Shown: piece after piece, positions 1 to 64,000 of the stretch
How positions within the stretch are numbered: the first letter of the stretch is position 1
Layout of the letters: every line of letters begins with the position of its first letter
From: Eubacteriales bacterium
GTDB lineage: Bacteria; Bacillota; Clostridia; Lachnospirales; Lachnospiraceae
Assembly (NCBI GenBank): GCA_030537195.1
Contig: JAUNOK010000001.1
Span: forward strand, 62,001 to 126,000
Direction of reading: 5' to 3'
Length of the DNA: 64,000 nt
Position numbers and translations under genes: made by a program
Notes under the pieces: generated by a model
Seen by the model: the letters and a program-made list of their open reading frames with translations, nothing else
Told to the model about the DNA's origin: nothing
Database searches by the model: none

Positions 1-753
1 CTGTATCATTTCCAGACAATGTTTACTAACGATATTTATTTCTGGCAGGCATTTAGAAACACATTAATTTTGTCATTAATTAAGTTGTTCTTAAATACAG
101 GCGCAGCTGTTATTATCTCACTTCTTCTGAATGAGATTACTAACATGATTTTCAAGAAGACAGTTCAGACAATTATCTATCTTCCTCACTTCATGTCATG
201 GGTAGTTGTTGCTTCAGTATTTAAGATGTTACTGGCTCCTTATGATTCAGCTCCAGTCAACTCAATTCTTATAAATATGGGTGCTATAAGCAGTCCTATT
301 GATTTCATGAACAGTACAACTTACTGGCGTGGAACATTCTACATCATGAATGTTTGGAAGGATACAGGATGGGGAACAATCCTCTTCTTAGCTACATTAT
401 CAGGTATCAGCCCAGACCTTTATGAAGCAGCACAGATTGATGGTGCTAACAGATTCAAGAGACTGATATATATTACATTACCAGCTCTTGCTAATACAAT
501 TATTACAGTATTCATTCTTAACCTTGCTAAGGTTATGAACCTTTTCGAATCTGTATTCGTATTACAGTCACCTATTACATATGCTAAGTCACAGGTTTTA
601 CAGACATATGTATATACTAAGACATTTGGTGGTGGTAACTCAGATTATGGTTATACAACTGCCGTAGGTTTATTTAAGTCTTTCGTTGGTATGATCTTAG
701 TTCTCGGTTGTAACTGGGCAAGTAAGAAAGTACGTGGACGAGGAATTGTATAG
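1..753 (+). CDS. Carbohydrate ABC transporter permease, LplB-like (5' partial)
   Basis: Inner permease of a binding-protein-dependent sugar importer (MalF/LplB class). The frame is open to the left edge, with Leu-Tyr-His-Phe-Gln-Thr encoded before the first Met at 19, so the true start lies outside the window. About five hydrophobic helices remain, with the cytoplasmic EAA loop YEAAQIDGANRFKRLI that docks onto the shared ATPase. It ends 13 bp before the second permease, so the two form an operon. Next to a GH28 enzyme, uptake of pectin-derived oligo-uronides is the likely role; the substrate is inferred from context, and the binding protein is presumably upstream. Confidence 0.9.
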   Translation: MYHFQTMFTNDIYFWQAFRNTLILSLIKLFLNTGAAVIISLLLNEITNMIFKKTVQTIIYLPHFMSWVVVASVFKMLLAPYDSAPVNSILINMGAISSPIDFMNSTTYWRGTFYIMNVWKDTGWGTILFLATLSGISPDLYEAAQIDGANRFKRLIYITLPALANTIITVFILNLAKVMNLFESVFVLQSPITYAKSQVLQTYVYTKTFGGGNSDYGYTTAVGLFKSFVGMILVLGCNWASKKVRGRGIV

Positions 754-766
754 GAGGGAATAGATA

Positions 767-1633
767 ATGAGTGATAATCAGACACTAGTTTATAAAAAGA
801 AAAAGAAAAAATTCAAAGTATTCCCAATTGTTAATGCAATTTTATTCATTATCATTGCATGCGCAATTATGATTCCTATTTACAGAGTAATTATTAGTTC
901 AATTGATGCTTATTCATCATATGGATTCACATGGCTTCCTCAGAAGTTCTCTTGGGGTGGTTACCGTGCTATTGTAACTAGATCAAACCTTTATCGTCCA
1001 TTCTTAATCTCAGTTGTTACAACTATTATAGGTACATTCGTTGGACTTTTAGTTGTTACACTTGGTGGTTATGTATTAATCCAGTGGGAGATGCCAGGAA
1101 GAAACTTCTTCGCTTATATGCTTCTCTTCACAATGATTTTCGATGGTGGTATGATTCCTAAGTTCCTTGTTATCAAGCAGTTAGGATTAATTAATACTTT
1201 GTGGGCAGTTATTCTGCCAATGGCTATTAACGTATATAACTTAGTACTTATGAGGAACTTCTTCGAGGGTATTCCTGAATCACTTTTCGAAGCAGCTCAG
1301 ATTGATGGATGCTCACCAATGGGTATCTTCTTCAAGATTGTACTTCCTCTTTCAAAGGCAGCTCTTGCATCAATTGGTTTGATGTTCGCAGTAAGCTTCT
1401 GGAATGATTATACAAACTTCAAGTTATATATTAATAAGAATAGTCTCTACAACTTCCAGATTCAGTTAAGAAGTATGGTTGTTGATAGTGATATTCCTAA
1501 TGATGGTGCTGTTAACCCAACAACAATTTCTAATGCAGCAACTATCGTAGCTATCCTTCCTTTCATGATCATCTACCCATTCTGTCAGAAGTACTTCGTA
1601 CAGGGTGTTAACGTAGGTGCCGTTAAGGAGTAA
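767..1633 (+). CDS. Carbohydrate ABC transporter permease, LplC-like
   Basis: Second permease of the same importer (COG0395, MalG/LplC class), 288 aa, normal family length. A lysine-rich cytoplasmic N-terminus (residues 8-16) precedes about six membrane helices; the EAA loop reads FEAAQIDGCSPMGIFFKI. The ribosome site GGAGGG sits just before the ATG. No ATPase gene lies here, which fits the usual sharing of one MsmK-type ATPase among many sugar importers. A strong hairpin terminator follows at once, so the pectin catabolic genes downstream form a separate unit. Confidence 0.92.
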   Translation: MSDNQTLVYKKKKKKFKVFPIVNAILFIIIACAIMIPIYRVIISSIDAYSSYGFTWLPQKFSWGGYRAIVTRSNLYRPFLISVVTTIIGTFVGLLVVTLGGYVLIQWEMPGRNFFAYMLLFTMIFDGGMIPKFLVIKQLGLINTLWAVILPMAINVYNLVLMRNFFEGIPESLFEAAQIDGCSPMGIFFKIVLPLSKAALASIGLMFAVSFWNDYTNFKLYINKNSLYNFQIQLRSMVVDSDIPNDGAVNPTTISNAATIVAILPFMIIYPFCQKYFVQGVNVGAVKE

Positions 1634-1656
1634 TGTTAATATTTTGAATTTATTTA

Positions 1657-1685
1657 AGGCGAGTCCATGTGGACTCGCCTTTTTG
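1657..1685 (+). terminator. Rho-independent terminator after sugar ABC permeases
   Basis: A perfect 10-bp stem (AGGCGAGTCC / GGACTCGCCT) with the loop ATGT is followed directly by a run of T. It closes the permease operon. Confidence 0.9.
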
Positions 1686-1830
1686 CGCGAGTAGCGATGA
1701 GAATATACAATCAAATGCATCAGTCATGAGCAATAAAACTGTATTTTTATTCGGTATTACCAGTCAAATAGTGGAACAATACTGTTTAACATGTTACAAT
1801 AAAACAAATATTGGTTAGGAGGGAAAAAGC

Positions 1831-2721
1831 TTGAATAAGAGTTTTGAAATTAAAGGATACATTAATAATGTATTAAAAGAAATCGGACTTGAAGGAGCAG
1901 ATACATTTGATAAGGCTCTTTTTCTTAATGCTTTGGGGAAACTTGAAGCAGCAGAGCATAGTGATGAATATAAGGATGTTATTACAGAAGAATTAGATAA
2001 GGTGATAAAAGATAACAATATCAGTATAGGCCAGAATGATCTTGTTAATTTCATGTATGGTAATGTATGTTACAGTGTTGGTAAGAACGATATTGCGGTT
2101 AATATTGCCAAGCAGACAGAGACACAGCCAAGGACAGAATCAGGTTACTTTACAGGGGCTGAAGGTGGTAAATGTTTATGTGTAGCATTTAAGGCTTTGA
2201 GTTTCTATATGAATTATGAGACTAAAGATGGTGGTAAAGAGCATTATAACGATATAATCGCACAGTATAATGCATTATATGCTGACTGTTTTGAAGATGT
2301 AAGCAAAGCGGCTCATGATGGTGATGCAAAAGCCGTAAGAGCACTTGCTTTATTTGCAGCAGGAGCAGTTGATACACTTGAAGTTATGGATCAGGCACTT
2401 TATGAGATATTTGCAAGAATAAGAGAAATATATAAAGCAGCAGTTGCAGCTCTTAATGAAACTATTGACAGCACAGATTCTGAGGCTGTAAAGCTTATAT
2501 ATGCATATGCAGTATTAAAGGGATGCCGCATGAAGCTTATACAGACTGAGAAATATGCAGCTAAGGCCGAAGAAATCTTTGGGAAGGCTACTGATAAGCA
2601 TGTTGCAGATAAGAACAGTTTAGCAGATACAGCTGCATACATAACAGCTTACAGCGAGTATATGAGAAACAGAGATTATCAGGATTACGGACGCAGCAAC
2701 GGAGGTGTATTATGGAGTTAA
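1831..2721 (+). CDS. Cytosolic protein of the pectin cluster, possibly a divergent GH88/GH105 hydrolase
   Basis: 296 aa, TTG start placed by the strong site GGAGGG about 6 bases upstream. There is no signal peptide or membrane segment, so it is cytosolic. I do not firmly recognise it. The predominantly helical sequence, a QPRTESGYF stretch near residue 100 and a C-terminal AYSEYMRNRDYQDYG region are faintly like unsaturated rhamnogalacturonyl / glucuronyl hydrolases (GH88/GH105, normally about 350 aa), which would suit the locus because such enzymes open products of pectate lyases. The family's catalytic Asp could not be placed. Its stop overlaps the start of the GH28 gene by 10 bases, so the two are translationally coupled. 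Confidence 0.5.
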   Translation: MNKSFEIKGYINNVLKEIGLEGADTFDKALFLNALGKLEAAEHSDEYKDVITEELDKVIKDNNISIGQNDLVNFMYGNVCYSVGKNDIAVNIAKQTETQPRTESGYFTGAEGGKCLCVAFKALSFYMNYETKDGGKEHYNDIIAQYNALYADCFEDVSKAAHDGDAKAVRALALFAAGAVDTLEVMDQALYEIFARIREIYKAAVAALNETIDSTDSEAVKLIYAYAVLKGCRMKLIQTEKYAAKAEEIFGKATDKHVADKNSLADTAAYITAYSEYMRNRDYQDYGRSNGGVLWS

Positions 2722-4268
2722 AATTAGTTATCAAAACAGGAAGAAGTGCAGTAGTAGAATTTGATGACGGTGGAAAGTATTATTCTAAGAAAGAATACAC
2801 TCTTTGCGTTAATGGAGAAGAATATGGCAATACAGATAAGGTTGTTACAACAATCTATGGTCTTAAGCCGGATACAGAATATAAGGTTACAGCAGTATAT
2901 GAAGGAAAAGAATATGGACCTGTTGAATTCAAGACAGATTATGAGTATGTTACTCTTAATGTAAGAGAATTTGGCGCATATGGTGATGGTGAGCATGATG
3001 ATACTAATGCTATCCAGTGTGCAATTATGGCAGCACCTAAGGATTCAAGAGTATTAGTTCCAGAAGGTGTTTACAAGATATCAAGCATTTTCCTTAAGGA
3101 TAATCTTAATCTTGAACTTGCTAAGGGAGCAGTGCTTTCAGCGTTTACTGACAGAGAGAAGTTCCCTATATTGCCAGGACAGATTGAGACATATGATGAG
3201 ACAGATTATTACAATCTTGGTACATGGGAAGGCAATCCGCTTGATATGTTCTCAGCAATTGTATGTGGAATTAACTGTTCGAATGTGACAATCACAGGTG
3301 AGGGAACAATTGATGGCTGTACAACACATGATAACTGGTGGAAAAACTGCAAGATAAGAAATACTGCATGGAGACCAAGATTATTCTTTATAAATAACTG
3401 TAGTAATGTTACTATGCATGGAATAACAGTCCAGAATTCTCCATCATGGACTATTCATCCTTATTTCAGTAATCATCTTAAGTTTATTGATGTTAAGATT
3501 CTTAATCCTGCCAATTCACATAACACGGACGGACTTGATCCAGAGAGTTGCAAGGATGTTCTTGTACTTGGAACATACATATCAGTTGGTGATGACTGTA
3601 TAGCAATCAAGTCTGGTAAGATATATATGGCCCAGAAGGAAAAGACTCCTACAGAGGATATGACAGTACGCCAGTGCTGCATGAGAGATGGACATGGTGC
3701 AGTAACAGTAGGAAGTGAGATTGCAGCCGGAGTTAAAGATGTTCATATCAGGGACTGTATGTTCATGAATACAGACAGAGGTTTAAGAGTTAAGACTAGA
3801 AGAGGCCGTGGTAAATTATCTGTTCTTGATGATATTTCATTTGAGAATATTGATATGGATAATGTAATGACACCTTTTGTTGTTAACAGCTTCTATTTCT
3901 GTGATCCTGATGGAAAGACAGAATATGTTGGTTCAAGAAAGCCGCTTCCTGTAGATGACAGAACACCATCTATCAAGAGCCTTACATTTAAGGATATTAA
4001 TGCAAAGAACTGTCATGTTGCAGGAGCATATATATTCGGATTGCCAGAAAGTAAAGTCGAGAAGCTTACATTTGAGAATATCAATTTCAGTTATGCTGAG
4101 GATGCGAAGCCTGGTGTGGCAGCAATGATGCTCGGATGCGATGAAGCTAGCAGACAGGGACTTATTGTAAGCAATGTTGAGAAGCTTATTTTGAAAAATG
4201 TTAATATTGAAGGCTGCGAGGGTGAAGCAATCGTGGCAGATAATGTTGATAAGATTGAGAGAGATTAG
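2712..4268 (+). CDS. GH28 polygalacturonase (intracellular, probably exo-acting)
   Basis: 518 aa glycoside hydrolase family 28. An N-terminal fibronectin-III-like segment (about residues 1-80) precedes the beta-helix, which opens with NVREFGAYGDG. All four family motifs are present in order: NTDGLDPES, GDDCIAIKSG (the paired catalytic Asp), GHGAVTVGSE and RVKTRRGRG. It hydrolyses alpha-1,4 bonds in polygalacturonate. Lack of a signal peptide and coupling to the upstream gene point to digestion of imported oligogalacturonides, and the N-terminal Fn3-like module is common in the exo-acting subgroup. ATG at 2712 follows GGAGGTG. Confidence 0.95.
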   Translation: MELKLVIKTGRSAVVEFDDGGKYYSKKEYTLCVNGEEYGNTDKVVTTIYGLKPDTEYKVTAVYEGKEYGPVEFKTDYEYVTLNVREFGAYGDGEHDDTNAIQCAIMAAPKDSRVLVPEGVYKISSIFLKDNLNLELAKGAVLSAFTDREKFPILPGQIETYDETDYYNLGTWEGNPLDMFSAIVCGINCSNVTITGEGTIDGCTTHDNWWKNCKIRNTAWRPRLFFINNCSNVTMHGITVQNSPSWTIHPYFSNHLKFIDVKILNPANSHNTDGLDPESCKDVLVLGTYISVGDDCIAIKSGKIYMAQKEKTPTEDMTVRQCCMRDGHGAVTVGSEIAAGVKDVHIRDCMFMNTDRGLRVKTRRGRGKLSVLDDISFENIDMDNVMTPFVVNSFYFCDPDGKTEYVGSRKPLPVDDRTPSIKSLTFKDINAKNCHVAGAYIFGLPESKVEKLTFENINFSYAEDAKPGVAAMMLGCDEASRQGLIVSNVEKLILKNVNIEGCEGEAIVADNVDKIERD

Positions 4269-4298
4269 TATAAATATATAAAAATTTGAGGGACAATC

Positions 4299-6089
4299 AT
4301 GAATTTACATGCACCAAAAGGAATTGATGTTGAAAGTTGGTTCATTGAGTGCTACAGAAAACATAAGGGGCATCCGTTAAAGATACTTATCGGGCTTTAT
4401 AAGGGTAATTATAACAAGTTCTTTCTTGCTGTATTATTCTTCTTTATAAAGCATGCTCCAGTGTGGGTTCTGCCAATTGTTACAGCCAATATTATCAATG
4501 ATATTACAAGTGGTTCGCCAGATACAGTACAGAATATTATTATTCAGGCAATAATTATGGTTGCCTTAGTTGTTCTTAATGTACCGATGAATTATCTGTA
4601 TACAAGATATAAATCATTAGCAACCAGATATGCAGAAACAGGACTTAGAAAAGCTCTTGTAAGAAAACTTCAGCAGCTTTCAATTTCGTATCATAAAGAG
4701 ACCCAGTCAGGAAGGCTGCAGTCTAAGATAATGCGAGATGTAGAGGCTGTGGAGACGCTTTCAACACAGATGTTTCTTAGTATACTTAATATAGCACTTA
4801 ATATTGGAGTTGCACTTTTTGTTACAGTGTCAAAGAGCCTTATAGTATTCTTATTCTTTCTTCTTACAACGCCACTTGCAGCAGCGACTATGGTGTTTTT
4901 CAGAAACATTATGAAGAAGAGAAATACTGAATTCCGTAAAGAGATGGAAGAGACTTCGGCAAGAGTTATGGAGATGGTTGAACTTATCCCGGTCACAAGA
5001 GCACATGCACTTGAAGAAGAAGAGGTAACCAAGATGAGTGGACAGCTTTTTGCTGTTGCGGAGAAAGGCTATAAACTGGATGTTATTCAGGCATTATTTG
5101 GTTCTGTTGGATGGGCAATATTCCAGATATTTCAGGTAGTGTGTCTTGGGTTTACAGGATTCCTTGCTTTAAAAGGAACTGTTGGTCCGGGAGATATTAC
5201 ACTTTACCAGAGTTATTTTGCGACAATAGTAAGTCAGGTATCATCACTTATGTCACTTATCCCGGTTATAGCCAAGGGTGTCGAGTCGGTTAACTCTATT
5301 GGAGAAGTGCTTCTTGAAGATGATATTGAATGTAATGACGGAAAAGAAGAGCTTGATAATGTAGATGGAGAGTTTGATTTTACAAATGTTAAGTTTGCCT
5401 ATAATAATACAGATAAACCGGTACTCCACGAGCTTAATCTTCATGTGGATAAGGGACAGACAATTGCACTTGTCGGAGAATCAGGAGCTGGTAAATCAAC
5501 AATTCTTAACCTTGTTATAGGCTTTAATTTCGCCACAGACGGAGTTGTTACGATTGATGGACATGATATGAGAGATATTGATCTTAGAAGCTATAGAAAG
5601 CATCTGGCGGTTGTACCGCAGACATCAATATTATTCTCAGGAACGATAAGAGATAACATTACATATGGAATAGATAATGTTGATGAAGATACACTTAACA
5701 AAGTTGTCGATGCAGCTAATTTAAGGGAACTGGTTGATTCACTTCCAGATGGACTGGACACAGTTGTCGGGGAACATGGAGGAAAGCTTTCAGGAGGTCA
5801 GAGACAGCGTGTATCAATCGCAAGAGCGCTTATGAGAAATCCTAAGGTAATTGTGCTTGATGAGGCAACATCAGCTCTGGACAGCATATCTGAGAAGTTT
5901 ATTCAGGAGGCACTTAATAATCTTACAAAGGACAGAACAACATTTATAGTTGCACACAGATTATCAACTATAAAGGGCGCTGACAGAATAGCAGTAATAG
6001 CGGATGGTCATTGTGTAGAATATGGAACTTATGATGAGCTTATGGCACTTAAGGGAGAGTTCTATCAGATGAAATCAATTCAGAGTTAA
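4299..6089 (+). CDS. ABC exporter, fused membrane and ATPase domains
   Basis: 596 aa half-exporter of the MsbA/LmrA type: six helices in residues 1-320, then an ATPase domain with Walker A GESGAGKST, signature LSGGQRQR and Walker B VIVLDEATSALD, and the switch His in IVAHRLST. It probably works as a homodimer exporting an unknown hydrophobic compound or peptide. It begins 30 bp after the polygalacturonase, on the same strand and without an intervening terminator, so it is likely co-transcribed with pectin genes, where an exporter is unexpected. The start follows GAGGGAC. Confidence 0.93.
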   Translation: MNLHAPKGIDVESWFIECYRKHKGHPLKILIGLYKGNYNKFFLAVLFFFIKHAPVWVLPIVTANIINDITSGSPDTVQNIIIQAIIMVALVVLNVPMNYLYTRYKSLATRYAETGLRKALVRKLQQLSISYHKETQSGRLQSKIMRDVEAVETLSTQMFLSILNIALNIGVALFVTVSKSLIVFLFFLLTTPLAAATMVFFRNIMKKRNTEFRKEMEETSARVMEMVELIPVTRAHALEEEEVTKMSGQLFAVAEKGYKLDVIQALFGSVGWAIFQIFQVVCLGFTGFLALKGTVGPGDITLYQSYFATIVSQVSSLMSLIPVIAKGVESVNSIGEVLLEDDIECNDGKEELDNVDGEFDFTNVKFAYNNTDKPVLHELNLHVDKGQTIALVGESGAGKSTILNLVIGFNFATDGVVTIDGHDMRDIDLRSYRKHLAVVPQTSILFSGTIRDNITYGIDNVDEDTLNKVVDAANLRELVDSLPDGLDTVVGEHGGKLSGGQRQRVSIARALMRNPKVIVLDEATSALDSISEKFIQEALNNLTKDRTTFIVAHRLSTIKGADRIAVIADGHCVEYGTYDELMALKGEFYQMKSIQS

Positions 6090-6102
6090 TTAAAAGAATT
6101 AA

Positions 6103-6130
6103 AAAGGCGGCAGGATTTCCTGTCGCCTTT
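6103..6130 (+). terminator. Rho-independent terminator, usable in both directions
   Basis: A 13-bp stem with one G-T pair (arms AAAGGCGGCAGGA and TCCTGTCGCCTTT) lies between the convergent exporter and XRE genes. T-rich on the plus side and A-rich before it, so it may stop both transcripts. Confidence 0.85.
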
Positions 6131-6176
6131 GTTATATGCCATGCCGGGCATGGCTAAAAGCTATGAAACTGTATAA

Positions 6177-6500
6177 TTACTTATTCTCAGCAAACCAGAT
6201 TCTAAGTGTAGAGATAAGCTTCTCCTTAGAATCAACATCTAACTTCTGGACAATCTGCATAATTTCATTATCAAGAGCTGTGTTCTGGTATGATTTATCA
6301 ACGCTTCCTGCAAGATAATCAAGAGATACTCCTGTAAGTTCTGCATAGTATGAAAGCATTCTTAATGTCATAAGATTACGGCCGTTCTCTACGTTACTTA
6401 TGTAACCAGGTGTAACCTCTAATGCTTTAGCAACGTCTTCCTGTGTAAGACCGTGTGCAATTCTTAACTTCTTAACTTTAGCTCCTAAATCGCTATCCAT
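6177..6500 (-). CDS. XRE-family HTH transcriptional regulator
   Basis: 107 aa DNA-binding protein with one Cro/C1-type helix-turn-helix at about residues 8-62 (LRIAHGLTQEDVAKALEV, then TPGYISNVENGRN). The longer open frame extends into typA, but the start at 6500 is preceded by a perfect AAGGAGG 8 bases upstream, and this start avoids the overlap. It lies directly downstream of typA on the same strand and may be co-transcribed with it. The C-terminal 40 residues are helical and may mediate dimerisation. Target unknown. Confidence 0.88.
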   Translation of the reverse strand: MDSDLGAKVKKLRIAHGLTQEDVAKALEVTPGYISNVENGRNLMTLRMLSYYAELTGVSLDYLAGSVDKSYQNTALDNEIMQIVQKLDVDSKEKLISTLRIWFAENK

Positions 6501-6522
6501 AATTGAAACCTCCTTAAAATAA

Positions 6523-8352
6523 TTACTTCTTGTTAGCTCTGTATCTTGCTGTGTGGTCAAGAATCTTCTTACGGATTCTAAGACTCTTAGGTGTTACTTC
6601 AAGTAATTCGTCTGTGTCAATATAATCCAGTGCCTGCTCCAAGCTAAGAATTTTAGGCGGAACAAGACGGAGAGCCTCATCAGCACTTGAAGAACGAGTG
6701 TTGGTAAGATGCTTTGTCTTGCATACATTAACCTCAATATCCTCAGTACGAGGATTCTCGCCAACGATCATTCCGGCATATACCTTCTCACCAGGTCCAA
6801 TAAAGAGAGTACCTCTTTCCTGTGCATTGAAAAGACCATAAGTGATAGCTTCGCCGCTTTCGTAAGCGATAAGAGAACCATTCTTTCTGTAAGAAATGTC
6901 TCCTTTGTATTCTTCATATCCTTCAAAAGAAGAATTGATAATACCGTTACCTTTAGTATCAGTAAGGAATTCACCTCTGTATCCGATAAGACCTCTTGAA
7001 GGGATAGAGAACTGAAGTCTTGTGTATCCACCATTGATTGGTGTCATACCAAGGAGTTCACCCTTTCTCTGGCTTAACTTCTGGATAACAGATCCTGTGC
7101 AGTCATCTGGAACATCAATATAAGCAAGTTCCATAGGCTCAAGCTTCTTGCCTCTCTCATCTGTGTGGTAGAGAACCTCAGCCTTACTTACTGCAAATTC
7201 ATAACCTTCTCTTCTCATATTCTCGATAAGAACTGAAAGATGAAGCTCACCACGTCCTGAAACCTTAAATGAGTTCTCGACGCCAGGTGTTTCTTCAACT
7301 CTTAAACTTACATCTGTATTAAGTTCCTTGAAAAGTCTGTCTCTTAAATGTCTTGAAGTAACGAATTTACCTTCCTTACCTGCAAGTGGACTGTCATTAA
7401 CCATGAAGTCCATAGAAAGAGTAGGCTCTGAAATCTTCTGGAAAGGAATGGCAACAGGGTTATTGAGTGAACAGATTGTATCACCGATATGAATATCAGC
7501 AATACCTGATACAGCAACAATTTCGCCGATTCCTGCTTCATTAACTTCTACCTTATTAAGTCCGTTAAATGTATAAAGCTTAGTGATTCTTACACGCTTC
7601 TTAACACTTGGGTCATGATGGTTAACAATCATAACCTCCTGATTAACCTTAAGGCTTCCGTTATCAATCTTACCTACACCGATTCTACCAACGAATTCAT
7701 TGTAGTCGATAGTAGAGATAAGCATCTGTGTATCTGCATCAGGGTCACCCTCTGGTGCAGGAATGTTATTGACGATACAGTCAAAGAGTGGCTGCATGTC
7801 TTTCTTTTCATCGTTAAGATCAGCCATAGCATAACCTGACTTAGCTGAAGCAAAGATGAATGGACAGTCAAGCTGGTCTTCATTGGCATCAAGGTCAATG
7901 AAAAGCTCAAGAATCTCATCGATAACTTCTTCTGGTCTTGCTTCTGGTCTGTCTATCTTGTTAATACATACTATAACAGAAAGATTCATATCAAGGGCTT
8001 TCTGTAATACGAACTTAGTCTGAGGCATAACACCTTCAAATGCGTCAACAACAAGTACAACGCCGTTAACCATCTTAAGTACTCGCTCAACCTCACCACC
8101 GAAATCGGCATGGCCAGGAGTATCAATAATGTTAATCTTAGTATCCTTGTATGTGATAGCTGTGTTCTTAGAAAGAATAGTGATTCCTCTTTCTCTTTCG
8201 ATATCATTGGAATCCATAACTCGTTCAGCAACTTCCTGATTAGCTCTGAAAGTTCCGCTCTGCTTTAACAGCTCATCAACAAGGGTTGTCTTACCATGAT
8301 CAACGTGGGCAATAATTGCAATATTACGAATGTCTTCACGCTTTGTTTTCAT
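6523..8352 (-). CDS. typA: Translational GTPase TypA/BipA
   Basis: 609 aa, full length. The N-terminal G domain has [10 protein letters not shown] (P-loop), RGITI (switch I), [12 protein letters not shown] and NKID; domain II, EF-G-like repeats and the BipA-specific C-terminal domain follow. It binds the ribosome as an EF-G/LepA relative and supports 50S assembly and growth under stress. It is divergently oriented from the SSB-like gene, with an AT-rich spacer of about 235 bp. Confidence 0.97.
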
Positions 8353-8588
8353 TAATAGTATCCTTCCTGATTAAACTCAAAATATCTTCTATGATTAGCA
8401 ACTTTTATATTCTATCACAATATTCTTAAAAAACAATACTAAATATATAAAAATTTTTTCATTTTTTGAACACAAATTATTCAAAAAGTTTTTGTAATAT
8501 TTGCGAAAACGACATCATATACATATTAGAGAAAACAAAGCACATGCCATAACACATAATAAGGTGGCAAAGAAGGGAGAAATACATA

Positions 8589-9233
8589 ATGCTTGATAAA
8601 GTAATTGAAAACAACAGAGTGTGTATCATTGGAGAGATCGTCTCAGAGTTCACTTTCAGCCATGAAGTTTTTGGAGAGGGCTTCTATATTGCTAATGTGT
8701 CAGTGAACAGATTAAGTGACATGGTGGATGTTATACCACTTATGATATCTGAGAGACTTATCGATGTAACTAAAGATTATAGAGGAATGAAGATTGAAGT
8801 GGCTGGACAGTTCCGTTCTTATAACAGACATGAGGGAACCAAGAATAAGCTGGTGCTTTCAATATTTGTAAGAGAATTAAGATTCTTAGAAGATGATGAG
8901 ATGCCAGAAGAGCAGTCAAAGTCTAACCAGATATTCCTCGATGGATTTGTATGCAAACCACCTATTTATAGAAAGACTCCATTAGGAAGAGAGATTGCGG
9001 ATGTTTTGGTTGCAGTCAACAGACCATATGGCAAGTCAGATTATATTCCATGTATTGCATGGGGAAGAAATGCAAGATTTGCAGGTGGTCTTGAAGTTGG
9101 TTCACATCTTCAGGTAAGCGGACGCGTACAGAGCAGAGAGTACACTAAGAAGATAGGAGAAGATGAGGTTGAGAGAAGAGTTGCTTATGAGGTATCAGTA
9201 AGCAAGATTGACCTTGTTGAAGATGAAGAATAA
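8589..9233 (+). CDS. SSB-like protein with two OB folds
   Basis: 214 aa single-stranded-DNA-binding-like protein built from two tandem OB-fold segments, about residues 5-97 (NRVCIIGEI...VAGQFRSYNRHEG) and 107-210 (NQIFLDGFVCKPP...LQVSGRVQSREY), joined by an acidic linker. Classical SSB has one OB fold and an acidic C-terminal tip ending in Phe; here the tip is DLVEDEE with no terminal Phe, so the usual SSB partner contact is probably absent. It is likely a paralogue with a specialised repair or replication role. Start follows AGAAGGGAG. Confidence 0.8.
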   Translation: MLDKVIENNRVCIIGEIVSEFTFSHEVFGEGFYIANVSVNRLSDMVDVIPLMISERLIDVTKDYRGMKIEVAGQFRSYNRHEGTKNKLVLSIFVRELRFLEDDEMPEEQSKSNQIFLDGFVCKPPIYRKTPLGREIADVLVAVNRPYGKSDYIPCIAWGRNARFAGGLEVGSHLQVSGRVQSREYTKKIGEDEVERRVAYEVSVSKIDLVEDEE

Positions 9234-9269
9234 CTGATATATGCCCTCATATTAAATAGGGTTAAAGTA

Positions 9270-9298
9270 TTGACATAACATTATCAGAGTGATATAGT
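9270..9298 (+). promoter_or_regulatory. Sigma-A promoter of the dapA riboswitch transcript
   Basis: Perfect -35 TTGACA (9270-9275), 17-base spacer, -10 TATAGT (9293-9298). Transcription would begin near 9305, just before the riboswitch aptamer. Confidence 0.85.
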
Positions 9299-9306
9299 CA
9301 CATTAA

Positions 9307-9495
9307 CTGTAAGGGTTTCCCCTGCAGCAGGTAGAGGTCGCACGATTCAAGAGTAATTATCCAGATGCCCCGGAAGGCATAAGAAGGATAATAAAAGGGG
9401 AAAGTGCCGAAGAGGATTGTTTCCGGAGCAGTCTTACTGGGCGTAGGATTAATAGTTTTACGACTGTCATCGGATAGATGGAGAGCTACTTAAAG
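9307..9495 (+). ncRNA. Lysine riboswitch (L box)
   Basis: Diagnostic L-box segments occur in order: AGAGGTCGCACG, then AAGAGTAA, GGGGAAAGTGCCGAAG, ACTGGGCGTAGG and GACTGTCATCGG followed by GGAGAGCTACT. This is the five-helix lysine-binding aptamer, here ahead of dapA and dapB of the lysine / diaminopimelate pathway. Lysine binding is expected to favour the downstream hairpin (9517-9548) and shut off dapA. Exact ends are approximate. Confidence 0.92.
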
Positions 9496-9516
9496 GACTA
9501 TTACTATGATTTCTTT

Positions 9517-9548
9517 AAGAGCCAGTCTGTTTGAGCAGATTGGCTCTT
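9517..9548 (+). terminator. Expression-platform hairpin of the lysine riboswitch
   Basis: Stem AAGAGCCAGTCTG / CAGATTGGCTCTT with a 6-base loop, placed about 20 bases after the aptamer. The T run after it is poor (CTATGTATC), so it may be a weak terminator or act by another route. An alternative partner for its 5' arm would be the segment just after the aptamer. Confidence 0.6.
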
Positions 9549-9630
9549 CTATGTATCTGCATCAATGCGATGAGAATAGACAGGAATCATGTACATAATA
9601 ATAGCTGTAAACAGCGGAAAGAAGGATGGT

Positions 9631-10515
9631 ATGTCAGTATTTACCGGAGCCGGTGTAGCGATTATTACACCAATGAAAGCTAATGGAGAAGTTAATTATG
9701 ATAAGCTTGGAGAATTCCTTGATTACCAGATTAATAACTCAACAGATGCAATTATTATCTGTGGTACAACAGGAGAAGCATCAACACTTACACATGAGGA
9801 GCATGTAGAAACAATCAGATTTGCTGCTGATTATGTAAAGAAGAGAGTTCCAGTTATTGCAGGAACAGGTTCTAACTGCACAGAAACAGCTATATGGCTT
9901 TCACAGGAAGCACAGAAGGCAGGAGTTGATGGATGTCTCGTAGTTACACCATATTATAATAAAGCAACACAGAAGGGTCTTATCCAGCACTATACAGCAG
10001 TTGCCAAGTCAGTAGACCTTCCTATCATTATGTATAATGTTCCTGGAAGAACAGGATGCAATATCCAGCCAGAGACAGCAGCTAAGCTTGCTAAGGATGT
10101 TGACAATATCGTTGCTATTAAGGCTGCAACAGGTAATCTTGCACAGGAGAGCAAGACAATGGCTTTAGCTGAGGGAAGACTTGATATGTACTCAGGTGAA
10201 GACGGACTTATCGTTCCTCTTATGTCAATCGGAGCTAAGGGTGTAATCTCAGTATTATCTAATGTTGCTCCTAAGCAGACACATGATATCTGCGCTACAT
10301 TTGCAGCAGGAGACGTTGACAAGGCTGCACAGTTACAGTTCAAGGCATTAGAGCTTGTAGATGCATTATTCTGCGAGGTTAATCCAATTCCTGTTAAGCA
10401 TGCACTTAACCTTATGGGATGGGATATGGGACCGCTCAGAAGCCCATTATGTGAGATGGAAGAAGCTAACCTTGAGAGATTAAAGAAAGCAATGGTTAAC
10501 TACGGAATACTTTAA
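9631..10515 (+). CDS. dapA: 4-hydroxy-tetrahydrodipicolinate synthase
   Basis: 294 aa; condenses pyruvate with aspartate semialdehyde in the first committed step to diaminopimelate and lysine. Family landmarks are GTTGEASTL, the Tyr of MYNVPGRTGCN and the Schiff-base Lys of VAIKAATGN. An upstream in-frame ATG (9589) would add 14 residues, but homologues begin at FTGAGVAIITPM and AAGGA precedes the ATG at 9631. It is controlled by the lysine riboswitch upstream and is followed 17 bp later by dapB. Confidence 0.95.
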   Translation: MSVFTGAGVAIITPMKANGEVNYDKLGEFLDYQINNSTDAIIICGTTGEASTLTHEEHVETIRFAADYVKKRVPVIAGTGSNCTETAIWLSQEAQKAGVDGCLVVTPYYNKATQKGLIQHYTAVAKSVDLPIIMYNVPGRTGCNIQPETAAKLAKDVDNIVAIKAATGNLAQESKTMALAEGRLDMYSGEDGLIVPLMSIGAKGVISVLSNVAPKQTHDICATFAAGDVDKAAQLQFKALELVDALFCEVNPIPVKHALNLMGWDMGPLRSPLCEMEEANLERLKKAMVNYGIL

Positions 10516-10532
10516 TTGACAGGAGAATGAAC

Positions 10533-11297
10533 ATGACAAGAATAATTATGCATGGCTGTAACGGCCATATGGGACAGGTCATTACAGGAATAGTTGCTAA
10601 CGATGCTAATGCTGAGATAGTAGCAGGAATAGATCTTCGAGATGATGGACACAACTCATATCCGGTATTTGCTTCATTAGAAGAGTGTAATGTGGAAGCT
10701 GATGTTATTATTGATTTCGCATCAGCTAAGGCAGAGGATACACTTGTTGATTATATTAAGAAAACTAAGATTCCAGCTGTAATATGTACAACAGGATTAA
10801 GCGATGAGCAGATTGCATCAATTAATGAAGCATCTGAGAGCGTTGCAATATTACGTTCAGCTAATATGTCACTTGGAATCAATACATTATTCAAGCTTTT
10901 ACAGGATGCTGCCAAAGTATTTGCTTCAGCAGGCTTTGATATTGAGATAGTTGAGAAGCACCACAACCAGAAGCTTGATGCACCAAGCGGAACAGCTCTT
11001 GCACTTGCAGATTCAATGAAGGAAGTGCTTGATGATGATTATTTCTACAGATATGACAGAAGCCAGTTAAGACAGAAGCGTGATCCTAAGGAAATCGGAA
11101 TCAGTGCTGTAAGAGGCGGAACTATCGTTGGAGAACACGAAGTAATCTTCGCTGGAGAGGACGAGGTTATAGAATTCAAGCATACCGCACACTCTAAGGC
11201 TGTATTTGCAAAGGGAGCAGTTGAGGCTGCCAAGTTCCTTGCAGGAAAGCCAGCAGGAATGTACGATATGAGAGATGTTATTGCAGCTAAGAACTAG
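10533..11297 (+). CDS. dapB: 4-hydroxy-tetrahydrodipicolinate reductase
   Basis: 254 aa NAD(P)H-dependent reductase acting on the product of DapA. The nucleotide-binding motif is HGCNGHMGQ, and the catalytic / substrate motif is EKHHNQKLDAPSGTAL. AGGAG at 10521-10525 is 7 bases before the ATG at 10533 but only 1 base before the ATG at 10527, so the later start is chosen. Its stop overlaps the stop of the convergent GNAT gene, and its terminator lies inside that gene. Confidence 0.95.
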   Translation: MTRIIMHGCNGHMGQVITGIVANDANAEIVAGIDLRDDGHNSYPVFASLEECNVEADVIIDFASAKAEDTLVDYIKKTKIPAVICTTGLSDEQIASINEASESVAILRSANMSLGINTLFKLLQDAAKVFASAGFDIEIVEKHHNQKLDAPSGTALALADSMKEVLDDDYFYRYDRSQLRQKRDPKEIGISAVRGGTIVGEHEVIFAGEDEVIEFKHTAHSKAVFAKGAVEAAKFLAGKPAGMYDMRDVIAAKN

Positions 11298-12058
11298 TTG
11301 CCAGAACAGTTAATATAATGATATTCAATGCGGCTTGCTTCGGTAAAGCCGCATTTTTTATATAATGCAACAGCTGCCCTGTTATTGCTTGTAACATTAA
11401 GCACAAGAGGAAGTGATGCTATGTTGAAGTAATCGTTAAGAAAATGCTTCATAAGGCATGTACCGATTCCTCTGCCGCGCAGGTTCTCATCAACGAATAC
11501 GCCGTATACATTGACAAATGTGTTCTGGGTATCAAGATAAAGAAGTGCCACAGGTTCTTCATATTCCGGCAGATACATAAGATAGTCCTCACCCTCAAGA
11601 TAATATTCGGCACCATCAGGTTCGGCAGTCTGTATTGATTCCAAGTCAAAATGTTTCTTATCAAGACGGTACAGATATTCATAGAAACATACATCGCCAC
11701 ATAAAGAACTGCTAAGCAGTTCGCCACTTACAGGTGTAATAAGCTCTAAATCGCCAGCAGGACTATTTTTAAGCTTCCTGCAACAGATTGATAACATGTT
11801 ACGGAAATGCCCCATATGGCGGAAATCAGGCGCTACAAGACCTGAAACTTCAACATATCTACATTCTTCATTGATAAGTAGTCCGACAAAGCCATACATT
11901 ACGGGCGAATCTGCATGCTCGTCAATAAGAGCACACAGGATAAAGCTGTCGTTATGGGATTCGCAGTAATAAGGCTCGTAGCCATCACATTTGTCAATAA
12001 GTTCTTCAAGAGCATTCATTAAAATGTCATCTAAATAGTCAATTTCAATATATTTCAT
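11294..12058 (-). CDS. GNAT N-acetyltransferase (tandem-domain type)
   Basis: 254 aa. The C-terminal half is a clear GNAT fold with the acetyl-CoA loop LRGRGIGTCLMKHF and the terminal NRAAVALYKKCGF; the N-terminal half (SGLVAPDFRHMGHFRNML) looks like a second, degenerate GNAT domain. Acceptor unknown. The start at 12058 has GGGGAG about 9 bases upstream; the longer frame has no ribosome site. It is convergent with dapB, sharing the four bases CTAG across both stops. Confidence 0.85.
   Translation of the reverse strand: MKYIEIDYLDDILMNALEELIDKCDGYEPYYCESHNDSFILCALIDEHADSPVMYGFVGLLINEECRYVEVSGLVAPDFRHMGHFRNMLSICCRKLKNSPAGDLELITPVSGELLSSSLCGDVCFYEYLYRLDKKHFDLESIQTAEPDGAEYYLEGEDYLMYLPEYEEPVALLYLDTQNTFVNVYGVFVDENLRGRGIGTCLMKHFLNDYFNIASLPLVLNVTSNNRAAVALYKKCGFTEASRIEYHYINCSGN
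11327..11360 (+). terminator. dapB terminator embedded in the GNAT reading frame
   Basis: 10-bp stem AATGCGGCTT / AAGCCGCATT, 9-base loop, then TTTT on the plus strand. The hairpin is coding sequence for the last residues of the antisense GNAT protein. Confidence 0.85.
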
Positions 12059-12210
12059 AGGTTGTTCTCCCCGGAAGTTTATAAAAATATTACTTTGAAA
12101 TAAGAAACATTTGTTTACAAAAGTGCCAAAATGCCTTACTATATAGAAGTATATACAGAAGTATAACAAATAATATGATTTACCAGCAATAGGTTATTGG
12201 GAGGTTTTAC

Positions 12211-13086
12211 ATGGGTAAAGTTGCCATACTTACAGATAGTAACAGCGGAATTACACAGGCTCAGTCTAAGGAGCTTGGAGTGAAAGTTATACCAATGCCG
12301 TTCTTTATAGATGGAGAGCAGTATTTTGAAGATATTAATCTTACACAGGAGGAGTTTTACGAGAAGTTAAAGCAGGATGCTGATATATCTACTTCACAGC
12401 CTTCTATTGGTGAGATGCAGGATGCATTTGACGAAATTCTTAAGGAATATGATGAGCTTGTATATATTCCTATGTCAAGCGGTCTCAGCGGAACATGCCA
12501 GACAGCTACAATGCTGGCTGATGACTATGATGGAAAGGTTCAGGTTGTCAATAACCAGAGAATTTCTGTAACTATGAGACAGTCTGTTCTTGATGCGAAG
12601 GAACTTGCACACAGAGGCAAGTCTGCGGCAGAGATTAAGGAGATTCTTGAGACGCATAAGATGGAATCAAGCATATATATTACGCTTGACACTCTTAAGT
12701 ATTTAAAGAAGGGTGGAAGAATAACTCCTGCGGCAGCAGCTATCGGAACTATGCTTAAGCTCAATCCTGTACTTCAGATTCAGGGTGAGAAGCTGGATGC
12801 ATTTGCTAAGGCGAGAGGCAAGGCTTCTGCTAAGAAGATTATGCTTAAGGCAATGCAGGATGATTTAGATACAAGATTTGCAGAATTTGCGAAGGCTGGA
12901 AAGATGCACATGGAGGTTGCTTATTCAGGCAATCCTGAGGAGGCAGAGGAATGGGCTGCGTTAGTTAAAGAGACTTTCCCGCAGTTTGATTTCCACATGG
13001 ATCCTCTTTCACTTTCAGTTTCATGCCACATCGGACATGGGGCACTTGCGATAGCAGCGTCTGCTTATCTGCCAGAACTTGATTAA
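12211..13086 (+). CDS. DegV family fatty-acid-binding protein
   Basis: 291 aa, typical DegV/FakB length. N-terminal ILTDSNSGI, the Thr-Ser fatty-acid loop STSQPSIGEM, and SSGLSGTCQTA identify the family. Such proteins present exogenous fatty acids to a FakA kinase; FakA is not in this window. AUG follows GGGAGG. Monocistronic, with a hairpin terminator after it. Confidence 0.93.
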   Translation: MGKVAILTDSNSGITQAQSKELGVKVIPMPFFIDGEQYFEDINLTQEEFYEKLKQDADISTSQPSIGEMQDAFDEILKEYDELVYIPMSSGLSGTCQTATMLADDYDGKVQVVNNQRISVTMRQSVLDAKELAHRGKSAAEIKEILETHKMESSIYITLDTLKYLKKGGRITPAAAAIGTMLKLNPVLQIQGEKLDAFAKARGKASAKKIMLKAMQDDLDTRFAEFAKAGKMHMEVAYSGNPEEAEEWAALVKETFPQFDFHMDPLSLSVSCHIGHGALAIAASAYLPELD

Positions 13087-13096
13087 TACGAATGAT

Positions 13097-13135
13097 GAGC
13101 CTGTGACAGCGCATGAGTTGTTGCAGGCTTTTGTT
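13097..13135 (+). terminator. Terminator after DegV gene
   Basis: Stem AGCCTG / CAGGCT, extended by GACA/TGTT-like pairing inside, followed by TTTTGTT. Confidence 0.65.
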
Positions 13136-13180
13136 ATAAATGCGGATATTTCCGTAAGTTAATATGAATGGAGGATTATT

Positions 13181-14953
13181 ATGCCAGCAAGAAGTGAGAT
13201 TGATGATAAGTTTAAATGGGCTGTGAATGATATATACAGTTCTGATGAAGCATGGGAGAAGGATTATAACAGCATACTTGAACTGACAGGACAGCCGAGT
13301 GAACTTAAGGGCAGAATGGGCGAGTCTGCCGGCATGTTTTATAAGGCTCTTAAGGAGTATGAGCAGGTAGAGTACATCACTGAAAGAGTGTATGTGTACG
13401 CATTTATGAAATATTATGAGGATACAGGCAATTCTAAGTATCAGGAAATGTCTGGAAAAGCCCAGATGGCTGCGATGAAGGTGTCAGAAAAGTACGCATT
13501 TTTAGAGCCGGAGCTTATATCGATAGATACAGAGGTGCTTGCCCAATATATAAGCGAAGATGAGAGACTTGGCATGTATAAGCATTTTATCGATGACTGC
13601 CTTGCAGGAAAGGAGCATACGCTTTCAGAAGAAGAGGAAGCACTGCTTGCAAAGGCGTCCCAGATGTCAACTGTGCCTAATGAGGTGTTTTCTAAGTTTA
13701 ATAATGCTGATGTTAAGTTCGGCAAGGTGAAAAGAGAGAACGGACAGGAAGATGAGCTGACTAACGGCAATTTTGCCACATTTATGGAAAGTCAGGACAG
13801 GACTGTAAGAAAGGCGGCATTTGAGGCACTGTATAAGCAGTATGGGGCTTATATTAACACGATTGCAGCAGCGTTCTATGGCAATGTCAAGCAGGCAATG
13901 TTCTATGCTGATGCAAGGGGCTACAAGTCAACTCTTAACATGTATCTTGATGGATCATTTATTCCTGAAAATGTATACACGAATCTTATTAAGACTGTCA
14001 ATGATAATCTTGACAAAATGTACCGCTATGTTGATATCAGAAAGAAGGCACTTGGTGTTGACGAGCTGCATTTTTATGATATCTATGCACCGATGGTAGA
14101 GGATATTGACTGGAAGATAAGCTATGACGAGGCTAAAGATATTGTTGTGAAGGCACTTGCACCAATGGGTGAGGAGTATGTTTCACACATTAAAGAAGGA
14201 TTTGATAATGGCTGGGTAGATGTGTATGAGAATACCGGAAAGCGTTCGGGTGCATTCTCATGGGGCGCTTACGGCACACACCCATATGTATTCCTTAATT
14301 ATTCAGATACGCTTAATGATGTATTTACAGTTATTCATGAGATGGGACATGCAATGCACACTTATTACTCCAATGCAAACCAGCCTTATATCTATGCCGG
14401 ATATAAGATATTCGTTGCGGAGGTTGCGTCAACATGTAACGAGGCGCTTCTTATGCAGTATATGTTAAAGAATACTGATGATGAGAAGAAGAAAAGATAT
14501 CTGCTCAATCATTTCTTTGAGCAGTTTAAGGGAACTCTTTACAGACAGACTATGTTTGCTGAGTTCGAGATGGAAGCACATGCAAAGGCTGAACAAGGCG
14601 AGGTGTTATCAGCAGAGAGCCTGTGTGCAATGTATAAGAAGCTGAATGAGAAGTATTTCGGACCGGATATGGTTATTGATGATGAGATAGCGCTTGAATG
14701 GGCAAGAATACCACATTTTTACACACCATTCTATGTATACCAGTATGCAACAGGCTATTCTGCGGCTATCGCAATATCTACAAAGATACTTGCAGGCGAT
14801 GAGCAGGTTATAGAAGGCTACAGAAAGTTCTTGTCAGGTGGTTCGTCTATGCATCCTATTGAACTTCTTAAGCTGTGTGGAATTGATATGACAAAGCCTG
14901 ATGTTGTGCAGGAAGCACTGGATGTGTTCGGAGAATTACTGGAGCAGTGGTAA
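13181..14953 (+). CDS. pepF: Oligoendopeptidase F (M3 zinc metallopeptidase)
   Basis: 590 aa cytosolic peptidase that trims short peptides. The zinc site HEMGHAMHTYYSN is intact and the third ligand lies in the AEVASTCNE stretch that follows; the C-terminal FYVYQYATGYSAA block is typical of PepF. Length and order match the family. ATG follows GGAGG. Single gene with its own terminator. Confidence 0.96.
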   Translation: MPARSEIDDKFKWAVNDIYSSDEAWEKDYNSILELTGQPSELKGRMGESAGMFYKALKEYEQVEYITERVYVYAFMKYYEDTGNSKYQEMSGKAQMAAMKVSEKYAFLEPELISIDTEVLAQYISEDERLGMYKHFIDDCLAGKEHTLSEEEEALLAKASQMSTVPNEVFSKFNNADVKFGKVKRENGQEDELTNGNFATFMESQDRTVRKAAFEALYKQYGAYINTIAAAFYGNVKQAMFYADARGYKSTLNMYLDGSFIPENVYTNLIKTVNDNLDKMYRYVDIRKKALGVDELHFYDIYAPMVEDIDWKISYDEAKDIVVKALAPMGEEYVSHIKEGFDNGWVDVYENTGKRSGAFSWGAYGTHPYVFLNYSDTLNDVFTVIHEMGHAMHTYYSNANQPYIYAGYKIFVAEVASTCNEALLMQYMLKNTDDEKKKRYLLNHFFEQFKGTLYRQTMFAEFEMEAHAKAEQGEVLSAESLCAMYKKLNEKYFGPDMVIDDEIALEWARIPHFYTPFYVYQYATGYSAAIAISTKILAGDEQVIEGYRKFLSGGSSMHPIELLKLCGIDMTKPDVVQEALDVFGELLEQW

Positions 14954-14979
14954 TGTTTAATATGTTGTGGATATGGAGA

Positions 14980-15017
14980 AAATTCTGGGAGATAATGCGT
15001 CTTCCAGAATTTTTTTA
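14980..15017 (+). terminator. Terminator after pepF
   Basis: 13-bp stem with one G-T pair (arms AAATTCTGGGAGA and TCTTCCAGAATTT), 7-base loop, then a run of seven T. Confidence 0.9.
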
Positions 15018-15103
15018 TGGAATAAATGTAACTATTGCCGGAAAAAGCCGTCTCTAATTATGAAAGGGTTAACGCTTTTAAAAAACAGGGAGTACAGACA
15101 GTA

Positions 15104-15247
15104 ATGGATGATAATCAGATAATTAATTTATTTTTTCAAAGGGATGAAGATGCAATTAAGGCAGTTGATGACAAATATGGTGCCAGGTTAAATGCACTGG
15201 CAGCCAATATGATGTGGATATCAGGTATAAAAAGAACAATAATGTAA
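15104..15247 (+). pseudogene. Truncated sigma-70 family (ECF-like) factor, N-terminus only
   Basis: About 36 codons (MDDNQIINLFFQRDEDAIKA onward, ending near LNALAANMM) match the region-2 start of the sigma-70 family proteins common in this bacterial group. The protein then switches to unrelated residues WISGIKRTIM and stops at 47 aa, where about 160-190 are expected. Regions 2.2-4 are missing, so no DNA binding is possible. The change coincides with the beginning of the out-of-frame membrane-protein frame, as if one internal deletion joined two genes. Start at 15104 follows GGGAG. Confidence 0.7.
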
Positions 15248-15993
15248 AGAAGATAATGGCAGCGGGCCTTGTGGCAGCAGCGGCTGTTGTTGCTGTATTA
15301 GGTGTGAGAGGATTGAATCCTTCCGGGACAGGAGACAGCAATCAAAGCAGTAATCAGCTTGCATCACAGCAGACAGAATTTAAAATAGCTCATGTAATGA
15401 ATGTGTATGCGGCTGGTTTAGATGATACGGCGGAATGTATTTTTTCTAATGGGGAGAAAATTGCTGATATATCCGGAGTTGTGACTGGAATTTCAAGTCA
15501 GGTTGGAGATTCATCCGTGATGGGACAGATTATGGCGAGTATTAATGTGACAGGTGATGATATCTCAAAGATTAATTATTCTATAGTGTGTGATGATTCG
15601 GATGTAACATATAATCTGGCAAGAATGAAAGAGGTTGACAAGGACAGTTCTGAATATCAGACATCTTCTGATAAATTCAGAAAGCAGACGGATAATGGCT
15701 ATGCTTATTACATTATTGAAGATATCGGGGGAGAGTATGAGGAGAGTGGCAGTAGTCAGAATGAGGGCATACAGATTGTGAAGTTCTCAAAGAAATTGGG
15801 AAAAGAATCTTTATATCAAGACAGTCAGGTATACAACGAGATGGTTAAAAATATGTATGAAGGACTTACGTTAAGTGTAATTGTGACGTATGAAGATGGA
15901 ACAACAGAGATTGTTGATGTGGGATTCAAGGCAGTTGATGATAGTGATGGCTCAGAAAAAGTATCAGATAAAGTGGCTGTTTATGTGAAATGA
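15214..15993 (+). pseudogene. Membrane-anchored extracytoplasmic protein, probably 5'-truncated (anti-sigma neighbour type)
   Basis: 259 codons without a convincing start: the GTG at 15214 has no ribosome site and lies inside the sigma remnant. One membrane helix (IMAAGLVAAAAVVAVLGV, about residues 15-32) is followed by an extracytoplasmic domain rich in Ser and Asp with beta-strand character. Proteins with this layout usually carry a cytoplasmic N-terminal anti-sigma segment and sit directly after a sigma factor gene. Here that N-terminus is missing, consistent with the deletion inferred upstream. The ectodomain itself has no stop or frameshift, so decay is recent or the protein is still made at low level. 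Confidence 0.55.
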
Positions 15994-16103
15994 CAGGTGA
16001 CAGCGTATCATCTTTATAGTTTCCATTTTTGACTTTAAGATTTAAGCTGTATACTTTAATTAATCTAAAATATGATATATCATTGAAAATTTAAAATTAA
16101 AAT

Positions 16104-16141
16104 ACCCAACATGGTTCGCATTATGGAGAGGCGTGTTGGGT
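16104..16141 (+). terminator. Possible terminator in the 15994-16236 spacer
   Basis: Stem ACCCAACA / TGTTGGGT with inner CGC/GCG pairing; the T run is weak. The rest of this spacer is AT-rich without a recognisable gene. Confidence 0.4.
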
Positions 16142-16180
16142 TCTGTTAATATTATTATATTCATTTTGATAAAAACAACT

Positions 16181-16223
16181 GATTTATAAAAAATAGAGAA
16201 AGTCATTAAACAGGACTTCCTCT
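16181..16223 (-). terminator. Terminator of tRNA-Gly copy 1
   Basis: Read on the minus strand, AGAGGAAGTC pairs with GACTTTCTCT (one G-T) and is followed by ATTTTTTATA. It lies just past the 3' end of the tRNA. Confidence 0.7.
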
Positions 16224-16236
16224 AAAAATAAAAAAG

Positions 16237-16308
<72 letters not shown>

Positions 16309-16354
16309 ATACATAATGTTCTTTAAAGTAAATTCTCTTGCGAACACAAACAAG

Positions 16355-16383
16355 ATAATACACATAAAATATTAATCTGTCAA
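16355..16383 (-). promoter_or_regulatory. Promoter of tRNA-Gly copy 1
   Basis: On the minus strand: TTGACA, 17-base spacer, TATTAT, about 46 bases ahead of the tRNA 5' end. Confidence 0.85.
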
Positions 16384-16497
16384 GTGTAAATTTAAAAAAG
16401 TTGAATCTTTTATGTTAATATTATAATATATGAGCATGATAATACATGTTAAAGAAAGATATAACAGGCAGAAATCTAGACATAAGGAGAATAGGCG

Positions 16498-16962
16498 ATG
16501 CTCAATATAGAATATGGTTCATATCAGAAATTATATGATAAATATGGAGAAGATTTTATATATGATCCTGATATGTATTTTGATAATACATATGATGAAA
16601 AATGGATTACATCAGATATAGCGAGAAAAATAATAAAAGATATAGATAAATCAGAGGTACTCGGAGAAAATTGTATAGAAAGTCCAGTACTTGGACAGAT
16701 AAGTCCAAAAGATTTATCAGGTGGAGCAAAAACATTGATGTTGATTTATAATAATCCGGATTTGGTTATTAATGCTTCGGCTTGTGGAGATAATTGTGTA
16801 AAGTGGCTTTTACAGATGGCTGAAGAAAAAGATATATTTATAAGATTACTTCATAATATGAATTTTGGAACAGCATTTACAATAAAAGTTATGAATACAA
16901 ATCAGATTGTACATTCTATGCCTGAATTGATACAGATAAACAGTGATATATTAAGAGGTTGA
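16498..16962 (+). CDS. DUF4869 domain protein
   Basis: 154 aa protein of unknown function, recalled as DUF4869 from the pattern WITSDIARKIIKDIDKSEVL, ESPVLGQISPKDLSGGAKTL and the Asn-Ala-Ser-Ala-Cys-Gly-Asp-Asn-Cys block near residue 97. The two cysteines of that block are spaced C-x3-C. No signal peptide. It is the first gene of a two-gene unit with the P-loop protein, enclosed by two tRNA-Gly genes on the opposite strand. Codons are AT-rich (many ATA, AAA) compared with neighbours, suggesting acquisition. ATG follows AAGGAGA. Confidence 0.75.
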   Translation: MLNIEYGSYQKLYDKYGEDFIYDPDMYFDNTYDEKWITSDIARKIIKDIDKSEVLGENCIESPVLGQISPKDLSGGAKTLMLIYNNPDLVINASACGDNCVKWLLQMAEEKDIFIRLLHNMNFGTAFTIKVMNTNQIVHSMPELIQINSDILRG

Positions 16963-16964
16963 AG

Positions 16965-17942
16965 ATGATTGGAAAATATGAGTTAGAGGTTATTACCCGA
17001 AAGGTTGATTATAAGCTTACACTTGAAAGAAATATAACAATATTAAGGGGAAATAGTGCAACTGGTAAATCAACATTATACAGGGCGGTAAAACAGTATG
17101 AAGATGATGGCAGAGCCAGTGGCATTAGAATTACATGTGATAAATCATGCGTAGTTCTTGAAGGGAAGAACTGGGAAAAAGATTTAAGAGATATTAATCA
17201 GAGCATAGTATTTGTAGATGAAGGTGCAAAATTCATAAATACAGAAGAATTTGCGTCGGCTATAAAGAATTCTGATAATTATTATGTATTGATAACAAGA
17301 CAGGATTTATGTAATTTACCATATAGTATACATGAGATATATGAATTGAATACAGACAAAATAGGAAATAGAATGTTTTGCAAGCAGCAACGCATATATA
17401 AAAGTGATAACATTTCAGAAAATGTTATAGTATCGAATATTATAACAGAGGATTCAAAAACAGGATATGAGTTTTATAATGAATACGCTAAATCACACAA
17501 TATGATATGTGAGCATGCAGATGGTAAAACAAATGTACCTAAGAAAATTATAAATAAATCTAATTCAGATGTAACATTAATTGTAGTAGATGGGGCAGCA
17601 TATGGCTCTGAGATGAATAATACAATGATATTGATTAATAGTATTCCGGGATACATATTATTTACACCTGAATCATTTGAATGGTTACTGTTGAATTCAA
17701 ACGTTTTAAATAAGCCATATATACTGGATATATTAAAAGAACCATATAATTATATTGAAAGCAGTGAGTTTTTTAGCTGGGAAAACTTTTTTACAGAATT
17801 ATTGAATAAAGCGACAAGGGAAAGCGAAGCTGTTCCATACAGTAAAGGCAATAATAAATCCATAAGAATGTTTGCGACAGAGAAGAATATGAAAAAAGTC
17901 ATTGAATCAAGTGATTTAAAATATTTGTTAAAGACAGAATGA
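16965..17942 (+). CDS. P-loop ATPase partner of DUF4869
   Basis: 325 aa. ATG at 16965 is chosen because AGAGG lies 6 bases upstream; a TTG at 16959 would overlap the previous stop. Walker A GNSATGKST is at residues 29-37 and a Walker B-like IVFVDEGA near residue 86. The middle and C-terminal parts are not recognised; LIVVDGAAYGSE near residue 205 has an acidic turn reminiscent of nucleotide-cleaving folds, but this is weak. Homologues that I recall are often labelled translation initiation factor 2 without basis. The pair could be a small conflict or regulatory module; function is not known. Confidence 0.65.
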   Translation: MIGKYELEVITRKVDYKLTLERNITILRGNSATGKSTLYRAVKQYEDDGRASGIRITCDKSCVVLEGKNWEKDLRDINQSIVFVDEGAKFINTEEFASAIKNSDNYYVLITRQDLCNLPYSIHEIYELNTDKIGNRMFCKQQRIYKSDNISENVIVSNIITEDSKTGYEFYNEYAKSHNMICEHADGKTNVPKKIINKSNSDVTLIVVDGAAYGSEMNNTMILINSIPGYILFTPESFEWLLLNSNVLNKPYILDILKEPYNYIESSEFFSWENFFTELLNKATRESEAVPYSKGNNKSIRMFATEKNMKKVIESSDLKYLLKTE

Positions 17943-17980
17943 AAAAGAGGAAGTCAGTATGTACTGGCTTCCTCTTTAAA
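17941..17980. terminator. Bidirectional hairpin between ATPase gene and tRNA-Gly copy 2
   Basis: AAAGAGGAAG pairs with CTTCCTCTTT around a 14-base loop. On the minus strand it is followed by CTTTTTCA, so it can end the tRNA transcript, and it overlaps the ATPase stop. Confidence 0.75.
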
Positions 17981-17990
17981 AAAATAAAAG

Positions 17991-18062
<72 letters not shown>

Positions 18063-18075
18063 AAACACATTTAAG

Positions 18076-18104
18076 ATAATAATGGCAAAATGACATTTTG
18101 TCAA
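18076..18104 (-). promoter_or_regulatory. Promoter of tRNA-Gly copy 2
   Basis: On the minus strand: TTGACA, 17-base spacer, TATTAT. The spacer differs from that of copy 1, so the promoters are not a recent copy of one another. Confidence 0.85.
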
Positions 18105-18245
18105 CACTTTTTTGAAAAAATTTATTTAAAAACCAAGTTTCTGAAAAATTAATATATACGAGAGGGCGTCAGGGATTTCTATTTTTTCGATAATATGGTA
18201 TACTTTGCATGCTGAGTAGCAGAATTAGAAAGAATGGAGATTATT

Positions 18246-18473
18246 ATGAATCCAGCGTCAATTATGAAGCTTATGAGTGCCAAGAACAAGTTTCAGAAGA
18301 ATCATCCGAAGTTCGTGGCATTTCTTAACAGATGTTTTGCTGGTGGACTGAAGGAAGGAACTATAATTGAGATTACAGTTACCAATCCTGGAGAGGCACC
18401 TATAACATCTAATATAAAAGTACAGCAGTCTGATCTGGAACTGCTTGCAGAATTAAAAGAAATGGGTAGATAG
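18246..18473 (+). CDS. Small conserved clostridial protein
   Basis: 75 aa cytosolic protein of unknown function (MNPASIMKLMSAKNKFQKNH...); resembles short proteins seen widely in Clostridia. The ATG at 18246 has GGAG 6 bases upstream; an ATG at 18234 lacks one. Basic N-terminal half, then a beta-rich stretch with LKEGTIIEITVTNPGEAP. Immediately precedes the trkA leader. Confidence 0.75.
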   Translation: MNPASIMKLMSAKNKFQKNHPKFVAFLNRCFAGGLKEGTIIEITVTNPGEAPITSNIKVQQSDLELLAELKEMGR

Positions 18474-18566
18474 TTTGCTTCGCAAAACAATGCGGCAAAA
18501 GGAGGCTAAATCCTCTGCTCCTGCAGGGGCAGTCGCATTTTGCTTCGCAAAACAAGGAGGATTGGA
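18474..18566 (+). promoter_or_regulatory. Structured leader of trkA with 17-base direct repeats
   Basis: The repeat TTTGCTTCGCAAAACAA occurs at 18474-18490 and 18539-18555, and each copy can fold as a small hairpin (TTTGC/GCAAA). Between them AATGCG pairs with CGCATT and encloses a 3-arm fold with CTGCTCC/GGGGCAG and AGGA/TCCT. GCAAAA of copy 1 can also pair with TTTTGC of copy 2. The second repeat abuts the AAGGAGG of trkA, so alternative folds could affect its translation. Confidence 0.5.
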
Positions 18567-19958
18567 ATGTTTGGGAATGACAAGTCCAGAAAGAACGGGC
18601 TTAATGTTATAGTTGTAGGTGGCGGCAAGGTTGGTGCCACTCTTGTAGAAAGACTTAGCAGAGAGAATCATGATGTCACTCTTATTGATAAGAACAGGGT
18701 TAAGCTTGATGCCATAACAGGTGCATATGATGTTATGGGAGTTGAGGGTAATGGAGCAAGTTTTGCAGTCCAGAAGGAAGCTGGTATTGACTCAGCTGAC
18801 CTTCTTATATCGGTAACTGATTCGGACGAGCTGAATCTTTTATGCTGTACACTTGCAAAGAGAGCCGGCAAATGCGAGGCAATCGCAAGAGTAAGAACTC
18901 CTGAGTACAGTCAGGAAGCAGCATTTTTAAGGGACAGACTTGGTCTCGCGATGATTATTAACCCGGAATTCGAGGCGGCAAGTGAGATTGCGAGAGTGCT
19001 TTATATGCCTACAGCACTGGAGATAGGAACATTTGCACATGGACAGGCGGAGATGATTAAGATAAAGGTACCAGCAGGTAACCAGATGTGTAATCATACT
19101 CTTGCTGAGATATCCAAAGCAGCAGCGTCTAAAGTACTTATATGTGCAGTTGAGAGGAATGGAGAGGTATTCATTCCATCAGGACACTTTGTTATTCAGG
19201 CAGATGACAAGATGTCTTTCATTGCATCAAGAAAGAATGCCAAGACATTTCTTGCAAGTGTAGGATTCCAGACACATCAGGTCAAGAGTACTATGATTGT
19301 CGGGGGTGGAAGAGTTGCATATTATCTTGCCAAGCAGCTTCTTAACATGGGAATTGATGTTAAGATTATTGAGAATGACAAGGAACGTGCACTTAAGTTA
19401 AGTGAGGAACTTCCAGGTGCTGTCATAATTAATGGTGATGGTACTGATGAGAGTCTTTTAAGAGAAGAGGGAATTGAGTATGTGGAGAGCTTTGTCCCTC
19501 TTACAGGTATTGATGAAGAGAATGTTATGCTTACTCTGTATGCAAGAAAAGTATCTGAAGCCAAATGTATCACTAAGATTACAAGAATGGGATTCAGCAG
19601 TGTTATTGACAGTCTTGATTTAGGAAGTGTTATATATCCAAGATATATAACTTCAGAGGCTATTATTGCTTATGTAAGAGCCAAGAAGGAGTCTATGGGA
19701 AGCAACAACATACAGACGCTGTATCATTTGTTTGACCAGAAGGCAGAGGCTATAGAGTTTAATATTGATAAGGAATCAGGAGTTACGGGTAAGCAGCTTA
19801 TGGAGCTTAAGCTTAAGGATAATCTGCTTATAGCACTTATTAACCGTAATGGTAAGATTATTATCCCAAGTGGTACTGACAGCCTTATGGTTGGAGATAC
19901 TGTTGTTATTGTAACAACCCACACAGGGTTTGATGCAATAACTGATATTCTTGGATAG
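18567..19958 (+). CDS. trkA: Trk/Ktr potassium uptake regulatory subunit TrkA
   Basis: 463 aa with two TrkA-N / TrkA-C repeats: Rossmann NAD motifs VVGGGKVGATLVERL (about residue 15) and IVGGGRVAYYLAKQLL (about residue 240), each followed by an RCK_C-like segment. It gates the TrkH channel in response to nucleotides. ATG at 18567 has AAGGAGG 6 bases upstream; the upstream ATG at 18540 lies inside the leader repeat. trkH starts 20 bp after its stop. Confidence 0.94.
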   Translation: MFGNDKSRKNGLNVIVVGGGKVGATLVERLSRENHDVTLIDKNRVKLDAITGAYDVMGVEGNGASFAVQKEAGIDSADLLISVTDSDELNLLCCTLAKRAGKCEAIARVRTPEYSQEAAFLRDRLGLAMIINPEFEAASEIARVLYMPTALEIGTFAHGQAEMIKIKVPAGNQMCNHTLAEISKAAASKVLICAVERNGEVFIPSGHFVIQADDKMSFIASRKNAKTFLASVGFQTHQVKSTMIVGGGRVAYYLAKQLLNMGIDVKIIENDKERALKLSEELPGAVIINGDGTDESLLREEGIEYVESFVPLTGIDEENVMLTLYARKVSEAKCITKITRMGFSSVIDSLDLGSVIYPRYITSEAIIAYVRAKKESMGSNNIQTLYHLFDQKAEAIEFNIDKESGVTGKQLMELKLKDNLLIALINRNGKIIIPSGTDSLMVGDTVVIVTTHTGFDAITDILG

Positions 19959-19978
19959 GAAAGGCTGGGAACATTGAT

Positions 19979-21466
19979 ATGAACAGTTCTATAGTAAGAT
20001 ATATTTTGGGACATGTTTTAAAGATAGAAGCGGCCCTGATGGTTATACCGGTGATTGTCGGTATTGTATACAGGGAAGATGCAACATTTGCATTCTTAAT
20101 AACAATTGCATTGTGCGCAGTGTGCGGAATTCTTATGTCGTTTAAGAAACCATCTAATACGGTGTTTTACCTGAAGGAAGGATGTGTTACAACAGCACTC
20201 AGCTGGATTCTTATGAGTATATTCGGCTGTATGCCGTTTTTCATAAGTGGTGAGATTCCATCATTTACAGATGCACTTTTTGAGACAATATCAGGTTTTA
20301 CTACAACAGGAGCAAGTATTCTTAGTGAGGTTGAAGGTCTGTCACAGAGCATTATGTTCTGGAGATGCTTCACTCACTGGATTGGTGGAATGGGAGTGTT
20401 AGTATTCCTTCTTGCTGTAATACCGCTCACAGGTGGGTCCAATATTAATCTTATGAAGGCGGAAAGCCCGGGACCATCAGTAGGAAAGCTTGTGCCTAAG
20501 ATCAGATATACAGCAAGAATTCTGTATATTATATATTTCGGAATGACTATGATTCAGACAGTGCTTCTTCTTTTTGGAGGAATGACATTCCTTGATGCAC
20601 TTAATACAGCAATGGGAACTGCCGGAACTGGTGGATTTGGTATAAGAAATGACAGTTTTACAAGTTTTTCACCATACATCCAGTGGGTTGTAACAATATT
20701 TATGATATTGTTCGGCGTTAATTTCAATGCATATTATCTTATTGTGTTAAGACAGTTTAAGAAAGCTGTTAAAGTGGAAGAGGTAAGGTGCTATTTTGGA
20801 ATTATCCTTGCGGCAACAGCAATTATATTTGTTAATATATACAGAAGTGTAGGTGCTGTTGAACTTACATTGAGACAATCAATGTTTCAGGTTGCATCTA
20901 TTATAACGACAACCGGATTCTCATCGGTGGATTTTGATATGTGGCCGGCACTTTCGAAATCTGTGCTGGTTATGCTTATGTTTATTGGTGCATGTGCCGG
21001 AAGTACAGGTGGCGGAATTAAGGTATCAAGGTTTATAATAGGAATCAAGACAATATTCAGAGAAATTCAGTCATACATTCATCCTAAGAGTGTTAAAGTA
21101 ATCAAGACAGAAGGCAAGCCTGTTGACAGCGAAACATGCAGGTCAGTGTGTATATACTTCATAACATTTATGATGATATTTACGGCATCTCTATTGCTTA
21201 TATCAATTGAAGGCAAAGATATTGTGACGAATTTCACTGCGGTAGCAGCAACTATTAATAATATAGGTCCGGGACTTTCGGCTGTCGGACCAACGCAGAA
21301 TTTCGGAAGTTATTCTAATTTCAGCAAATATGTTCTGATGTTTGACATGCTTGCTGGGCGACTTGAATTGTTTCCGATGATAATTCTGTTTACACCTTCA
21401 ATATGGAAGGACCTTGCAACTAAGAAGATTTCTGAAAGGAAAATGCGCAGAACGAGAAGGGGTTAA
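19979..21466 (+). CDS. trkH: TrkH-family potassium transporter
   Basis: 495 aa membrane channel subunit with four pore-loop motifs including TISGFTTTGASIL, GTAGTGGFGIRN, ITTTGFSSVDFDMW and the last pore near AATINNIGPGLSAVG. The filter glycines are present. Works with TrkA in potassium uptake. It is downstream of trkA and 2 bp before the DUF2974 gene, so the three are probably one transcript. Confidence 0.95.
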   Translation: MNSSIVRYILGHVLKIEAALMVIPVIVGIVYREDATFAFLITIALCAVCGILMSFKKPSNTVFYLKEGCVTTALSWILMSIFGCMPFFISGEIPSFTDALFETISGFTTTGASILSEVEGLSQSIMFWRCFTHWIGGMGVLVFLLAVIPLTGGSNINLMKAESPGPSVGKLVPKIRYTARILYIIYFGMTMIQTVLLLFGGMTFLDALNTAMGTAGTGGFGIRNDSFTSFSPYIQWVVTIFMILFGVNFNAYYLIVLRQFKKAVKVEEVRCYFGIILAATAIIFVNIYRSVGAVELTLRQSMFQVASIITTTGFSSVDFDMWPALSKSVLVMLMFIGACAGSTGGGIKVSRFIIGIKTIFREIQSYIHPKSVKVIKTEGKPVDSETCRSVCIYFITFMMIFTASLLLISIEGKDIVTNFTAVAATINNIGPGLSAVGPTQNFGSYSNFSKYVLMFDMLAGRLELFPMIILFTPSIWKDLATKKISERKMRRTRRG

Positions 21467-21468
21467 AT

Positions 21469-22566
21469 ATGAGTAATGTATCAGATTATTTAAAATGGCG
21501 TGGAGACCTGGATTTTAGTCAGGCACCGTTTAATGATGTAGACAATTTAATACTTGCACAGATTGCATATGTTGATTTTACTGATATTGTACCGGCACCT
21601 GGAAGTATCGAGACTATTACACTTGCAGAGGCGTCGGACACATTTTTTGATACTCATGATGAGAAGGAAATTAAGAAATGCAGGTCTTTTATAGGTAAAG
21701 CTCCATTTCTTATGAGAGAAGCTGCAGCTACCAAAAGATTTGGCTCTCTTGTGCTTACTAATTATGTTGACTATGTCGATGGGGGTAAAGAAGAACAGTT
21801 TGCGGCATTTCATATAAGAATTGATAACAGATTGACATATGTTGCATTCAGGGGAACAGATGATACACTTGTTGGATGGAAGGAAGACTTTAATATGAGC
21901 TTTCTTTCACCGGTTCCATCACAGAAGGATGCTGTAAGGTATATTGATACAACAGTTCAGCGCCCAGAGGGAAAGCTTATATTTGGCGGTCATTCAAAGG
22001 GAGGTAACCTTGCTGTATATGCATCTGTATTTGCAAGGCCATCAATTAAGAAAAGAATTCTCATGGTTTATAATAATGATGGGCCAGGATTTGACAGCGA
22101 TTTTGTGAAGCATCCTGACTATCTGGCAATTCTTCCAAGGATTAAAAGCATAGTTCCATATGGCTCTGTTGTAGGAATGCTTCTTAACCATGATGGAGAT
22201 TATGAGGTTGTAAAGAGCAGTCAGTCAGGTCTTATGCAGCATGATTCTATGTCATGGCAGGTTATCGGACCTGAATTTGAGAAAGAACAGGATTTAAGCC
22301 CTAAAAGCAAGAAACTTAATGCTGCATTAAGTGCCTGGATAGACGGGCTTACAAGAGAACAGAGGGCTGAATTTGTAGATACATTGTTTATGCTTGTATC
22401 TGCAAGTGGAGCTAAGAATCTGTCAGAAATAAGTACTGCGAAGTTTAAGAATATTAATGCTGTACTGAAATCATTCAGGGAACTGGATAAGTCAGAACGC
22501 TCAATGATACTAAAGATATTTGCTTCGCTTACAGGTGAGATTGGTAAAGCATATAAGAGTAATTAA
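21469..22566 (+). CDS. DUF2974 (Mbeg1-like) alpha/beta hydrolase
   Basis: 365 aa. Lipase-like core with a nucleophile elbow GGHSKGGN (G-x-S-x-G type) and the preceding strand YVAFRGTDDTLVGWKEDF. This matches the Mbeg1-like DUF2974 family common in gut Clostridia; substrate unknown. No signal peptide. It starts 2 bp after trkH. Confidence 0.85.
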   Translation: MSNVSDYLKWRGDLDFSQAPFNDVDNLILAQIAYVDFTDIVPAPGSIETITLAEASDTFFDTHDEKEIKKCRSFIGKAPFLMREAAATKRFGSLVLTNYVDYVDGGKEEQFAAFHIRIDNRLTYVAFRGTDDTLVGWKEDFNMSFLSPVPSQKDAVRYIDTTVQRPEGKLIFGGHSKGGNLAVYASVFARPSIKKRILMVYNNDGPGFDSDFVKHPDYLAILPRIKSIVPYGSVVGMLLNHDGDYEVVKSSQSGLMQHDSMSWQVIGPEFEKEQDLSPKSKKLNAALSAWIDGLTREQRAEFVDTLFMLVSASGAKNLSEISTAKFKNINAVLKSFRELDKSERSMILKIFASLTGEIGKAYKSN

Positions 22567-22587
22567 TGAAAGACAAGGAGATTAGAT

Positions 22588-22743
22588 ATGGGACAGATTA
22601 TATCAGCAGGGATACTGTTAGTAATTGTTGTTGCTATATATATTGCAGTTTCATATAAGCATGAAAAGAGCGGTCTGGGAAAGGGCTGCGATGGCAATTG
22701 TGGCTCATGCGGACTTAGAAGCTGCAAGACAGACAAGAAATAA
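22588..22743 (+). CDS. FeoB-associated Cys-rich membrane protein
   Basis: 51 aa, too short for most callers. Residues 5-22 are one membrane helix (ISAGILLVIVVAIYIAVS); the tail has CDGNCGSCGLRSC, four Cys spaced C-x3-C-x2-C-x4-C. This pattern is that of the small protein usually encoded beside feoB in ferrous-iron uptake loci. No feoB is nearby, so it is an orphan copy. AAGGAG lies 7 bases upstream of the ATG. Confidence 0.85.
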   Translation: MGQIISAGILLVIVVAIYIAVSYKHEKSGLGKGCDGNCGSCGLRSCKTDKK

Positions 22744-22761
22744 TGCTTTACGGAGGATTGT

Positions 22762-23484
22762 ATGAGCAATACAGGTGACAGGCTGAAGCAGTGTCGCATT
22801 AAGAGAGGATTATCAAGGGCAGAAGTAGCAGAAATGTTACATATCAGTTCTGATTATCTTGCCCGTGTTGAAACAGGAACTCAGCCGGTTACATTCAGAA
22901 TTATAGACAGAATAAACAGAAATACAGACTGGAATTCAGATTATATTCTGCACGGAATTGACAGTGACAATCCTTTTCTTGAAACATATCAGATATGTCC
23001 GGATAAGAGAAAAAAAGTATTAATAAGAAATATACTTTTTCTGTTTGACAGTATGCTTCAATTCGGATATAAAGATGAAAGAAAAGTGGGATATTACCAC
23101 AGAATGATACTTGAGATTGTTAACGGTATGGAGCTGGATGTACCAGATAATGTACGTATAGGGTATACACTTACAGAACTAAGGCGGATTCTTGATATGG
23201 ACAGACATATGATGGCACAGGTTATCGGAGTGTCGGACAGAAGTTTCTGTGCATTAGAGAATGGTTTATCTAAACCAGATATCAGGGTGCTGCAGATTAT
23301 ATATACGATGTATGGTTTTAATACAAAGTATTTTATAAGCCGCAATCCGCTGGAATGTGAAGCTGTGAGTAATATATACAGGGGTTTCGATGAGCCTTTA
23401 AGAGAGTTTATTATGAGACGCATCAGGGACGATTATGATGAAATAATAATTATGAGAGGCCGGACTTATGGTAGAGATATATAG
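22762..23484 (+). CDS. XRE-family regulator with two HTH-like regions
   Basis: 240 aa. N-terminal Cro/C1 HTH at residues 5-60 (RLKQCRIKRGLSRAEVAEML). A second HTH-like unit near 135-190 (RRILDMDRHMMAQVIGVSD) is more divergent. Ends 17 bases inside corA, so the pair is translationally coupled. Regulatory target unknown; metal homeostasis would fit the neighbours. Confidence 0.85.
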   Translation: MSNTGDRLKQCRIKRGLSRAEVAEMLHISSDYLARVETGTQPVTFRIIDRINRNTDWNSDYILHGIDSDNPFLETYQICPDKRKKVLIRNILFLFDSMLQFGYKDERKVGYYHRMILEIVNGMELDVPDNVRIGYTLTELRRILDMDRHMMAQVIGVSDRSFCALENGLSKPDIRVLQIIYTMYGFNTKYFISRNPLECEAVSNIYRGFDEPLREFIMRRIRDDYDEIIIMRGRTYGRDI

Positions 23485-24409
23485 AACAGACCAACAGGTG
23501 TTGAATACACTGGATAATATTCAGGAAGGCTGCTGGATTAATATGGTTGATCCAACTAATAAGGAGCTTGAGCAGATAGCGAAGCGTTTTGAGATAGAAC
23601 CAGAAGATATTGCATCGGCGCTGGATGAGGAAGAAAGTTCACGTATAAGCCTTGAGGATGGATATACATTGATATTAGTGGATATTCCAACTCCTGAGGT
23701 AAGACATGAAAAGAAGATGTATACAACAATTCCTCTTGGCATAATACTTAAAAGTGATGCAATAATTACGGTATGTAAGGTAGATACACCAATAATTAAT
23801 TATTTTGTAAGAAACAAGGTCAGAGAATTCAGTACTAAGAAGAAAATGCGTTTTATATATCAGATGCTTTTCCGTTCGGCATTCGTATATCAGGCTAATC
23901 TTCGCCTTATTGACAAGAAGAGAATAGAGATAGAAGAACGTGTTGATGGAGATACATCAGATACAGATCTTATAGAATTACATGAACTAGAGTCGACACT
24001 TGTTTACTTTGCAACATCTCTTCGTGCTAACAGCATTGTGCTGGAACGATTAAGAAGATATAAAAGATTAGAGCAGTATCCTGAAGATATGGAGCTCCTG
24101 GAAGATGTAATGGTCGAGTACCAGCAGGCTATCGAGATGACCACCATATACAGGGATATTATAGATGGTACAAGAGAGCTGATGTCATCTGTAATTGACA
24201 GTAAGCTGAATAATGTAATGAAGTATCTTACATCAATCACAATTGTTATGGCTATTCCAACAATAATATCAGGTATATATGGAATGAATGTTGCCGGAGA
24301 ATGGATGCCATTTGCAAAGACTCCTTTTGGCTTTGAGATAATAAGTGGAATAATTCTTCTGATATGTCTGGTAGTTCTGTGGGTATTAAGAAAAAAGAAG
24401 ATGTTATAA
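23468..24409 (+). CDS. corA: CorA-family divalent metal transporter
   Basis: 313 aa: N-terminal cytosolic funnel domain, long helix, then two membrane helices separated by the signature YGMNVAGEW loop (GMN motif) and a basic C-terminus RKKKML. Transports Mg2+ or a related ion. ATG overlaps the preceding regulator by 17 bases. A strong terminator follows. Confidence 0.95.
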   Translation: MVEIYRTDQQVLNTLDNIQEGCWINMVDPTNKELEQIAKRFEIEPEDIASALDEEESSRISLEDGYTLILVDIPTPEVRHEKKMYTTIPLGIILKSDAIITVCKVDTPIINYFVRNKVREFSTKKKMRFIYQMLFRSAFVYQANLRLIDKKRIEIEERVDGDTSDTDLIELHELESTLVYFATSLRANSIVLERLRRYKRLEQYPEDMELLEDVMVEYQQAIEMTTIYRDIIDGTRELMSSVIDSKLNNVMKYLTSITIVMAIPTIISGIYGMNVAGEWMPFAKTPFGFEIISGIILLICLVVLWVLRKKKML

Positions 24410-24410
24410 A

Positions 24411-24474
24411 AATGCAGTGCCTGCATGAGAATAGGTGATTACCTGTTCCGTGTGCAGACACTGCATTGTTTTTC
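24411..24474 (+). terminator. Terminator after corA
   Basis: AATGCAGTG pairs with CACTGCATT, with inner CTGCA/TGCAG and AGGT/ACCT helices, then TGTTTTT. It also shields the minus-strand small gene beyond it. Confidence 0.8.
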
Positions 24475-24481
24475 TGGATGA

Positions 24482-24643
24482 TTATTTGTAAATTTCCTGC
24501 CAGCGTGATACCATCTCTAAAGCTTCATTCTCAGATGATACCTTTGTAACTATAACCCCATCAAGATAAATTTCGTACACAGGAAACTTCTTAGCCATAT
24601 TTCCATGATTGACCTCAACTCTGTTATACTTTACGCGTTCCAT
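24482..24643 (-). CDS. 53-aa hypothetical protein
   Basis: Small gene with a perfect AGGAGG 7 bases before its ATG (minus strand), in a spacer that would otherwise look empty. The product begins MERVKYNRVEVNHGNMAKKF, has a central YEIYLDGVIVTKV beta strand pair and an acidic amphipathic C-terminal helix. Not recognised. The sense of the codon use and the site make it a real coding gene more likely than chance. Confidence 0.65.
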   Translation of the reverse strand: MERVKYNRVEVNHGNMAKKFPVYEIYLDGVIVTKVSSENEALEMVSRWQEIYK

Positions 24644-24790
24644 TAGAAAACCTCCTCATATTTAATAATAGTGCTTTCAAGCTAAAATCAACAATATGTT
24701 GTATTATATCACGATGGATGACAAAAGGAAATACTATATTTGGTATTGGTACTAAAGTACTATCACAAGCCTGGAAACCCCACATAATAC

Positions 24791-24819
24791 TTGTAAAACC
24801 GACACATATATAATATAAT
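24791..24819 (+). promoter_or_regulatory. Promoter of the GGDEF gene
   Basis: TTGTAA, 17-base spacer, TATAAT; transcription would start about 50 bases before the ATG. Confidence 0.6.
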
Positions 24820-24874
24820 TTTAGTATCATATATTCGTAATAAAACATAACAATAGGATACAAGAGGTAGACAC

Positions 24875-26692
24875 ATGTACGATGAGAAAGTTATTACAAG
24901 TGAGAAATTTGAAATCGATCACAAGATGGATAGAAGAATAGCTTCTGTTGATAAGAATTGTGCTGTAAGTGTTGCTAATAAGGCTTTTGAGGAGTATTTT
25001 GGCGGAAGTATTATTGGTACACTTCTGGAGGTGGTCGTACCAGAAGATAAGGATCGTCTGGCAGATTTTATTGAAAATTATGATGGAACAGCCAAGAATG
25101 GAATATTCAGATTCATTAATGGAGAAGGGGTTGCAAGATATAATCATGTGTATGTGTATGAACGCAGAGGTGTTGGTAATGGACATATGCGTGACGTTGA
25201 ACTGATAGATATGGATTCTATGGAAGAAGCCAACAACAGTTTAAGAGATGATGTAGCCAAGCATAAGATTCTCTTAGGTCTGGACAGAGAATATACATTT
25301 ACATACAACAGAGATAATGGGATATTCAGTATGTACAGGTATGATGTCGATTCACGAGAAGTTATATACAGGGCTGATATTGACGAGTGGAAACAGAGAA
25401 TGCTTTCAGAAGGATATATAGATGAGAATGACAGAGAACTGTTTACTAATTTTATATCAGAAATACGCTCTTACACACAGACTTTTTCAACAAAATTTAA
25501 GACAAGCATGCGCACATATAACAAAGTGATGGAAACACTTAGATTCAAAGGGACTGTAATGAATAAAAGTAATGGAAGCAAGATTGTAATAGGCCGTATA
25601 GTTCCAGAATCAGACAGTCATGGCAATTATAATCAGGTTGCTGATATGATGGAAGAATTACAGTTTGATTCTCTGACTCATGTGTACAATAAGAAAACTA
25701 TCACAGAATATGCTATCAAATGTCTCAAAGAAGAAAAGAACAACAGAGTTACAATTGCAGTTCTTGATGTTGACCACTTTAAGAAGGTTAATGATATATA
25801 TGGACATATGTATGGAGACAAGGTCCTGGCAAGAGTTGGAAGAAAGCTTAAGGAAGTTGTTGGAGAAGACGGTGTCGTAGGACGTATCGGAGGAGATGAG
25901 TTCGTTATTGTGTTTAATGGCATTAATGATGAACATGCATTAAGAGGCATGTTAAGAGCTATAAGAACACAGATAAAGTGGGAATTTGTCGATGATTTTG
26001 AAGATCTTATGATAAGCTGTTCAATAGGAGCTGCATATAGTCCCAATAATGGAACAGAATATGAGGAGTTATTTAAGAAGGCAGATTATTGTTTATATGT
26101 TGCCAAAGAAAAGGGCAGAGACAGATATGTCTTTTTCAGGGATGATCTTCATAAAGAATCATATGAAAAGTCTGTTAATACTAAAGATAAGAATATTAAT
26201 GATGGACGTGAGATGAAAGAACTTCGTTTCCTTTCGGGAGTAATGGAGAATTTTTCGGTTGATGGTAAGGCAGCAGTTGTTGAGTTGCTGAATCATATGT
26301 ATGAAACATTTAAACTGGATAGCATTAATCTGTATTGGGGAGCAAAGCTTACACGTATATACTATAAAGGAGTTGAACTGAGTGGCTCGATGAATGCGGA
26401 CTATGCGTATACAGATAGCTTTAAAGAGCTTCTTGGAGGAAATAACCATGTTGCTGTAAGTTTTGTTGGAAGGCAGACAGACCAGGCTCAGGAATTCGGT
26501 ACAGCGATGAGAGAGAAAAGAGTATTTTCTACGGTGCAGTGTATAGTTGGTTCAGAAGGCAATATGAAAGGTCTGTTTACTATTGACCGCTGTAAAGAGT
26601 CGGCGCAGTGGGCAGAATATGAGATTGAGATGGCTGTTGTGGCAGCTTCTCTTATCAATATTCTTGCAGAAGCTGACAGGGATGCGAATTAA
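24875..26692 (+). CDS. GGDEF-domain diguanylate cyclase with sensory domains
   Basis: 605 aa soluble signalling protein. Order: PAS-like domain (about 10-115), second PAS/linker region (125-250), GGDEF domain (265-430) with intact active site RIGGDEF near residue 338, then a GAF-like C-terminal domain (445-605). It should make cyclic di-GMP. The RxxD product-inhibition site expected five residues before GGDEF is absent (GEDG instead), so feedback inhibition is unlikely. AGAGGT precedes the ATG. Single gene. Confidence 0.9.
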   Translation: MYDEKVITSEKFEIDHKMDRRIASVDKNCAVSVANKAFEEYFGGSIIGTLLEVVVPEDKDRLADFIENYDGTAKNGIFRFINGEGVARYNHVYVYERRGVGNGHMRDVELIDMDSMEEANNSLRDDVAKHKILLGLDREYTFTYNRDNGIFSMYRYDVDSREVIYRADIDEWKQRMLSEGYIDENDRELFTNFISEIRSYTQTFSTKFKTSMRTYNKVMETLRFKGTVMNKSNGSKIVIGRIVPESDSHGNYNQVADMMEELQFDSLTHVYNKKTITEYAIKCLKEEKNNRVTIAVLDVDHFKKVNDIYGHMYGDKVLARVGRKLKEVVGEDGVVGRIGGDEFVIVFNGINDEHALRGMLRAIRTQIKWEFVDDFEDLMISCSIGAAYSPNNGTEYEELFKKADYCLYVAKEKGRDRYVFFRDDLHKESYEKSVNTKDKNINDGREMKELRFLSGVMENFSVDGKAAVVELLNHMYETFKLDSINLYWGAKLTRIYYKGVELSGSMNADYAYTDSFKELLGGNNHVAVSFVGRQTDQAQEFGTAMREKRVFSTVQCIVGSEGNMKGLFTIDRCKESAQWAEYEIEMAVVAASLINILAEADRDAN

Positions 26693-26730
26693 TATATATA
26701 GTTTTTTATTACAAGATATTGTGTTTTTGA

Positions 26731-26759
26731 TTGACTTAAGTGTCTATATGTTGTATAAT
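26731..26759 (+). promoter_or_regulatory. Promoter of nrdD
   Basis: TTGACT, 17-base spacer, TATAAT. The next bases enter a terminator hairpin. Confidence 0.8.
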
Positions 26760-26761
26760 CA

Positions 26762-26811
26762 AATCTGCTCGGGAAACCGCATGAATACTGCGTTCCCAGC
26801 AGATTTTTTTA
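26762..26811 (+). terminator. Promoter-proximal terminator in the nrdD leader
   Basis: AATCTGCT pairs with AGCAGATT, with inner GGGAA/TTCCC, then seven T. It begins within a few bases of the predicted transcription start and lies 55 bases before the nrdD ATG. Confidence 0.8.
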
Positions 26812-26865
26812 ATTTTACTACTATTTTTCATGGGGACATGATAGTTTTTTGTGAGGGTTTGAAGT

Positions 26866-29046
26866 ATGAAGATTATTAAAAGAAGCGGGTCAGAAGTAAC
26901 ATTTGATATAAGCAAGATAATGGCTGCTGTATCAAAAGCAAATATGGAAGTAGTCCATAGTGAGAGATTATCAGAAGAGCAGATTGAAACTATCTCTAAC
27001 AATGTTGAGAGCATCTGTAAAGAGATGAATCGTTCATTAAGCGTTGAGGAAATTCAGGATCTTGTAGAGAATCAGATTATGAATCTCAGAGCATTTGCAG
27101 TTGCAAGAAAGTATATTACATATCGTTATAAGAGAGCTCTTGTCCGTAAGTCTAATTCAACAGATGAACAGATATTAAGCCTTCTTGAGTGTAATAATGA
27201 AGAAGTAAAGCAGGAGAATTCTAATAAGAACCCTACTGTTAACAGCGTTCAGAGAGATTATATGGCAGGAGAGGTAAGTAAGGATATTACTAAGAGACTT
27301 CTTCTTCCAGCAGATATTGTTGATGCACATGAGCAGGGACTTATACATTTCCACGATGCAGATTATTTTGCACAGCACATGCATAACTGCTGTCTTGTTA
27401 ATCTTGAAGATATGTTACAGAATGGAACTGTAATAAGCGAGACTATGATTGAGAAGCCACACAGCTTTTCTACAGCATGTAATATTGCAACCCAGGCGAT
27501 TGCACAGATTGCAAGTTCACAGTACGGTGGACAGAGTATATCACTAGCACATCTTGCTCCATTTGTTCAGGTGAGCCGTGAGAAATTCATTGGTCAGGTA
27601 AGGGATGAGTTTGAGAGAACAGGAATAGAAGCATCAGAAGAGAAGATTAAAGATGTTGCTGAACTTCGTGTAAGAGATGAGATTAAGCGTGGTGTCCAGA
27701 TGATCCAGTATCAGGTTATCACTCTTATGACAACTAATGGTCAGGCACCATTCGTTACTGTATTCATGTATCTTGATGAAGTTCCAGAAGGAAGAACAAG
27801 AGAAGATCTTGCTCTTGTTACAGAGGAAGTTCTTAAACAGAGAATGCAGGGCGTTAAGAATGAAAAGGGCGTATGGATTACACCAGCGTTCCCTAAGCTT
27901 ATATATGTTCTTGAAGAAGACAATATAAGAGAAGGCAGTAAATATTGGGAACTTACAAAGCTTGCAGCAGCATGTACTGCTAAGAGAATGGTTCCTGATT
28001 ACATATCTGAAAAGAAGATGAAGGAATTAAAGGTTGATGCCAACGGCAATGGACAGTGCTTCCCATGTATGGGCTGTAGAAGTTTCCTTACTCCATATAT
28101 TGATCCTGAAACAGGAAAGCCAAAGTATTATGGTAGATTTAATCAGGGTGTTGTAACTCTTAACCTTGTTGATGTTGCATGTTCATCAGGAAAGGATATG
28201 GACAAATTCTGGAGCATCCTTGACGAAAGACTTGAACTCTGTAAGAGAGCACTTATGTGCAGACATTACAGACTTAAAGGAACTCCTTCAGATGTTGCTC
28301 CAATTCTCTGGCAGAATGGTGCACTTGCAAGACTTAAGAAGGGAGAAACAATTGATAAGCTTCTCTATGGCGGATATTCAACAATTTCTCTTGGATATGC
28401 AGGTTTATGTGAGTGTACATACTATATGAAGGGTGTAACACATACTAAGTCAGAAGGCACAGAGTTTGCCCTTAAAGTAATGAAACATCTTAATGAGACA
28501 TGTAAGAGATGGGCAGCAGAGACTAATATTGATTTCTCACTTTATGGAACACCACTTGAGTCAACAACTTATAAGTTTGCTAAGTGCTTACAGAAGAGAT
28601 TTGGTAAGATTGCAGGTGTAACAGATAAGAATTACATAACTAACAGTTATCATGTTCATGTAACCGAGAATATTAATGCATTTGATAAGCTGAAATTCGA
28701 ATCACAGTTCCAGGAGTTATCACCAGGTGGAGCTATCAGTTATGTTGAGGTTCCGGATATGCAGAATAATATTCCTGCAGTACTTAAGGTTATGCAGTAC
28801 ATTTATGATAATATTATGTATGCAGAGCTTAATACTAAGAGTGATTATTGCCAGGAATGTGGCTACACAGGACAGATTCAGATTATCACTGATGATGACG
28901 GAAAGCTTATATGGGAATGCCCTAACTGCGGTAACCGCAATCAGGATAAGATGAATGTTGCCAGACGTACATGCGGATACATCGGAACACAGTTCTGGAA
29001 TCAGGGAAGAACTCAGGAGATTAAGGAAAGAGTGCTTCATCTGTAG
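26866..29046 (+). CDS. nrdD: Anaerobic ribonucleoside-triphosphate reductase (class III)
   Basis: 726 aa, full length. An N-terminal ATP-cone (residues 1-95) gives allosteric control; the catalytic barrel follows, then a C-terminal zinc site (CQECGYTG and CPNCGN) and the glycyl-radical loop RRTCGYIG near residue 703. It makes deoxyribonucleotides without oxygen. Its activase gene nrdG usually follows, but here the next gene is convergent. ATG has GTGAGGG upstream. Confidence 0.97.
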   Translation: MKIIKRSGSEVTFDISKIMAAVSKANMEVVHSERLSEEQIETISNNVESICKEMNRSLSVEEIQDLVENQIMNLRAFAVARKYITYRYKRALVRKSNSTDEQILSLLECNNEEVKQENSNKNPTVNSVQRDYMAGEVSKDITKRLLLPADIVDAHEQGLIHFHDADYFAQHMHNCCLVNLEDMLQNGTVISETMIEKPHSFSTACNIATQAIAQIASSQYGGQSISLAHLAPFVQVSREKFIGQVRDEFERTGIEASEEKIKDVAELRVRDEIKRGVQMIQYQVITLMTTNGQAPFVTVFMYLDEVPEGRTREDLALVTEEVLKQRMQGVKNEKGVWITPAFPKLIYVLEEDNIREGSKYWELTKLAAACTAKRMVPDYISEKKMKELKVDANGNGQCFPCMGCRSFLTPYIDPETGKPKYYGRFNQGVVTLNLVDVACSSGKDMDKFWSILDERLELCKRALMCRHYRLKGTPSDVAPILWQNGALARLKKGETIDKLLYGGYSTISLGYAGLCECTYYMKGVTHTKSEGTEFALKVMKHLNETCKRWAAETNIDFSLYGTPLESTTYKFAKCLQKRFGKIAGVTDKNYITNSYHVHVTENINAFDKLKFESQFQELSPGGAISYVEVPDMQNNIPAVLKVMQYIYDNIMYAELNTKSDYCQECGYTGQIQIITDDDGKLIWECPNCGNRNQDKMNVARRTCGYIGTQFWNQGRTQEIKERVLHL

Positions 29047-29062
29047 AAATTAATAAAAATAT

Positions 29063-29106
29063 AATGGCAGGACATAGGATTGATTCCATGTCCTGCCATT
29101 GTTATT
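29063..29106. terminator. Terminator between nrdD and convergent membrane gene
   Basis: AATGGCAGGACAT pairs with ATGTCCTGCCATT; T-rich on the plus side. Confidence 0.88.
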
Positions 29107-29130
29107 TATGTATATTGGAGGAGTATTATG

Positions 29131-29652
29131 TTAGTATTCTGCAAAATATTCGTGCTCGCGCATGCCATAAACCGCTGCAAACAGAATTGAAAGCACAACA
29201 GCAAGCGACACAAATACAACTACAAATCCTATATCTTTGATTGTAATAATCAGGGACAGGATTGTCCAGATACCGGTGTATATGAGCTTGACAATCAGGT
29301 TGCGTCTGATGTGCTTTGGGTTGCGGGTTTTCTTATATAGTGCCATACCAATATAAGCAAATATTGTAATTATTATAAGTGGCAGTGCAAATATTGCAGT
29401 ATATATTGCAATTACATATAGGACTATTGATGCTGTGAATGAAATACCTCCATAAAATATACCGCCGATTGCTCTGTATCCAGCTGTGACGTCATCTGCT
29501 GAGTAATTACCGTTAATAAGATTATGCTTGCTAATATTATTCATAATACCACCTGCGTAAACAATAGATAGTATGAATATCAAAATTAGAAGAACACTAA
29601 TAACAGTGTACATAATAGTGAATACTTTATCAGTTCCCTTTGCAAATTTCAT
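29131..29652 (-). CDS. Small polytopic membrane protein, unknown
   Basis: 173 aa with four predicted membrane helices (about 12-33, 68-90, 94-108 and 126-160) and a short basic loop KKTRNPKHIRRN between the third and fourth. Unrecognised. AGGGGAC precedes the ATG. Monocistronic, facing nrdD. Confidence 0.7.
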   Translation of the reverse strand: MKFAKGTDKVFTIMYTVISVLLILIFILSIVYAGGIMNNISKHNLINGNYSADDVTAGYRAIGGIFYGGISFTASIVLYVIAIYTAIFALPLIIITIFAYIGMALYKKTRNPKHIRRNLIVKLIYTGIWTILSLIITIKDIGFVVVFVSLAVVLSILFAAVYGMREHEYFAEY

Positions 29653-29906
29653 AATCTAGTCCCCTCGTATAATATTGATAGCAAAACTATATCATATTTG
29701 TTAGCTGCAAACAAGAAATTTGTTAAAAACTTCAGGTTTAGCGGAATTAACTACAAGTAGCAGAAAGCAAAGAGAAAAACTTTTATAAAATAACTTTACA
29801 AAAGTACTGGAAATTCTTGTTTAACTGTTGTAATATGATAGCAGATGAATATCTGCATAAGCAGAAATAAATTATTGAGCCATAAACTGGCAGAAAGAGG
29901 TCATAT

Positions 29907-31535
29907 ATGTGGACAGCAGATTTGGGAAATGGACGATACAAGAATCCAATACTTTACGCTGATTATTCAGACCCGGACGCAATCCGTGTCGGTGATGATT
30001 ATTTCATGATATCATCAAGTTTTTCTAATGCTCCGGCTATGCCGTTGCTTCATTCTAAGGACCTTGTAAACTGGAAGGTTGTTAACTACATTTTGCCTGA
30101 AGTTCCAGAATTCAGATATAGAAATCCAATTCATGGATGCGGAGTGTGGGCACCTGCCATAAGATATCATGAGGGTACATATTATGTGTGCTTCCCAATG
30201 CCAGATGAGGGAATATATATGACAACAGCCACGGACCCTTATGGTGAGTGGAGTAAGCCTGTGAACATAAGACCAGGAGCAGGCTGGATTGACCCATGCC
30301 CATTCTGGGATGAGGACGGAAAGGCATATCTTGTTGCAGGCGTTGCCAAGAGCCGAATAGGTTACAAGAGCGTGCTTCATATGGTAGAGATGCAGCCAGA
30401 TGGAATGGGACTTATCGGCGAGGAAAAGGTTATATTTGACGGTAACTTAAATGACCAGATTACAATAGAAGGACCTAAAATGTATAAGCGAAACGGCTGG
30501 TATTATGTATTTGCACCGGCTGGCGGCGTTAAGACGGGCTGGCAGACAGTGTTAAGGTCAAAGAATGTGTATGGTCCATATGAATATAAGGTTGTTATGA
30601 GACAGGGTGATTCACATGTCAATGGACCTCATCAGGGTGCATGGGTTGACACAGTTACAGGACAGGACTGGTTTATACATTTTCAGGATGTGTATGCAGC
30701 GGGCAGAATAATACATTTGCAGCCAATGAGCTGGGAAAATGACTGGCCAGTTATTGGAATTAAGAAAGACGGAAATGATTACGGCGAGCCTGTGATGGAG
30801 TATGAGAAGCCTGATGTTGGCGCAGTTTATGAGATATGTGAGCCAGATACTACGGATGAATTCACAAAGGACAGCTTGGGATTGCAGTGGCAGTGGAATG
30901 CCAATCCAGACAGTGACTGGGCGAAGTACGGCACTGATGAAAGTGGAAATGTGTCTGACAACGGTTCTTATATAAAGCTTAATGCCGTTGGCAGGGTATC
31001 GAACAGACCAATAGGCGACTACAGAAATCTTCTTTTGCAGAAGTGGCCTGCACCGGAATTTAGCTGTGTTACTAAGATGAATATCAGCGGAATGACAGAT
31101 GGTGATAATGCAGGATTCATTCATATGGGAATGGATTATCTGGCAGCAGATGTGGTTGTTAAAGATGGTAAGATGGACGTGTATGCGGTAAAGGGCGTGC
31201 AGCAGTTTGACTGTGACCAGGCTTACACTAAGGAGACAAGAGAACTGCTTGCTTCATACGATAATCTTAAGGAAATATATTTCAGATACACAGTTAAGAA
31301 GACAGGAACTAAAGACCATGTTGAAGCAGGACTTCCTGTTAAGGCAGCACCTGTTGAGACAGTAACAATAGAGATAAGCACAGACGGAAAAGAATATACC
31401 AACCCTGTTTCCGTTATTGCTAAAGCCGGAAGATGGGTTGGCGTAAAGAGTGGTGTATATGTATCACACGATAATTCTGTCAAGAACGAAAACAAAGGTT
31501 TCGTGACAGTAGATTATGTAAGATACGGCCGTTAA
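29907..31535 (+). CDS. GH43 beta-xylosidase / alpha-L-arabinofuranosidase
   Basis: 542 aa. Five-bladed propeller (residues 1-300) with the general-base Asp in YADYSDPDAIRVGDD, the pKa Asp in WIDPCPFW and the acid Glu in TIEGPKMY; then a beta-sandwich C-terminal domain (about 320-540) typical of GH43 enzymes that act on xylan or arabinan oligomers. No signal peptide, so cytosolic. Extends the plant-polysaccharide theme. Single gene; its stop overlaps the stop of the convergent XRE gene by 4 bases. Confidence 0.93.
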   Translation: MWTADLGNGRYKNPILYADYSDPDAIRVGDDYFMISSSFSNAPAMPLLHSKDLVNWKVVNYILPEVPEFRYRNPIHGCGVWAPAIRYHEGTYYVCFPMPDEGIYMTTATDPYGEWSKPVNIRPGAGWIDPCPFWDEDGKAYLVAGVAKSRIGYKSVLHMVEMQPDGMGLIGEEKVIFDGNLNDQITIEGPKMYKRNGWYYVFAPAGGVKTGWQTVLRSKNVYGPYEYKVVMRQGDSHVNGPHQGAWVDTVTGQDWFIHFQDVYAAGRIIHLQPMSWENDWPVIGIKKDGNDYGEPVMEYEKPDVGAVYEICEPDTTDEFTKDSLGLQWQWNANPDSDWAKYGTDESGNVSDNGSYIKLNAVGRVSNRPIGDYRNLLLQKWPAPEFSCVTKMNISGMTDGDNAGFIHMGMDYLAADVVVKDGKMDVYAVKGVQQFDCDQAYTKETRELLASYDNLKEIYFRYTVKKTGTKDHVEAGLPVKAAPVETVTIEISTDGKEYTNPVSVIAKAGRWVGVKSGVYVSHDNSVKNENKGFVTVDYVRYGR

Positions 31536-32014
31536 ATATTCTTAATGTTTTTCTTAGCCCACAATTCAAGGGCTTTCGCATTATTGGAAATGCAGTCGAG
31601 GGATTCAAGTATTTTCTTGAATTCCTCCTGCTCACCAATATCAACCTGACCATCAGCAGAGATATTGATAATAGAAGCACGCAGATTTTCAATATCGTTC
31701 AGAGAACCAAGCATTTTTAAAGATAATCTGTCAAATGAATTAATCTCAACTTCCTTCATTGTAAGCCTTCCAATCGGACATTCACTTGAGCAGTAATTAT
31801 AGCAGAGTTCAGGGGCATTGTAGCATTTTGCCATAGATACGACTTCGTCTGCATAAGGTGTGACATTGCCAAGCTCGATTCTTGCAAGTCTTGTTCTGTC
31901 TATTCCAATGACATCAGATGCTGCTTCACGGCTTTCAAATTCAGCATTTTCCTGTGCAGCAGAAAATCTTGCCTGATAATATCTGTTATCAGATGCTTTA
32001 GTTGCTTTTTTCAT
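31532..32014 (-). CDS. XRE-type HTH regulator
   Basis: 160 aa. N-terminal HTH (about residues 15-75: AASDVIGIDRTRLARIELG), then CYNYCSSECPIG and a helical C-terminal half. The Cys-rich patch CYNYCSSEC might bind a metal. Target unknown. Convergent with GH43, sharing the palindrome TTAA across both stops. Confidence 0.8.
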   Translation of the reverse strand: MKKATKASDNRYYQARFSAAQENAEFESREAASDVIGIDRTRLARIELGNVTPYADEVVSMAKCYNAPELCYNYCSSECPIGRLTMKEVEINSFDRLSLKMLGSLNDIENLRASIINISADGQVDIGEQEEFKKILESLDCISNNAKALELWAKKNIKNI

Positions 32015-32055
32015 AATTAAAAATTCTCCCTTTAGTATACTGTTGCATAATATAT

Positions 32056-33267
32056 TTAGTAAAATACATGATCTCCGATGACGGTTCCGCCTACATCGAC
32101 AGAGCTGTCATATACATGGAAATATAATGCATTAATGTTAATATAACCGTTAAGCACATCAATGGCTGCCTGGGTGCAGGCTGCGTTGGCGCCTCTTGCA
32201 AGTACTATGGCAAAACGTCCGCTGGCAACAGGTGAAAACTGGTATGGTGCATATATTACACCGCTTATGCTGTTGGCAAAGCGAGGATCTGCAACCCTGT
32301 TGATGACAACGCTTCCTACGGCACATTTGCCCTCATATGACTGGTTGCCGGCTTCACATTCAATAATTGCTGCGAGCATTGCTACATCTTCAGCGGTATG
32401 GTTCTTAAGAACGTTGTTAAGTGCATCCTGGTCAACCATTGCAGAGCCAGAAGATGAATTACCACCTGTGTTGCCGGAATTGTTAGAGTTATTAGCTTTG
32501 TCGGCCTCCTCCTGAGCTTTTCTTGCTGCCTCAAGGGCCTCCATTTCACGGCGCTGGCGCTCTAACATTTCCTGTTCAATCTGTTTCTCATATTCGAGTG
32601 CAAGAGCTTCGGCATCAGATATGCTGTCACTTGTAGTGTCAAGGTCTGTCTGACACTGTGAAAGAAGAGCGGCGAAATTATCAGCCTCGCGGGCAGCGTC
32701 CTCTTTAAGAGTAACAAGTTCAGCCATTTCTTCTTCAAGCTTTGCCTGAGTTTCTTTAAGAGCAGTCAGAAGGTCGCTTAATTCCTGCATCTTCTGATGG
32801 TCATAATTAGAAATCTGCTGGATATATTCTGACTTGGATAAAAGGTCAGAAAGGCTTTCTGCTGACAGAAGCGTTGAAAGGATAGTAGCATTATTATTCT
32901 CATACATAAACTGTATACGAAGCTTCATTGCAGCATATTGTCTGTCAATTTCTTCCTGCATATTAGCGATATCTTCAGTAGAGCGGTCAATTTCAGTCTG
33001 TTTGGCGTTGATTGCATCTTCAATTGAAGCAATTTTTTCACCGGAAGCGGACAGCTTCTCGTTAAGCTCTCCGTATGATGCATTGAGTTCACTCTGTTTA
33101 TTTCTTAATTCTTCAAGCTGCTTGTTGACAGCATCGAGGTCATCTTGTGTATCAGCCATCAACTGGTCCGGGTAAGCAAAGAATGGAACTGCAAATGTAG
33201 TTGCCATAATAAATACAAGACCAGCGGCTGTTAATTTCTGTAATCTAAATCTGATAAAATGTTTCAC
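32056..33267 (-). CDS. Secreted coiled-coil protein with SleB/CwlJ-type cell-wall hydrolase domain
   Basis: 403 aa. Signal peptide (residues 1-38, LTAAGLVFIMATTFAVPFFA), long coiled coil (40-240) like the FtsEX-linked PcsB/CwlO class, a Ser/Asn/Gly linker, and a C-terminal hydrolase_2 domain (290-403) beginning VAMLAAIIECEAGNQS with the catalytic Glu, then NRVADPRF and the QFSPV strand. Cleaves peptidoglycan. The coil probably recruits or restrains the enzyme. Confidence 0.9.
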   Translation of the reverse strand: MKHFIRFRLQKLTAAGLVFIMATTFAVPFFAYPDQLMADTQDDLDAVNKQLEELRNKQSELNASYGELNEKLSASGEKIASIEDAINAKQTEIDRSTEDIANMQEEIDRQYAAMKLRIQFMYENNNATILSTLLSAESLSDLLSKSEYIQQISNYDHQKMQELSDLLTALKETQAKLEEEMAELVTLKEDAAREADNFAALLSQCQTDLDTTSDSISDAEALALEYEKQIEQEMLERQRREMEALEAARKAQEEADKANNSNNSGNTGGNSSSGSAMVDQDALNNVLKNHTAEDVAMLAAIIECEAGNQSYEGKCAVGSVVINRVADPRFANSISGVIYAPYQFSPVASGRFAIVLARGANAACTQAAIDVLNGYININALYFHVYDSSVDVGGTVIGDHVFY

Positions 33268-33337
33268 ATAGACTCCTGATAATAATTATATTTTTATAAA
33301 CAAAAAACAATATTAGTATAAAATGTGCGGGAATAAA

Positions 33338-33367
33338 TTGCAAGTTGTGGTTTTTATGGTGTATATT
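33338..33367 (+). promoter_or_regulatory. Possible promoter ahead of element A
   Basis: TTGCAA, 18-base spacer, TATATT. If used, the hairpin element would lie within the leader of the ABC gene at 33699. Confidence 0.45.
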
Positions 33368-33383
33368 AAATTTCGGAAATAAA

Positions 33384-33666
33384 TTGGGGTTAGCCAGCCT
33401 CTATTATTATAGCTATATTCCCACAGCAGTTTCTGACTATAGCATATGCTCTCAGGAATCCTGCGCTTAGTGGAACTAAATGCCGCTATATACAAAGTTT
33501 ATTACGGTGCGTCAAATCAAACGCGCTTCGCTTGAACGAGATTTGACACACCGACCTTATGTATATAGCGGCATTAACTTCCACACAGCTCGGATTATTC
33601 GAGCATATGCTATAGTCAGACACCGCAGTGGGGATACACACAGTATTAAAGGCTGGCTAACCCCAA
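33384..33666 (+). repeat. Long foldback element A (structured, family shared with C)
   Basis: The whole 283-base segment folds on itself. Outer 17-bp perfect stem (33384-33400 with 33650-33666, TTGGGGTTAGCCAGCCT), a second long stem carrying GAGCATATGC, then the ATGCCGCTATATACA / TGTATATAGCGGCAT stem, and the apical stem GTCAAATC/GATTTGAC around a 21-base loop beginning AAACGCGC at 33519. The 4-base direct repeat TAAA flanks both ends, but the surroundings are AT-rich. A short frame inside (33480-33686) resembles one in element C. Either an RNA/DNA structure or a mobile foldback element. Confidence 0.8.
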
Positions 33667-33698
33667 TAAAAACCCGAATAAAATAGAAGGAGTATCCT

Positions 33699-36386
33699 AT
33701 GCTTGAATTAAATGATATAAAAAAGGATTATGTGTCCGGGTCTGCTACTGTGAGTGCTTTGAAGGGCATTAATCTTAGGTTCAGGGACTGCGAGTTCGTA
33801 TCCATTCTTGGACAGTCCGGTTGTGGTAAGACTACCATGCTTAACATTATAGGCGGACTTGATAAGTATACGAGCGGAGACCTTAAGATTAATGGAGTAT
33901 CAACTAAGAATTATAAAGACAGAGACTGGGATTTTTACAGAAATAACTCTATTGGTTTCGTATTCCAGAGTTACAATCTGATTCCACACCAGACTGTTTT
34001 ATCTAATGTAGAGCTTGCACTTACACTTTCAGGTGTATCTAAAGCTGAGAGAAAGAAAAGAGCAATAGAGGCACTTGAGAAGGTTGGACTTGGTGAGCAG
34101 ATTCACAAGAAGCCTAACCAGATGTCGGGAGGACAGATGCAGAGAGTTGCCATTGCAAGAGCACTTGTAAATGATCCTGATATCCTGCTTGCCGATGAAC
34201 CTACAGGAGCACTTGATACAGAGACAAGTATCCAGATTATGGAGCTTTTAAAGGAGATATCCAAGGACAGACTTATAATCATGGTAACTCACAATCCGGA
34301 ACTTGCTAAAGATTATTCTACAAGAATAGTCAGATTATTAGACGGTGTGATAACTGATGATTCTAATCCATATTCGCAGGAAGAGATGGAAGCTGATATT
34401 AAGGCAAAAGAGGCTGGTAAGGTCAAGACATCAGAAAAGAAGACTAAGAAGTCAGGAAAGAAGCAGAAGACATCTATGTCGTTCTTTACTGCACTTTCAC
34501 TGTCATTCAATAACCTGATGACTAAGAAAACAAGAACGATTCTCACAGCATTTGCAGGAAGCATAGGAATTATCGGTATTGCAATGATTCTGTCTATCTC
34601 TAATGGTATCCAGTTATACATTGACAGGGTTCAGAGGGATACGCTTTCAAGCTATCCTATAACGCTTCAGGCAGAATCTATTGATATAAGCAGTATGGTT
34701 TCAAGCATGACAGGCAATTCGGATTCAGAAGAGCATGAGGATAAGACTAAGATATATTCTAACGATATCATGGGCGACATGATTAATACCATGGTAAAGG
34801 AAGTTAAGAGCAATAACCTGTCTGAGTTTAAGAAATACATTGAGAATGGCGGCTCTGACATTAAGTCATATGTGAGTGATATTCAGTATTCATATGATGT
34901 TCCCCTTAACATTTATATGAAGGATACTTCTAATGGCGTTGAGCAGTTAAACCCAAGTACAATGTTTGACTCAATATATGGTGAGGGTGCTACAAGCACA
35001 TCTTCTTCAATGTCGTCTGGAATGGGTATGGGAATGTTTTCTAACAGCAGCGTGTGGAAACAGCTTTTAGGAAACCAGCAGGTGCTTGACGAGCAGTATG
35101 ATGTACTTGCAGGACACTGGCCTGAGAATTTCAACGAGGTTGTGCTTGTTGTAGATAAGAATAACGAGGTTGATGACTATACACTTTATTCATTAGGACT
35201 TAAAGACCCTGAGGAAGTAAGAACACTGTTTAAGAAAATGATGGTTGGTGAATCCTACGAGACAGAAAAGGACACAAGCTATACATTTGACCAGATACTT
35301 GATACAGAGTTTAAGCTTGTTATGCCTACAGACATGTATAAGTACAATGATGTAACTGGTACATGGGATGACTACAGCAAAGATGATAAGTTTATGACAA
35401 ATGTTGTAAACAATGGAACTGATATCAAGGTATGTGGAATAATCAGACCAAATGATGATGCAGTCAGCACTTCAATTTCAAGTGGAATCGGTTATACAGC
35501 AAAGCTTACTGAGTACATCATTGATGAGGTAAAGAACAGCGAGATAGCAAAGGCACAGCTTGCTGATACAAGCGTTGATGTGTTTACAGGAGTGCCATTT
35601 GACAATGACAAGAATACAGAGATTACAATGGACGATGTAAATGCATACATGGCAACACTTTCACCAGAGGAAAGCGCCCAGATGCAGGCGATGACAAGTG
35701 GAATGAGCGATGACCAGATATTACAGCTTTTCTCAGCGTCATTAAAGGCAAGAACAACAGACGCAACATTAGACAGCAACAAGTCAAAGCTTGGAATTAC
35801 AGACCTTGACACACCATCACAGATTGATATATATGCAACTGATTTTGATTCAAAGGAAAAGGTTCAGGATATTATCAAGGATTACAACAAATCACAGCAG
35901 GACGATGGCAAGGAAGAAAATGTTATTAACTATACAGATTATGTAGGAATAATGATGTCATCAGTAAGTACAATTATTAATGCAATCTCTTATGTATTAA
36001 TAGCATTTGTTGCAATATCACTTATAGTTTCTTCAATAATGATAGGTATTATCACATACATTTCAGTACTTGAAAGAACTAAGGAAATCGGTGTATTAAG
36101 AAGTATCGGAGCTTCCAAGAAAGATGTTTCAAGAATATTCAATGCAGAGACACTTATCGAGGGCTTTGTTTCGGGAGCACTTGGTATTATTGTTACATTA
36201 CTGCTGTGTATTCCTGCAAATGCGATAATCAAGCACCTTACAGATATTTCCAATGTTGCACAGCTTCCTGTTGCAGGTGGAGTAATACTTATAATAATAA
36301 GCATGTTCCTCACATTTATCGCAGGACTTATCCCTGCAAAGCTTGCAGCTAAGAAAGACCCGGTTGTTGCATTAAGAAGTGAATAA
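33699..36386 (+). CDS. MacB-like ABC transporter, ATPase fused to FtsX permease
   Basis: 895 aa: ATPase (residues 1-225) with GQSGCGKTT, SGGQMQR and LLADEPTGALD; a Lys-rich linker (about 230-265); then a FtsX-type permease with one helix near 290, a large extracytoplasmic domain (300-750) and three closing helices (ISYVLIAFVAISLIVSSIMI onward). Such fused transporters move lipoproteins, peptides or antimicrobial compounds across or out of the membrane. Preceded by element A. ATG follows AAGGAG. Confidence 0.93.
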   Translation: MLELNDIKKDYVSGSATVSALKGINLRFRDCEFVSILGQSGCGKTTMLNIIGGLDKYTSGDLKINGVSTKNYKDRDWDFYRNNSIGFVFQSYNLIPHQTVLSNVELALTLSGVSKAERKKRAIEALEKVGLGEQIHKKPNQMSGGQMQRVAIARALVNDPDILLADEPTGALDTETSIQIMELLKEISKDRLIIMVTHNPELAKDYSTRIVRLLDGVITDDSNPYSQEEMEADIKAKEAGKVKTSEKKTKKSGKKQKTSMSFFTALSLSFNNLMTKKTRTILTAFAGSIGIIGIAMILSISNGIQLYIDRVQRDTLSSYPITLQAESIDISSMVSSMTGNSDSEEHEDKTKIYSNDIMGDMINTMVKEVKSNNLSEFKKYIENGGSDIKSYVSDIQYSYDVPLNIYMKDTSNGVEQLNPSTMFDSIYGEGATSTSSSMSSGMGMGMFSNSSVWKQLLGNQQVLDEQYDVLAGHWPENFNEVVLVVDKNNEVDDYTLYSLGLKDPEEVRTLFKKMMVGESYETEKDTSYTFDQILDTEFKLVMPTDMYKYNDVTGTWDDYSKDDKFMTNVVNNGTDIKVCGIIRPNDDAVSTSISSGIGYTAKLTEYIIDEVKNSEIAKAQLADTSVDVFTGVPFDNDKNTEITMDDVNAYMATLSPEESAQMQAMTSGMSDDQILQLFSASLKARTTDATLDSNKSKLGITDLDTPSQIDIYATDFDSKEKVQDIIKDYNKSQQDDGKEENVINYTDYVGIMMSSVSTIINAISYVLIAFVAISLIVSSIMIGIITYISVLERTKEIGVLRSIGASKKDVSRIFNAETLIEGFVSGALGIIVTLLLCIPANAIIKHLTDISNVAQLPVAGGVILIIISMFLTFIAGLIPAKLAAKKDPVVALRSE

Positions 36387-36468
36387 TGTCTTTACTTTAA
36401 AACTTCACTGTGTTAAAATTTCATAGTAATAAACCAATACTATTTTTGGAAAATTGGGGTGGATAATT

Positions 36469-36783
36469 ATGAATAATAAGTTAAAGACACCGGCTGTTGA
36501 GCAGCTTTTTCAGGCAATATTAAGCCTTAAGGATTTAGATGAGGCATATGATTTCTTTGAAGATGTATGCACGATTAATGAGATATTATCATTGTCACAG
36601 AGATTCGAGGTTGCCAAGATGTTAAGAGAGCACAGGACATACCTTGATATCGCAGAAAAGACGGGTGCGTCAACTGCGACAATCAGCAGGGTAAACCGCT
36701 CGCTTAATTATGGCAATGACGGGTATGACAGAGTATTTGAAAGACTTGGCATGCTTGAGGAAGCACCGGAAGATAATAAGTAA
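36469..36783 (+). CDS. yerC: TrpR-like regulator YerC/YecD
   Basis: 104 aa; all-helical TrpR/YerC fold with the HTH EKTGASTATISRVNRSL. Start at 36469 chosen: GGGGTGG lies 7 bases upstream, and the upstream ATG at 36454 lacks one. Tryptophan binding is not established for this group. Single gene. Confidence 0.88.
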   Translation: MNNKLKTPAVEQLFQAILSLKDLDEAYDFFEDVCTINEILSLSQRFEVAKMLREHRTYLDIAEKTGASTATISRVNRSLNYGNDGYDRVFERLGMLEEAPEDNK

Positions 36784-36814
36784 TATAAGAATAAGCAATT
36801 AATAAGTAATATAA

Positions 36815-36852
36815 AAGGGAACTGTCAAAATTAAATGGCGGTTCCCTTAATT
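36815..36852. terminator. Hairpin between yerC and convergent DUF1836 gene
   Basis: AAGGGAAC pairs with GTTCCCTT around an 18-base loop; T run weak. Could serve both genes. Confidence 0.6.
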
Positions 36853-36863
36853 GCTGTTATAGA

Positions 36864-37505
36864 TTATTTTTTCTTGTCTGATTTCTCAGTTTTCTCAGGC
36901 TGTGCCGGAGTGTGCTTTGCTGTGTAATCATCAATCAGACTTTCAATCATGTTCTTCTTCATGTATACATCAAAGCTTAAAAGGCATACAAGACTGAAGA
37001 ACTGTAAGAATTCCCTGTCATCATCATCTTCCACATCTGCAAATGCGTTGCTTGCCTGCTCTGACTTGGCGAATATATCCTTGGATAATGGTCTTGCAAG
37101 TGAAGATTCCATTGAGAATATCTCTTTATAGATGTAGTCCAGATCAGGCTTGGAACCTTCGTCAAAGAATTTCTCAGTGAGAGGGTTAAGCATTTTCTGG
37201 ATATCACTTATTGAAAGGATATTCTTGAAGTAATAGATAAATGTAAGGATGTATATATGTTCCTTAGAGTACTTCTTCTTCACTGGTGATGGCAGCAGAT
37301 TGTTCTTGGCATAGTTATTAATCATTGTCTTGGTTAATACTTTGTCATCATCAGTGCGCTTGGAATCATGAAGATGTTCATACATAAATGTTGTAACCTG
37401 GTCCATGTACAGATTGATGTTAGGTACATCACCAGGCTTAATATAGTTAAGAGCGGACATATCTTTAAGAATACCGCCCATAAGCTCTTTGATATCGTTG
37501 TTCAT
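36864..37505 (-). CDS. DUF1836 family protein
   Basis: 213 aa. MerR-like N-terminal half (about residues 25-120) with the motif LTKTMINNYAKNNLLPSPVKKKYSKEH trimmed here to its recognisable core TMINNYAKNNLLP, the hallmark of DUF1836; Lys-rich C-terminus. The start at 37505 has GAGGA 6 bases upstream; the longer frame to 37550 has none. Probably a DNA-binding regulator. Confidence 0.85.
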   Translation of the reverse strand: MNNDIKELMGGILKDMSALNYIKPGDVPNINLYMDQVTTFMYEHLHDSKRTDDDKVLTKTMINNYAKNNLLPSPVKKKYSKEHIYILTFIYYFKNILSISDIQKMLNPLTEKFFDEGSKPDLDYIYKEIFSMESSLARPLSKDIFAKSEQASNAFADVEDDDDREFLQFFSLVCLLSFDVYMKKNMIESLIDDYTAKHTPAQPEKTEKSDKKK

Positions 37506-37703
37506 ATGTTCCTCATTCCTTTTAAAATATGTATTCATAAGAGAATACATTTATAATAATGCTTAAGCTATATTATATAGTTTTTAAAACCACATTTCAA
37601 GTGGGAATAACATAATGAACTTTAGCATAGTGTAATGTGCACAATATGATATTTTAATATTTATTAGAAGAATATAAAATATGTTCAGAAGGAGCAAATT
37701 TTC

Positions 37704-37732
37704 GTGACTTTTTACTCCTGATATATTATAAT
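37704..37732 (+). promoter_or_regulatory. Promoter of the PspA-SPFH pair
   Basis: GTGACT, 17-base spacer, TATAAT. This lies in the 318-base spacer 37506-37823; the leader after it has a small hairpin (GAATTCTG / CAGAATTC, 37748-37768). I see nothing else in the spacer. Confidence 0.6.
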
Positions 37733-37823
37733 TAAAAAGGTTTTTAAGAATTCTGGGAGACAGAATTCGGATGCACCAGAGGGTGATATGTGCCAGAAAG
37801 CGGCATAGGAATGGAGGATTATT

Positions 37824-38507
37824 ATGGGTATTTTAACAAGATTCAAGGACATTATGAGCGCTAACATCAATGCACTTCTTGATAAGTGTGAAGATCCAGA
37901 GAAGATGATTGACCAGTACATGAGAAATCTTGAAAGTGATCTTGGCAAGGTTAAGGCAGAGACAGCTTCAGTTATGGCTGAAGAGACAAGATGCAAGAGA
38001 GAACTGGATGCATGCACAGCAGATATTGCAAAGTATCAGTCATATGCAGAGAAAGCTCTTCAGGCTGGCAATGAGGCAGATGCAAGAACATTCCTTGAGA
38101 AGAAACAGCAGTTAGTTTCTAAGCAGGCTACATTACAGCAGACATATAATATTGCAGCAGACAATGCAGCTAAGATGCGTCAGATGCATGATAAGCTCTG
38201 CAAGGATATCCAGTCTCTTGAAGCAAGAAGAGATGCAGTTAAGGCTAAGGTTGCAGCAGCCAAGGCTCAGGAGAGAATCAATAAGGTTGGTTCAAGCGTT
38301 AACAGCGTTGGAACAAGCATGGACGCATTTAATAAGATGGAAGCTAAGGCTGACAAGATGCTTGATCAGGCTAATGCTATGGCAGAGCTTAATCAGACAC
38401 AGCTTGAGGCAGATGTTGACAGTCTTGCAGCTAAGTATGATGCAGAGCCAGCTAATACAGCAGTTGATGATGAATTAGCAGCACTTAAGGCTCAGATGGG
38501 ATTATAA
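37824..38507 (+). CDS. pspA: PspA/IM30 (Vipp1-like) membrane-stress protein
   Basis: 227 aa, almost wholly coiled-coil, starting with the amphipathic membrane-binding helix MGILTRFKDIMSANINALLD and the EDPEKMIDQYMRNLE signature. Oligomerises on the cytoplasmic membrane under envelope stress (ESCRT-III relative). 59 bp upstream of the SPFH gene, the standard pairing. ATG follows GGAGG. Confidence 0.94.
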   Translation: MGILTRFKDIMSANINALLDKCEDPEKMIDQYMRNLESDLGKVKAETASVMAEETRCKRELDACTADIAKYQSYAEKALQAGNEADARTFLEKKQQLVSKQATLQQTYNIAADNAAKMRQMHDKLCKDIQSLEARRDAVKAKVAAAKAQERINKVGSSVNSVGTSMDAFNKMEAKADKMLDQANAMAELNQTQLEADVDSLAAKYDAEPANTAVDDELAALKAQMGL

Positions 38508-38566
38508 TTCGACACTGCATTTATAATTAGATAAGCAATACATAGATATAGATAAGGAGAGGGAAT

Positions 38567-39556
38567 ATGGGATTATTCAAAGGGCAGTTTGCCAACGTAG
38601 TTGAATGGGAAGAGTACAGAGATGACATAATTTTCTGGAAATGGACCAACAGAGAAATCAAGAAAGGCAGTAAGCTGATTATCCGCGCCGGCCAGGATGC
38701 AATCTTTATGTATAATGGTAAGATTGAAGGTATCTTTAAGGACGAGGGAAGCTTTGATATTGAATCACAGATTATTCCATTCTTATCAACACTTAAGGGA
38801 TTTAAGTTCGGATTCAACAGCGGAGTAAGAGCAGAAGTATTATTTGTTAATACTAAGGAATTCACAGAAAAGTGGGGAACTAAGAATCCTATTCTTATTC
38901 CAACACAGACACTTCCAGGTGGTATGCCAATAAGAGCTTTCGGTAACTTCTCATTTGCAGTATCTGATTACATTACGCTTATAGACAAGGTAGCAGGTGT
39001 AAAGCAGATGTATACTGTAGCAGATGTTAAGGAAAGAATATCAGCAGTTCTTGACCAGCTTCTTATGAAGTGGATTTCTAAAGAAGGCAAGGATATGTTT
39101 AATCTTCAGGCTAATGCTTATGATATCTCAGCTGGTATTAAGACAGATCTTGATATGGAGATGAGCAAGTTAGGAATAACAATAACAAGCTTTACTATCT
39201 CAAGCTTCTCTTATCCGGAAGAGGTTCAGAAGATGACTAATAAGGCAGCTTCTCAGGCAATGGTTGGAGATATGAACAGATATACTCAGATGGCTATGGC
39301 TGATAATATCGGCAATTCAAGAGGCGGTTCGAATATAGCCAGTGATATGATGCAGCTCCAGATGGGAATGCAGGTTGGTCAGCAGATGATGAACAGCATG
39401 AACAATGCCATGAATAACATGAATTCTAATCAGACAAATGGTATGAATCAGAATGTGGGCGTGTCAGGCGGTGGAGTACCTAAGTTCTGCCCTAACTGCG
39501 GAACACCAACTAATGGTGCCAACTTCTGTTCTAATTGTGGAACAAAGCTTGCATAA
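38567..39556 (+). CDS. SPFH-domain protein with C-terminal zinc ribbon
   Basis: 329 aa. SPFH/band-7-like fold (residues 15-235) starting FANVVEWEEYRDD; then an Asn/Met-rich linker (about 245-290) and a zinc ribbon CPNCGTPTNGANFCSNCG. Often annotated virion core protein, misleadingly. Next to PspA this suggests a membrane-scaffold role in envelope stress. The 59-bp spacer has no terminator, so the two are co-transcribed. A strong hairpin follows. Confidence 0.88.
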   Translation: MGLFKGQFANVVEWEEYRDDIIFWKWTNREIKKGSKLIIRAGQDAIFMYNGKIEGIFKDEGSFDIESQIIPFLSTLKGFKFGFNSGVRAEVLFVNTKEFTEKWGTKNPILIPTQTLPGGMPIRAFGNFSFAVSDYITLIDKVAGVKQMYTVADVKERISAVLDQLLMKWISKEGKDMFNLQANAYDISAGIKTDLDMEMSKLGITITSFTISSFSYPEEVQKMTNKAASQAMVGDMNRYTQMAMADNIGNSRGGSNIASDMMQLQMGMQVGQQMMNSMNNAMNNMNSNQTNGMNQNVGVSGGGVPKFCPNCGTPTNGANFCSNCGTKLA

Positions 39557-39589
39557 TCTGAATATTAATCAGATGTGAACTTAATAAAT

Positions 39590-39637
39590 AACAATCAGGG
39601 ATGTTGTCATATTTGCTTGGCAACATCCCATTGTTTT
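39590..39637 (+). terminator. Terminator after SPFH gene
   Basis: AACAATCAGGGATGTTG pairs with CAACATCCCATTGTT (one bulge), followed by TTTTGT. Confidence 0.85.
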
Positions 39638-39704
39638 TGTATAATGTGAAAGTCGGTAAGGATTAAAGTGGATATAGAATTCACATTTGTATAAAGGTGG
39701 GTAT

Positions 39705-42152
39705 ATGAGATTAGAAGATTTGAATGACAGCCAGAAAAGGGCAGTTAAATATACAGACGGCGCGCTGCTTATTATTGCCGGAGCAGGCTCTGGAAAGACG
39801 CGCGTGCTTACGAACAGAATTGCATATTTAATAGAAGAATGCGGGGTAGACCCATATAATATTATGGCTATCACATTTACTAATAAAGCTGCAAGAGAGA
39901 TGAAGGAGCGAGTTGAGACTACTGTGACACAGGGCGCAGGAGCTGTATGGGTAAGTACATTCCACTCAACATGCGTGAGAATTTTAAGAAGATACATAGA
40001 CAGAATTGGATACGATAATAACTTTACGATATACGATACGGACGATCAGAAGTCTGTTATCAAGGATATCTGTAAGAAGATGAATATAGATACCAAGATG
40101 TTAAAAGAGCGTGCAATTATGAGTAAGATTTCATCTGCCAAAGATGAGTTAAAGACTCCTGATGAGTTTGAGCTTGAGGCAGGCAACGACTATAATCTTA
40201 GAAGAATTGCGGGTGTATACAGGGAATACCAGAAGGCACTCAAGCTTAACAATGCGCTTGATTTTGATGATCTGATATTCAAGACAGTTGAGCTGTTCCA
40301 GAGTGACGCAGAGGTGCTTGAGCATTATCAGGACAGATTCAGATATATAATGGTTGACGAGTATCAGGATACTAATACATCGCAGTTTAAGCTGGTTGCA
40401 ATGCTTGCAGCCAAGTATGGCAATATATGTGTGGTTGGTGATGATGACCAGTCAATATATAAGTTCCGTGGAGCAAACATTTATAATATTCTTAACTTTG
40501 AAAATGTATTCACAGGCGCTAAGGTCATAAAGCTTGAGCAGAATTACCGTTCAACACAGACTATTCTTAATGCTGCAAATGCGGTTATAAGTAATAATGT
40601 CGGCAGAAAGAGCAAGTCACTCTGGACTGATAACGGAGAGGGCGAGAAGGTTAATTATACTCTTTATGAGAATGGATATGATGAGGCTGAGGGCGTTGCA
40701 AGCGGTATCGCAGAGTATGTAAGAGACGGATGGAATTATAATGATGTTGCCATTCTTTACAGAACCAATGCACAGTCGAGAGCTTTGGAAGAGAAGCTGA
40801 TGATTCATAATATTCCATATAAGATATATGGCGGACAGAACTTCTATCAGCGAAAAGAAATCAAGGATATTCTTGCTTATCTGAAAACTATTGATAATGG
40901 TCTTGACGGTCAGGCGGTTAAGCGAATTATTAATGTTCCTAAGAGGGGAATTGGTAATACTACAATTGACAGACTGCAGGAATATGCAGATTTTAATGAT
41001 ATTACGTTCTGGGAAGCACTTGTCAATGCAAAGGATATTGACACAATAAAGAATGCGGCGCTTTCCAAGTTAGAGCCATTTGTTGATTTGATTGGAAGAC
41101 TGCGTGCCAAGGAAGAATTCATGTCTTTGAAGGAGCTTGCTGAGGCTGTAATTGAGGACACTGGATATATTGAGAGCCTGTCACAGAATGAGACTGTTGA
41201 AGAGGTTGAGGCAAGACGCGAGAATCTGGATGAATTCATTAATAAGGTTGTAAGTTACGAGGAAGGTTGTAAGGAAGCAGGCGAAGAGCCTACACTTTCA
41301 GGTCTGCTTGAAGAGGTTGCCTTAATAGCGGATATTGATAATCTTGATGAGTCAGAGCCTCATGTAATGCTGATGACACTGCACAGTGCGAAAGGTCTGG
41401 AGTTCCCAATTGTGTATATGACAGGAATGGAGGACGGACTTTTCCCAAGTTATATGACAATTGTTTCAGATGATTCAACAGAGATTGAGGAAGAGAGAAG
41501 ACTGTGCTATGTTGGAATAACAAGAGCAGAGAAAATACTTAATCTTACAAGTGCCAAGTCGCGTATGGTGCGTGGTGAGACACAGATGAACAAGGTTTCA
41601 AGATTTATTAATGAAATTCCTAAGGAATATATGCACATAGAAAACAATTCCAGTGGGTATGCTAAAGGCAGGATTGCATATGGCGGTACATCAGATGAGC
41701 CTGATACAACAGGCATTAACATGCGTGCTACAGCCAGATCTATTCTCAGCAGCTACGGAAGTGGCACACCAGGCGGAAGAGCAGCAGGAACATATGGTTC
41801 AAGAAAGGTTAAGATAAATGGCAGTTCTAATCCGGGCTTCGGAAAAGATCCTATGGAATTATTTGACCTTAAGAAACCAGAAAAGAGAAAGACTCCGGCA
41901 GATTCTGTAAGGAGTGCTTATGCAGGAGTGCCTACAAGAAGTGGCTTATCTTCAAGGAATGTAATAGGTGCTGCAAAATCTTCCGGAGGACTTGGCTACA
42001 GTGTCGGTGATATGGTAAGCCATGTGAAATTCGGCGAGGGAAAGGTACTTGCGATAGAAGATTCAGCAAGAGACTATATGGTAACAGTTGAATTCGCAGA
42101 GTACGGTCAGAAGAAAATGCTGGCAGGATTTGCCAGACTTAAAAAACTGTAA
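39705..42152 (+). CDS. pcrA: ATP-dependent DNA helicase PcrA/UvrD
   Basis: 815 aa, SF1A 3'-5' helicase. Motifs: IAGAGSGKTRVL, TFTNKAAREMKER, DEYQDTN, VGDDDQSIYKFRGA, MTLHSAKGLEF, YVGITRAEK; C-terminal RNA-polymerase-binding Tudor-like fold (about 745-815: YSVGDMVSHVKFGEGKV). Acts in nucleotide excision and mismatch repair. Start at 39705 chosen because AAGGTGG lies 5 bases before it; ATG 39687 has none. Confidence 0.96.
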   Translation: MRLEDLNDSQKRAVKYTDGALLIIAGAGSGKTRVLTNRIAYLIEECGVDPYNIMAITFTNKAAREMKERVETTVTQGAGAVWVSTFHSTCVRILRRYIDRIGYDNNFTIYDTDDQKSVIKDICKKMNIDTKMLKERAIMSKISSAKDELKTPDEFELEAGNDYNLRRIAGVYREYQKALKLNNALDFDDLIFKTVELFQSDAEVLEHYQDRFRYIMVDEYQDTNTSQFKLVAMLAAKYGNICVVGDDDQSIYKFRGANIYNILNFENVFTGAKVIKLEQNYRSTQTILNAANAVISNNVGRKSKSLWTDNGEGEKVNYTLYENGYDEAEGVASGIAEYVRDGWNYNDVAILYRTNAQSRALEEKLMIHNIPYKIYGGQNFYQRKEIKDILAYLKTIDNGLDGQAVKRIINVPKRGIGNTTIDRLQEYADFNDITFWEALVNAKDIDTIKNAALSKLEPFVDLIGRLRAKEEFMSLKELAEAVIEDTGYIESLSQNETVEEVEARRENLDEFINKVVSYEEGCKEAGEEPTLSGLLEEVALIADIDNLDESEPHVMLMTLHSAKGLEFPIVYMTGMEDGLFPSYMTIVSDDSTEIEEERRLCYVGITRAEKILNLTSAKSRMVRGETQMNKVSRFINEIPKEYMHIENNSSGYAKGRIAYGGTSDEPDTTGINMRATARSILSSYGSGTPGGRAAGTYGSRKVKINGSSNPGFGKDPMELFDLKKPEKRKTPADSVRSAYAGVPTRSGLSSRNVIGAAKSSGGLGYSVGDMVSHVKFGEGKVLAIEDSARDYMVTVEFAEYGQKKMLAGFARLKKL

Positions 42153-42180
42153 TGACAAATGTTTAACGCTATGCTATAAT
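42152..42180 (+). promoter_or_regulatory. Promoter of the 90-aa acidic membrane protein
   Basis: ATGACA, 17-base spacer, TATAAT, overlapping the pcrA stop. Confidence 0.75.
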
Positions 42181-42218
42181 ACATTTATTAAATCCGTGGT
42201 CTGAAAGGAGATATTGTT

Positions 42219-42491
42219 ATGAGTAAAGACAAATTAGATGAGCTTATTGCAGCTACTAAATTAGGAGAATTTATTAGCAAGAAGGAAGAAGAAGATAAGA
42301 AATGCTGCAAGAAATGCAGCACAGTTATCATAGCTGTTCTTGCTATCGTTGGTGCAGTTGCAGCAGTTGCTGGTATCGCTTATGCTGTATACAGATATTT
42401 TACACCAGATTATTTGGATGACTTCGATGATGAGGATTTCGAAGACGAAGATTTTGATGATGATTTCGAGGATGAAGACATCGAGAAATAA
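42219..42491 (+). CDS. Small membrane protein with acidic tail
   Basis: 90 aa. Cys-rich KKCCKKCST before one helix (about 34-58) and a strongly acidic C-terminus made of repeats of DFDDEDFEDEDFD. Perhaps an adaptor or charge-bearing anchor; no family recognised beyond similar clostridial proteins. Own promoter, AAAGGAG site, own terminator. Confidence 0.75.
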   Translation: MSKDKLDELIAATKLGEFISKKEEEDKKCCKKCSTVIIAVLAIVGAVAAVAGIAYAVYRYFTPDYLDDFDDEDFEDEDFDDDFEDEDIEK

Positions 42492-42530
42492 TCAATGTAA
42501 AATGAATTAGATTAATAGTGAGTTGTATGA

Positions 42531-42586
42531 AAGCCACAGCCGGCAAGATATGTCCGAAAGGATATGTCAGCGGTTGTGGCTTTTTT
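42531..42586 (+). terminator. Terminator after acidic membrane protein
   Basis: AAGCCACAGCCG pairs with CGGTTGTGGCTT, then TTTT. Confidence 0.88.
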
Positions 42587-42613
42587 AGTGTGCAATATTT
42601 TATTATTTCTTAA

Positions 42614-42642
42614 TTGACATTGTATAGCTGATAGTGTTATAT
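42614..42642 (+). promoter_or_regulatory. Promoter of FUSC-type gene
   Basis: TTGACA, 17-base spacer, TTATAT. Confidence 0.7.
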
Positions 42643-42676
42643 TACTCAACCCTGTCATTAAGCAAAATTTAAGGGG

Positions 42677-43759
42677 ATGAAAGGACATCAGGGATTTATG
42701 ACATTTTATCAGGAGTTACAGTTAAGCTCGGCTGGTTCAAAACAGCTTATTAAGAAAACACAGGATTCTAAAGAGAAAAGAAGACATATTCTTATATATA
42801 ATTTTAAGGTATATCTGGTTATGATATTCTGCGTTGCAGTTGTTACAGTATTCAGTAAGCTGCTAGGGAATAATAACAGCGTTGTCGGAGTTACAGTGCT
42901 TCTTGCGGTGCTGGTATTAAGACAGGCGGATTTCGGAATTAAGACATCACACGGTTTGATTTCTATAATGGGAATATATGCGATATTGATAGCAGGGCCG
43001 AGGATTTCCAATATGGTACCGCCAGTTGCTGCATTTGTAATAAATGTTGTGTGTATTATGCTTCTTATGATAATGGGCTGCCACAATGTAATTATGTACA
43101 ATCATTCAACTTTCGTTCTTGGGTATCTTCTGCTGCAGGGATATGATGTCACAGGGCATGAATATGTGATGAGAGTTGTGGGATTGCTTGCTGGAATGGT
43201 TATCTGCATGATTATTTTCTATAAGAATCAGAAGAACAGACCATACAGAAGAACTTTCTGGGATCTGTTTAAGGAGTTTAATATTAATTCGGCGAGAACG
43301 AGATGGTATATTAAGCTTACATTTATCGTATCAAGTGCTATGCTGGTTGTTTCACTGATGGGGCTGCCTAGAGCTATGTGGATTGGAATTGCGTGTATGT
43401 CGGTGTGTCTGCCATTTTCTAAAGATGTGGATAAGAGGATTGGCAGCAGGGCATTGTTTAATGTGGTTGGCTGTGCGATTTTTGCAGTGATGTATATAGT
43501 TCTGCCGGAATCAATGTATCCATACATAGGCATGATAGGCGGTATCGGAGTTGGATATTCGGCGGGTTATGCATGGCAGACGGCTTTCAATACATTTGGT
43601 GCACTATCAATTGCTTCGGGACTTTTTGGAATGCCTTATGCAGTTGCACTCCGTATTGGACTAAATGCTGCAGGAGCAGCTTATACATGGCTGTGCGACA
43701 AGGTATTCGACAGAATACATGCTGCGGTGCAGGCAAAGAATGTCAGTGTGGCGGAGTAA
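42677..43759 (+). CDS. FUSC / aromatic-acid-exporter-type membrane protein
   Basis: 360 aa with two blocks of about five helices (52-175 and 212-345), the repeated layout of fusaric-acid-resistance / YccS-like transporters. Likely exports small organic acids; substrate unknown. Start uncertain: AAGGGG abuts the ATG at 42677 too closely, whereas CAGGG lies 4 bases before the ATG at 42698. Confidence 0.75.
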   Translation: MKGHQGFMTFYQELQLSSAGSKQLIKKTQDSKEKRRHILIYNFKVYLVMIFCVAVVTVFSKLLGNNNSVVGVTVLLAVLVLRQADFGIKTSHGLISIMGIYAILIAGPRISNMVPPVAAFVINVVCIMLLMIMGCHNVIMYNHSTFVLGYLLLQGYDVTGHEYVMRVVGLLAGMVICMIIFYKNQKNRPYRRTFWDLFKEFNINSARTRWYIKLTFIVSSAMLVVSLMGLPRAMWIGIACMSVCLPFSKDVDKRIGSRALFNVVGCAIFAVMYIVLPESMYPYIGMIGGIGVGYSAGYAWQTAFNTFGALSIASGLFGMPYAVALRIGLNAAGAAYTWLCDKVFDRIHAAVQAKNVSVAE

Positions 43760-43890
43760 ATGTGACTACTATACTTTAGCACATTTTTCTGATAAAATTA
43801 TATAAGGTATGCCGTTATGTGAATATGTGCTGCCAGAAACTATGAATATGTTAATAACAGGCACAATTCATGTGCGGAATGGAGTATAGA

Positions 43891-45333
43891 TTGAAAAAAG
43901 GAAGCGTATACGAAGGTAAAGTTGAAAAGGTTGATTTCCCAAACAAGGCGACAGTATGGGTGACAGATGAGGACGGACAAAAGGAAAAGGCAATCGTTAA
44001 GAATGCAATTCCAGGTCAGACTGTCAGATTCTGCGTGAACAAGAAAAGAAAGGGATACTGCGAAGGCAGACTTATGGAAGTTGTTGAGAAGAGTCCGCTT
44101 GAAACTAACCAGGCATGTCCACATTTTGGCAAATGCGGTGGCTGCACTTACCAGACAGTTGCTTATGAGGAACAGTTAAAGATTAAGAGCGCGCAGGTGG
44201 AAAAGCTTCTTAGCGAAGTTGTAGAGGGTGAGCTTCCATTTGAGGGGATAATCGGAAGTCCGGTCACAGAGGAATACCGCAATAAGATGGAGTTTTCATT
44301 TGGTGATGAGTACAAGGACGGACCGCTTGCACTCGGACTTCACAAACGAAACAGCATGTATGATATCGTTCCGGTTACAGAATGTAAGATTATTGATGAG
44401 GATTACAGAAGGATTCTTACATGCGTTCAGGACTATGCAATCGAGAAGGAGCTTCCTTTCCAGCATAAGATGAGTCACGAGGGGTATCTTCGCCATCTTC
44501 TTGTGAGAAAGTCAGTAAAGACAGGTCAGATTCTTGTAGATATTGTTACAACAACTCAGGTTGAGCATGATTTCACAGAGCTTGTAAACCGCCTGACAGC
44601 AATCGAATACAAAGGAACTCTTACAGGCGTCCTTCACACATTTAACGACAGCCTTGCAGACGCAGTAATTAATGAAAGAACTGAGCTTCTGTATGGTCAG
44701 GATTATATTGAGGAGGAGCTTCTTGGACTGCGTTTCAAGATAACTCCGTTCTCATTCTTCCAGACTAATTCTCTTGGCGCGGAGGTGCTTTACTCTAAGG
44801 CGAGGGAGTATGTGCTTTCTGGGGGATTTGGGGAAGTGTCTGGAGCTGTTAGTGCTGCGGGAAATGTCGATGTTCAGGGAAATGTTGGCGGAAAGCCGGT
44901 TATATATGACCTTTATACAGGTACGGGTACGATTGCGCAGATGTTATCTCCAGTTGCCAGCAAGGTCATCGGTGTTGAGATTGTTGCAGAAGCTGTTGAG
45001 GCTGCAAAGAAGAATGCAGCCCAGAATGGTCTTACTAACTGTGAATTTATTGCAGATGATGTCTTAAAGGCACTTGATAATATTGAGATTAAGCCTGATT
45101 TTATCGTACTTGATCCACCTCGTGACGGAATCCATCCTAAGGCACTTGAAAAGATTATTGATTATGGTGTTGACAGAATGGTGTATATTTCATGCAAGCC
45201 TACGTCACTTGCCAGAGACCTTGTTACTTTGCAGGAGAGAGGGTATAAGGTGGAGAAATGCTGTTGTGTTGATATGTTTCCTAATACGGGGCATGTGGAG
45301 ACGGTGTGTCTGTTGGGTAGAAAAGATATATAA
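43891..45333 (+). CDS. rlmD: 23S rRNA (uracil-5-)-methyltransferase RlmD/RumA
   Basis: 480 aa from TTG 43891, which has GGAGT 6 bases upstream; ATG 43870 would add 7 residues but has no site. Layout: TRAM-like OB fold, 4Fe-4S Cys cluster in CPHFGKCGGCTYQ, then the SAM methyltransferase with DLYTGTGTIAQ, VLDPPRDG and the catalytic Cys in YISCKPTSL. Modifies a uridine of 23S rRNA. A Gly/Val-rich stretch (GGFGEVSGAVSAAGNVDVQG) interrupts the conserved block before DLYTGTG. Confidence 0.93.
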   Translation: MKKGSVYEGKVEKVDFPNKATVWVTDEDGQKEKAIVKNAIPGQTVRFCVNKKRKGYCEGRLMEVVEKSPLETNQACPHFGKCGGCTYQTVAYEEQLKIKSAQVEKLLSEVVEGELPFEGIIGSPVTEEYRNKMEFSFGDEYKDGPLALGLHKRNSMYDIVPVTECKIIDEDYRRILTCVQDYAIEKELPFQHKMSHEGYLRHLLVRKSVKTGQILVDIVTTTQVEHDFTELVNRLTAIEYKGTLTGVLHTFNDSLADAVINERTELLYGQDYIEEELLGLRFKITPFSFFQTNSLGAEVLYSKAREYVLSGGFGEVSGAVSAAGNVDVQGNVGGKPVIYDLYTGTGTIAQMLSPVASKVIGVEIVAEAVEAAKKNAAQNGLTNCEFIADDVLKALDNIEIKPDFIVLDPPRDGIHPKALEKIIDYGVDRMVYISCKPTSLARDLVTLQERGYKVEKCCCVDMFPNTGHVETVCLLGRKDI

Positions 45334-45387
45334 AACATCAACCATTTATCTGATATTTCAGTAAGATAATTAAAAGGGGGATTTTGT

Positions 45388-46431
45388 TTGAAAAAGAAGA
45401 AAGACGAAGTAACAATTCGTTCCAGTGCAGCAGAATATCTGACGTATGTTGCTTCTGTTGGTGAACAGCAGGATAGTGTTGAAATGCGCTACGAGGATGA
45501 GAATATATGGCTGACACAGAAGATGATGGCCACATTGTATGATGTGGATGTACGGACGATTAATGAACACATAAAAAAGATATATTTAGACTCGGAACTT
45601 GATGAAGATACAACTATCCGGAAATTCCGGATAGTTCAAACAGAAGGCTCTCGTCAGGTTGCTCGTGATACAAAGCATTATAATCTTCAGATGATTATTG
45701 CCGTAGGCTTTAAGGTCAATTCCGAGCGAGCGGTGCAGTTCCGCAAATGGGTGAATCAGATTGCAAAGGACTATACCATCAAAGGCTGGGTCATGGACGA
45801 TGAAAGGTTAAAAAGAGGAACTTATCTGACAGAAAAGTACTTTGATGAGCAGTTAGAGCGTATTCGTGAAATACGGGCTAGCGAAAGAAAGTTTTATCAG
45901 AAAATTACAGACATTTATGCTACTGCAATAGATTATGATAGAAATTCAGCTACAACAAAGAGATTTTATGCTACTGTTCAGAATAAGATGCATTTTGCGG
46001 TTCATGGACATACGGCATCAGAGCTGATTGTAGAAAGAGCAGACCATACCAAAGAACATATGGGATTAACAACATGGGCAGATGCTCCAGATGGCAAGAT
46101 TAAGAAAAGCGATGTTACAATTGCTAAAAACTATTTAAGTCAGGATGAAATGAAACAATTGAATCGTATGGTTACTGCGTATTTAGATTTTGCTGAAAAT
46201 ATGACACTGAGGCATATTCCATTGACTATGGAGGACTGGGAGAAACGTCTTAATAGTTTTATTGAAATGTTTGATTATGGAATATTGCAGGATTCAGGAA
46301 AGGTGTCTGCTGAGATTGCAAAGCTTCATGCTGAGACCGAGTTTGAGAAATATCGTGTCATTCAGGACAGATTGTTTATGTCTGATTTTGATAAATATAT
46401 GTTGGAATTAGAGAAAAGTACTAAGAAATAA
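45388..46431 (+). CDS. RhuM family protein
   Basis: 347 aa (TTG start after AAGGGGG). Typical RhuM layout: N-terminal DNA-binding-like region with WLTQKMMATLYDVDVRTINEHIKKI, RKFRIVQTEGSRQVARDT, then KHYNLQMIIAVGFKVNSERA, and a Fic/death-on-curing-like helical C-terminus. Encoded in pathogenicity and defence islands; molecular role unproven. It opens an AT-rich segment with McrBC and a decayed second RhuM. Confidence 0.92.
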   Translation: MKKKKDEVTIRSSAAEYLTYVASVGEQQDSVEMRYEDENIWLTQKMMATLYDVDVRTINEHIKKIYLDSELDEDTTIRKFRIVQTEGSRQVARDTKHYNLQMIIAVGFKVNSERAVQFRKWVNQIAKDYTIKGWVMDDERLKRGTYLTEKYFDEQLERIREIRASERKFYQKITDIYATAIDYDRNSATTKRFYATVQNKMHFAVHGHTASELIVERADHTKEHMGLTTWADAPDGKIKKSDVTIAKNYLSQDEMKQLNRMVTAYLDFAENMTLRHIPLTMEDWEKRLNSFIEMFDYGILQDSGKVSAEIAKLHAETEFEKYRVIQDRLFMSDFDKYMLELEKSTKK

Positions 46432-46493
46432 GAATATGATTCAGTGGGATGATGAAGTTGCTGGGACAAATTAATTAACAAGAGGGGTTTGCC

Positions 46494-48971
46494 ATGAATT
46501 TTGAATGGATTGATTTTTATACAGAATTTGCAACCAAATTATTGGTATTTAAAGATAATAGAGAAGAATTAATACATAAAATATATAGTATTTATGACAA
46601 TATAGGTATAAGTGTTCCCAAGTTGGAGAAAGATAATGAAATTACAGACATTGATCCGTTCACTGTATTCGGGCTGTTTAATAAAGGTATAACTAATAAT
46701 AACCGTATATTAATTCTTAAGGGAATTGCTTCAGAATTTCAAATATCCGCAAAGGTACCGGATAATTTTGATGGGGTTCCGGTATTAAATAATTTAAAAG
46801 CTACATTCTATAGTTTTATAGATGAAAGAAATGATAGTGATATAGATAATATATGGGGATTATTTGAGGCTGCAATAAATTTCTCGGAATCAGATACTAA
46901 AGAAAATCGTGAAAAGTTTATAGAGTATTACAATATAGTGCATGAACAGAGATGTATTAAATGGAATATAACAATTGGATTATATTGGATACGACCATAT
47001 ACATTTATTAACCTTGATTCTAGAAATCGCTGGTATATGATAGATACCAATAATATGCCAGATGAATTTGTAACTGCTATAAATAAAAAATTAAATAAAG
47101 TTCCATATGCAGAAGAATATCTTGAGATAAGAGATATATGTCAAAAAACATTTGAATCACCAGAATGTAAATATAAATCTTTCCCAGAATTATCATATTA
47201 TGCATGGATAGAATCTGAAAGAGTAAATAAAGAATTAAAATCAGAAGATAAAAAAGCATCTAAGGCTTACTTTTTAAGATGGTTCAAACCATTGATACAG
47301 GCATTACGGGATTTAGGCGGTTCAGGTACACCTGCACAGGCAAGACAAAAAATTGTAGAAAATGAAAAGCTTACAGATGAAGAGATAAGCATTAAAAGAG
47401 GTAAAAATAATGCCAATAAATTTGAAAATGAAGTGGCATTTGCAAGAAGCTATCTGGTAAAAACAGGATATATTGATAAAAGTGTCTATGGTATATGGAC
47501 ACTTACTGATGCAGGAAAAAATGTAGAAATGACAGACGAATTAGCGTCGGAAATATTTAAAAATGTTGTTGCAGATACACAGAAGAGAAGAAAAGATGAT
47601 GAAAATACATTTTCTGATAGTGATGTAGATACAGTGCACTATTGGCTTTATACCCCTGGGCAGGGAGCTGAGAAATGGAAAGAGTGCTGTGATAGAGAAG
47701 TTATGCTTCTGGGTTGGGGTAAAATAGGAGATTTAGAAATATTTAATACCAAAGATGAAATAAAGCAGCAACTTAAGCAGGTATATGGCAATGAAAGTTC
47801 TTACATAAATTTATCTAATACATTATGGCAGTTTGCTCATGATATTAAAATAGGAGATATAATTTTTGTTAAGAAAGGAAATAGCAGTGTTATTGGAAAG
47901 GGTATAGTAGAATCTGATTATAGTTATGATTCAGATTGTGACAGTGAATATAGAAATGTTAGAAAAATCAATTGGATAAATGAAGGGTTATGGTCAGTTC
48001 AGCAGAAATTGCCACAAAAAATGCTGGCAGATATTACTCCATATACTGATTTAGTGCAGGAATTAGATTCTTTATTTGAAAATATTGATGAAGATGAAAA
48101 GGAAATTGTATATCCTGAATATACAAAAACAGATTTCTTAAAAGATGTGTATATGTCAGAGGAAGACTATAATAGATTAACAGGGATTCTTTGTAATAAA
48201 AAGAATATAATTTTACAGGGAGCACCTGGTGTAGGTAAAACATATGTAGCAAAAAGACTGGCATATTCCATAATGGGATTTAAAGATGTTGAGCGTGTAA
48301 TGATGGTTCAGTTTCACCAGAGTTATTCATATGAAGATTTTATTATGGGATTTCGACCAACACGTTCTGGATTCGAATTAAAAAAAGGAGCATTTTATAA
48401 TTTCTGTAAGAAAGCAGAGATAGATAGTGACAGTGATTACTTTTTCATTATAGATGAAATAAATAGAGGAAATCTCAGCAAGATATTTGGTGAGTTATTT
48501 ATGCTGATTGAAAAAGACAAACGTGGAAGTGAATTGCAGCTTTTATATTCAGATGAAAAATTTGCAGTACCTAAAAATGTTTATATTATTGGAATGATGA
48601 ATACAGCTGACAGAAGTCTTGCAATGCTTGATTATGCGCTTCGAAGAAGATTTGCATTTTTTGATATCAAACCAGGATTTGATACAGAAGGGTTTATTAA
48701 ATACAAAAAATCAATTAAAAACGATAAATTTGATAAACTTATCAATTGTGTTCAGAATTTAAATAAAGCTATTTTAGCAGATGAATCTTTAGGAGAAGGA
48801 TTCTGCATTGGACATAGCTATTTTTGTAATTTAAAACAAGAAGATGTTAATGAACAATGGTTATATGGAATAGTTGAATATGAGCTTATTCCATTGCTAA
48901 AAGAATATTGGTTTGATGAATCAGGCAAAGTACATGATTGGAGCGAGAAATTAAGGAGCGCAATTAGGTGA
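46494..48971 (+). CDS. mcrB: McrB-type restriction GTPase with EVE-like domain
   Basis: 825 aa. Four parts: an N-terminal unrecognised domain (1-245), a winged-helix segment like Mrr_N (about 254-350), an EVE/ASCH-like modified-base-reading domain (about 380-520, VHYWLYTPGQG...), and a McrB AAA+ motor (555-820) with GAPGVGKTY near 576, FFIIDEINRGNLSK, and the GTP-specific MNTADRS. Recognises modified DNA and drives cleavage by McrC. Strongly AT-rich codons, suggesting acquisition. GAGGGG precedes the ATG. Confidence 0.9.
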   Translation: MNFEWIDFYTEFATKLLVFKDNREELIHKIYSIYDNIGISVPKLEKDNEITDIDPFTVFGLFNKGITNNNRILILKGIASEFQISAKVPDNFDGVPVLNNLKATFYSFIDERNDSDIDNIWGLFEAAINFSESDTKENREKFIEYYNIVHEQRCIKWNITIGLYWIRPYTFINLDSRNRWYMIDTNNMPDEFVTAINKKLNKVPYAEEYLEIRDICQKTFESPECKYKSFPELSYYAWIESERVNKELKSEDKKASKAYFLRWFKPLIQALRDLGGSGTPAQARQKIVENEKLTDEEISIKRGKNNANKFENEVAFARSYLVKTGYIDKSVYGIWTLTDAGKNVEMTDELASEIFKNVVADTQKRRKDDENTFSDSDVDTVHYWLYTPGQGAEKWKECCDREVMLLGWGKIGDLEIFNTKDEIKQQLKQVYGNESSYINLSNTLWQFAHDIKIGDIIFVKKGNSSVIGKGIVESDYSYDSDCDSEYRNVRKINWINEGLWSVQQKLPQKMLADITPYTDLVQELDSLFENIDEDEKEIVYPEYTKTDFLKDVYMSEEDYNRLTGILCNKKNIILQGAPGVGKTYVAKRLAYSIMGFKDVERVMMVQFHQSYSYEDFIMGFRPTRSGFELKKGAFYNFCKKAEIDSDSDYFFIIDEINRGNLSKIFGELFMLIEKDKRGSELQLLYSDEKFAVPKNVYIIGMMNTADRSLAMLDYALRRRFAFFDIKPGFDTEGFIKYKKSIKNDKFDKLINCVQNLNKAILADESLGEGFCIGHSYFCNLKQEDVNEQWLYGIVEYELIPLLKEYWFDESGKVHDWSEKLRSAIR

Positions 48972-50002
48972 TACCAATACAGAATATATATTATATGCTT
49001 TCATATTCGTTTAGTGTATTGAATGAACAGGGGTATAAAAGCATTGCTACAGAAAAATTTGATAATATTGCAGAACTTATGGCAGCAATATTGGCAAAAG
49101 GTATTGCAACGCAATTAAAACGCGGATTACAAAAAGAATACATTGGAAGAACAGAAACGCTTTCATTACTGAGAGGAAAGATAGAGGTTTCTGAGTCTGT
49201 AAAAACTCAGACGATGTTAAAGGGTCAGATGGTATGTTCATATGATGAGTTTTCAGTAAATGGATTGATGAATAGAATTTTAAAGTCAACAGTATATTTG
49301 CTTTTAAAGTCAGATATTTCGGCTAAAAGAAAAAAAGAATTAAAAAAACTTATGGTATTTTTTGCAGATGTTGAGTTGATTGATTTAAATACTGTTAATT
49401 GGAATATTCAATACAATAGAACTAATCAGACATATCAAATGATGATTTCTATATGTTATTTAGTTGTTAAAGGACTGCTACAAACCAATTCATATGGTAA
49501 TACAAAACTAATGAATTTTATAGATGAACAGCGAATGTGCCATTTATATGAGAAATTTATTCTTCAATATTATAAGAAAGAATTTCCACAGCTTTCAGCA
49601 AATGCGTCACGAATATCATGGCAGCTGGATAATGGAGAGGATACTATGCTTCCAATTATGCAGAGTGATATTACATTGCAAAAAAATAATAAAGTCCTCA
49701 TCATAGACGCAAAATATTATTCACATACAACTCAGGTGAAATATGACAAACATACACTTCATTCTAATAATTTGTATCAGATTTTTACATATGTAAAAAA
49801 CAAAGATTATGAACTTAGACAGCAAAAACATGAAGTTTCAGGAATGTTGCTATATGCAAAGACAGATGAGGATATTCAACCAGATAATGTATATCAGATG
49901 AGTGGTAATCAAATATCAGTTAAAACATTGGATTTAAATTTACCATTTTCAGATATATCTAGACAATTAAATGATATAGTTAAAATGTATTTTGAATTGT
50001 AA
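48968..50002 (+). CDS. mcrC: McrC nuclease subunit
   Basis: 344 aa, GTG start overlapping the mcrB stop (GTGA). N-terminal IPIQNIYYMLSYSF and a C-terminal PD-(D/E)xK nuclease: MQSDITL then LIIDAKYY, near residues 233 and 247. With McrB it cuts modified invading DNA (type IV restriction). Same AT-rich composition. Confidence 0.92.
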   Translation: MIPIQNIYYMLSYSFSVLNEQGYKSIATEKFDNIAELMAAILAKGIATQLKRGLQKEYIGRTETLSLLRGKIEVSESVKTQTMLKGQMVCSYDEFSVNGLMNRILKSTVYLLLKSDISAKRKKELKKLMVFFADVELIDLNTVNWNIQYNRTNQTYQMMISICYLVVKGLLQTNSYGNTKLMNFIDEQRMCHLYEKFILQYYKKEFPQLSANASRISWQLDNGEDTMLPIMQSDITLQKNNKVLIIDAKYYSHTTQVKYDKHTLHSNNLYQIFTYVKNKDYELRQQKHEVSGMLLYAKTDEDIQPDNVYQMSGNQISVKTLDLNLPFSDISRQLNDIVKMYFEL

Positions 50003-50035
50003 ACGGAAGATATATTCTTTTAAAATTTCCATAGC

Positions 50036-50303
50036 TCATATACGAAATTGTGTACCACGAAGAGATTTTACACGGTATCCAACAGAGATAATGACATAAA
50101 GGTTTAATAATCTACATGGTAAGTTTTTCCGTCAGTGGCAGTTGTTGTAAAATTTGCAACAACTGAATTTCGGGCTAATTCTCCCTCTTGAAATATTTTT
50201 TATGTGTCTGGAAATGGTTGATTTGTCGCTCTGAAACAGTTCAGCTATCTGGTCTAAAGAAAGCCATACAGTATCTTCATCAAAGGCCGTTTCTATTTTT
50301 GTT
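50036..50303 (-). pseudogene. Degraded RhuM-like gene fragment
   Basis: Minus-strand reading, needing two frameshifts, gives DEDTVWLSLDQIAELFQSDK, STISRHIKN, then IFQEGELARNSVVANFTTTA, TDGKTYHVDY and NLYVIISVGYRVKSLRGTQF, the N-terminal half of the RhuM family in order. No start codon with a ribosome site and no C-terminal half. It faces the intact McrBC genes, at the far side from the intact RhuM. Confidence 0.8.
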
Positions 50304-50325
50304 AAGCCATCTTATATGAAATTAA

Positions 50326-50376
50326 ATTCAAAAAGAATTTCTAAAGTCACAATTTGTGACTTTAAATGGGAATTAG
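50326..50376 (+). pseudogene. Fragment of an ORF6N/KilA-N-type gene
   Basis: About 16 codons read IQKEFLKSQFVTLNGN and stop. KEFLKSQFVTLN is the core of the ORF6N domain of phage-type antirepressors. Nothing else of the gene is left. The rest of the 50003-50546 spacer holds only this and the RhuM fragment. Confidence 0.6.
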
Positions 50377-50546
50377 AATAATGCCGTAATATATAATTAT
50401 ATACAGTTTACAAAAATGCCGTTTATGGCAAAAAAATAAATGAAATAATTGCATCCATTGTATCCACGTTGACAGGAGCAAGAAGCCTCGTTATGATGAT
50501 AATCATCTAAACAAAGTATCAAGATTTACCCAAGAAAGGAGTCCAC

Positions 50547-51005
50547 ATGCCAAGTTACATAATGGATTTAAGAAAGCTTGTAGGACACAGGACACTAATG
50601 CAGTGCGCCGCAAGCATAATAATAGTGAACGAAAAGAACCAGATTCTCTTAGGAAAGCGTACAGATAATCACAAATGGGGATATGCCGGAGGTTCTATTG
50701 AACTTGATGAGAAAGTGGAGGACTGTGCAAGAAGAGAGCTGTTTGAGGAGACAGGGCTTATCGCAGATGAGATAGAATTCTTTATGGTAAATTCCGGCCC
50801 GGAGGTGCATTATGTGTATCCGAATGGTGATGAGGTGTCTAATATTGAGATTATATATGTGTGCAGGAAATACCACGGAGAATTAAAGAGACAGGAAGAA
50901 GAGATTGAAGAATTGAAGTTTTTTAATATTGATGAAGTTGAGCTGGATAACATTTCACCACCGATAAGACCAGTGGTGAAACGCTTTATAGAGCAGAATT
51001 CTTAG
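50547..51005 (+). CDS. NUDIX hydrolase
   Basis: 152 aa. Nudix box GGSIELDEKVEDCARRELFE followed by ETG matches G-x5-E-x7-R-E-U-x-E-E-x-G-U. Hydrolyses a nucleoside diphosphate-linked substrate, not identifiable. AAAGGAG lies 7 bases before the ATG. Stop overlaps the convergent regulator's stop by 4 bases. Confidence 0.93.
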   Translation: MPSYIMDLRKLVGHRTLMQCAASIIIVNEKNQILLGKRTDNHKWGYAGGSIELDEKVEDCARRELFEETGLIADEIEFFMVNSGPEVHYVYPNGDEVSNIEIIYVCRKYHGELKRQEEEIEELKFFNIDEVELDNISPPIRPVVKRFIEQNS

Positions 51006-51652
51006 CAAATGCTTAGAAGATGAAACACATTTTTTCTGAATTCAATAAGCCCTTCATCACGCATTTTTCCAAGTTCTTTGGAAAGAGCGGAACGGTCAAC
51101 ATTAAGATAATCTGCAAGCTGCTGGCGGTCGAATGGAATTATGAATTCCTGACTGCCAGCTTTTCTTGACTCATTAGACAGATATATAAGAAGTCTTTCG
51201 CGGATTGTCTTAGGTGATGTGCAGAATATCCGGTTTGACAGGGTAAGATTCTTCTGAATGGAAATGTGCAACAGATTGTTAAGGATTGTATCTTTAAAAT
51301 GCGTATCTTTGAACTGAGAATCCATCAATTTATCCATATTAAGAAAAAGAATCACGCTTGTTTCAGAAGCAACCGCATCTACCATGAGTGGTTCGCCAGT
51401 CAGGGCATATGTTTCGGCAAATACATGTCCGGGAGTAATATTGCTCATGATGGCTTTGTTTCCCCACAAGTCGATGTATTCAATAGTTACCTGTCCTGAT
51501 GCAACAATTCCAATCTCGTGTACAATGTCTGTTACATGATATATGAACGAATTCTTACGGAATTTTCTGGCACGCAAGAATCCTGCAGCGGTCATTTCTG
51601 ATATTTCTGATTCGGTGATATCTTTAAATAATGCTGATTTAATAATTGCCAT
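51002..51652 (-). CDS. Crp/Fnr-family regulator
   Basis: 216 aa: cyclic-nucleotide-binding-like sensor (1-140), then a winged HTH (DRQQLADYLNVDRSALSKEL, about 165-184). It lacks an N-terminal Cys cluster of the Fnr type. Divergent from the ferredoxin gene, with a palindrome in the spacer. Regulation of redox or nitrosative stress genes would fit. Confidence 0.88.
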   Translation of the reverse strand: MAIIKSALFKDITESEISEMTAAGFLRARKFRKNSFIYHVTDIVHEIGIVASGQVTIEYIDLWGNKAIMSNITPGHVFAETYALTGEPLMVDAVASETSVILFLNMDKLMDSQFKDTHFKDTILNNLLHISIQKNLTLSNRIFCTSPKTIRERLLIYLSNESRKAGSQEFIIPFDRQQLADYLNVDRSALSKELGKMRDEGLIEFRKNVFHLLSIC

Positions 51653-51680
51653 AAGCTCTCCTTTTTAAATATTTTTAAAA

Positions 51681-51696
51681 TGTGGTTAAAACAACA
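51681..51696. promoter_or_regulatory. Candidate Crp/Fnr-type operator
   Basis: TGTGGTTAAAACAACA, a 16-base imperfect palindrome (TGTnGTTnnAACnACA core), in the spacer between the Fnr-type regulator and the ferredoxin gene, placed for control of either or both. Confidence 0.55.
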
Positions 51697-51762
51697 TATT
51701 TATTATGCACATTATATTATTCTTTAATCACGAAATCAATGAGAACACAGGAGGATTAAGTG

Positions 51763-52464
51763 ATGATAAGAAGAGTTATTCATATTGATGAGGATAAATG
51801 TAATGGCTGTGGAGCGTGCGTGACAGCATGTCACGAAGGTGCAATCGGATTGGTTGACGGAAAGGCAAGACTTATGAGAGATGATTACTGCGATGGTCTT
51901 GGAGATTGTCTTCCACAGTGTCCTACAGGGGCAATTTCATTTGTAGAAAGGGAAGCAGCTGCATATGATGAGGCTGCGGTTCTTGCCAATAAAGCAGCGA
52001 AGGAGCAGGCGGCAAAACCTCATTTTTCAGGGTGTCCGGGAAGCATGATGAGACAGTTTAACAGAAACACACAGGCGAATGCAGCCCCGGTTGTGCCAGA
52101 ATCCCAGCTTGGACAGTGGCCATGCCAGATTAAACTTGTGCCGGTCAATGCACCATATTTTGACGGAGCAAAGCTTTTAATTGCTGCAGATTGTACAGCA
52201 TATGCATATGCCAATATGCATCAGGAATTCATGAAGGGAAAGATTACAATTATCGGCTGTCCTAAGCTTGATGATGTTGATTACAGTGAAAAGTTCACAC
52301 AGATAATAAGTAACAATAATATTCAGAGTGTTACTATTGTGAGAATGGAAGTTCCATGTTGCGGAGGACTTGAGTATGCTGCAAAAACTGCATTACAGAA
52401 CAGCGGAAAGTTCATTCCATGGCAGGTTGTAACAATATCAATTAACGGTAAAATCTTAGATTAA
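51763..52464 (+). CDS. 4Fe-4S ferredoxin-type protein
   Basis: 233 aa. Two clusters at the N-terminus (CNGCGACVTACHEG and CDGLGDCLPQCPTG), a second region with Cys-Pro (FSGCPGSMM) and CCGGLEY. ATG at 51763 lies 8 bases after AGGAGG; GTG 51760 is an alternative. Probably electron carrier in an anaerobic detoxification system under the divergent regulator. Confidence 0.9.
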   Translation: MIRRVIHIDEDKCNGCGACVTACHEGAIGLVDGKARLMRDDYCDGLGDCLPQCPTGAISFVEREAAAYDEAAVLANKAAKEQAAKPHFSGCPGSMMRQFNRNTQANAAPVVPESQLGQWPCQIKLVPVNAPYFDGAKLLIAADCTAYAYANMHQEFMKGKITIIGCPKLDDVDYSEKFTQIISNNNIQSVTIVRMEVPCCGGLEYAAKTALQNSGKFIPWQVVTISINGKILD

Positions 52465-52566
52465 CACAAAAAATCATAATTCTTAAGAAATCTAAAGATT
52501 TCTCATTCGTAGATATTTATTTTTGTATTTTAAGATACAGACATAAACATCAGAGGAGGAATCACT

Positions 52567-53664
52567 ATGAAAAGATGGATAAAGAGTATATTTATTTTAT
52601 GTATTGTGTGTATTATAAGTGTAGTGACGGTACTGGGCGTTAATATAACTAATAAGGAAGAAGTTTCAGGCGAGACAATTGGAATTAATACTATACCTGT
52701 GTATGCGGAAAGTAACTCAGAAAGTGACAGTAATTCAGATAATCAGTCTGTTGCAAATGTTGTATGCTGGGGTGATTCTATAACATATGGTTTAGGAAGT
52801 GGTGAGGCATATGTTGAAAATGAAGATGGCACACTTGATATATCAGACTGGGCATATACAGATGCGCTGGCATATTACACAGGACTGAATGTATATAATC
52901 TTGGTGTCTGTGGTGAAACCTCCTATGATATTGCCATGCGTCAGGGCGGCATTAAAATGTATATAGGTAAGTCAGTAACTGTTAAATCAGGAAAGAAAAC
53001 AAGAGTGAGTATAGTGAACTCTGATGGTGATAGTGTTTTACTGGAAAATTTTAATGGATATGAGACAGATAATTCGGAAGTTGATAATCTTGTTTACATA
53101 GATGATGTTTTATATCAGTTATCTCTTAACAATGGTGCTGTATATATAAGCCTGTATGGAGACACAACGCAGAGTGTTAAGATTAAGAAAGGCACACAGG
53201 TTGTTACTAAGGCAGCGCATGATATGCAGACCGATATTCTCATAATAGAGATGGGAAGTAATGGCGGCTGGGACGATTACGACGAACTGATATCCCAGTA
53301 TAAAGCCATGATTGCTAATTCAGGGACACAGTGCTATATTATCATTGGTGATACGGATAATCCGGACGAAGCTATTGATAGCGAGAATTATAACAGCAGT
53401 AAAGAGGTCGGACTTAATGATACTTTATGGGAGGCTGCGTTAAGGGAAGCGTTTGGAGACCATTTTATTAATATGAGAACATATTTAATGCAGAATGCTT
53501 TAGACATAGTTGGATTAGAGCCTGTAGAGGAAGATGTGCAGGATATTGCTGATGGCAGGGTTCCAGAAACTATAAAGTATGATTTTACACATTTAAACGC
53601 ATATGGATATTATGCATATGGAGTGGGTGTGTATGAAAAAGGCGTTGAATTAGGTTACTGGTAA
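52567..53664 (+). CDS. Secreted SGNH/GDSL hydrolase
   Basis: 365 aa, N-terminal helix (5-28) anchor or signal peptide, then an SGNH fold with the nucleophile Ser in WGDSITYGLGSG, Gly in LGVCGETS, Asn in MGSNGGWDDY and the Asp/His of DFTHLNAYG. Esterase, perhaps deacetylating polysaccharide or cell wall. GAGGAGG precedes the ATG. 14 bp ahead of the sensor kinase, likely the same operon. Confidence 0.88.
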   Translation: MKRWIKSIFILCIVCIISVVTVLGVNITNKEEVSGETIGINTIPVYAESNSESDSNSDNQSVANVVCWGDSITYGLGSGEAYVENEDGTLDISDWAYTDALAYYTGLNVYNLGVCGETSYDIAMRQGGIKMYIGKSVTVKSGKKTRVSIVNSDGDSVLLENFNGYETDNSEVDNLVYIDDVLYQLSLNNGAVYISLYGDTTQSVKIKKGTQVVTKAAHDMQTDILIIEMGSNGGWDDYDELISQYKAMIANSGTQCYIIIGDTDNPDEAIDSENYNSSKEVGLNDTLWEAALREAFGDHFINMRTYLMQNALDIVGLEPVEEDVQDIADGRVPETIKYDFTHLNAYGYYAYGVGVYEKGVELGYW

Positions 53665-53678
53665 TCATGGAGAGATAT

Positions 53679-55184
53679 ATGAACGCAAAGCATGTACGAA
53701 AAAGAATAGGAATATATAAGGAACTTGCGATGGTAATTGTGGTATCAATTACTATCGCAGTTTTTGCTTCATTAGGAGTGTTTATTGTATGCAGTCATTA
53801 TGGTTTTATGGTTGATGTAATAGAAGATACATCGGATTATAAGAAACGTTATGATATTCAGGTAATGAATATGGTAAGAGAATTAGACAGTTCACTTGAT
53901 ACTGCAATGGAAGAAATAACTGCTAATAGTGGTGAGGATGACAAAACTATAGGAGACGCAATGAAATATCTTCTACAGAATAACAGAATGCCATTTACAT
54001 CAGATGAAGTAAGCAACATGATAATCACAATAACCAACAAAAATGGGCAGGTATTGTGGAAGACTTCGGAAGATGGAGAAATAGTTGATTATAAGAAAAA
54101 TAAAGTTAATGTCGACATTTCTCAATATATAGCTAATTCATATGATGAAGAAAGCCTTACGTATACATTTGTATATACTAAGAGTGTTTCCAAAATGCTT
54201 TACTACATTATATTCGAGACAGAGGTTACACCGGAATACCTGTATGCTGATATGAAGCTGAAGCTTATGTGTATTGCGATTGGTTCAGTTATATTTATAA
54301 TAAGCGTTTTTCTGCTTACGAAGAAAAGGATTGATTACATCAGATATCTTTCAACAGTTGTGGATGAGATATCTAAAGGAAATCTTAATACAAGTATAGA
54401 TAAGAAAGGTAATGACGAGCTTACTATCATAGCTGAACAGATAGATGATATGCAGTACAGTCTGAGGAAGATGATGCAGGAAGAAAGAGAAAATGACAGA
54501 AAAAATATGGAGCTGATTACCAACCTTTCTCACGATATAAAGACTCCGATGACAATAATAACAGGATATCTGGATGTTGTTATCAGTGGCAAATATTCAA
54601 CAGATGAAGAACGTGATGATTATATCCGAAGGGCATTTGGCCAGGTTGAAAAGATTAATGTAATGATTCATAAAATATTCAGGCTTGCAAGGAATGAACA
54701 GATTTCCGTTAATGAAGAGAACAAGGAAAAATGTAATATATCATTGCTTCTGAAACAGGATGTTCTGGAATTTGACGGAATTGCACAGAAACAAGGCAAA
54801 TGCTTTGAAACAGATATACCTAATGAATCAGTTATGATTAATATTAATATTGACAGAATAAGGGAAGTGTTTGACAATGTTTTAATGAATTCCATCAAGT
54901 ATTCATCGGATAATTCAGCCATAAATGTGTATATGAGTGAAATGCCTGAATCAGTTCATATAAAAGTCTGTAACAGAACTGATAGTGATAAAGCGCCTGA
55001 TTGTGATAAGATATTTGACAAATTCTACAGGGCGGATCATGCAAGAAATTCAAGTGTATCAGGCAACGGACTGGGGCTTTCAATTGTTAAAGAGACAATT
55101 GAGAGTTTTAATGGAAGAGTATGGGCTGAATATAATGATGGAATATTTGCAATTAACATAGAACTTAAGAAGAATGATATGTGA
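53679..55184 (+). CDS. Sensor histidine kinase
   Basis: 501 aa. Two membrane helices (about 11-36 and 185-205) flank an extracellular sensor; then HAMP-like segment, His box NLSHDIKTPMTIITGYLDV (about residue 283) and ATPase with NVLMNSIKYSS and GNGLGLSIVKE. Start at 53679 chosen for GGAG 6 bases upstream; ATG 53667 has none. Partner is the regulator 27 bp downstream. Confidence 0.9.
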   Translation: MNAKHVRKRIGIYKELAMVIVVSITIAVFASLGVFIVCSHYGFMVDVIEDTSDYKKRYDIQVMNMVRELDSSLDTAMEEITANSGEDDKTIGDAMKYLLQNNRMPFTSDEVSNMIITITNKNGQVLWKTSEDGEIVDYKKNKVNVDISQYIANSYDEESLTYTFVYTKSVSKMLYYIIFETEVTPEYLYADMKLKLMCIAIGSVIFIISVFLLTKKRIDYIRYLSTVVDEISKGNLNTSIDKKGNDELTIIAEQIDDMQYSLRKMMQEERENDRKNMELITNLSHDIKTPMTIITGYLDVVISGKYSTDEERDDYIRRAFGQVEKINVMIHKIFRLARNEQISVNEENKEKCNISLLLKQDVLEFDGIAQKQGKCFETDIPNESVMININIDRIREVFDNVLMNSIKYSSDNSAINVYMSEMPESVHIKVCNRTDSDKAPDCDKIFDKFYRADHARNSSVSGNGLGLSIVKETIESFNGRVWAEYNDGIFAINIELKKNDM

Positions 55185-55211
55185 ATCTGAGAATGGGATG
55201 AGGAGGATATT

Positions 55212-55895
55212 ATGGCATCTGTTTTAGTAGTTGATGATGAAGAAGATATAAGAGAACTTGTTGGAATCTATATAAAGAATGAGGGCTACCAGGTGTATAA
55301 GGCGGCTAATGGAAAAGATGCGCTTGATATTATTGATAATATGAGCATAGATATTGCAATTCTTGATGTTATGATGACTGATATGGATGGAATAACCCTC
55401 TGTATGGAAATCAGGAAAAAGAGTAATATTCCGATAATTATGTTGTCTGCCAAAGACCAGGATATAGACAAGGTTATTGGACTTAGCGCCGGGGCCGATG
55501 ATTATCTTGCAAAGCCGTTTAACCCGGTTGAACTTATAGCAAGAGTCAAGGCACAGCTAAGAAGATATAAGGATTTTAACAATCAGAAACAAAATAACAT
55601 ATTGGAGTATCTTGACCTTACTATGAATATAGATACTCACAGGGTGTTTCTTGCTTCTAAGGAAATACTGCTTACACCGAAGGAATTTGCGATACTTGAA
55701 CTTTTATGGAAGAATAAAGGAAATGTTTTCTCAACGGAGCATATATACGATATGCTGTGGAGTGAGGAAGAAGCATATGACATCAATAATGTTATTATGG
55801 TTCATATAAGAAATATCCGTTCAAAGATTGAAATAGATTTAAAGAATCCTAAATACATAAAAACCGTATGGGGAGTCGGATATAAGTTTTCATGA
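55212..55895 (+). CDS. OmpR-type response regulator
   Basis: 227 aa. Receiver (1-115) with Asp8-Asp9, phospho-acceptor Asp52 in ILDVMM and Lys in AKPF; then a winged-helix DNA-binding domain ending WGVGYKFS. Receives phosphate from the kinase upstream. GAGGAGG precedes the ATG. Confidence 0.95.
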   Translation: MASVLVVDDEEDIRELVGIYIKNEGYQVYKAANGKDALDIIDNMSIDIAILDVMMTDMDGITLCMEIRKKSNIPIIMLSAKDQDIDKVIGLSAGADDYLAKPFNPVELIARVKAQLRRYKDFNNQKQNNILEYLDLTMNIDTHRVFLASKEILLTPKEFAILELLWKNKGNVFSTEHIYDMLWSEEEAYDINNVIMVHIRNIRSKIEIDLKNPKYIKTVWGVGYKFS

Positions 55896-55970
55896 TTTAA
55901 TGTGGAATTAAGCACGATAATGTAGTATTATGTTTATACATTTTTTATAAATATAATATCTGGAGGACTT

Positions 55971-57431
55971 ATGAAAAAGATTAAAGCACTTATGCCGGAA
56001 GCTTATGATTTTAATGGAAAGCTTCCATTGAAACAGGCAATACCGCTTGGACTTCAGCATGTAATGGCAATGTTTGTAGGTAATCTTACACCACTGCTTA
56101 TTATCACAGGAGCATGTGGAATCGGAGCAGGAAGCGAGTATGCATCAGTTCAGGTTGCACTTTTACAGAATGCGATGATTATTGCTGGTATTGTAACACT
56201 TATTCAGTTATTCTCAATTGGACCAGTTGGTGGAAAAGTGCCTATTATTATGGGTACAAGTTCAGGATTTATCGGAGTATTCAGCAGTGTTACCAAGATT
56301 ATGGGTGGCGGAATATTAGCTTATGGTGCAATTATGGGAGCATCTATTATAGGCGGTATATTCGAGACTGTACTTGGTGCATTTATTAAGCCGTTGAGAA
56401 AATTCTTCCCATCAGTAGTAACAGGAACGGTAGTTCTTTCAATTGGATTGTCGCTTATATCAGTAGGTATCAATTCATTTGGTGGAGGAAATTCAGCTAA
56501 AGATTTCGGTTCATTGGAGAATCTTTTCTTAGCATTTGTTGTACTTGTAGTTATATTATTTGTTAAGCACTGGACTAAGGGCTATCTTAGTTCATCCGCA
56601 ATTCTTGTCGGAATTATTGTGGGTTACATTGTTGCAATTATTATGGGATTCGTTCTTCCACATACAGCAGTTACTGCTGATGGAGTTGAATATACGAAAT
56701 CATGGGTACTTAACTGGAACAAGGTTGCAGAAGCCAAATGGTTTGCAATTCCGAAGTTTATGCCAGTCAAGCCAGTGTTTGATTTAAGAGCAATACTTCC
56801 TGTACTTGTTATGTTTGTTGTAACGGCAGTTGAGACTGTTGGTGATATCTCAGGTGTTATGGAAGGCGGAATGGGAAGAGAGGCAACAGATAAGGAACTT
56901 TCTGGTGGTGTAATGTGTGATGGTCTTGGATCAACACTTGCTGCTATATTTGGTGTACTTCCTAATACATCATTCAGCCAGAATGTAGGACTTGTTGCGA
57001 TGACTAAGGTTGTCAACAGGATTGCACTTGCATCAGGTGCGGTATTCCTTATATTATGCGGACTTATTCCTAAGCTTGGAGCACTTATATCAATCATGCC
57101 ACAGTCAGTACTTGGCGGTGCGGCAGTTATGATGTTCTCTTCAATTATAGTAAGTGGTATCCAGCTTATTACTAAAGAACCACTTGATGCAAGAAGACTT
57201 TCAATTGTATCAGTTGCACTTGGTGTAGGTTACGGAATGGGTGTAAGCCCTGCAATTCTTGCACATACACCACAGGCAGTACAGCTTATGTTTGGTGAGT
57301 CAGGTATTGTACCAGCAGCATTTGTGGCAATATTACTTAATGTGATACTTCCTAAGAGCAAACCTGAAAACGAATGTGCCTCACAGGAGACAGAAGCTAA
57401 CCCTAACTCAAATACCTCAAAAGGCGAGTAA
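55971..57431 (+). CDS. Xanthine/uracil (NCS2) permease
   Basis: 486 aa with about 14 helices. PLKQAIPLGLQHVMAMFVGN and the Glu of ETVGDISG are landmarks of the nucleobase-cation-symport-2 family; QNVGLVAMTKV is the second substrate motif. The C-terminal Ser/Asn-rich tail overlaps the MobA-fusion gene on the other strand by 29 bases. In this locus it probably brings in purines such as xanthine for the hydroxylase. GGAGG before the ATG; the 75-bp leader has no purine riboswitch. Confidence 0.93.
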   Translation: MKKIKALMPEAYDFNGKLPLKQAIPLGLQHVMAMFVGNLTPLLIITGACGIGAGSEYASVQVALLQNAMIIAGIVTLIQLFSIGPVGGKVPIIMGTSSGFIGVFSSVTKIMGGGILAYGAIMGASIIGGIFETVLGAFIKPLRKFFPSVVTGTVVLSIGLSLISVGINSFGGGNSAKDFGSLENLFLAFVVLVVILFVKHWTKGYLSSSAILVGIIVGYIVAIIMGFVLPHTAVTADGVEYTKSWVLNWNKVAEAKWFAIPKFMPVKPVFDLRAILPVLVMFVVTAVETVGDISGVMEGGMGREATDKELSGGVMCDGLGSTLAAIFGVLPNTSFSQNVGLVAMTKVVNRIALASGAVFLILCGLIPKLGALISIMPQSVLGGAAVMMFSSIIVSGIQLITKEPLDARRLSIVSVALGVGYGMGVSPAILAHTPQAVQLMFGESGIVPAAFVAILLNVILPKSKPENECASQETEANPNSNTSKGE

Positions 57432-58539
57432 GGTCGTCAGGAGTATCAATATCATATAGTTCATATTCATCCCGTACAGGAACTAATACAACCTGTGCGG
57501 GATATTTTTTAGTTAAGAACCCGCCGCCTTTTTTCTCAGGAAGGTTGAGAAGTTCATCGTAATATCTGGCAGGAAATATACATGGAGAACCAGCAGTTTC
57601 ATTGAAAGAAAGCCGGCATATCTTATCACCATAATAAATAAATGTAAGACAGAGAAGCTGCAGGCTTGTCCGTGTGATAAGCGGCTGGTCTGATGGAAGG
57701 AAGAGTATTCCCTGTGGCTGCGGTTTACCTGAAGAAGATGCATTTGAAAGAACTCTGGGAACTCCCAGCTGAATCATTTCGTTTCTGTATGGCATGTCGT
57801 GTCGCAGAAAATGTATATTCTTATCTTCACATATACGGACAACTTCATCGTGGCGGGTTACGGCAAGTGTATCACCAAAGCTGGTAAAATGGCTTATAGA
57901 AACTGCATTTTCAAAAAGAGTGCGTCCGTTAAAGTCAGCAATCAGCTTATTAGAGCCAAATCGTTTTGACATGCCGGATGCCATGATAATGCAGGCAAGT
58001 GTTTCAAATGTGTTATCAATATCAATGACGACAACATCATATCTATTACAGATTCTGTTTAAGAATTCTGTGGATTGTTTTCTTATTACAGCTAAAACAT
58101 GTGAATTATCAAGCAGTTTTTCAACGGCTTGCTGAAATGGAACACATGAACTTTCAAGGTAACCGAGTTCATCAATAACGAATAATTTATCAGGCGTTGT
58201 ATTAAGATGTGTGTTAATAGCTGGAATTGCACAATTAATAAATCCATCTTCAATAATTGTCATATTATTGCCTTTAGATGCGGGGTTAATGCCGGATGTA
58301 CGGGGTACGCCAATCACGAATTCTTTATTGTCAGCAATAAGATTAGATTTAATGACAACCTGTGGAGTATCCGTTCTATGGCTCTGTAACAGATTGAAAG
58401 AATCGGATATACATTTTAATATGTTATTAACAAGATATGATTTACCACTGCCGCGGCTGCCGGTTATGAAAAGGTGTTTTTTCCCTGTCATCTTGAAAAA
58501 TGTAATTACAGCCTCTGCATCCAAATAAGAATTATCCAT
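57403..58539 (-). CDS. P-loop NTPase fused to MobA-like nucleotidyltransferase
   Basis: 378 aa. N-terminal P-loop domain (1-175) with GSRGSGKS at 27-34, like the NTPases of selenium/molybdenum hydroxylase loci; C-terminal nucleotidyltransferase from about 185 (IIMASGMSKRFGSNKLI, LPSDQPL) of the MobA/MocA family, which attaches nucleotide to molybdenum cofactor. Expected role: cofactor maturation for the hydroxylase at 62-64 kb. First gene downstream of the ABC ATPase in an operon running leftwards. Confidence 0.82.
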   Translation of the reverse strand: MDNSYLDAEAVITFFKMTGKKHLFITGSRGSGKSYLVNNILKCISDSFNLLQSHRTDTPQVVIKSNLIADNKEFVIGVPRTSGINPASKGNNMTIIEDGFINCAIPAINTHLNTTPDKLFVIDELGYLESSCVPFQQAVEKLLDNSHVLAVIRKQSTEFLNRICNRYDVVVIDIDNTFETLACIIMASGMSKRFGSNKLIADFNGRTLFENAVSISHFTSFGDTLAVTRHDEVVRICEDKNIHFLRHDMPYRNEMIQLGVPRVLSNASSSGKPQPQGILFLPSDQPLITRTSLQLLCLTFIYYGDKICRLSFNETAGSPCIFPARYYDELLNLPEKKGGGFLTKKYPAQVVLVPVRDEYELYDIDTPDDLTRLLRYLS

Positions 58540-58551
58540 AAAATCCCCCTA

Positions 58552-59349
58552 TTACAAAGCAAGAACTATTCTGTGTACTTTTCCGTTGGAATCAGTACAT
58601 TCAGTAACATTAATATTATCATATATAAGAGACATTTTCTCATTGATTTCTGAAAGGCTGGCGGTATGTACATCAATGTCTGAAGCAATTCTGCCATCTT
58701 TCATAAGAAGTATTCTGTCGCAGTATTCAAGTGCCAGTTCAGGACTGTGTATGCACATTAAAGCACATTTGTTATCAGAAACAATATTTCTAATATGCTG
58801 CATAAGCATATGACGGTTAGAAAAATCTAGTGCACTGTCAGGTTCATCAAGAAGCAGAAGAGCAGAATCTTCTATAAGTGTGCGTGCAAGTATGCATAGC
58901 TGCTTCTGACCCTCGCTGAGTGTCAGGAAATCTGTGTCATATAATCCGGCGAGGCCAACAGAATCAATGGCTTTATCAGCACGGTGTCGCATGTCGGAAG
59001 TGTATGATTCAAGCATGTGAAGCTGTGGATTAAATCCGAGCAGACACACTTCTCTTACAGTCATACTTACGCTTATTCCGGTTCTTTGTGGAATGTAGCT
59101 TATCATGCCGGCTCTTTTTTTGACAGACATGTTTTCAAGGTGTAATTCACCGAGCATACATTTTCCACTATGTTTAACAAGATTCATGACAGCTCTGATA
59201 AGAGAGGTTTTACCGCATCCGTTATTGCCAATAATTGCAGTAAGCTGTCCGGGCTGTATGTTAAAACTTACATTGTGTACAGCACATTTGCTGCCATAAT
59301 GTACAGAAATATCTGATACTGAAAAATTAGGATTGAACAAATCGGACAT
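58552..59349 (-). CDS. ABC transporter ATP-binding protein (FecE/MolC-like)
   Basis: 265 aa ATPase: Walker A GNNGCGKTS, signature LSEGQKQL, Walker B LLLDEPDSALD, switch His in IHSPELALE. Pairs with the FecCD-type permease directly upstream, whose stop it overlaps by one base. AAGGAGG precedes its ATG. Confidence 0.93.
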   Translation of the reverse strand: MSDLFNPNFSVSDISVHYGSKCAVHNVSFNIQPGQLTAIIGNNGCGKTSLIRAVMNLVKHSGKCMLGELHLENMSVKKRAGMISYIPQRTGISVSMTVREVCLLGFNPQLHMLESYTSDMRHRADKAIDSVGLAGLYDTDFLTLSEGQKQLCILARTLIEDSALLLLDEPDSALDFSNRHMLMQHIRNIVSDNKCALMCIHSPELALEYCDRILLMKDGRIASDIDVHTASLSEINEKMSLIYDNINVTECTDSNGKVHRIVLAL

Positions 59350-60350
59350 TATGAAACCTCCTTTTTATTAGCTTTAATAAGCAGGATTATAAGCAGTGGC
59401 GCACCAAGGAGTGATGTAAATATGCTTACAGGAAGTTCTGATGATGATACACTTCTTGCAAATATATCAGCCAGTGTCATGATGATGGCACCTGCCAGTC
59501 CGCTTGATATGTATGTAAATCTGTCATTGCGTTTTGTAAGTAACCGGGCAATGTGAGGTGCAATAAGTCCGATAAAGCTGATAAGTCCTGTTACACATAT
59601 GATTGATGAAACAATTAATGTTGCAATCATTAATATGGTAAAACGGAGAATTGTGACATTGACACCGAGAGCGGCAGCTTCATCCTCGCTTATCGAGAGA
59701 ATGAGAATCTGTCTGTATAATAAAGTCATGATTATAAAGCCTGCGCATGTTACAAAGAAGGGAATAGCAAGGCTGTCCTTTGAAACACCGTTGAGGCTTC
59801 CCATGATCCAGTATTCAATAGAAGCAAGCTGTTTTTCAGGGTCTGCGGCAAGTTTAAGAAACATAAGAATTGTCTGTGCTACAGAATGAATGGCAATTCC
59901 AGCAAGTACAATTGTGTAACTGTTTCTGCCAGGAACAAGATAAGCCACAAGCAATGTGATTACGAGGGCAATTATTCCTCCGGCAAATGCGGATATTGAA
60001 ACAACAGGGGTTAAAGACGAAACCGCAACTATAGCAAAAGCTGCGCCGGCACTTGCGCCGGAAGAAACACCAACGACATCAGGTGATGCCAGTGGATTTT
60101 TAAATATCATCTGATATACATAACCAGATATTGAAAGACCAAAGCCTCCGATAATGCCCATAATTGCGCGAGGGAGTCTCAGTCTTTTAAAGACCATAAT
60201 TGACATAGTGTCACCTGACAGCAGCCCTTTTAATGTAAGTGGATACTGCCCGGTAAGAACTGACCATGTAAACACTGCTATAAGAAGCAGTGCCCACATG
60301 ACAGATAAAAGTATAATTTTGTTCCTGTAATTGTTAATATTCTTGAACAT
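59349..60350 (-). CDS. FecCD-family ABC permease (probable molybdate/tungstate)
   Basis: 333 aa with about 10 helices, type II importer permease (GVSSGASAGAAFA, GLISFIGLIAPHIARLL). Family members carry siderophores, cobalamin or, in the MolB subgroup, molybdate. Between the binding protein and ATPase genes of one operon. Confidence 0.93.
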   Translation of the reverse strand: MFKNINNYRNKIILLSVMWALLLIAVFTWSVLTGQYPLTLKGLLSGDTMSIMVFKRLRLPRAIMGIIGGFGLSISGYVYQMIFKNPLASPDVVGVSSGASAGAAFAIVAVSSLTPVVSISAFAGGIIALVITLLVAYLVPGRNSYTIVLAGIAIHSVAQTILMFLKLAADPEKQLASIEYWIMGSLNGVSKDSLAIPFFVTCAGFIIMTLLYRQILILSISEDEAAALGVNVTILRFTILMIATLIVSSIICVTGLISFIGLIAPHIARLLTKRNDRFTYISSGLAGAIIMTLADIFARSVSSSELPVSIFTSLLGAPLLIILLIKANKKEVS

Positions 60351-60363
60351 AAATCATCCTTAA

Positions 60364-61678
<1,315 letters not shown>

Positions 61679-61703
61679 TACATAAATAAATATTAGCGAG
61701 TGA

Positions 61704-61732
61704 ATTTTATCAGATTGACATGGGATTTACAA
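61704..61732 (-). promoter_or_regulatory. Promoter for the metal ABC operon
   Basis: Minus strand: TTGTAA, 17-base spacer, TAAAAT. It overlaps the opposite promoter. Confidence 0.6.
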
Positions 61733-61743
61733 GCGGTTATATT
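61715..61743 (+). promoter_or_regulatory. Promoter for the hydroxylase operon
   Basis: TTGACA, 17-base spacer, TATATT. Predicted start about 340 bases before the first gene, so element C would be in the leader. Confidence 0.75.
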
Positions 61744-61800
61744 TATATAAGGAAAGAGAATGAGATTATTTATCGATTTCTTGGTGAGTAAAGAATTTAA

Positions 61801-62071
61801 TAGTGAGGGTCGACAGACAGGTTGTGGCGGGTGGAGACCCGGTGTCTGCAGGTGATTGCTCGATTTGCAGCGTGCTGTGTGGGAGTTATGCCGTCATATG
61901 CATAAGATGTGTGCAGAAAATCTCGTTCAAGCTGAGCGCGTTTGATTTTCTGCACACTAATAAGCTTTGCAGATGACGGCATTTACTCCCGCTAAGCTAA
62001 GCTGCCATGAGAGCCATCACCTGCAGGCATTGGGTTTCCACATGCCGCAGCCGTCCGTTTGTCTCTCACTA
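61801..62071 (-). repeat. Long foldback element C (structured, family shared with A)
   Basis: Read on the minus strand it has the same architecture as A: outer stem (TAGTGAG...CTCACTA), a second long stem with CACCTGCAG, the ATGCCGTCATCTGCA / TGCATATGACGGCAT stem, apical stem GCAGAAAATC/GATTTTCTGC, and a 21-base loop (61923-61943) that matches the loop of A at 19 positions. Stems differ from A yet still pair. The internal frame 61797-61982 gives a peptide like that in A. Confidence 0.8.
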
Positions 62072-62091
62072 ATAAATAGATTGGAGTTTTT

Positions 62092-62886
62092 ATGCTTACT
62101 ATACAGAATTATAAGAAGGTAGAAAGCCTTGAAGAAGCCTATGAGCTTAATCAGAAGAAAGCTAACCGCATTGTTGGTGGTATGATGTGGATGCGTATGG
62201 GCGACAACAGAATGAATACTGCTATTGATATGTCAGGGCTTGGACTTGATAAGATTGAGGAATCTGATGAAGAATTTAAGATTGGCTGTATGACTACTTT
62301 AAGACAGCTAGAGGTTCATGAGGGCTTTAATGAATATACAGAGGGCTGTGTTAAAGAGGCTTTAAGACATATTGTAGGGGTACAGTTCAGAAATCTTGCA
62401 ACTGTTGGTGGAAGTATATATGGAAGATATGGATTTTCTGATGTGCTTACACTTTTAATCGGGTTGGATTCATATGTTGAATTATATAAGGGAGGCATTG
62501 TTCCATTAACTGAGTATGCTGCCCGTGATTATGACAGAGATATTGTTGTTAATATTATTGTTAAGAAAAGACCGGTGAATATGTTTTATGAAGCTGTAAG
62601 AATCACAGAAACAGATTTGCCGGTACTTACATGTGCAGGAGTTAAGTTTAAAGATACAGGAGTCTGTAATATCTGCATAGGTGCAAGACCGGGAAGAGCA
62701 ATTGTTGTTGAAGATACAGAAGGAATTCTTGCAGGCGGAATTAATGAGAAGTCTATAGAAGAATTCAGTACATTTGTTAAGACAAATGTGCCTACATCGG
62801 GCAATATGAGAGGAAGTGCTGAGTACAGAAGCCATCTTGCAGGAGTTCTTGCAGGCAGGGCACTTCAGAATATTAACAGAGATTAA
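62092..62886 (+). CDS. Molybdenum hydroxylase FAD-binding subunit
   Basis: 264 aa, CoxM/XdhB family. FAD-binding motif VGGMMWMRMG and ATVGGSIYGRYGFSD; C-terminal CO-dehydrogenase flavoprotein domain. Passes electrons from the 2Fe-2S subunit to NAD or another acceptor. ATG follows TTGGAG. First gene of a 3-subunit operon. Confidence 0.93.
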   Translation: MLTIQNYKKVESLEEAYELNQKKANRIVGGMMWMRMGDNRMNTAIDMSGLGLDKIEESDEEFKIGCMTTLRQLEVHEGFNEYTEGCVKEALRHIVGVQFRNLATVGGSIYGRYGFSDVLTLLIGLDSYVELYKGGIVPLTEYAARDYDRDIVVNIIVKKRPVNMFYEAVRITETDLPVLTCAGVKFKDTGVCNICIGARPGRAIVVEDTEGILAGGINEKSIEEFSTFVKTNVPTSGNMRGSAEYRSHLAGVLAGRALQNINRD

Positions 62887-62911
62887 TATGTGATTACGGA
62901 TTGGAGAATAT

Positions 62912-63379
62912 ATGTTAGTTGATATTAAGTTGAATGGAAAATCTGTCAAAGCAGATATTGCGGCAGACATGACGCTTTATGAATTCGTGAGGGAGCATGG
63001 CTGCTACAGCGTAAAATGCGGCTGTGAAACCTCTAACTGTGGCTTATGTACGGTATTTCTTAACGATAAGCCTGTTCTTTCATGTTCAGTTCTTGCAGCA
63101 AGAGCAGACAAATGTAATGTCACAACGCTTGAAGGATTACAGGAGGAGGCTTCTGAATTTGTCACATTTATAGCGGATCAGGGAGCAGAGCAGTGCGGAT
63201 TCTGTAATCCGGGATTTGTTATGAATGCACTGGCACTTTTCAGAGAGAATCCTTATCCTGATGAAGATGAGATAAAAGAATTCCTGTCTGGAAATCTGTG
63301 CAGATGTTCAGGTTATGAGGGACAGTTAAGAGGAATTATGAATTTCCTTGAGGCAAAGAAAGCAAAGGAGGCAGAATAA
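62912..63379 (+). CDS. Molybdenum hydroxylase 2Fe-2S subunit
   Basis: 155 aa, XdhC/CoxS family. Plant-type cluster KCGCETSNCGLCTV and the second cluster CGFCNPGFVMN with CRCSGYEGQL. Shuttles electrons from molybdopterin to FAD. TAAATG joins it to the next gene. Confidence 0.95.
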   Translation: MLVDIKLNGKSVKADIAADMTLYEFVREHGCYSVKCGCETSNCGLCTVFLNDKPVLSCSVLAARADKCNVTTLEGLQEEASEFVTFIADQGAEQCGFCNPGFVMNALALFRENPYPDEDEIKEFLSGNLCRCSGYEGQLRGIMNFLEAKKAKEAE

Positions 63380-64000
63380 ATGAAGTCGGTTAATAAAGCT
63401 ATCAGGAAGAAAGATGCGATGGAACTGCTTCTTGGAAAGCCGGTGTATACAGATGATATTGCACCGAAGGACTGCCTTGTGGTAAAGCTTCTGCGCTCAC
63501 CATATGCCAACGCATTTGTTAAGAATATTAATACTGATATTGCAATGAAAGTGCCGGGAATTGAGGCAATATTTACATATAAAGATGTTGACCAGAATAT
63601 GAAAAGATTCACATGTGCAGGTCAGACATATCCAGAGCCAAGTCCATATGACAGGCTTATTCTTGATAAGCATGTAAGATTCATAGGTGACCCTGTTGCC
63701 ATTGTTGCGGGTGCTGATGAACGCTGTGTTGATAAGGCAATGAAGCTTATTAAGACAGAATATGAAGTGCTTGAGCCGGTTCTTGATTTTACCAAGGCAA
63801 AGGATAATAAGGTTCTTGTTCACCCGGAAGATAACTGGGAGGCATTATGCCCGGTTGGAGCTGATAATAAAAGAAATCTCTGCGCGCATGATGAGAGCAG
63901 CAACGGAGATATCGACAAGGTTTTAGATGAGTGTGATATTGTGATTGACAGAACATATCATACTAAGGCGTGCCAGCAGAGTATGATGGAGACTTTCAGG
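63380..64000 (+). CDS. Molybdopterin-binding subunit (3' truncated by window)
   Basis: Open to the right edge; 207 residues visible. MKSVNKAIRKKDAMELLLGK, then GKPVYTDDIAP, KLLRSPYA, GDPVAIVAGADE, and KTEYEVLEPVLDF mark the N-terminal aldehyde oxidase / xanthine dehydrogenase fold. AAAGGAGG precedes the ATG. Substrate (xanthine, nicotinate or other) and any Cys or Sec ligand cannot be read because the active site lies beyond the window. Confidence 0.92.
   Translation, partial: MKSVNKAIRKKDAMELLLGKPVYTDDIAPKDCLVVKLLRSPYANAFVKNINTDIAMKVPGIEAIFTYKDVDQNMKRFTCAGQTYPEPSPYDRLILDKHVRFIGDPVAIVAGADERCVDKAMKLIKTEYEVLEPVLDFTKAKDNKVLVHPEDNWEALCPVGADNKRNLCAHDESSNGDIDKVLDECDIVIDRTYHTKACQQSMMETFR

Follow-up and report, generated by a model that had tools for sequence, protein, structure and literature searches.

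The window is a 64,000-nucleotide stretch of the genome of a Lachnospiraceae bacterium. It holds two long hairpins of related sequence, A on the plus strand and C on the minus strand. Next to C lies a third hairpin, B, which is unrelated to them in sequence.

33372..33678, plus strand: hairpin A, whole fold; fold z -17.6; extent taken from the fold
33468..33587, plus strand: conserved core of A, about 120 nt, the part entered into the alignment
33518..33540, plus strand: tip of A, CAAACGCGCTTCGCTTGAACGAG; its complement includes GCGAAGC
61470..61658, minus strand: hairpin B, of a second long-hairpin family; unrelated sequence, similar style to A and C
61795..62077, minus strand: hairpin C, whole fold; fold z -11.9; extent taken from the fold
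61875..61994, minus strand: conserved core of C, as aligned
61922..61944, minus strand: tip of C, CAAACGCGCTCAGCTTGAACGAG; its triloop is not TNC, as in 4 of 55 copies

An earlier note had placed A at 33384-33666 and C at 61801-62071. Hairpins do lie there, but both folds reach slightly wider. Every segment that the note quoted was found as written and on the strand given: the paired stems CCGCTATATACA/TGTATATAGCGG in A and CCGTCATCTGCA/TGCATATGACGG in C, the apical stems GTCAAATC/GATTTGAC in A and GCAGAAAATC/GATTTTCTGC in C, and the held loops CAAAG[T/C]TTATTA and AGACACCG.

The fold energy of A is -151.4 kcal/mol, against a mean of -67.7 (sd 4.8) in 100 shuffles, which gives the z of -17.6. 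For C it is -138 kcal/mol, with the z of -11.9 taken from 200 shuffles. No shuffle reached either native value.

Both hairpins have divergent genes on both sides. A stands directly 5' of the ribosome-binding site of an ABC gene at 33699, with this site on one side of the element and a promoter-like TTGCAA-N18-TATATT on the other. C ends 14 nt short of the start of a gene at 62092. Elsewhere in the window, a lysine riboswitch (RF00168) occupies 9324-9496 with 100 bits.

Locus A can be compared between species. In the window's own genome (G000), G002 and G019 the outer arms differ strongly, and each set is complementary within itself. In G009 the interval is without the hairpin, as judged by eye. 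Insertion of A into an older palindrome was rejected on the same G009 site, which by eye holds no long palindrome. At locus C, the interval in a relative (G013) holds a Clostridiales-1 RNA (RF01699, 149.8 bits; L108:1209-1376), whose downstream gene reads in translation as xanthine-dehydrogenase-like.

Copies and Anatomy of the Family

A search of the window's own genome (2.57 Mb) gave 26 match rows. These reduce to 18 distinct places, A and C included; the other eight rows read these hairpins in reverse or are short, weak matches. Among the 18 are a core-deleted copy (L024) and a degenerate one (L023). The element lies between genes or touches gene ends, in either orientation, and many of its positions are common to several species.

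For comparison, 55 tip-bearing copies were collected by BLAST and with a motif derived from the tip of A; tip variants are under-sampled because the motif was built on that tip. The folds span 48 to 563 nt, the 48-nt one being the degenerate L023. Two further copies (G009 C1:66211 and G017 C72:25295) stand outside this set.

Read outward, the hairpin begins with the tip (CAAACGCGCTTCGCTTGAACGAG in A) on an apical stem that varies between copies. Next come an asymmetric loop (CAAAGTTTATTA in A) and a second stem, followed by an A.A mismatch that is conserved and by another variable stem. This leads to a junction, where inspection by eye allows short side hairpins to be drawn, and then to the copy-specific outer arms. 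The tip is near-invariant and the internal loops are conserved; the arms are peculiar to each copy yet complementary. The long copies L011, L012, L015 and L037 (the orthologue of L012) have common conserved blocks over nearly 200 nt on each side, with variable stems between them.

The triloop of the tip reads TNC in 51 of the 55 copies, with N mostly T; the opposite strand then reads GNA. The remaining four, C included, break the GNA loop rule. Over all scanned loci there are 78 distinct contexts, some perhaps due to chance, and 72 of them have the TNC triloop. The tip includes the complement of GCGNAGC, a mini-hairpin sequence of high stability in DNA. A GNA loop with closing G-C pairs gives a DNA mini-hairpin of exceptional stability (PMC4686876).

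Three core-deleted copies (L024, L060 and L061) share an identical junction, AAATGCC/ACACAG. They apparently represent two loci, L024 and L060 being orthologous by eye, and the shared junction suggests recurrent deletion at one point. Two places, L018:4017-4501 and L016, hold pairs of hairpins in inverted arrangement with a few hundred bases between them; G017 has a single hairpin at the L018 locus. In one of the L018 hairpins the right arm is an inverted near-copy of the last codons of the adjoining gene, as outward growth by copying would give.

Gene settings were determined at 29 non-redundant loci with open reading frames of at least 100 codons. Thirteen lie between convergent, 11 between co-directional and five between divergent frames, so no single gene context accounts for the family. 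The share between convergent genes exceeds the baseline of 10 in 49 (p 0.004), a small baseline that includes element sites.

Hairpin B represents a second family of similar build: the loops of its core are conserved, and its arms are complementary but differ from copy to copy. It has matches in 7 of 22 genomes of the genus, in three of these only as fragments of about 30-48 nt, and it adjoins C in both G000 and G002. In 800 kb of the window's own genome there are 16 hairpins of at least 60 bits: ten of the family of A and C, four of that of B, and two singles. One such hairpin was found in 400 kb of a genus member that lacks the family of A and C.

Distribution

A sample of 41 genomes was searched with the core of A as query. 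The element was found in 5 of 22 genomes of the genus (G000, G002, G009, G017 and G019) and in none of 19 outside it. One of the five, G002, is [Eubacterium] eligens ATCC 27750 (NC_012780.1), which carries no annotation under the element. A hairpin with the same loops, and with one base inserted in the tip, is located on a plasmid of Agathobacter rectalis DFI.5.28. To the right of this copy (L241), at about 2760-2860, lies a second long hairpin.

Across 84,980 species genomes the tip pattern occurs in 20 stretches, 15 of them in the Lachnospira group. It is also placed at hairpin tips in Lachnospiraceae RGIG3678, Bacteroidales UBA1754 and Candidatus Woykebacteria RBG_16_39_9b; since the last two are metagenome assemblies, contamination is possible there. 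At L169 and L171 the pattern is present with no such hairpin.

A model of the tip was scored on the best 14 to 31 candidates per genome, so that absences are weak and copy numbers are lower bounds. Within the phylum of the window it was found in at least 4 of 398 genomes (G000, G187, G266 and G381), with at least 13 matches each in G187 and G266, which form one genus of another family, and at least four in G381. In the phylum of the Bacteroidales assembly at least one of 395 genomes has it, namely that assembly, with at least five matches; in the class of the Woykebacteria assembly at least one of 187, again that assembly, with at least one match. Ten of the G187 and G266 copies were compared, and a AACGCTNCGC-like motif occupies both side loops in seven, one loop in two and neither in one.

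G381 also has a non-coding repeat, structured and about 612 bp long, at L192:947-1669; by eye its ends are inverted. The hairpin lies beside or inside this repeat at five places, and 36 more match rows cover only its other part.

The tip pattern was found in no viral contig, and A has no match among phage sequences. Searched against plasmids, the element at L037 matches three records, all typed as non-mobilizable, and that at L186 matches none. The literature searched, in which subscription journals were mostly outside coverage, gave no account of the element.

Covariation and the Type of Base Pairing

The earlier note read A and C as one family of Lachnospiraceae, selected as a folded RNA or DNA and not as protein. 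The two are indeed members of one non-coding family in which both partners of a pair change and the loops hold. The alignment used to assess covariation comprises 42 of the 55 tip-bearing copies; the near-duplicates from G017 and G019, truncated copies, and L043, L068 and L071, which have an indel in the tip, were excluded. Of its 35 core pairs, 26 show changes on both sides, and 96.2% of the cells are standard pairs. Double changes fill 215 cells, well above the 49.6 found in shuffles and the 19 to 38 found with partners slid, and some core positions show four pair types. Paired change by itself, though, is no proof of selection on RNA.

A structured RNA family, either a small RNA or a cis-regulatory leader under ordinary selection for base pairing, would produce covariation of this strength. 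A and C both lie shortly upstream of start codons, and the relative with a Clostridiales-1 RNA at the place of C likewise fits an RNA. A structured RNA is expected to show, besides covariation, a preference for G-U over A.C mismatches on the transcribed strand; the covariation is present and the preference is absent.

One-sided G-U cells number 15 in the core, against the 215 double changes. In the core stems of 53 distinct rows there are 1735 Watson-Crick pairs, 24 G.T, 38 A.C and 51 other mismatches, in a structure predicted under RNA rules, which favour G-U. As a control, the acceptor, T and anticodon stems of tRNAs from the same genome were counted. Rfam placed 39 tRNA matches, of which 30 were used and 26 are distinct; the acceptor offset and the anticodon stem were positioned by best pairing. 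These stems hold 24 G.T, one A.C and six other mismatches, and the difference between 24 to 38 in the core and 24 to 1 in the tRNAs is strong (Fisher p 5e-7). In family B the counts are 29 G.T and 42 A.C, and in the distant relatives 43 and 29.

Whole hairpins hold 164 G.T and 204 A.C mismatches, a split that leans slightly to G-U when the core's minus strand is read (p 0.04); in the core alone the lean has p 0.10. Sorting by transcription yields no wobble excess: G-U stands to A.C as 65 to 61 on the transcribed strand of 17 copies between tandem genes, and as 41 to 38 on the RNA of the nearer gene in 10 copies between divergent genes. Single loci vary. On the RNA of the downstream gene the mismatches are mostly G-U in C of the window's own genome (10 to 1) and in the G017 orthologue of A (10 to 3), which favours an RNA, whereas A itself has 3 to 6 and the G002 copy L036 has 2 to 8.

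The Rfam searches gave no match on the hairpins, and the earlier note had likewise recognised no known RNA family. At the gathering threshold the window yields the lysine riboswitch and two tRNAs, and nothing on A or C. Seven further loci gave no match at that threshold, and L010, L011, L015 and L017, searched at E values up to 5, gave six matches, none on the hairpin. Together with the 13 of 29 loci between convergent genes and the inversion of cores between species described below, these comparisons disfavour the RNA reading, which we consider rather unlikely.

Inversion, Signs of Arm Copying and the Rate of Core Change

Nine single-hairpin loci of the window's genome have an orthologue, and at four of them (L009, which is A, L010, L012 and L013) the hairpin of one or more relatives sits flipped in place between its flanks. 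The loops are flipped as well where they could be aligned. The transcribed strand of the core is thus not conserved. G002 and G017 can be compared at six single-hairpin loci, and at one of them (L040/L069) the hairpin is flipped between flanks 100 and 98% identical. The apical stem there differs on both arms, so that another copy may have taken the place of the original.

Other changes look like copying from arm to arm. At L039/L065 the core differs at a single base, whereas both arms have new sequence along a tract of about 17 pairs. The 20 orthologue pairs examined for clustering contain 67 compensated pairs, and 36 of these lie within three pairs of another compensated one. The mean in shuffles is 21.0 and the maximum 35, so that none of 1000 was as high. 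For single changes the figure is 72 of 153, against a shuffle mean of 61.5 and with 84 of 1000 shuffles as high, so that they do not cluster beyond chance. Copying of one arm onto the other would be expected to cluster the compensated changes and not the single ones. When template switching takes place between inverted repeats, the arms are homogenised and spacers inverted (PMC8604942); for RNA genes it has been proposed as a source of compensatory changes and of loop inversion (PMC8794818).

Over 21 orthologue pairs, one-sided changes outnumber compensated ones by 41 to 25 in the core and by 126 to 45 in the outer arms. In 15 pairs the mean divergence is 7.1% for the core, 10.7% for flanks 400 to 1,300 bases off, which are mostly genes, and 14.8% for the outer arms. 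Several pairs in these sets, including the 20 used for clustering, share a member. The core is more diverged than the flanks in four of the 15 (L018p, L021, L022, which is C, and L023; at the C locus 8.4% against 7.8%), and a sign test for a slower core gives p 0.12 over pairs that are not all independent. Among copies, unpaired columns of the core are better conserved than paired ones (0.824 against 0.737, p 0.012).

These figures bear on whether the repeat is under selection at all. It could be a selfish or neutral palindrome, MITE-like or of the foldback type, with no selected structure and palindromic only through template switching. Such a repeat would be dispersed, mostly intergenic and patchy, as the element is, with footprints of arm copying and with core-deleted and lost copies. 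The four pairs in which the core differs more than its flanks would also suit it. On average, however, the core is less diverged than the flanks, and the same tip recurs in distant lineages. Arm copying alone would be expected to remove the asymmetric loops, which are nonetheless still present. Because it diverges more slowly on average than the flanks, and because loops are kept among diverged copies, the core seems constrained, and a purely neutral origin is, in our judgement, unlikely. Of the earlier claim of selection on a folded RNA or DNA, some selection on the core is therefore indicated, and the RNA half is disfavoured by the lack of a wobble preference, by inversion and by clustering.

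A Proposed Structured DNA Element

A and C are best explained, at about even confidence, as copies of a dispersed, probably non-autonomous, non-coding quasi-palindromic hairpin element that acts at the level of DNA. Judging from sequence, its two arms are apparently kept matched as DNA rather than as RNA.

In this model the arms would be kept matched by arm-to-arm copying, through template switching or intramolecular recombination, of which footprints and no event are seen. The same copying would flip the interior in place and rewrite the outer arms. The core may extrude as a cruciform or become exposed as single-stranded DNA. A putative protein would then recognise the folded core through the GNA-loop mini-hairpin that the tip forms on the core's minus strand. 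This recognition would account for the constraint on the core. The element may have spread as a non-autonomous mobile element by putative separate machinery.

The binding protein and the mobiliser are guesses. No mobiliser was found for the element, and the Y1 transposase (PF01797) is absent from the window's own genome with its 18 places. No recent insertion was demonstrated in Lachnospira.

A related possibility is a site of the attC, single-strand origin or hairpin-promoter type, which would fold as single-stranded DNA and be used by a dedicated enzyme to recombine, to prime or to start transcription. Pairing of the DNA type, the GNA-loop mini-hairpin at the tip with TNC in 72 of the 78 contexts, and the similar motif in both side loops of seven of the ten G187 and G266 copies all agree with this. 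With attC end boxes no more frequent than chance and no associated enzyme found, it is very unlikely.

The structured-element reading may extend further. The family could belong to an undescribed class of structured DNA spread over several phyla, in which a GNA mini-hairpin tip sits on a rod of freely varying stems. It would be read folded, as single-stranded DNA or a cruciform, by a putative dedicated protein, and its arms renewed by template switching in replication. This extension is tentative, and we hold it to be somewhat unlikely.

The family offers a natural case in which textbook covariation, sufficient to propose a new RNA, is apparently maintained in DNA. Two cheap tests could be taken up in structured-RNA screens: a comparison of G.T and A.C counts with tRNAs as the control, and a check for inversion between orthologues. 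Should there be a binding protein, the family would represent a DNA-structure signal of a new kind, present in common gut bacteria. Should there be none, it would serve as a clean natural experiment in the renewal of long palindromes by replication.

Comparison with Known Systems

Clostridiales-1 RNA. This RNA (RF01699) resembles the element in position, filling the interval of C in G013. A and C fail to match its model.

MITEs and foldback transposons. These are non-coding and patchy and have long inverted repeats, and the element shares all of these traits. In 17 copies of the window's own genome, unlike MITEs, the outermost 15 nt are only 27% and 26% identical on average, close to the chance level, and the ends have no direct repeats of 4, 5, 6, 8 or 9 nt beside them; the duplication test is weak, since the ends are fold-defined. 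A MITE was rejected for lack of conserved terminal inverted repeats and of target-site duplication, with the same caution about the ends. A match to a known IS or MITE was one of the outcomes that the earlier note had named as counting against it; the further homologues and covariation that it called for were found.

IS200/IS605 and RAYT partners. A partner of this kind, as in REP/REPIN systems, was rejected for the window's own genome, which has no PF01797 Y1 transposase. Among element-bearing genomes PF01797 is present in four of five, each time interrupted by a stop or as a fragment, against nine of 17 without the element.

Integron attC sites. Structure is kept in attC sites while the stems vary, and the element, which would also act as folded DNA, is similar in both respects. 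It is far longer than attC and lacks RYYYAAC/GTTRRRY end boxes above chance. In 55 hairpins the single boxes occur two and two times, against 1.8 and 2.0 in shuffles, and both boxes together on none of the 110 strands, so attC was rejected at the ends. An attC-like DNA motif, OTH-22-1, has been reported (PMC8632094).

REP/BIME, ERIC and BOX. Bacterial stem-loop repeat families are treated in PMC2267715. The element is non-coding and intergenic, present in many copies and in both orientations, and foldable as DNA or RNA, as are these families. REP/BIME, ERIC and BOX, to which this likeness refers, are dispersed intergenic palindromic repeats. The element differs from them in that its arms are almost wholly different between copies and yet pair, over up to 228 bp by folding, and in that it conserves its tip and internal loops rather than its ends.
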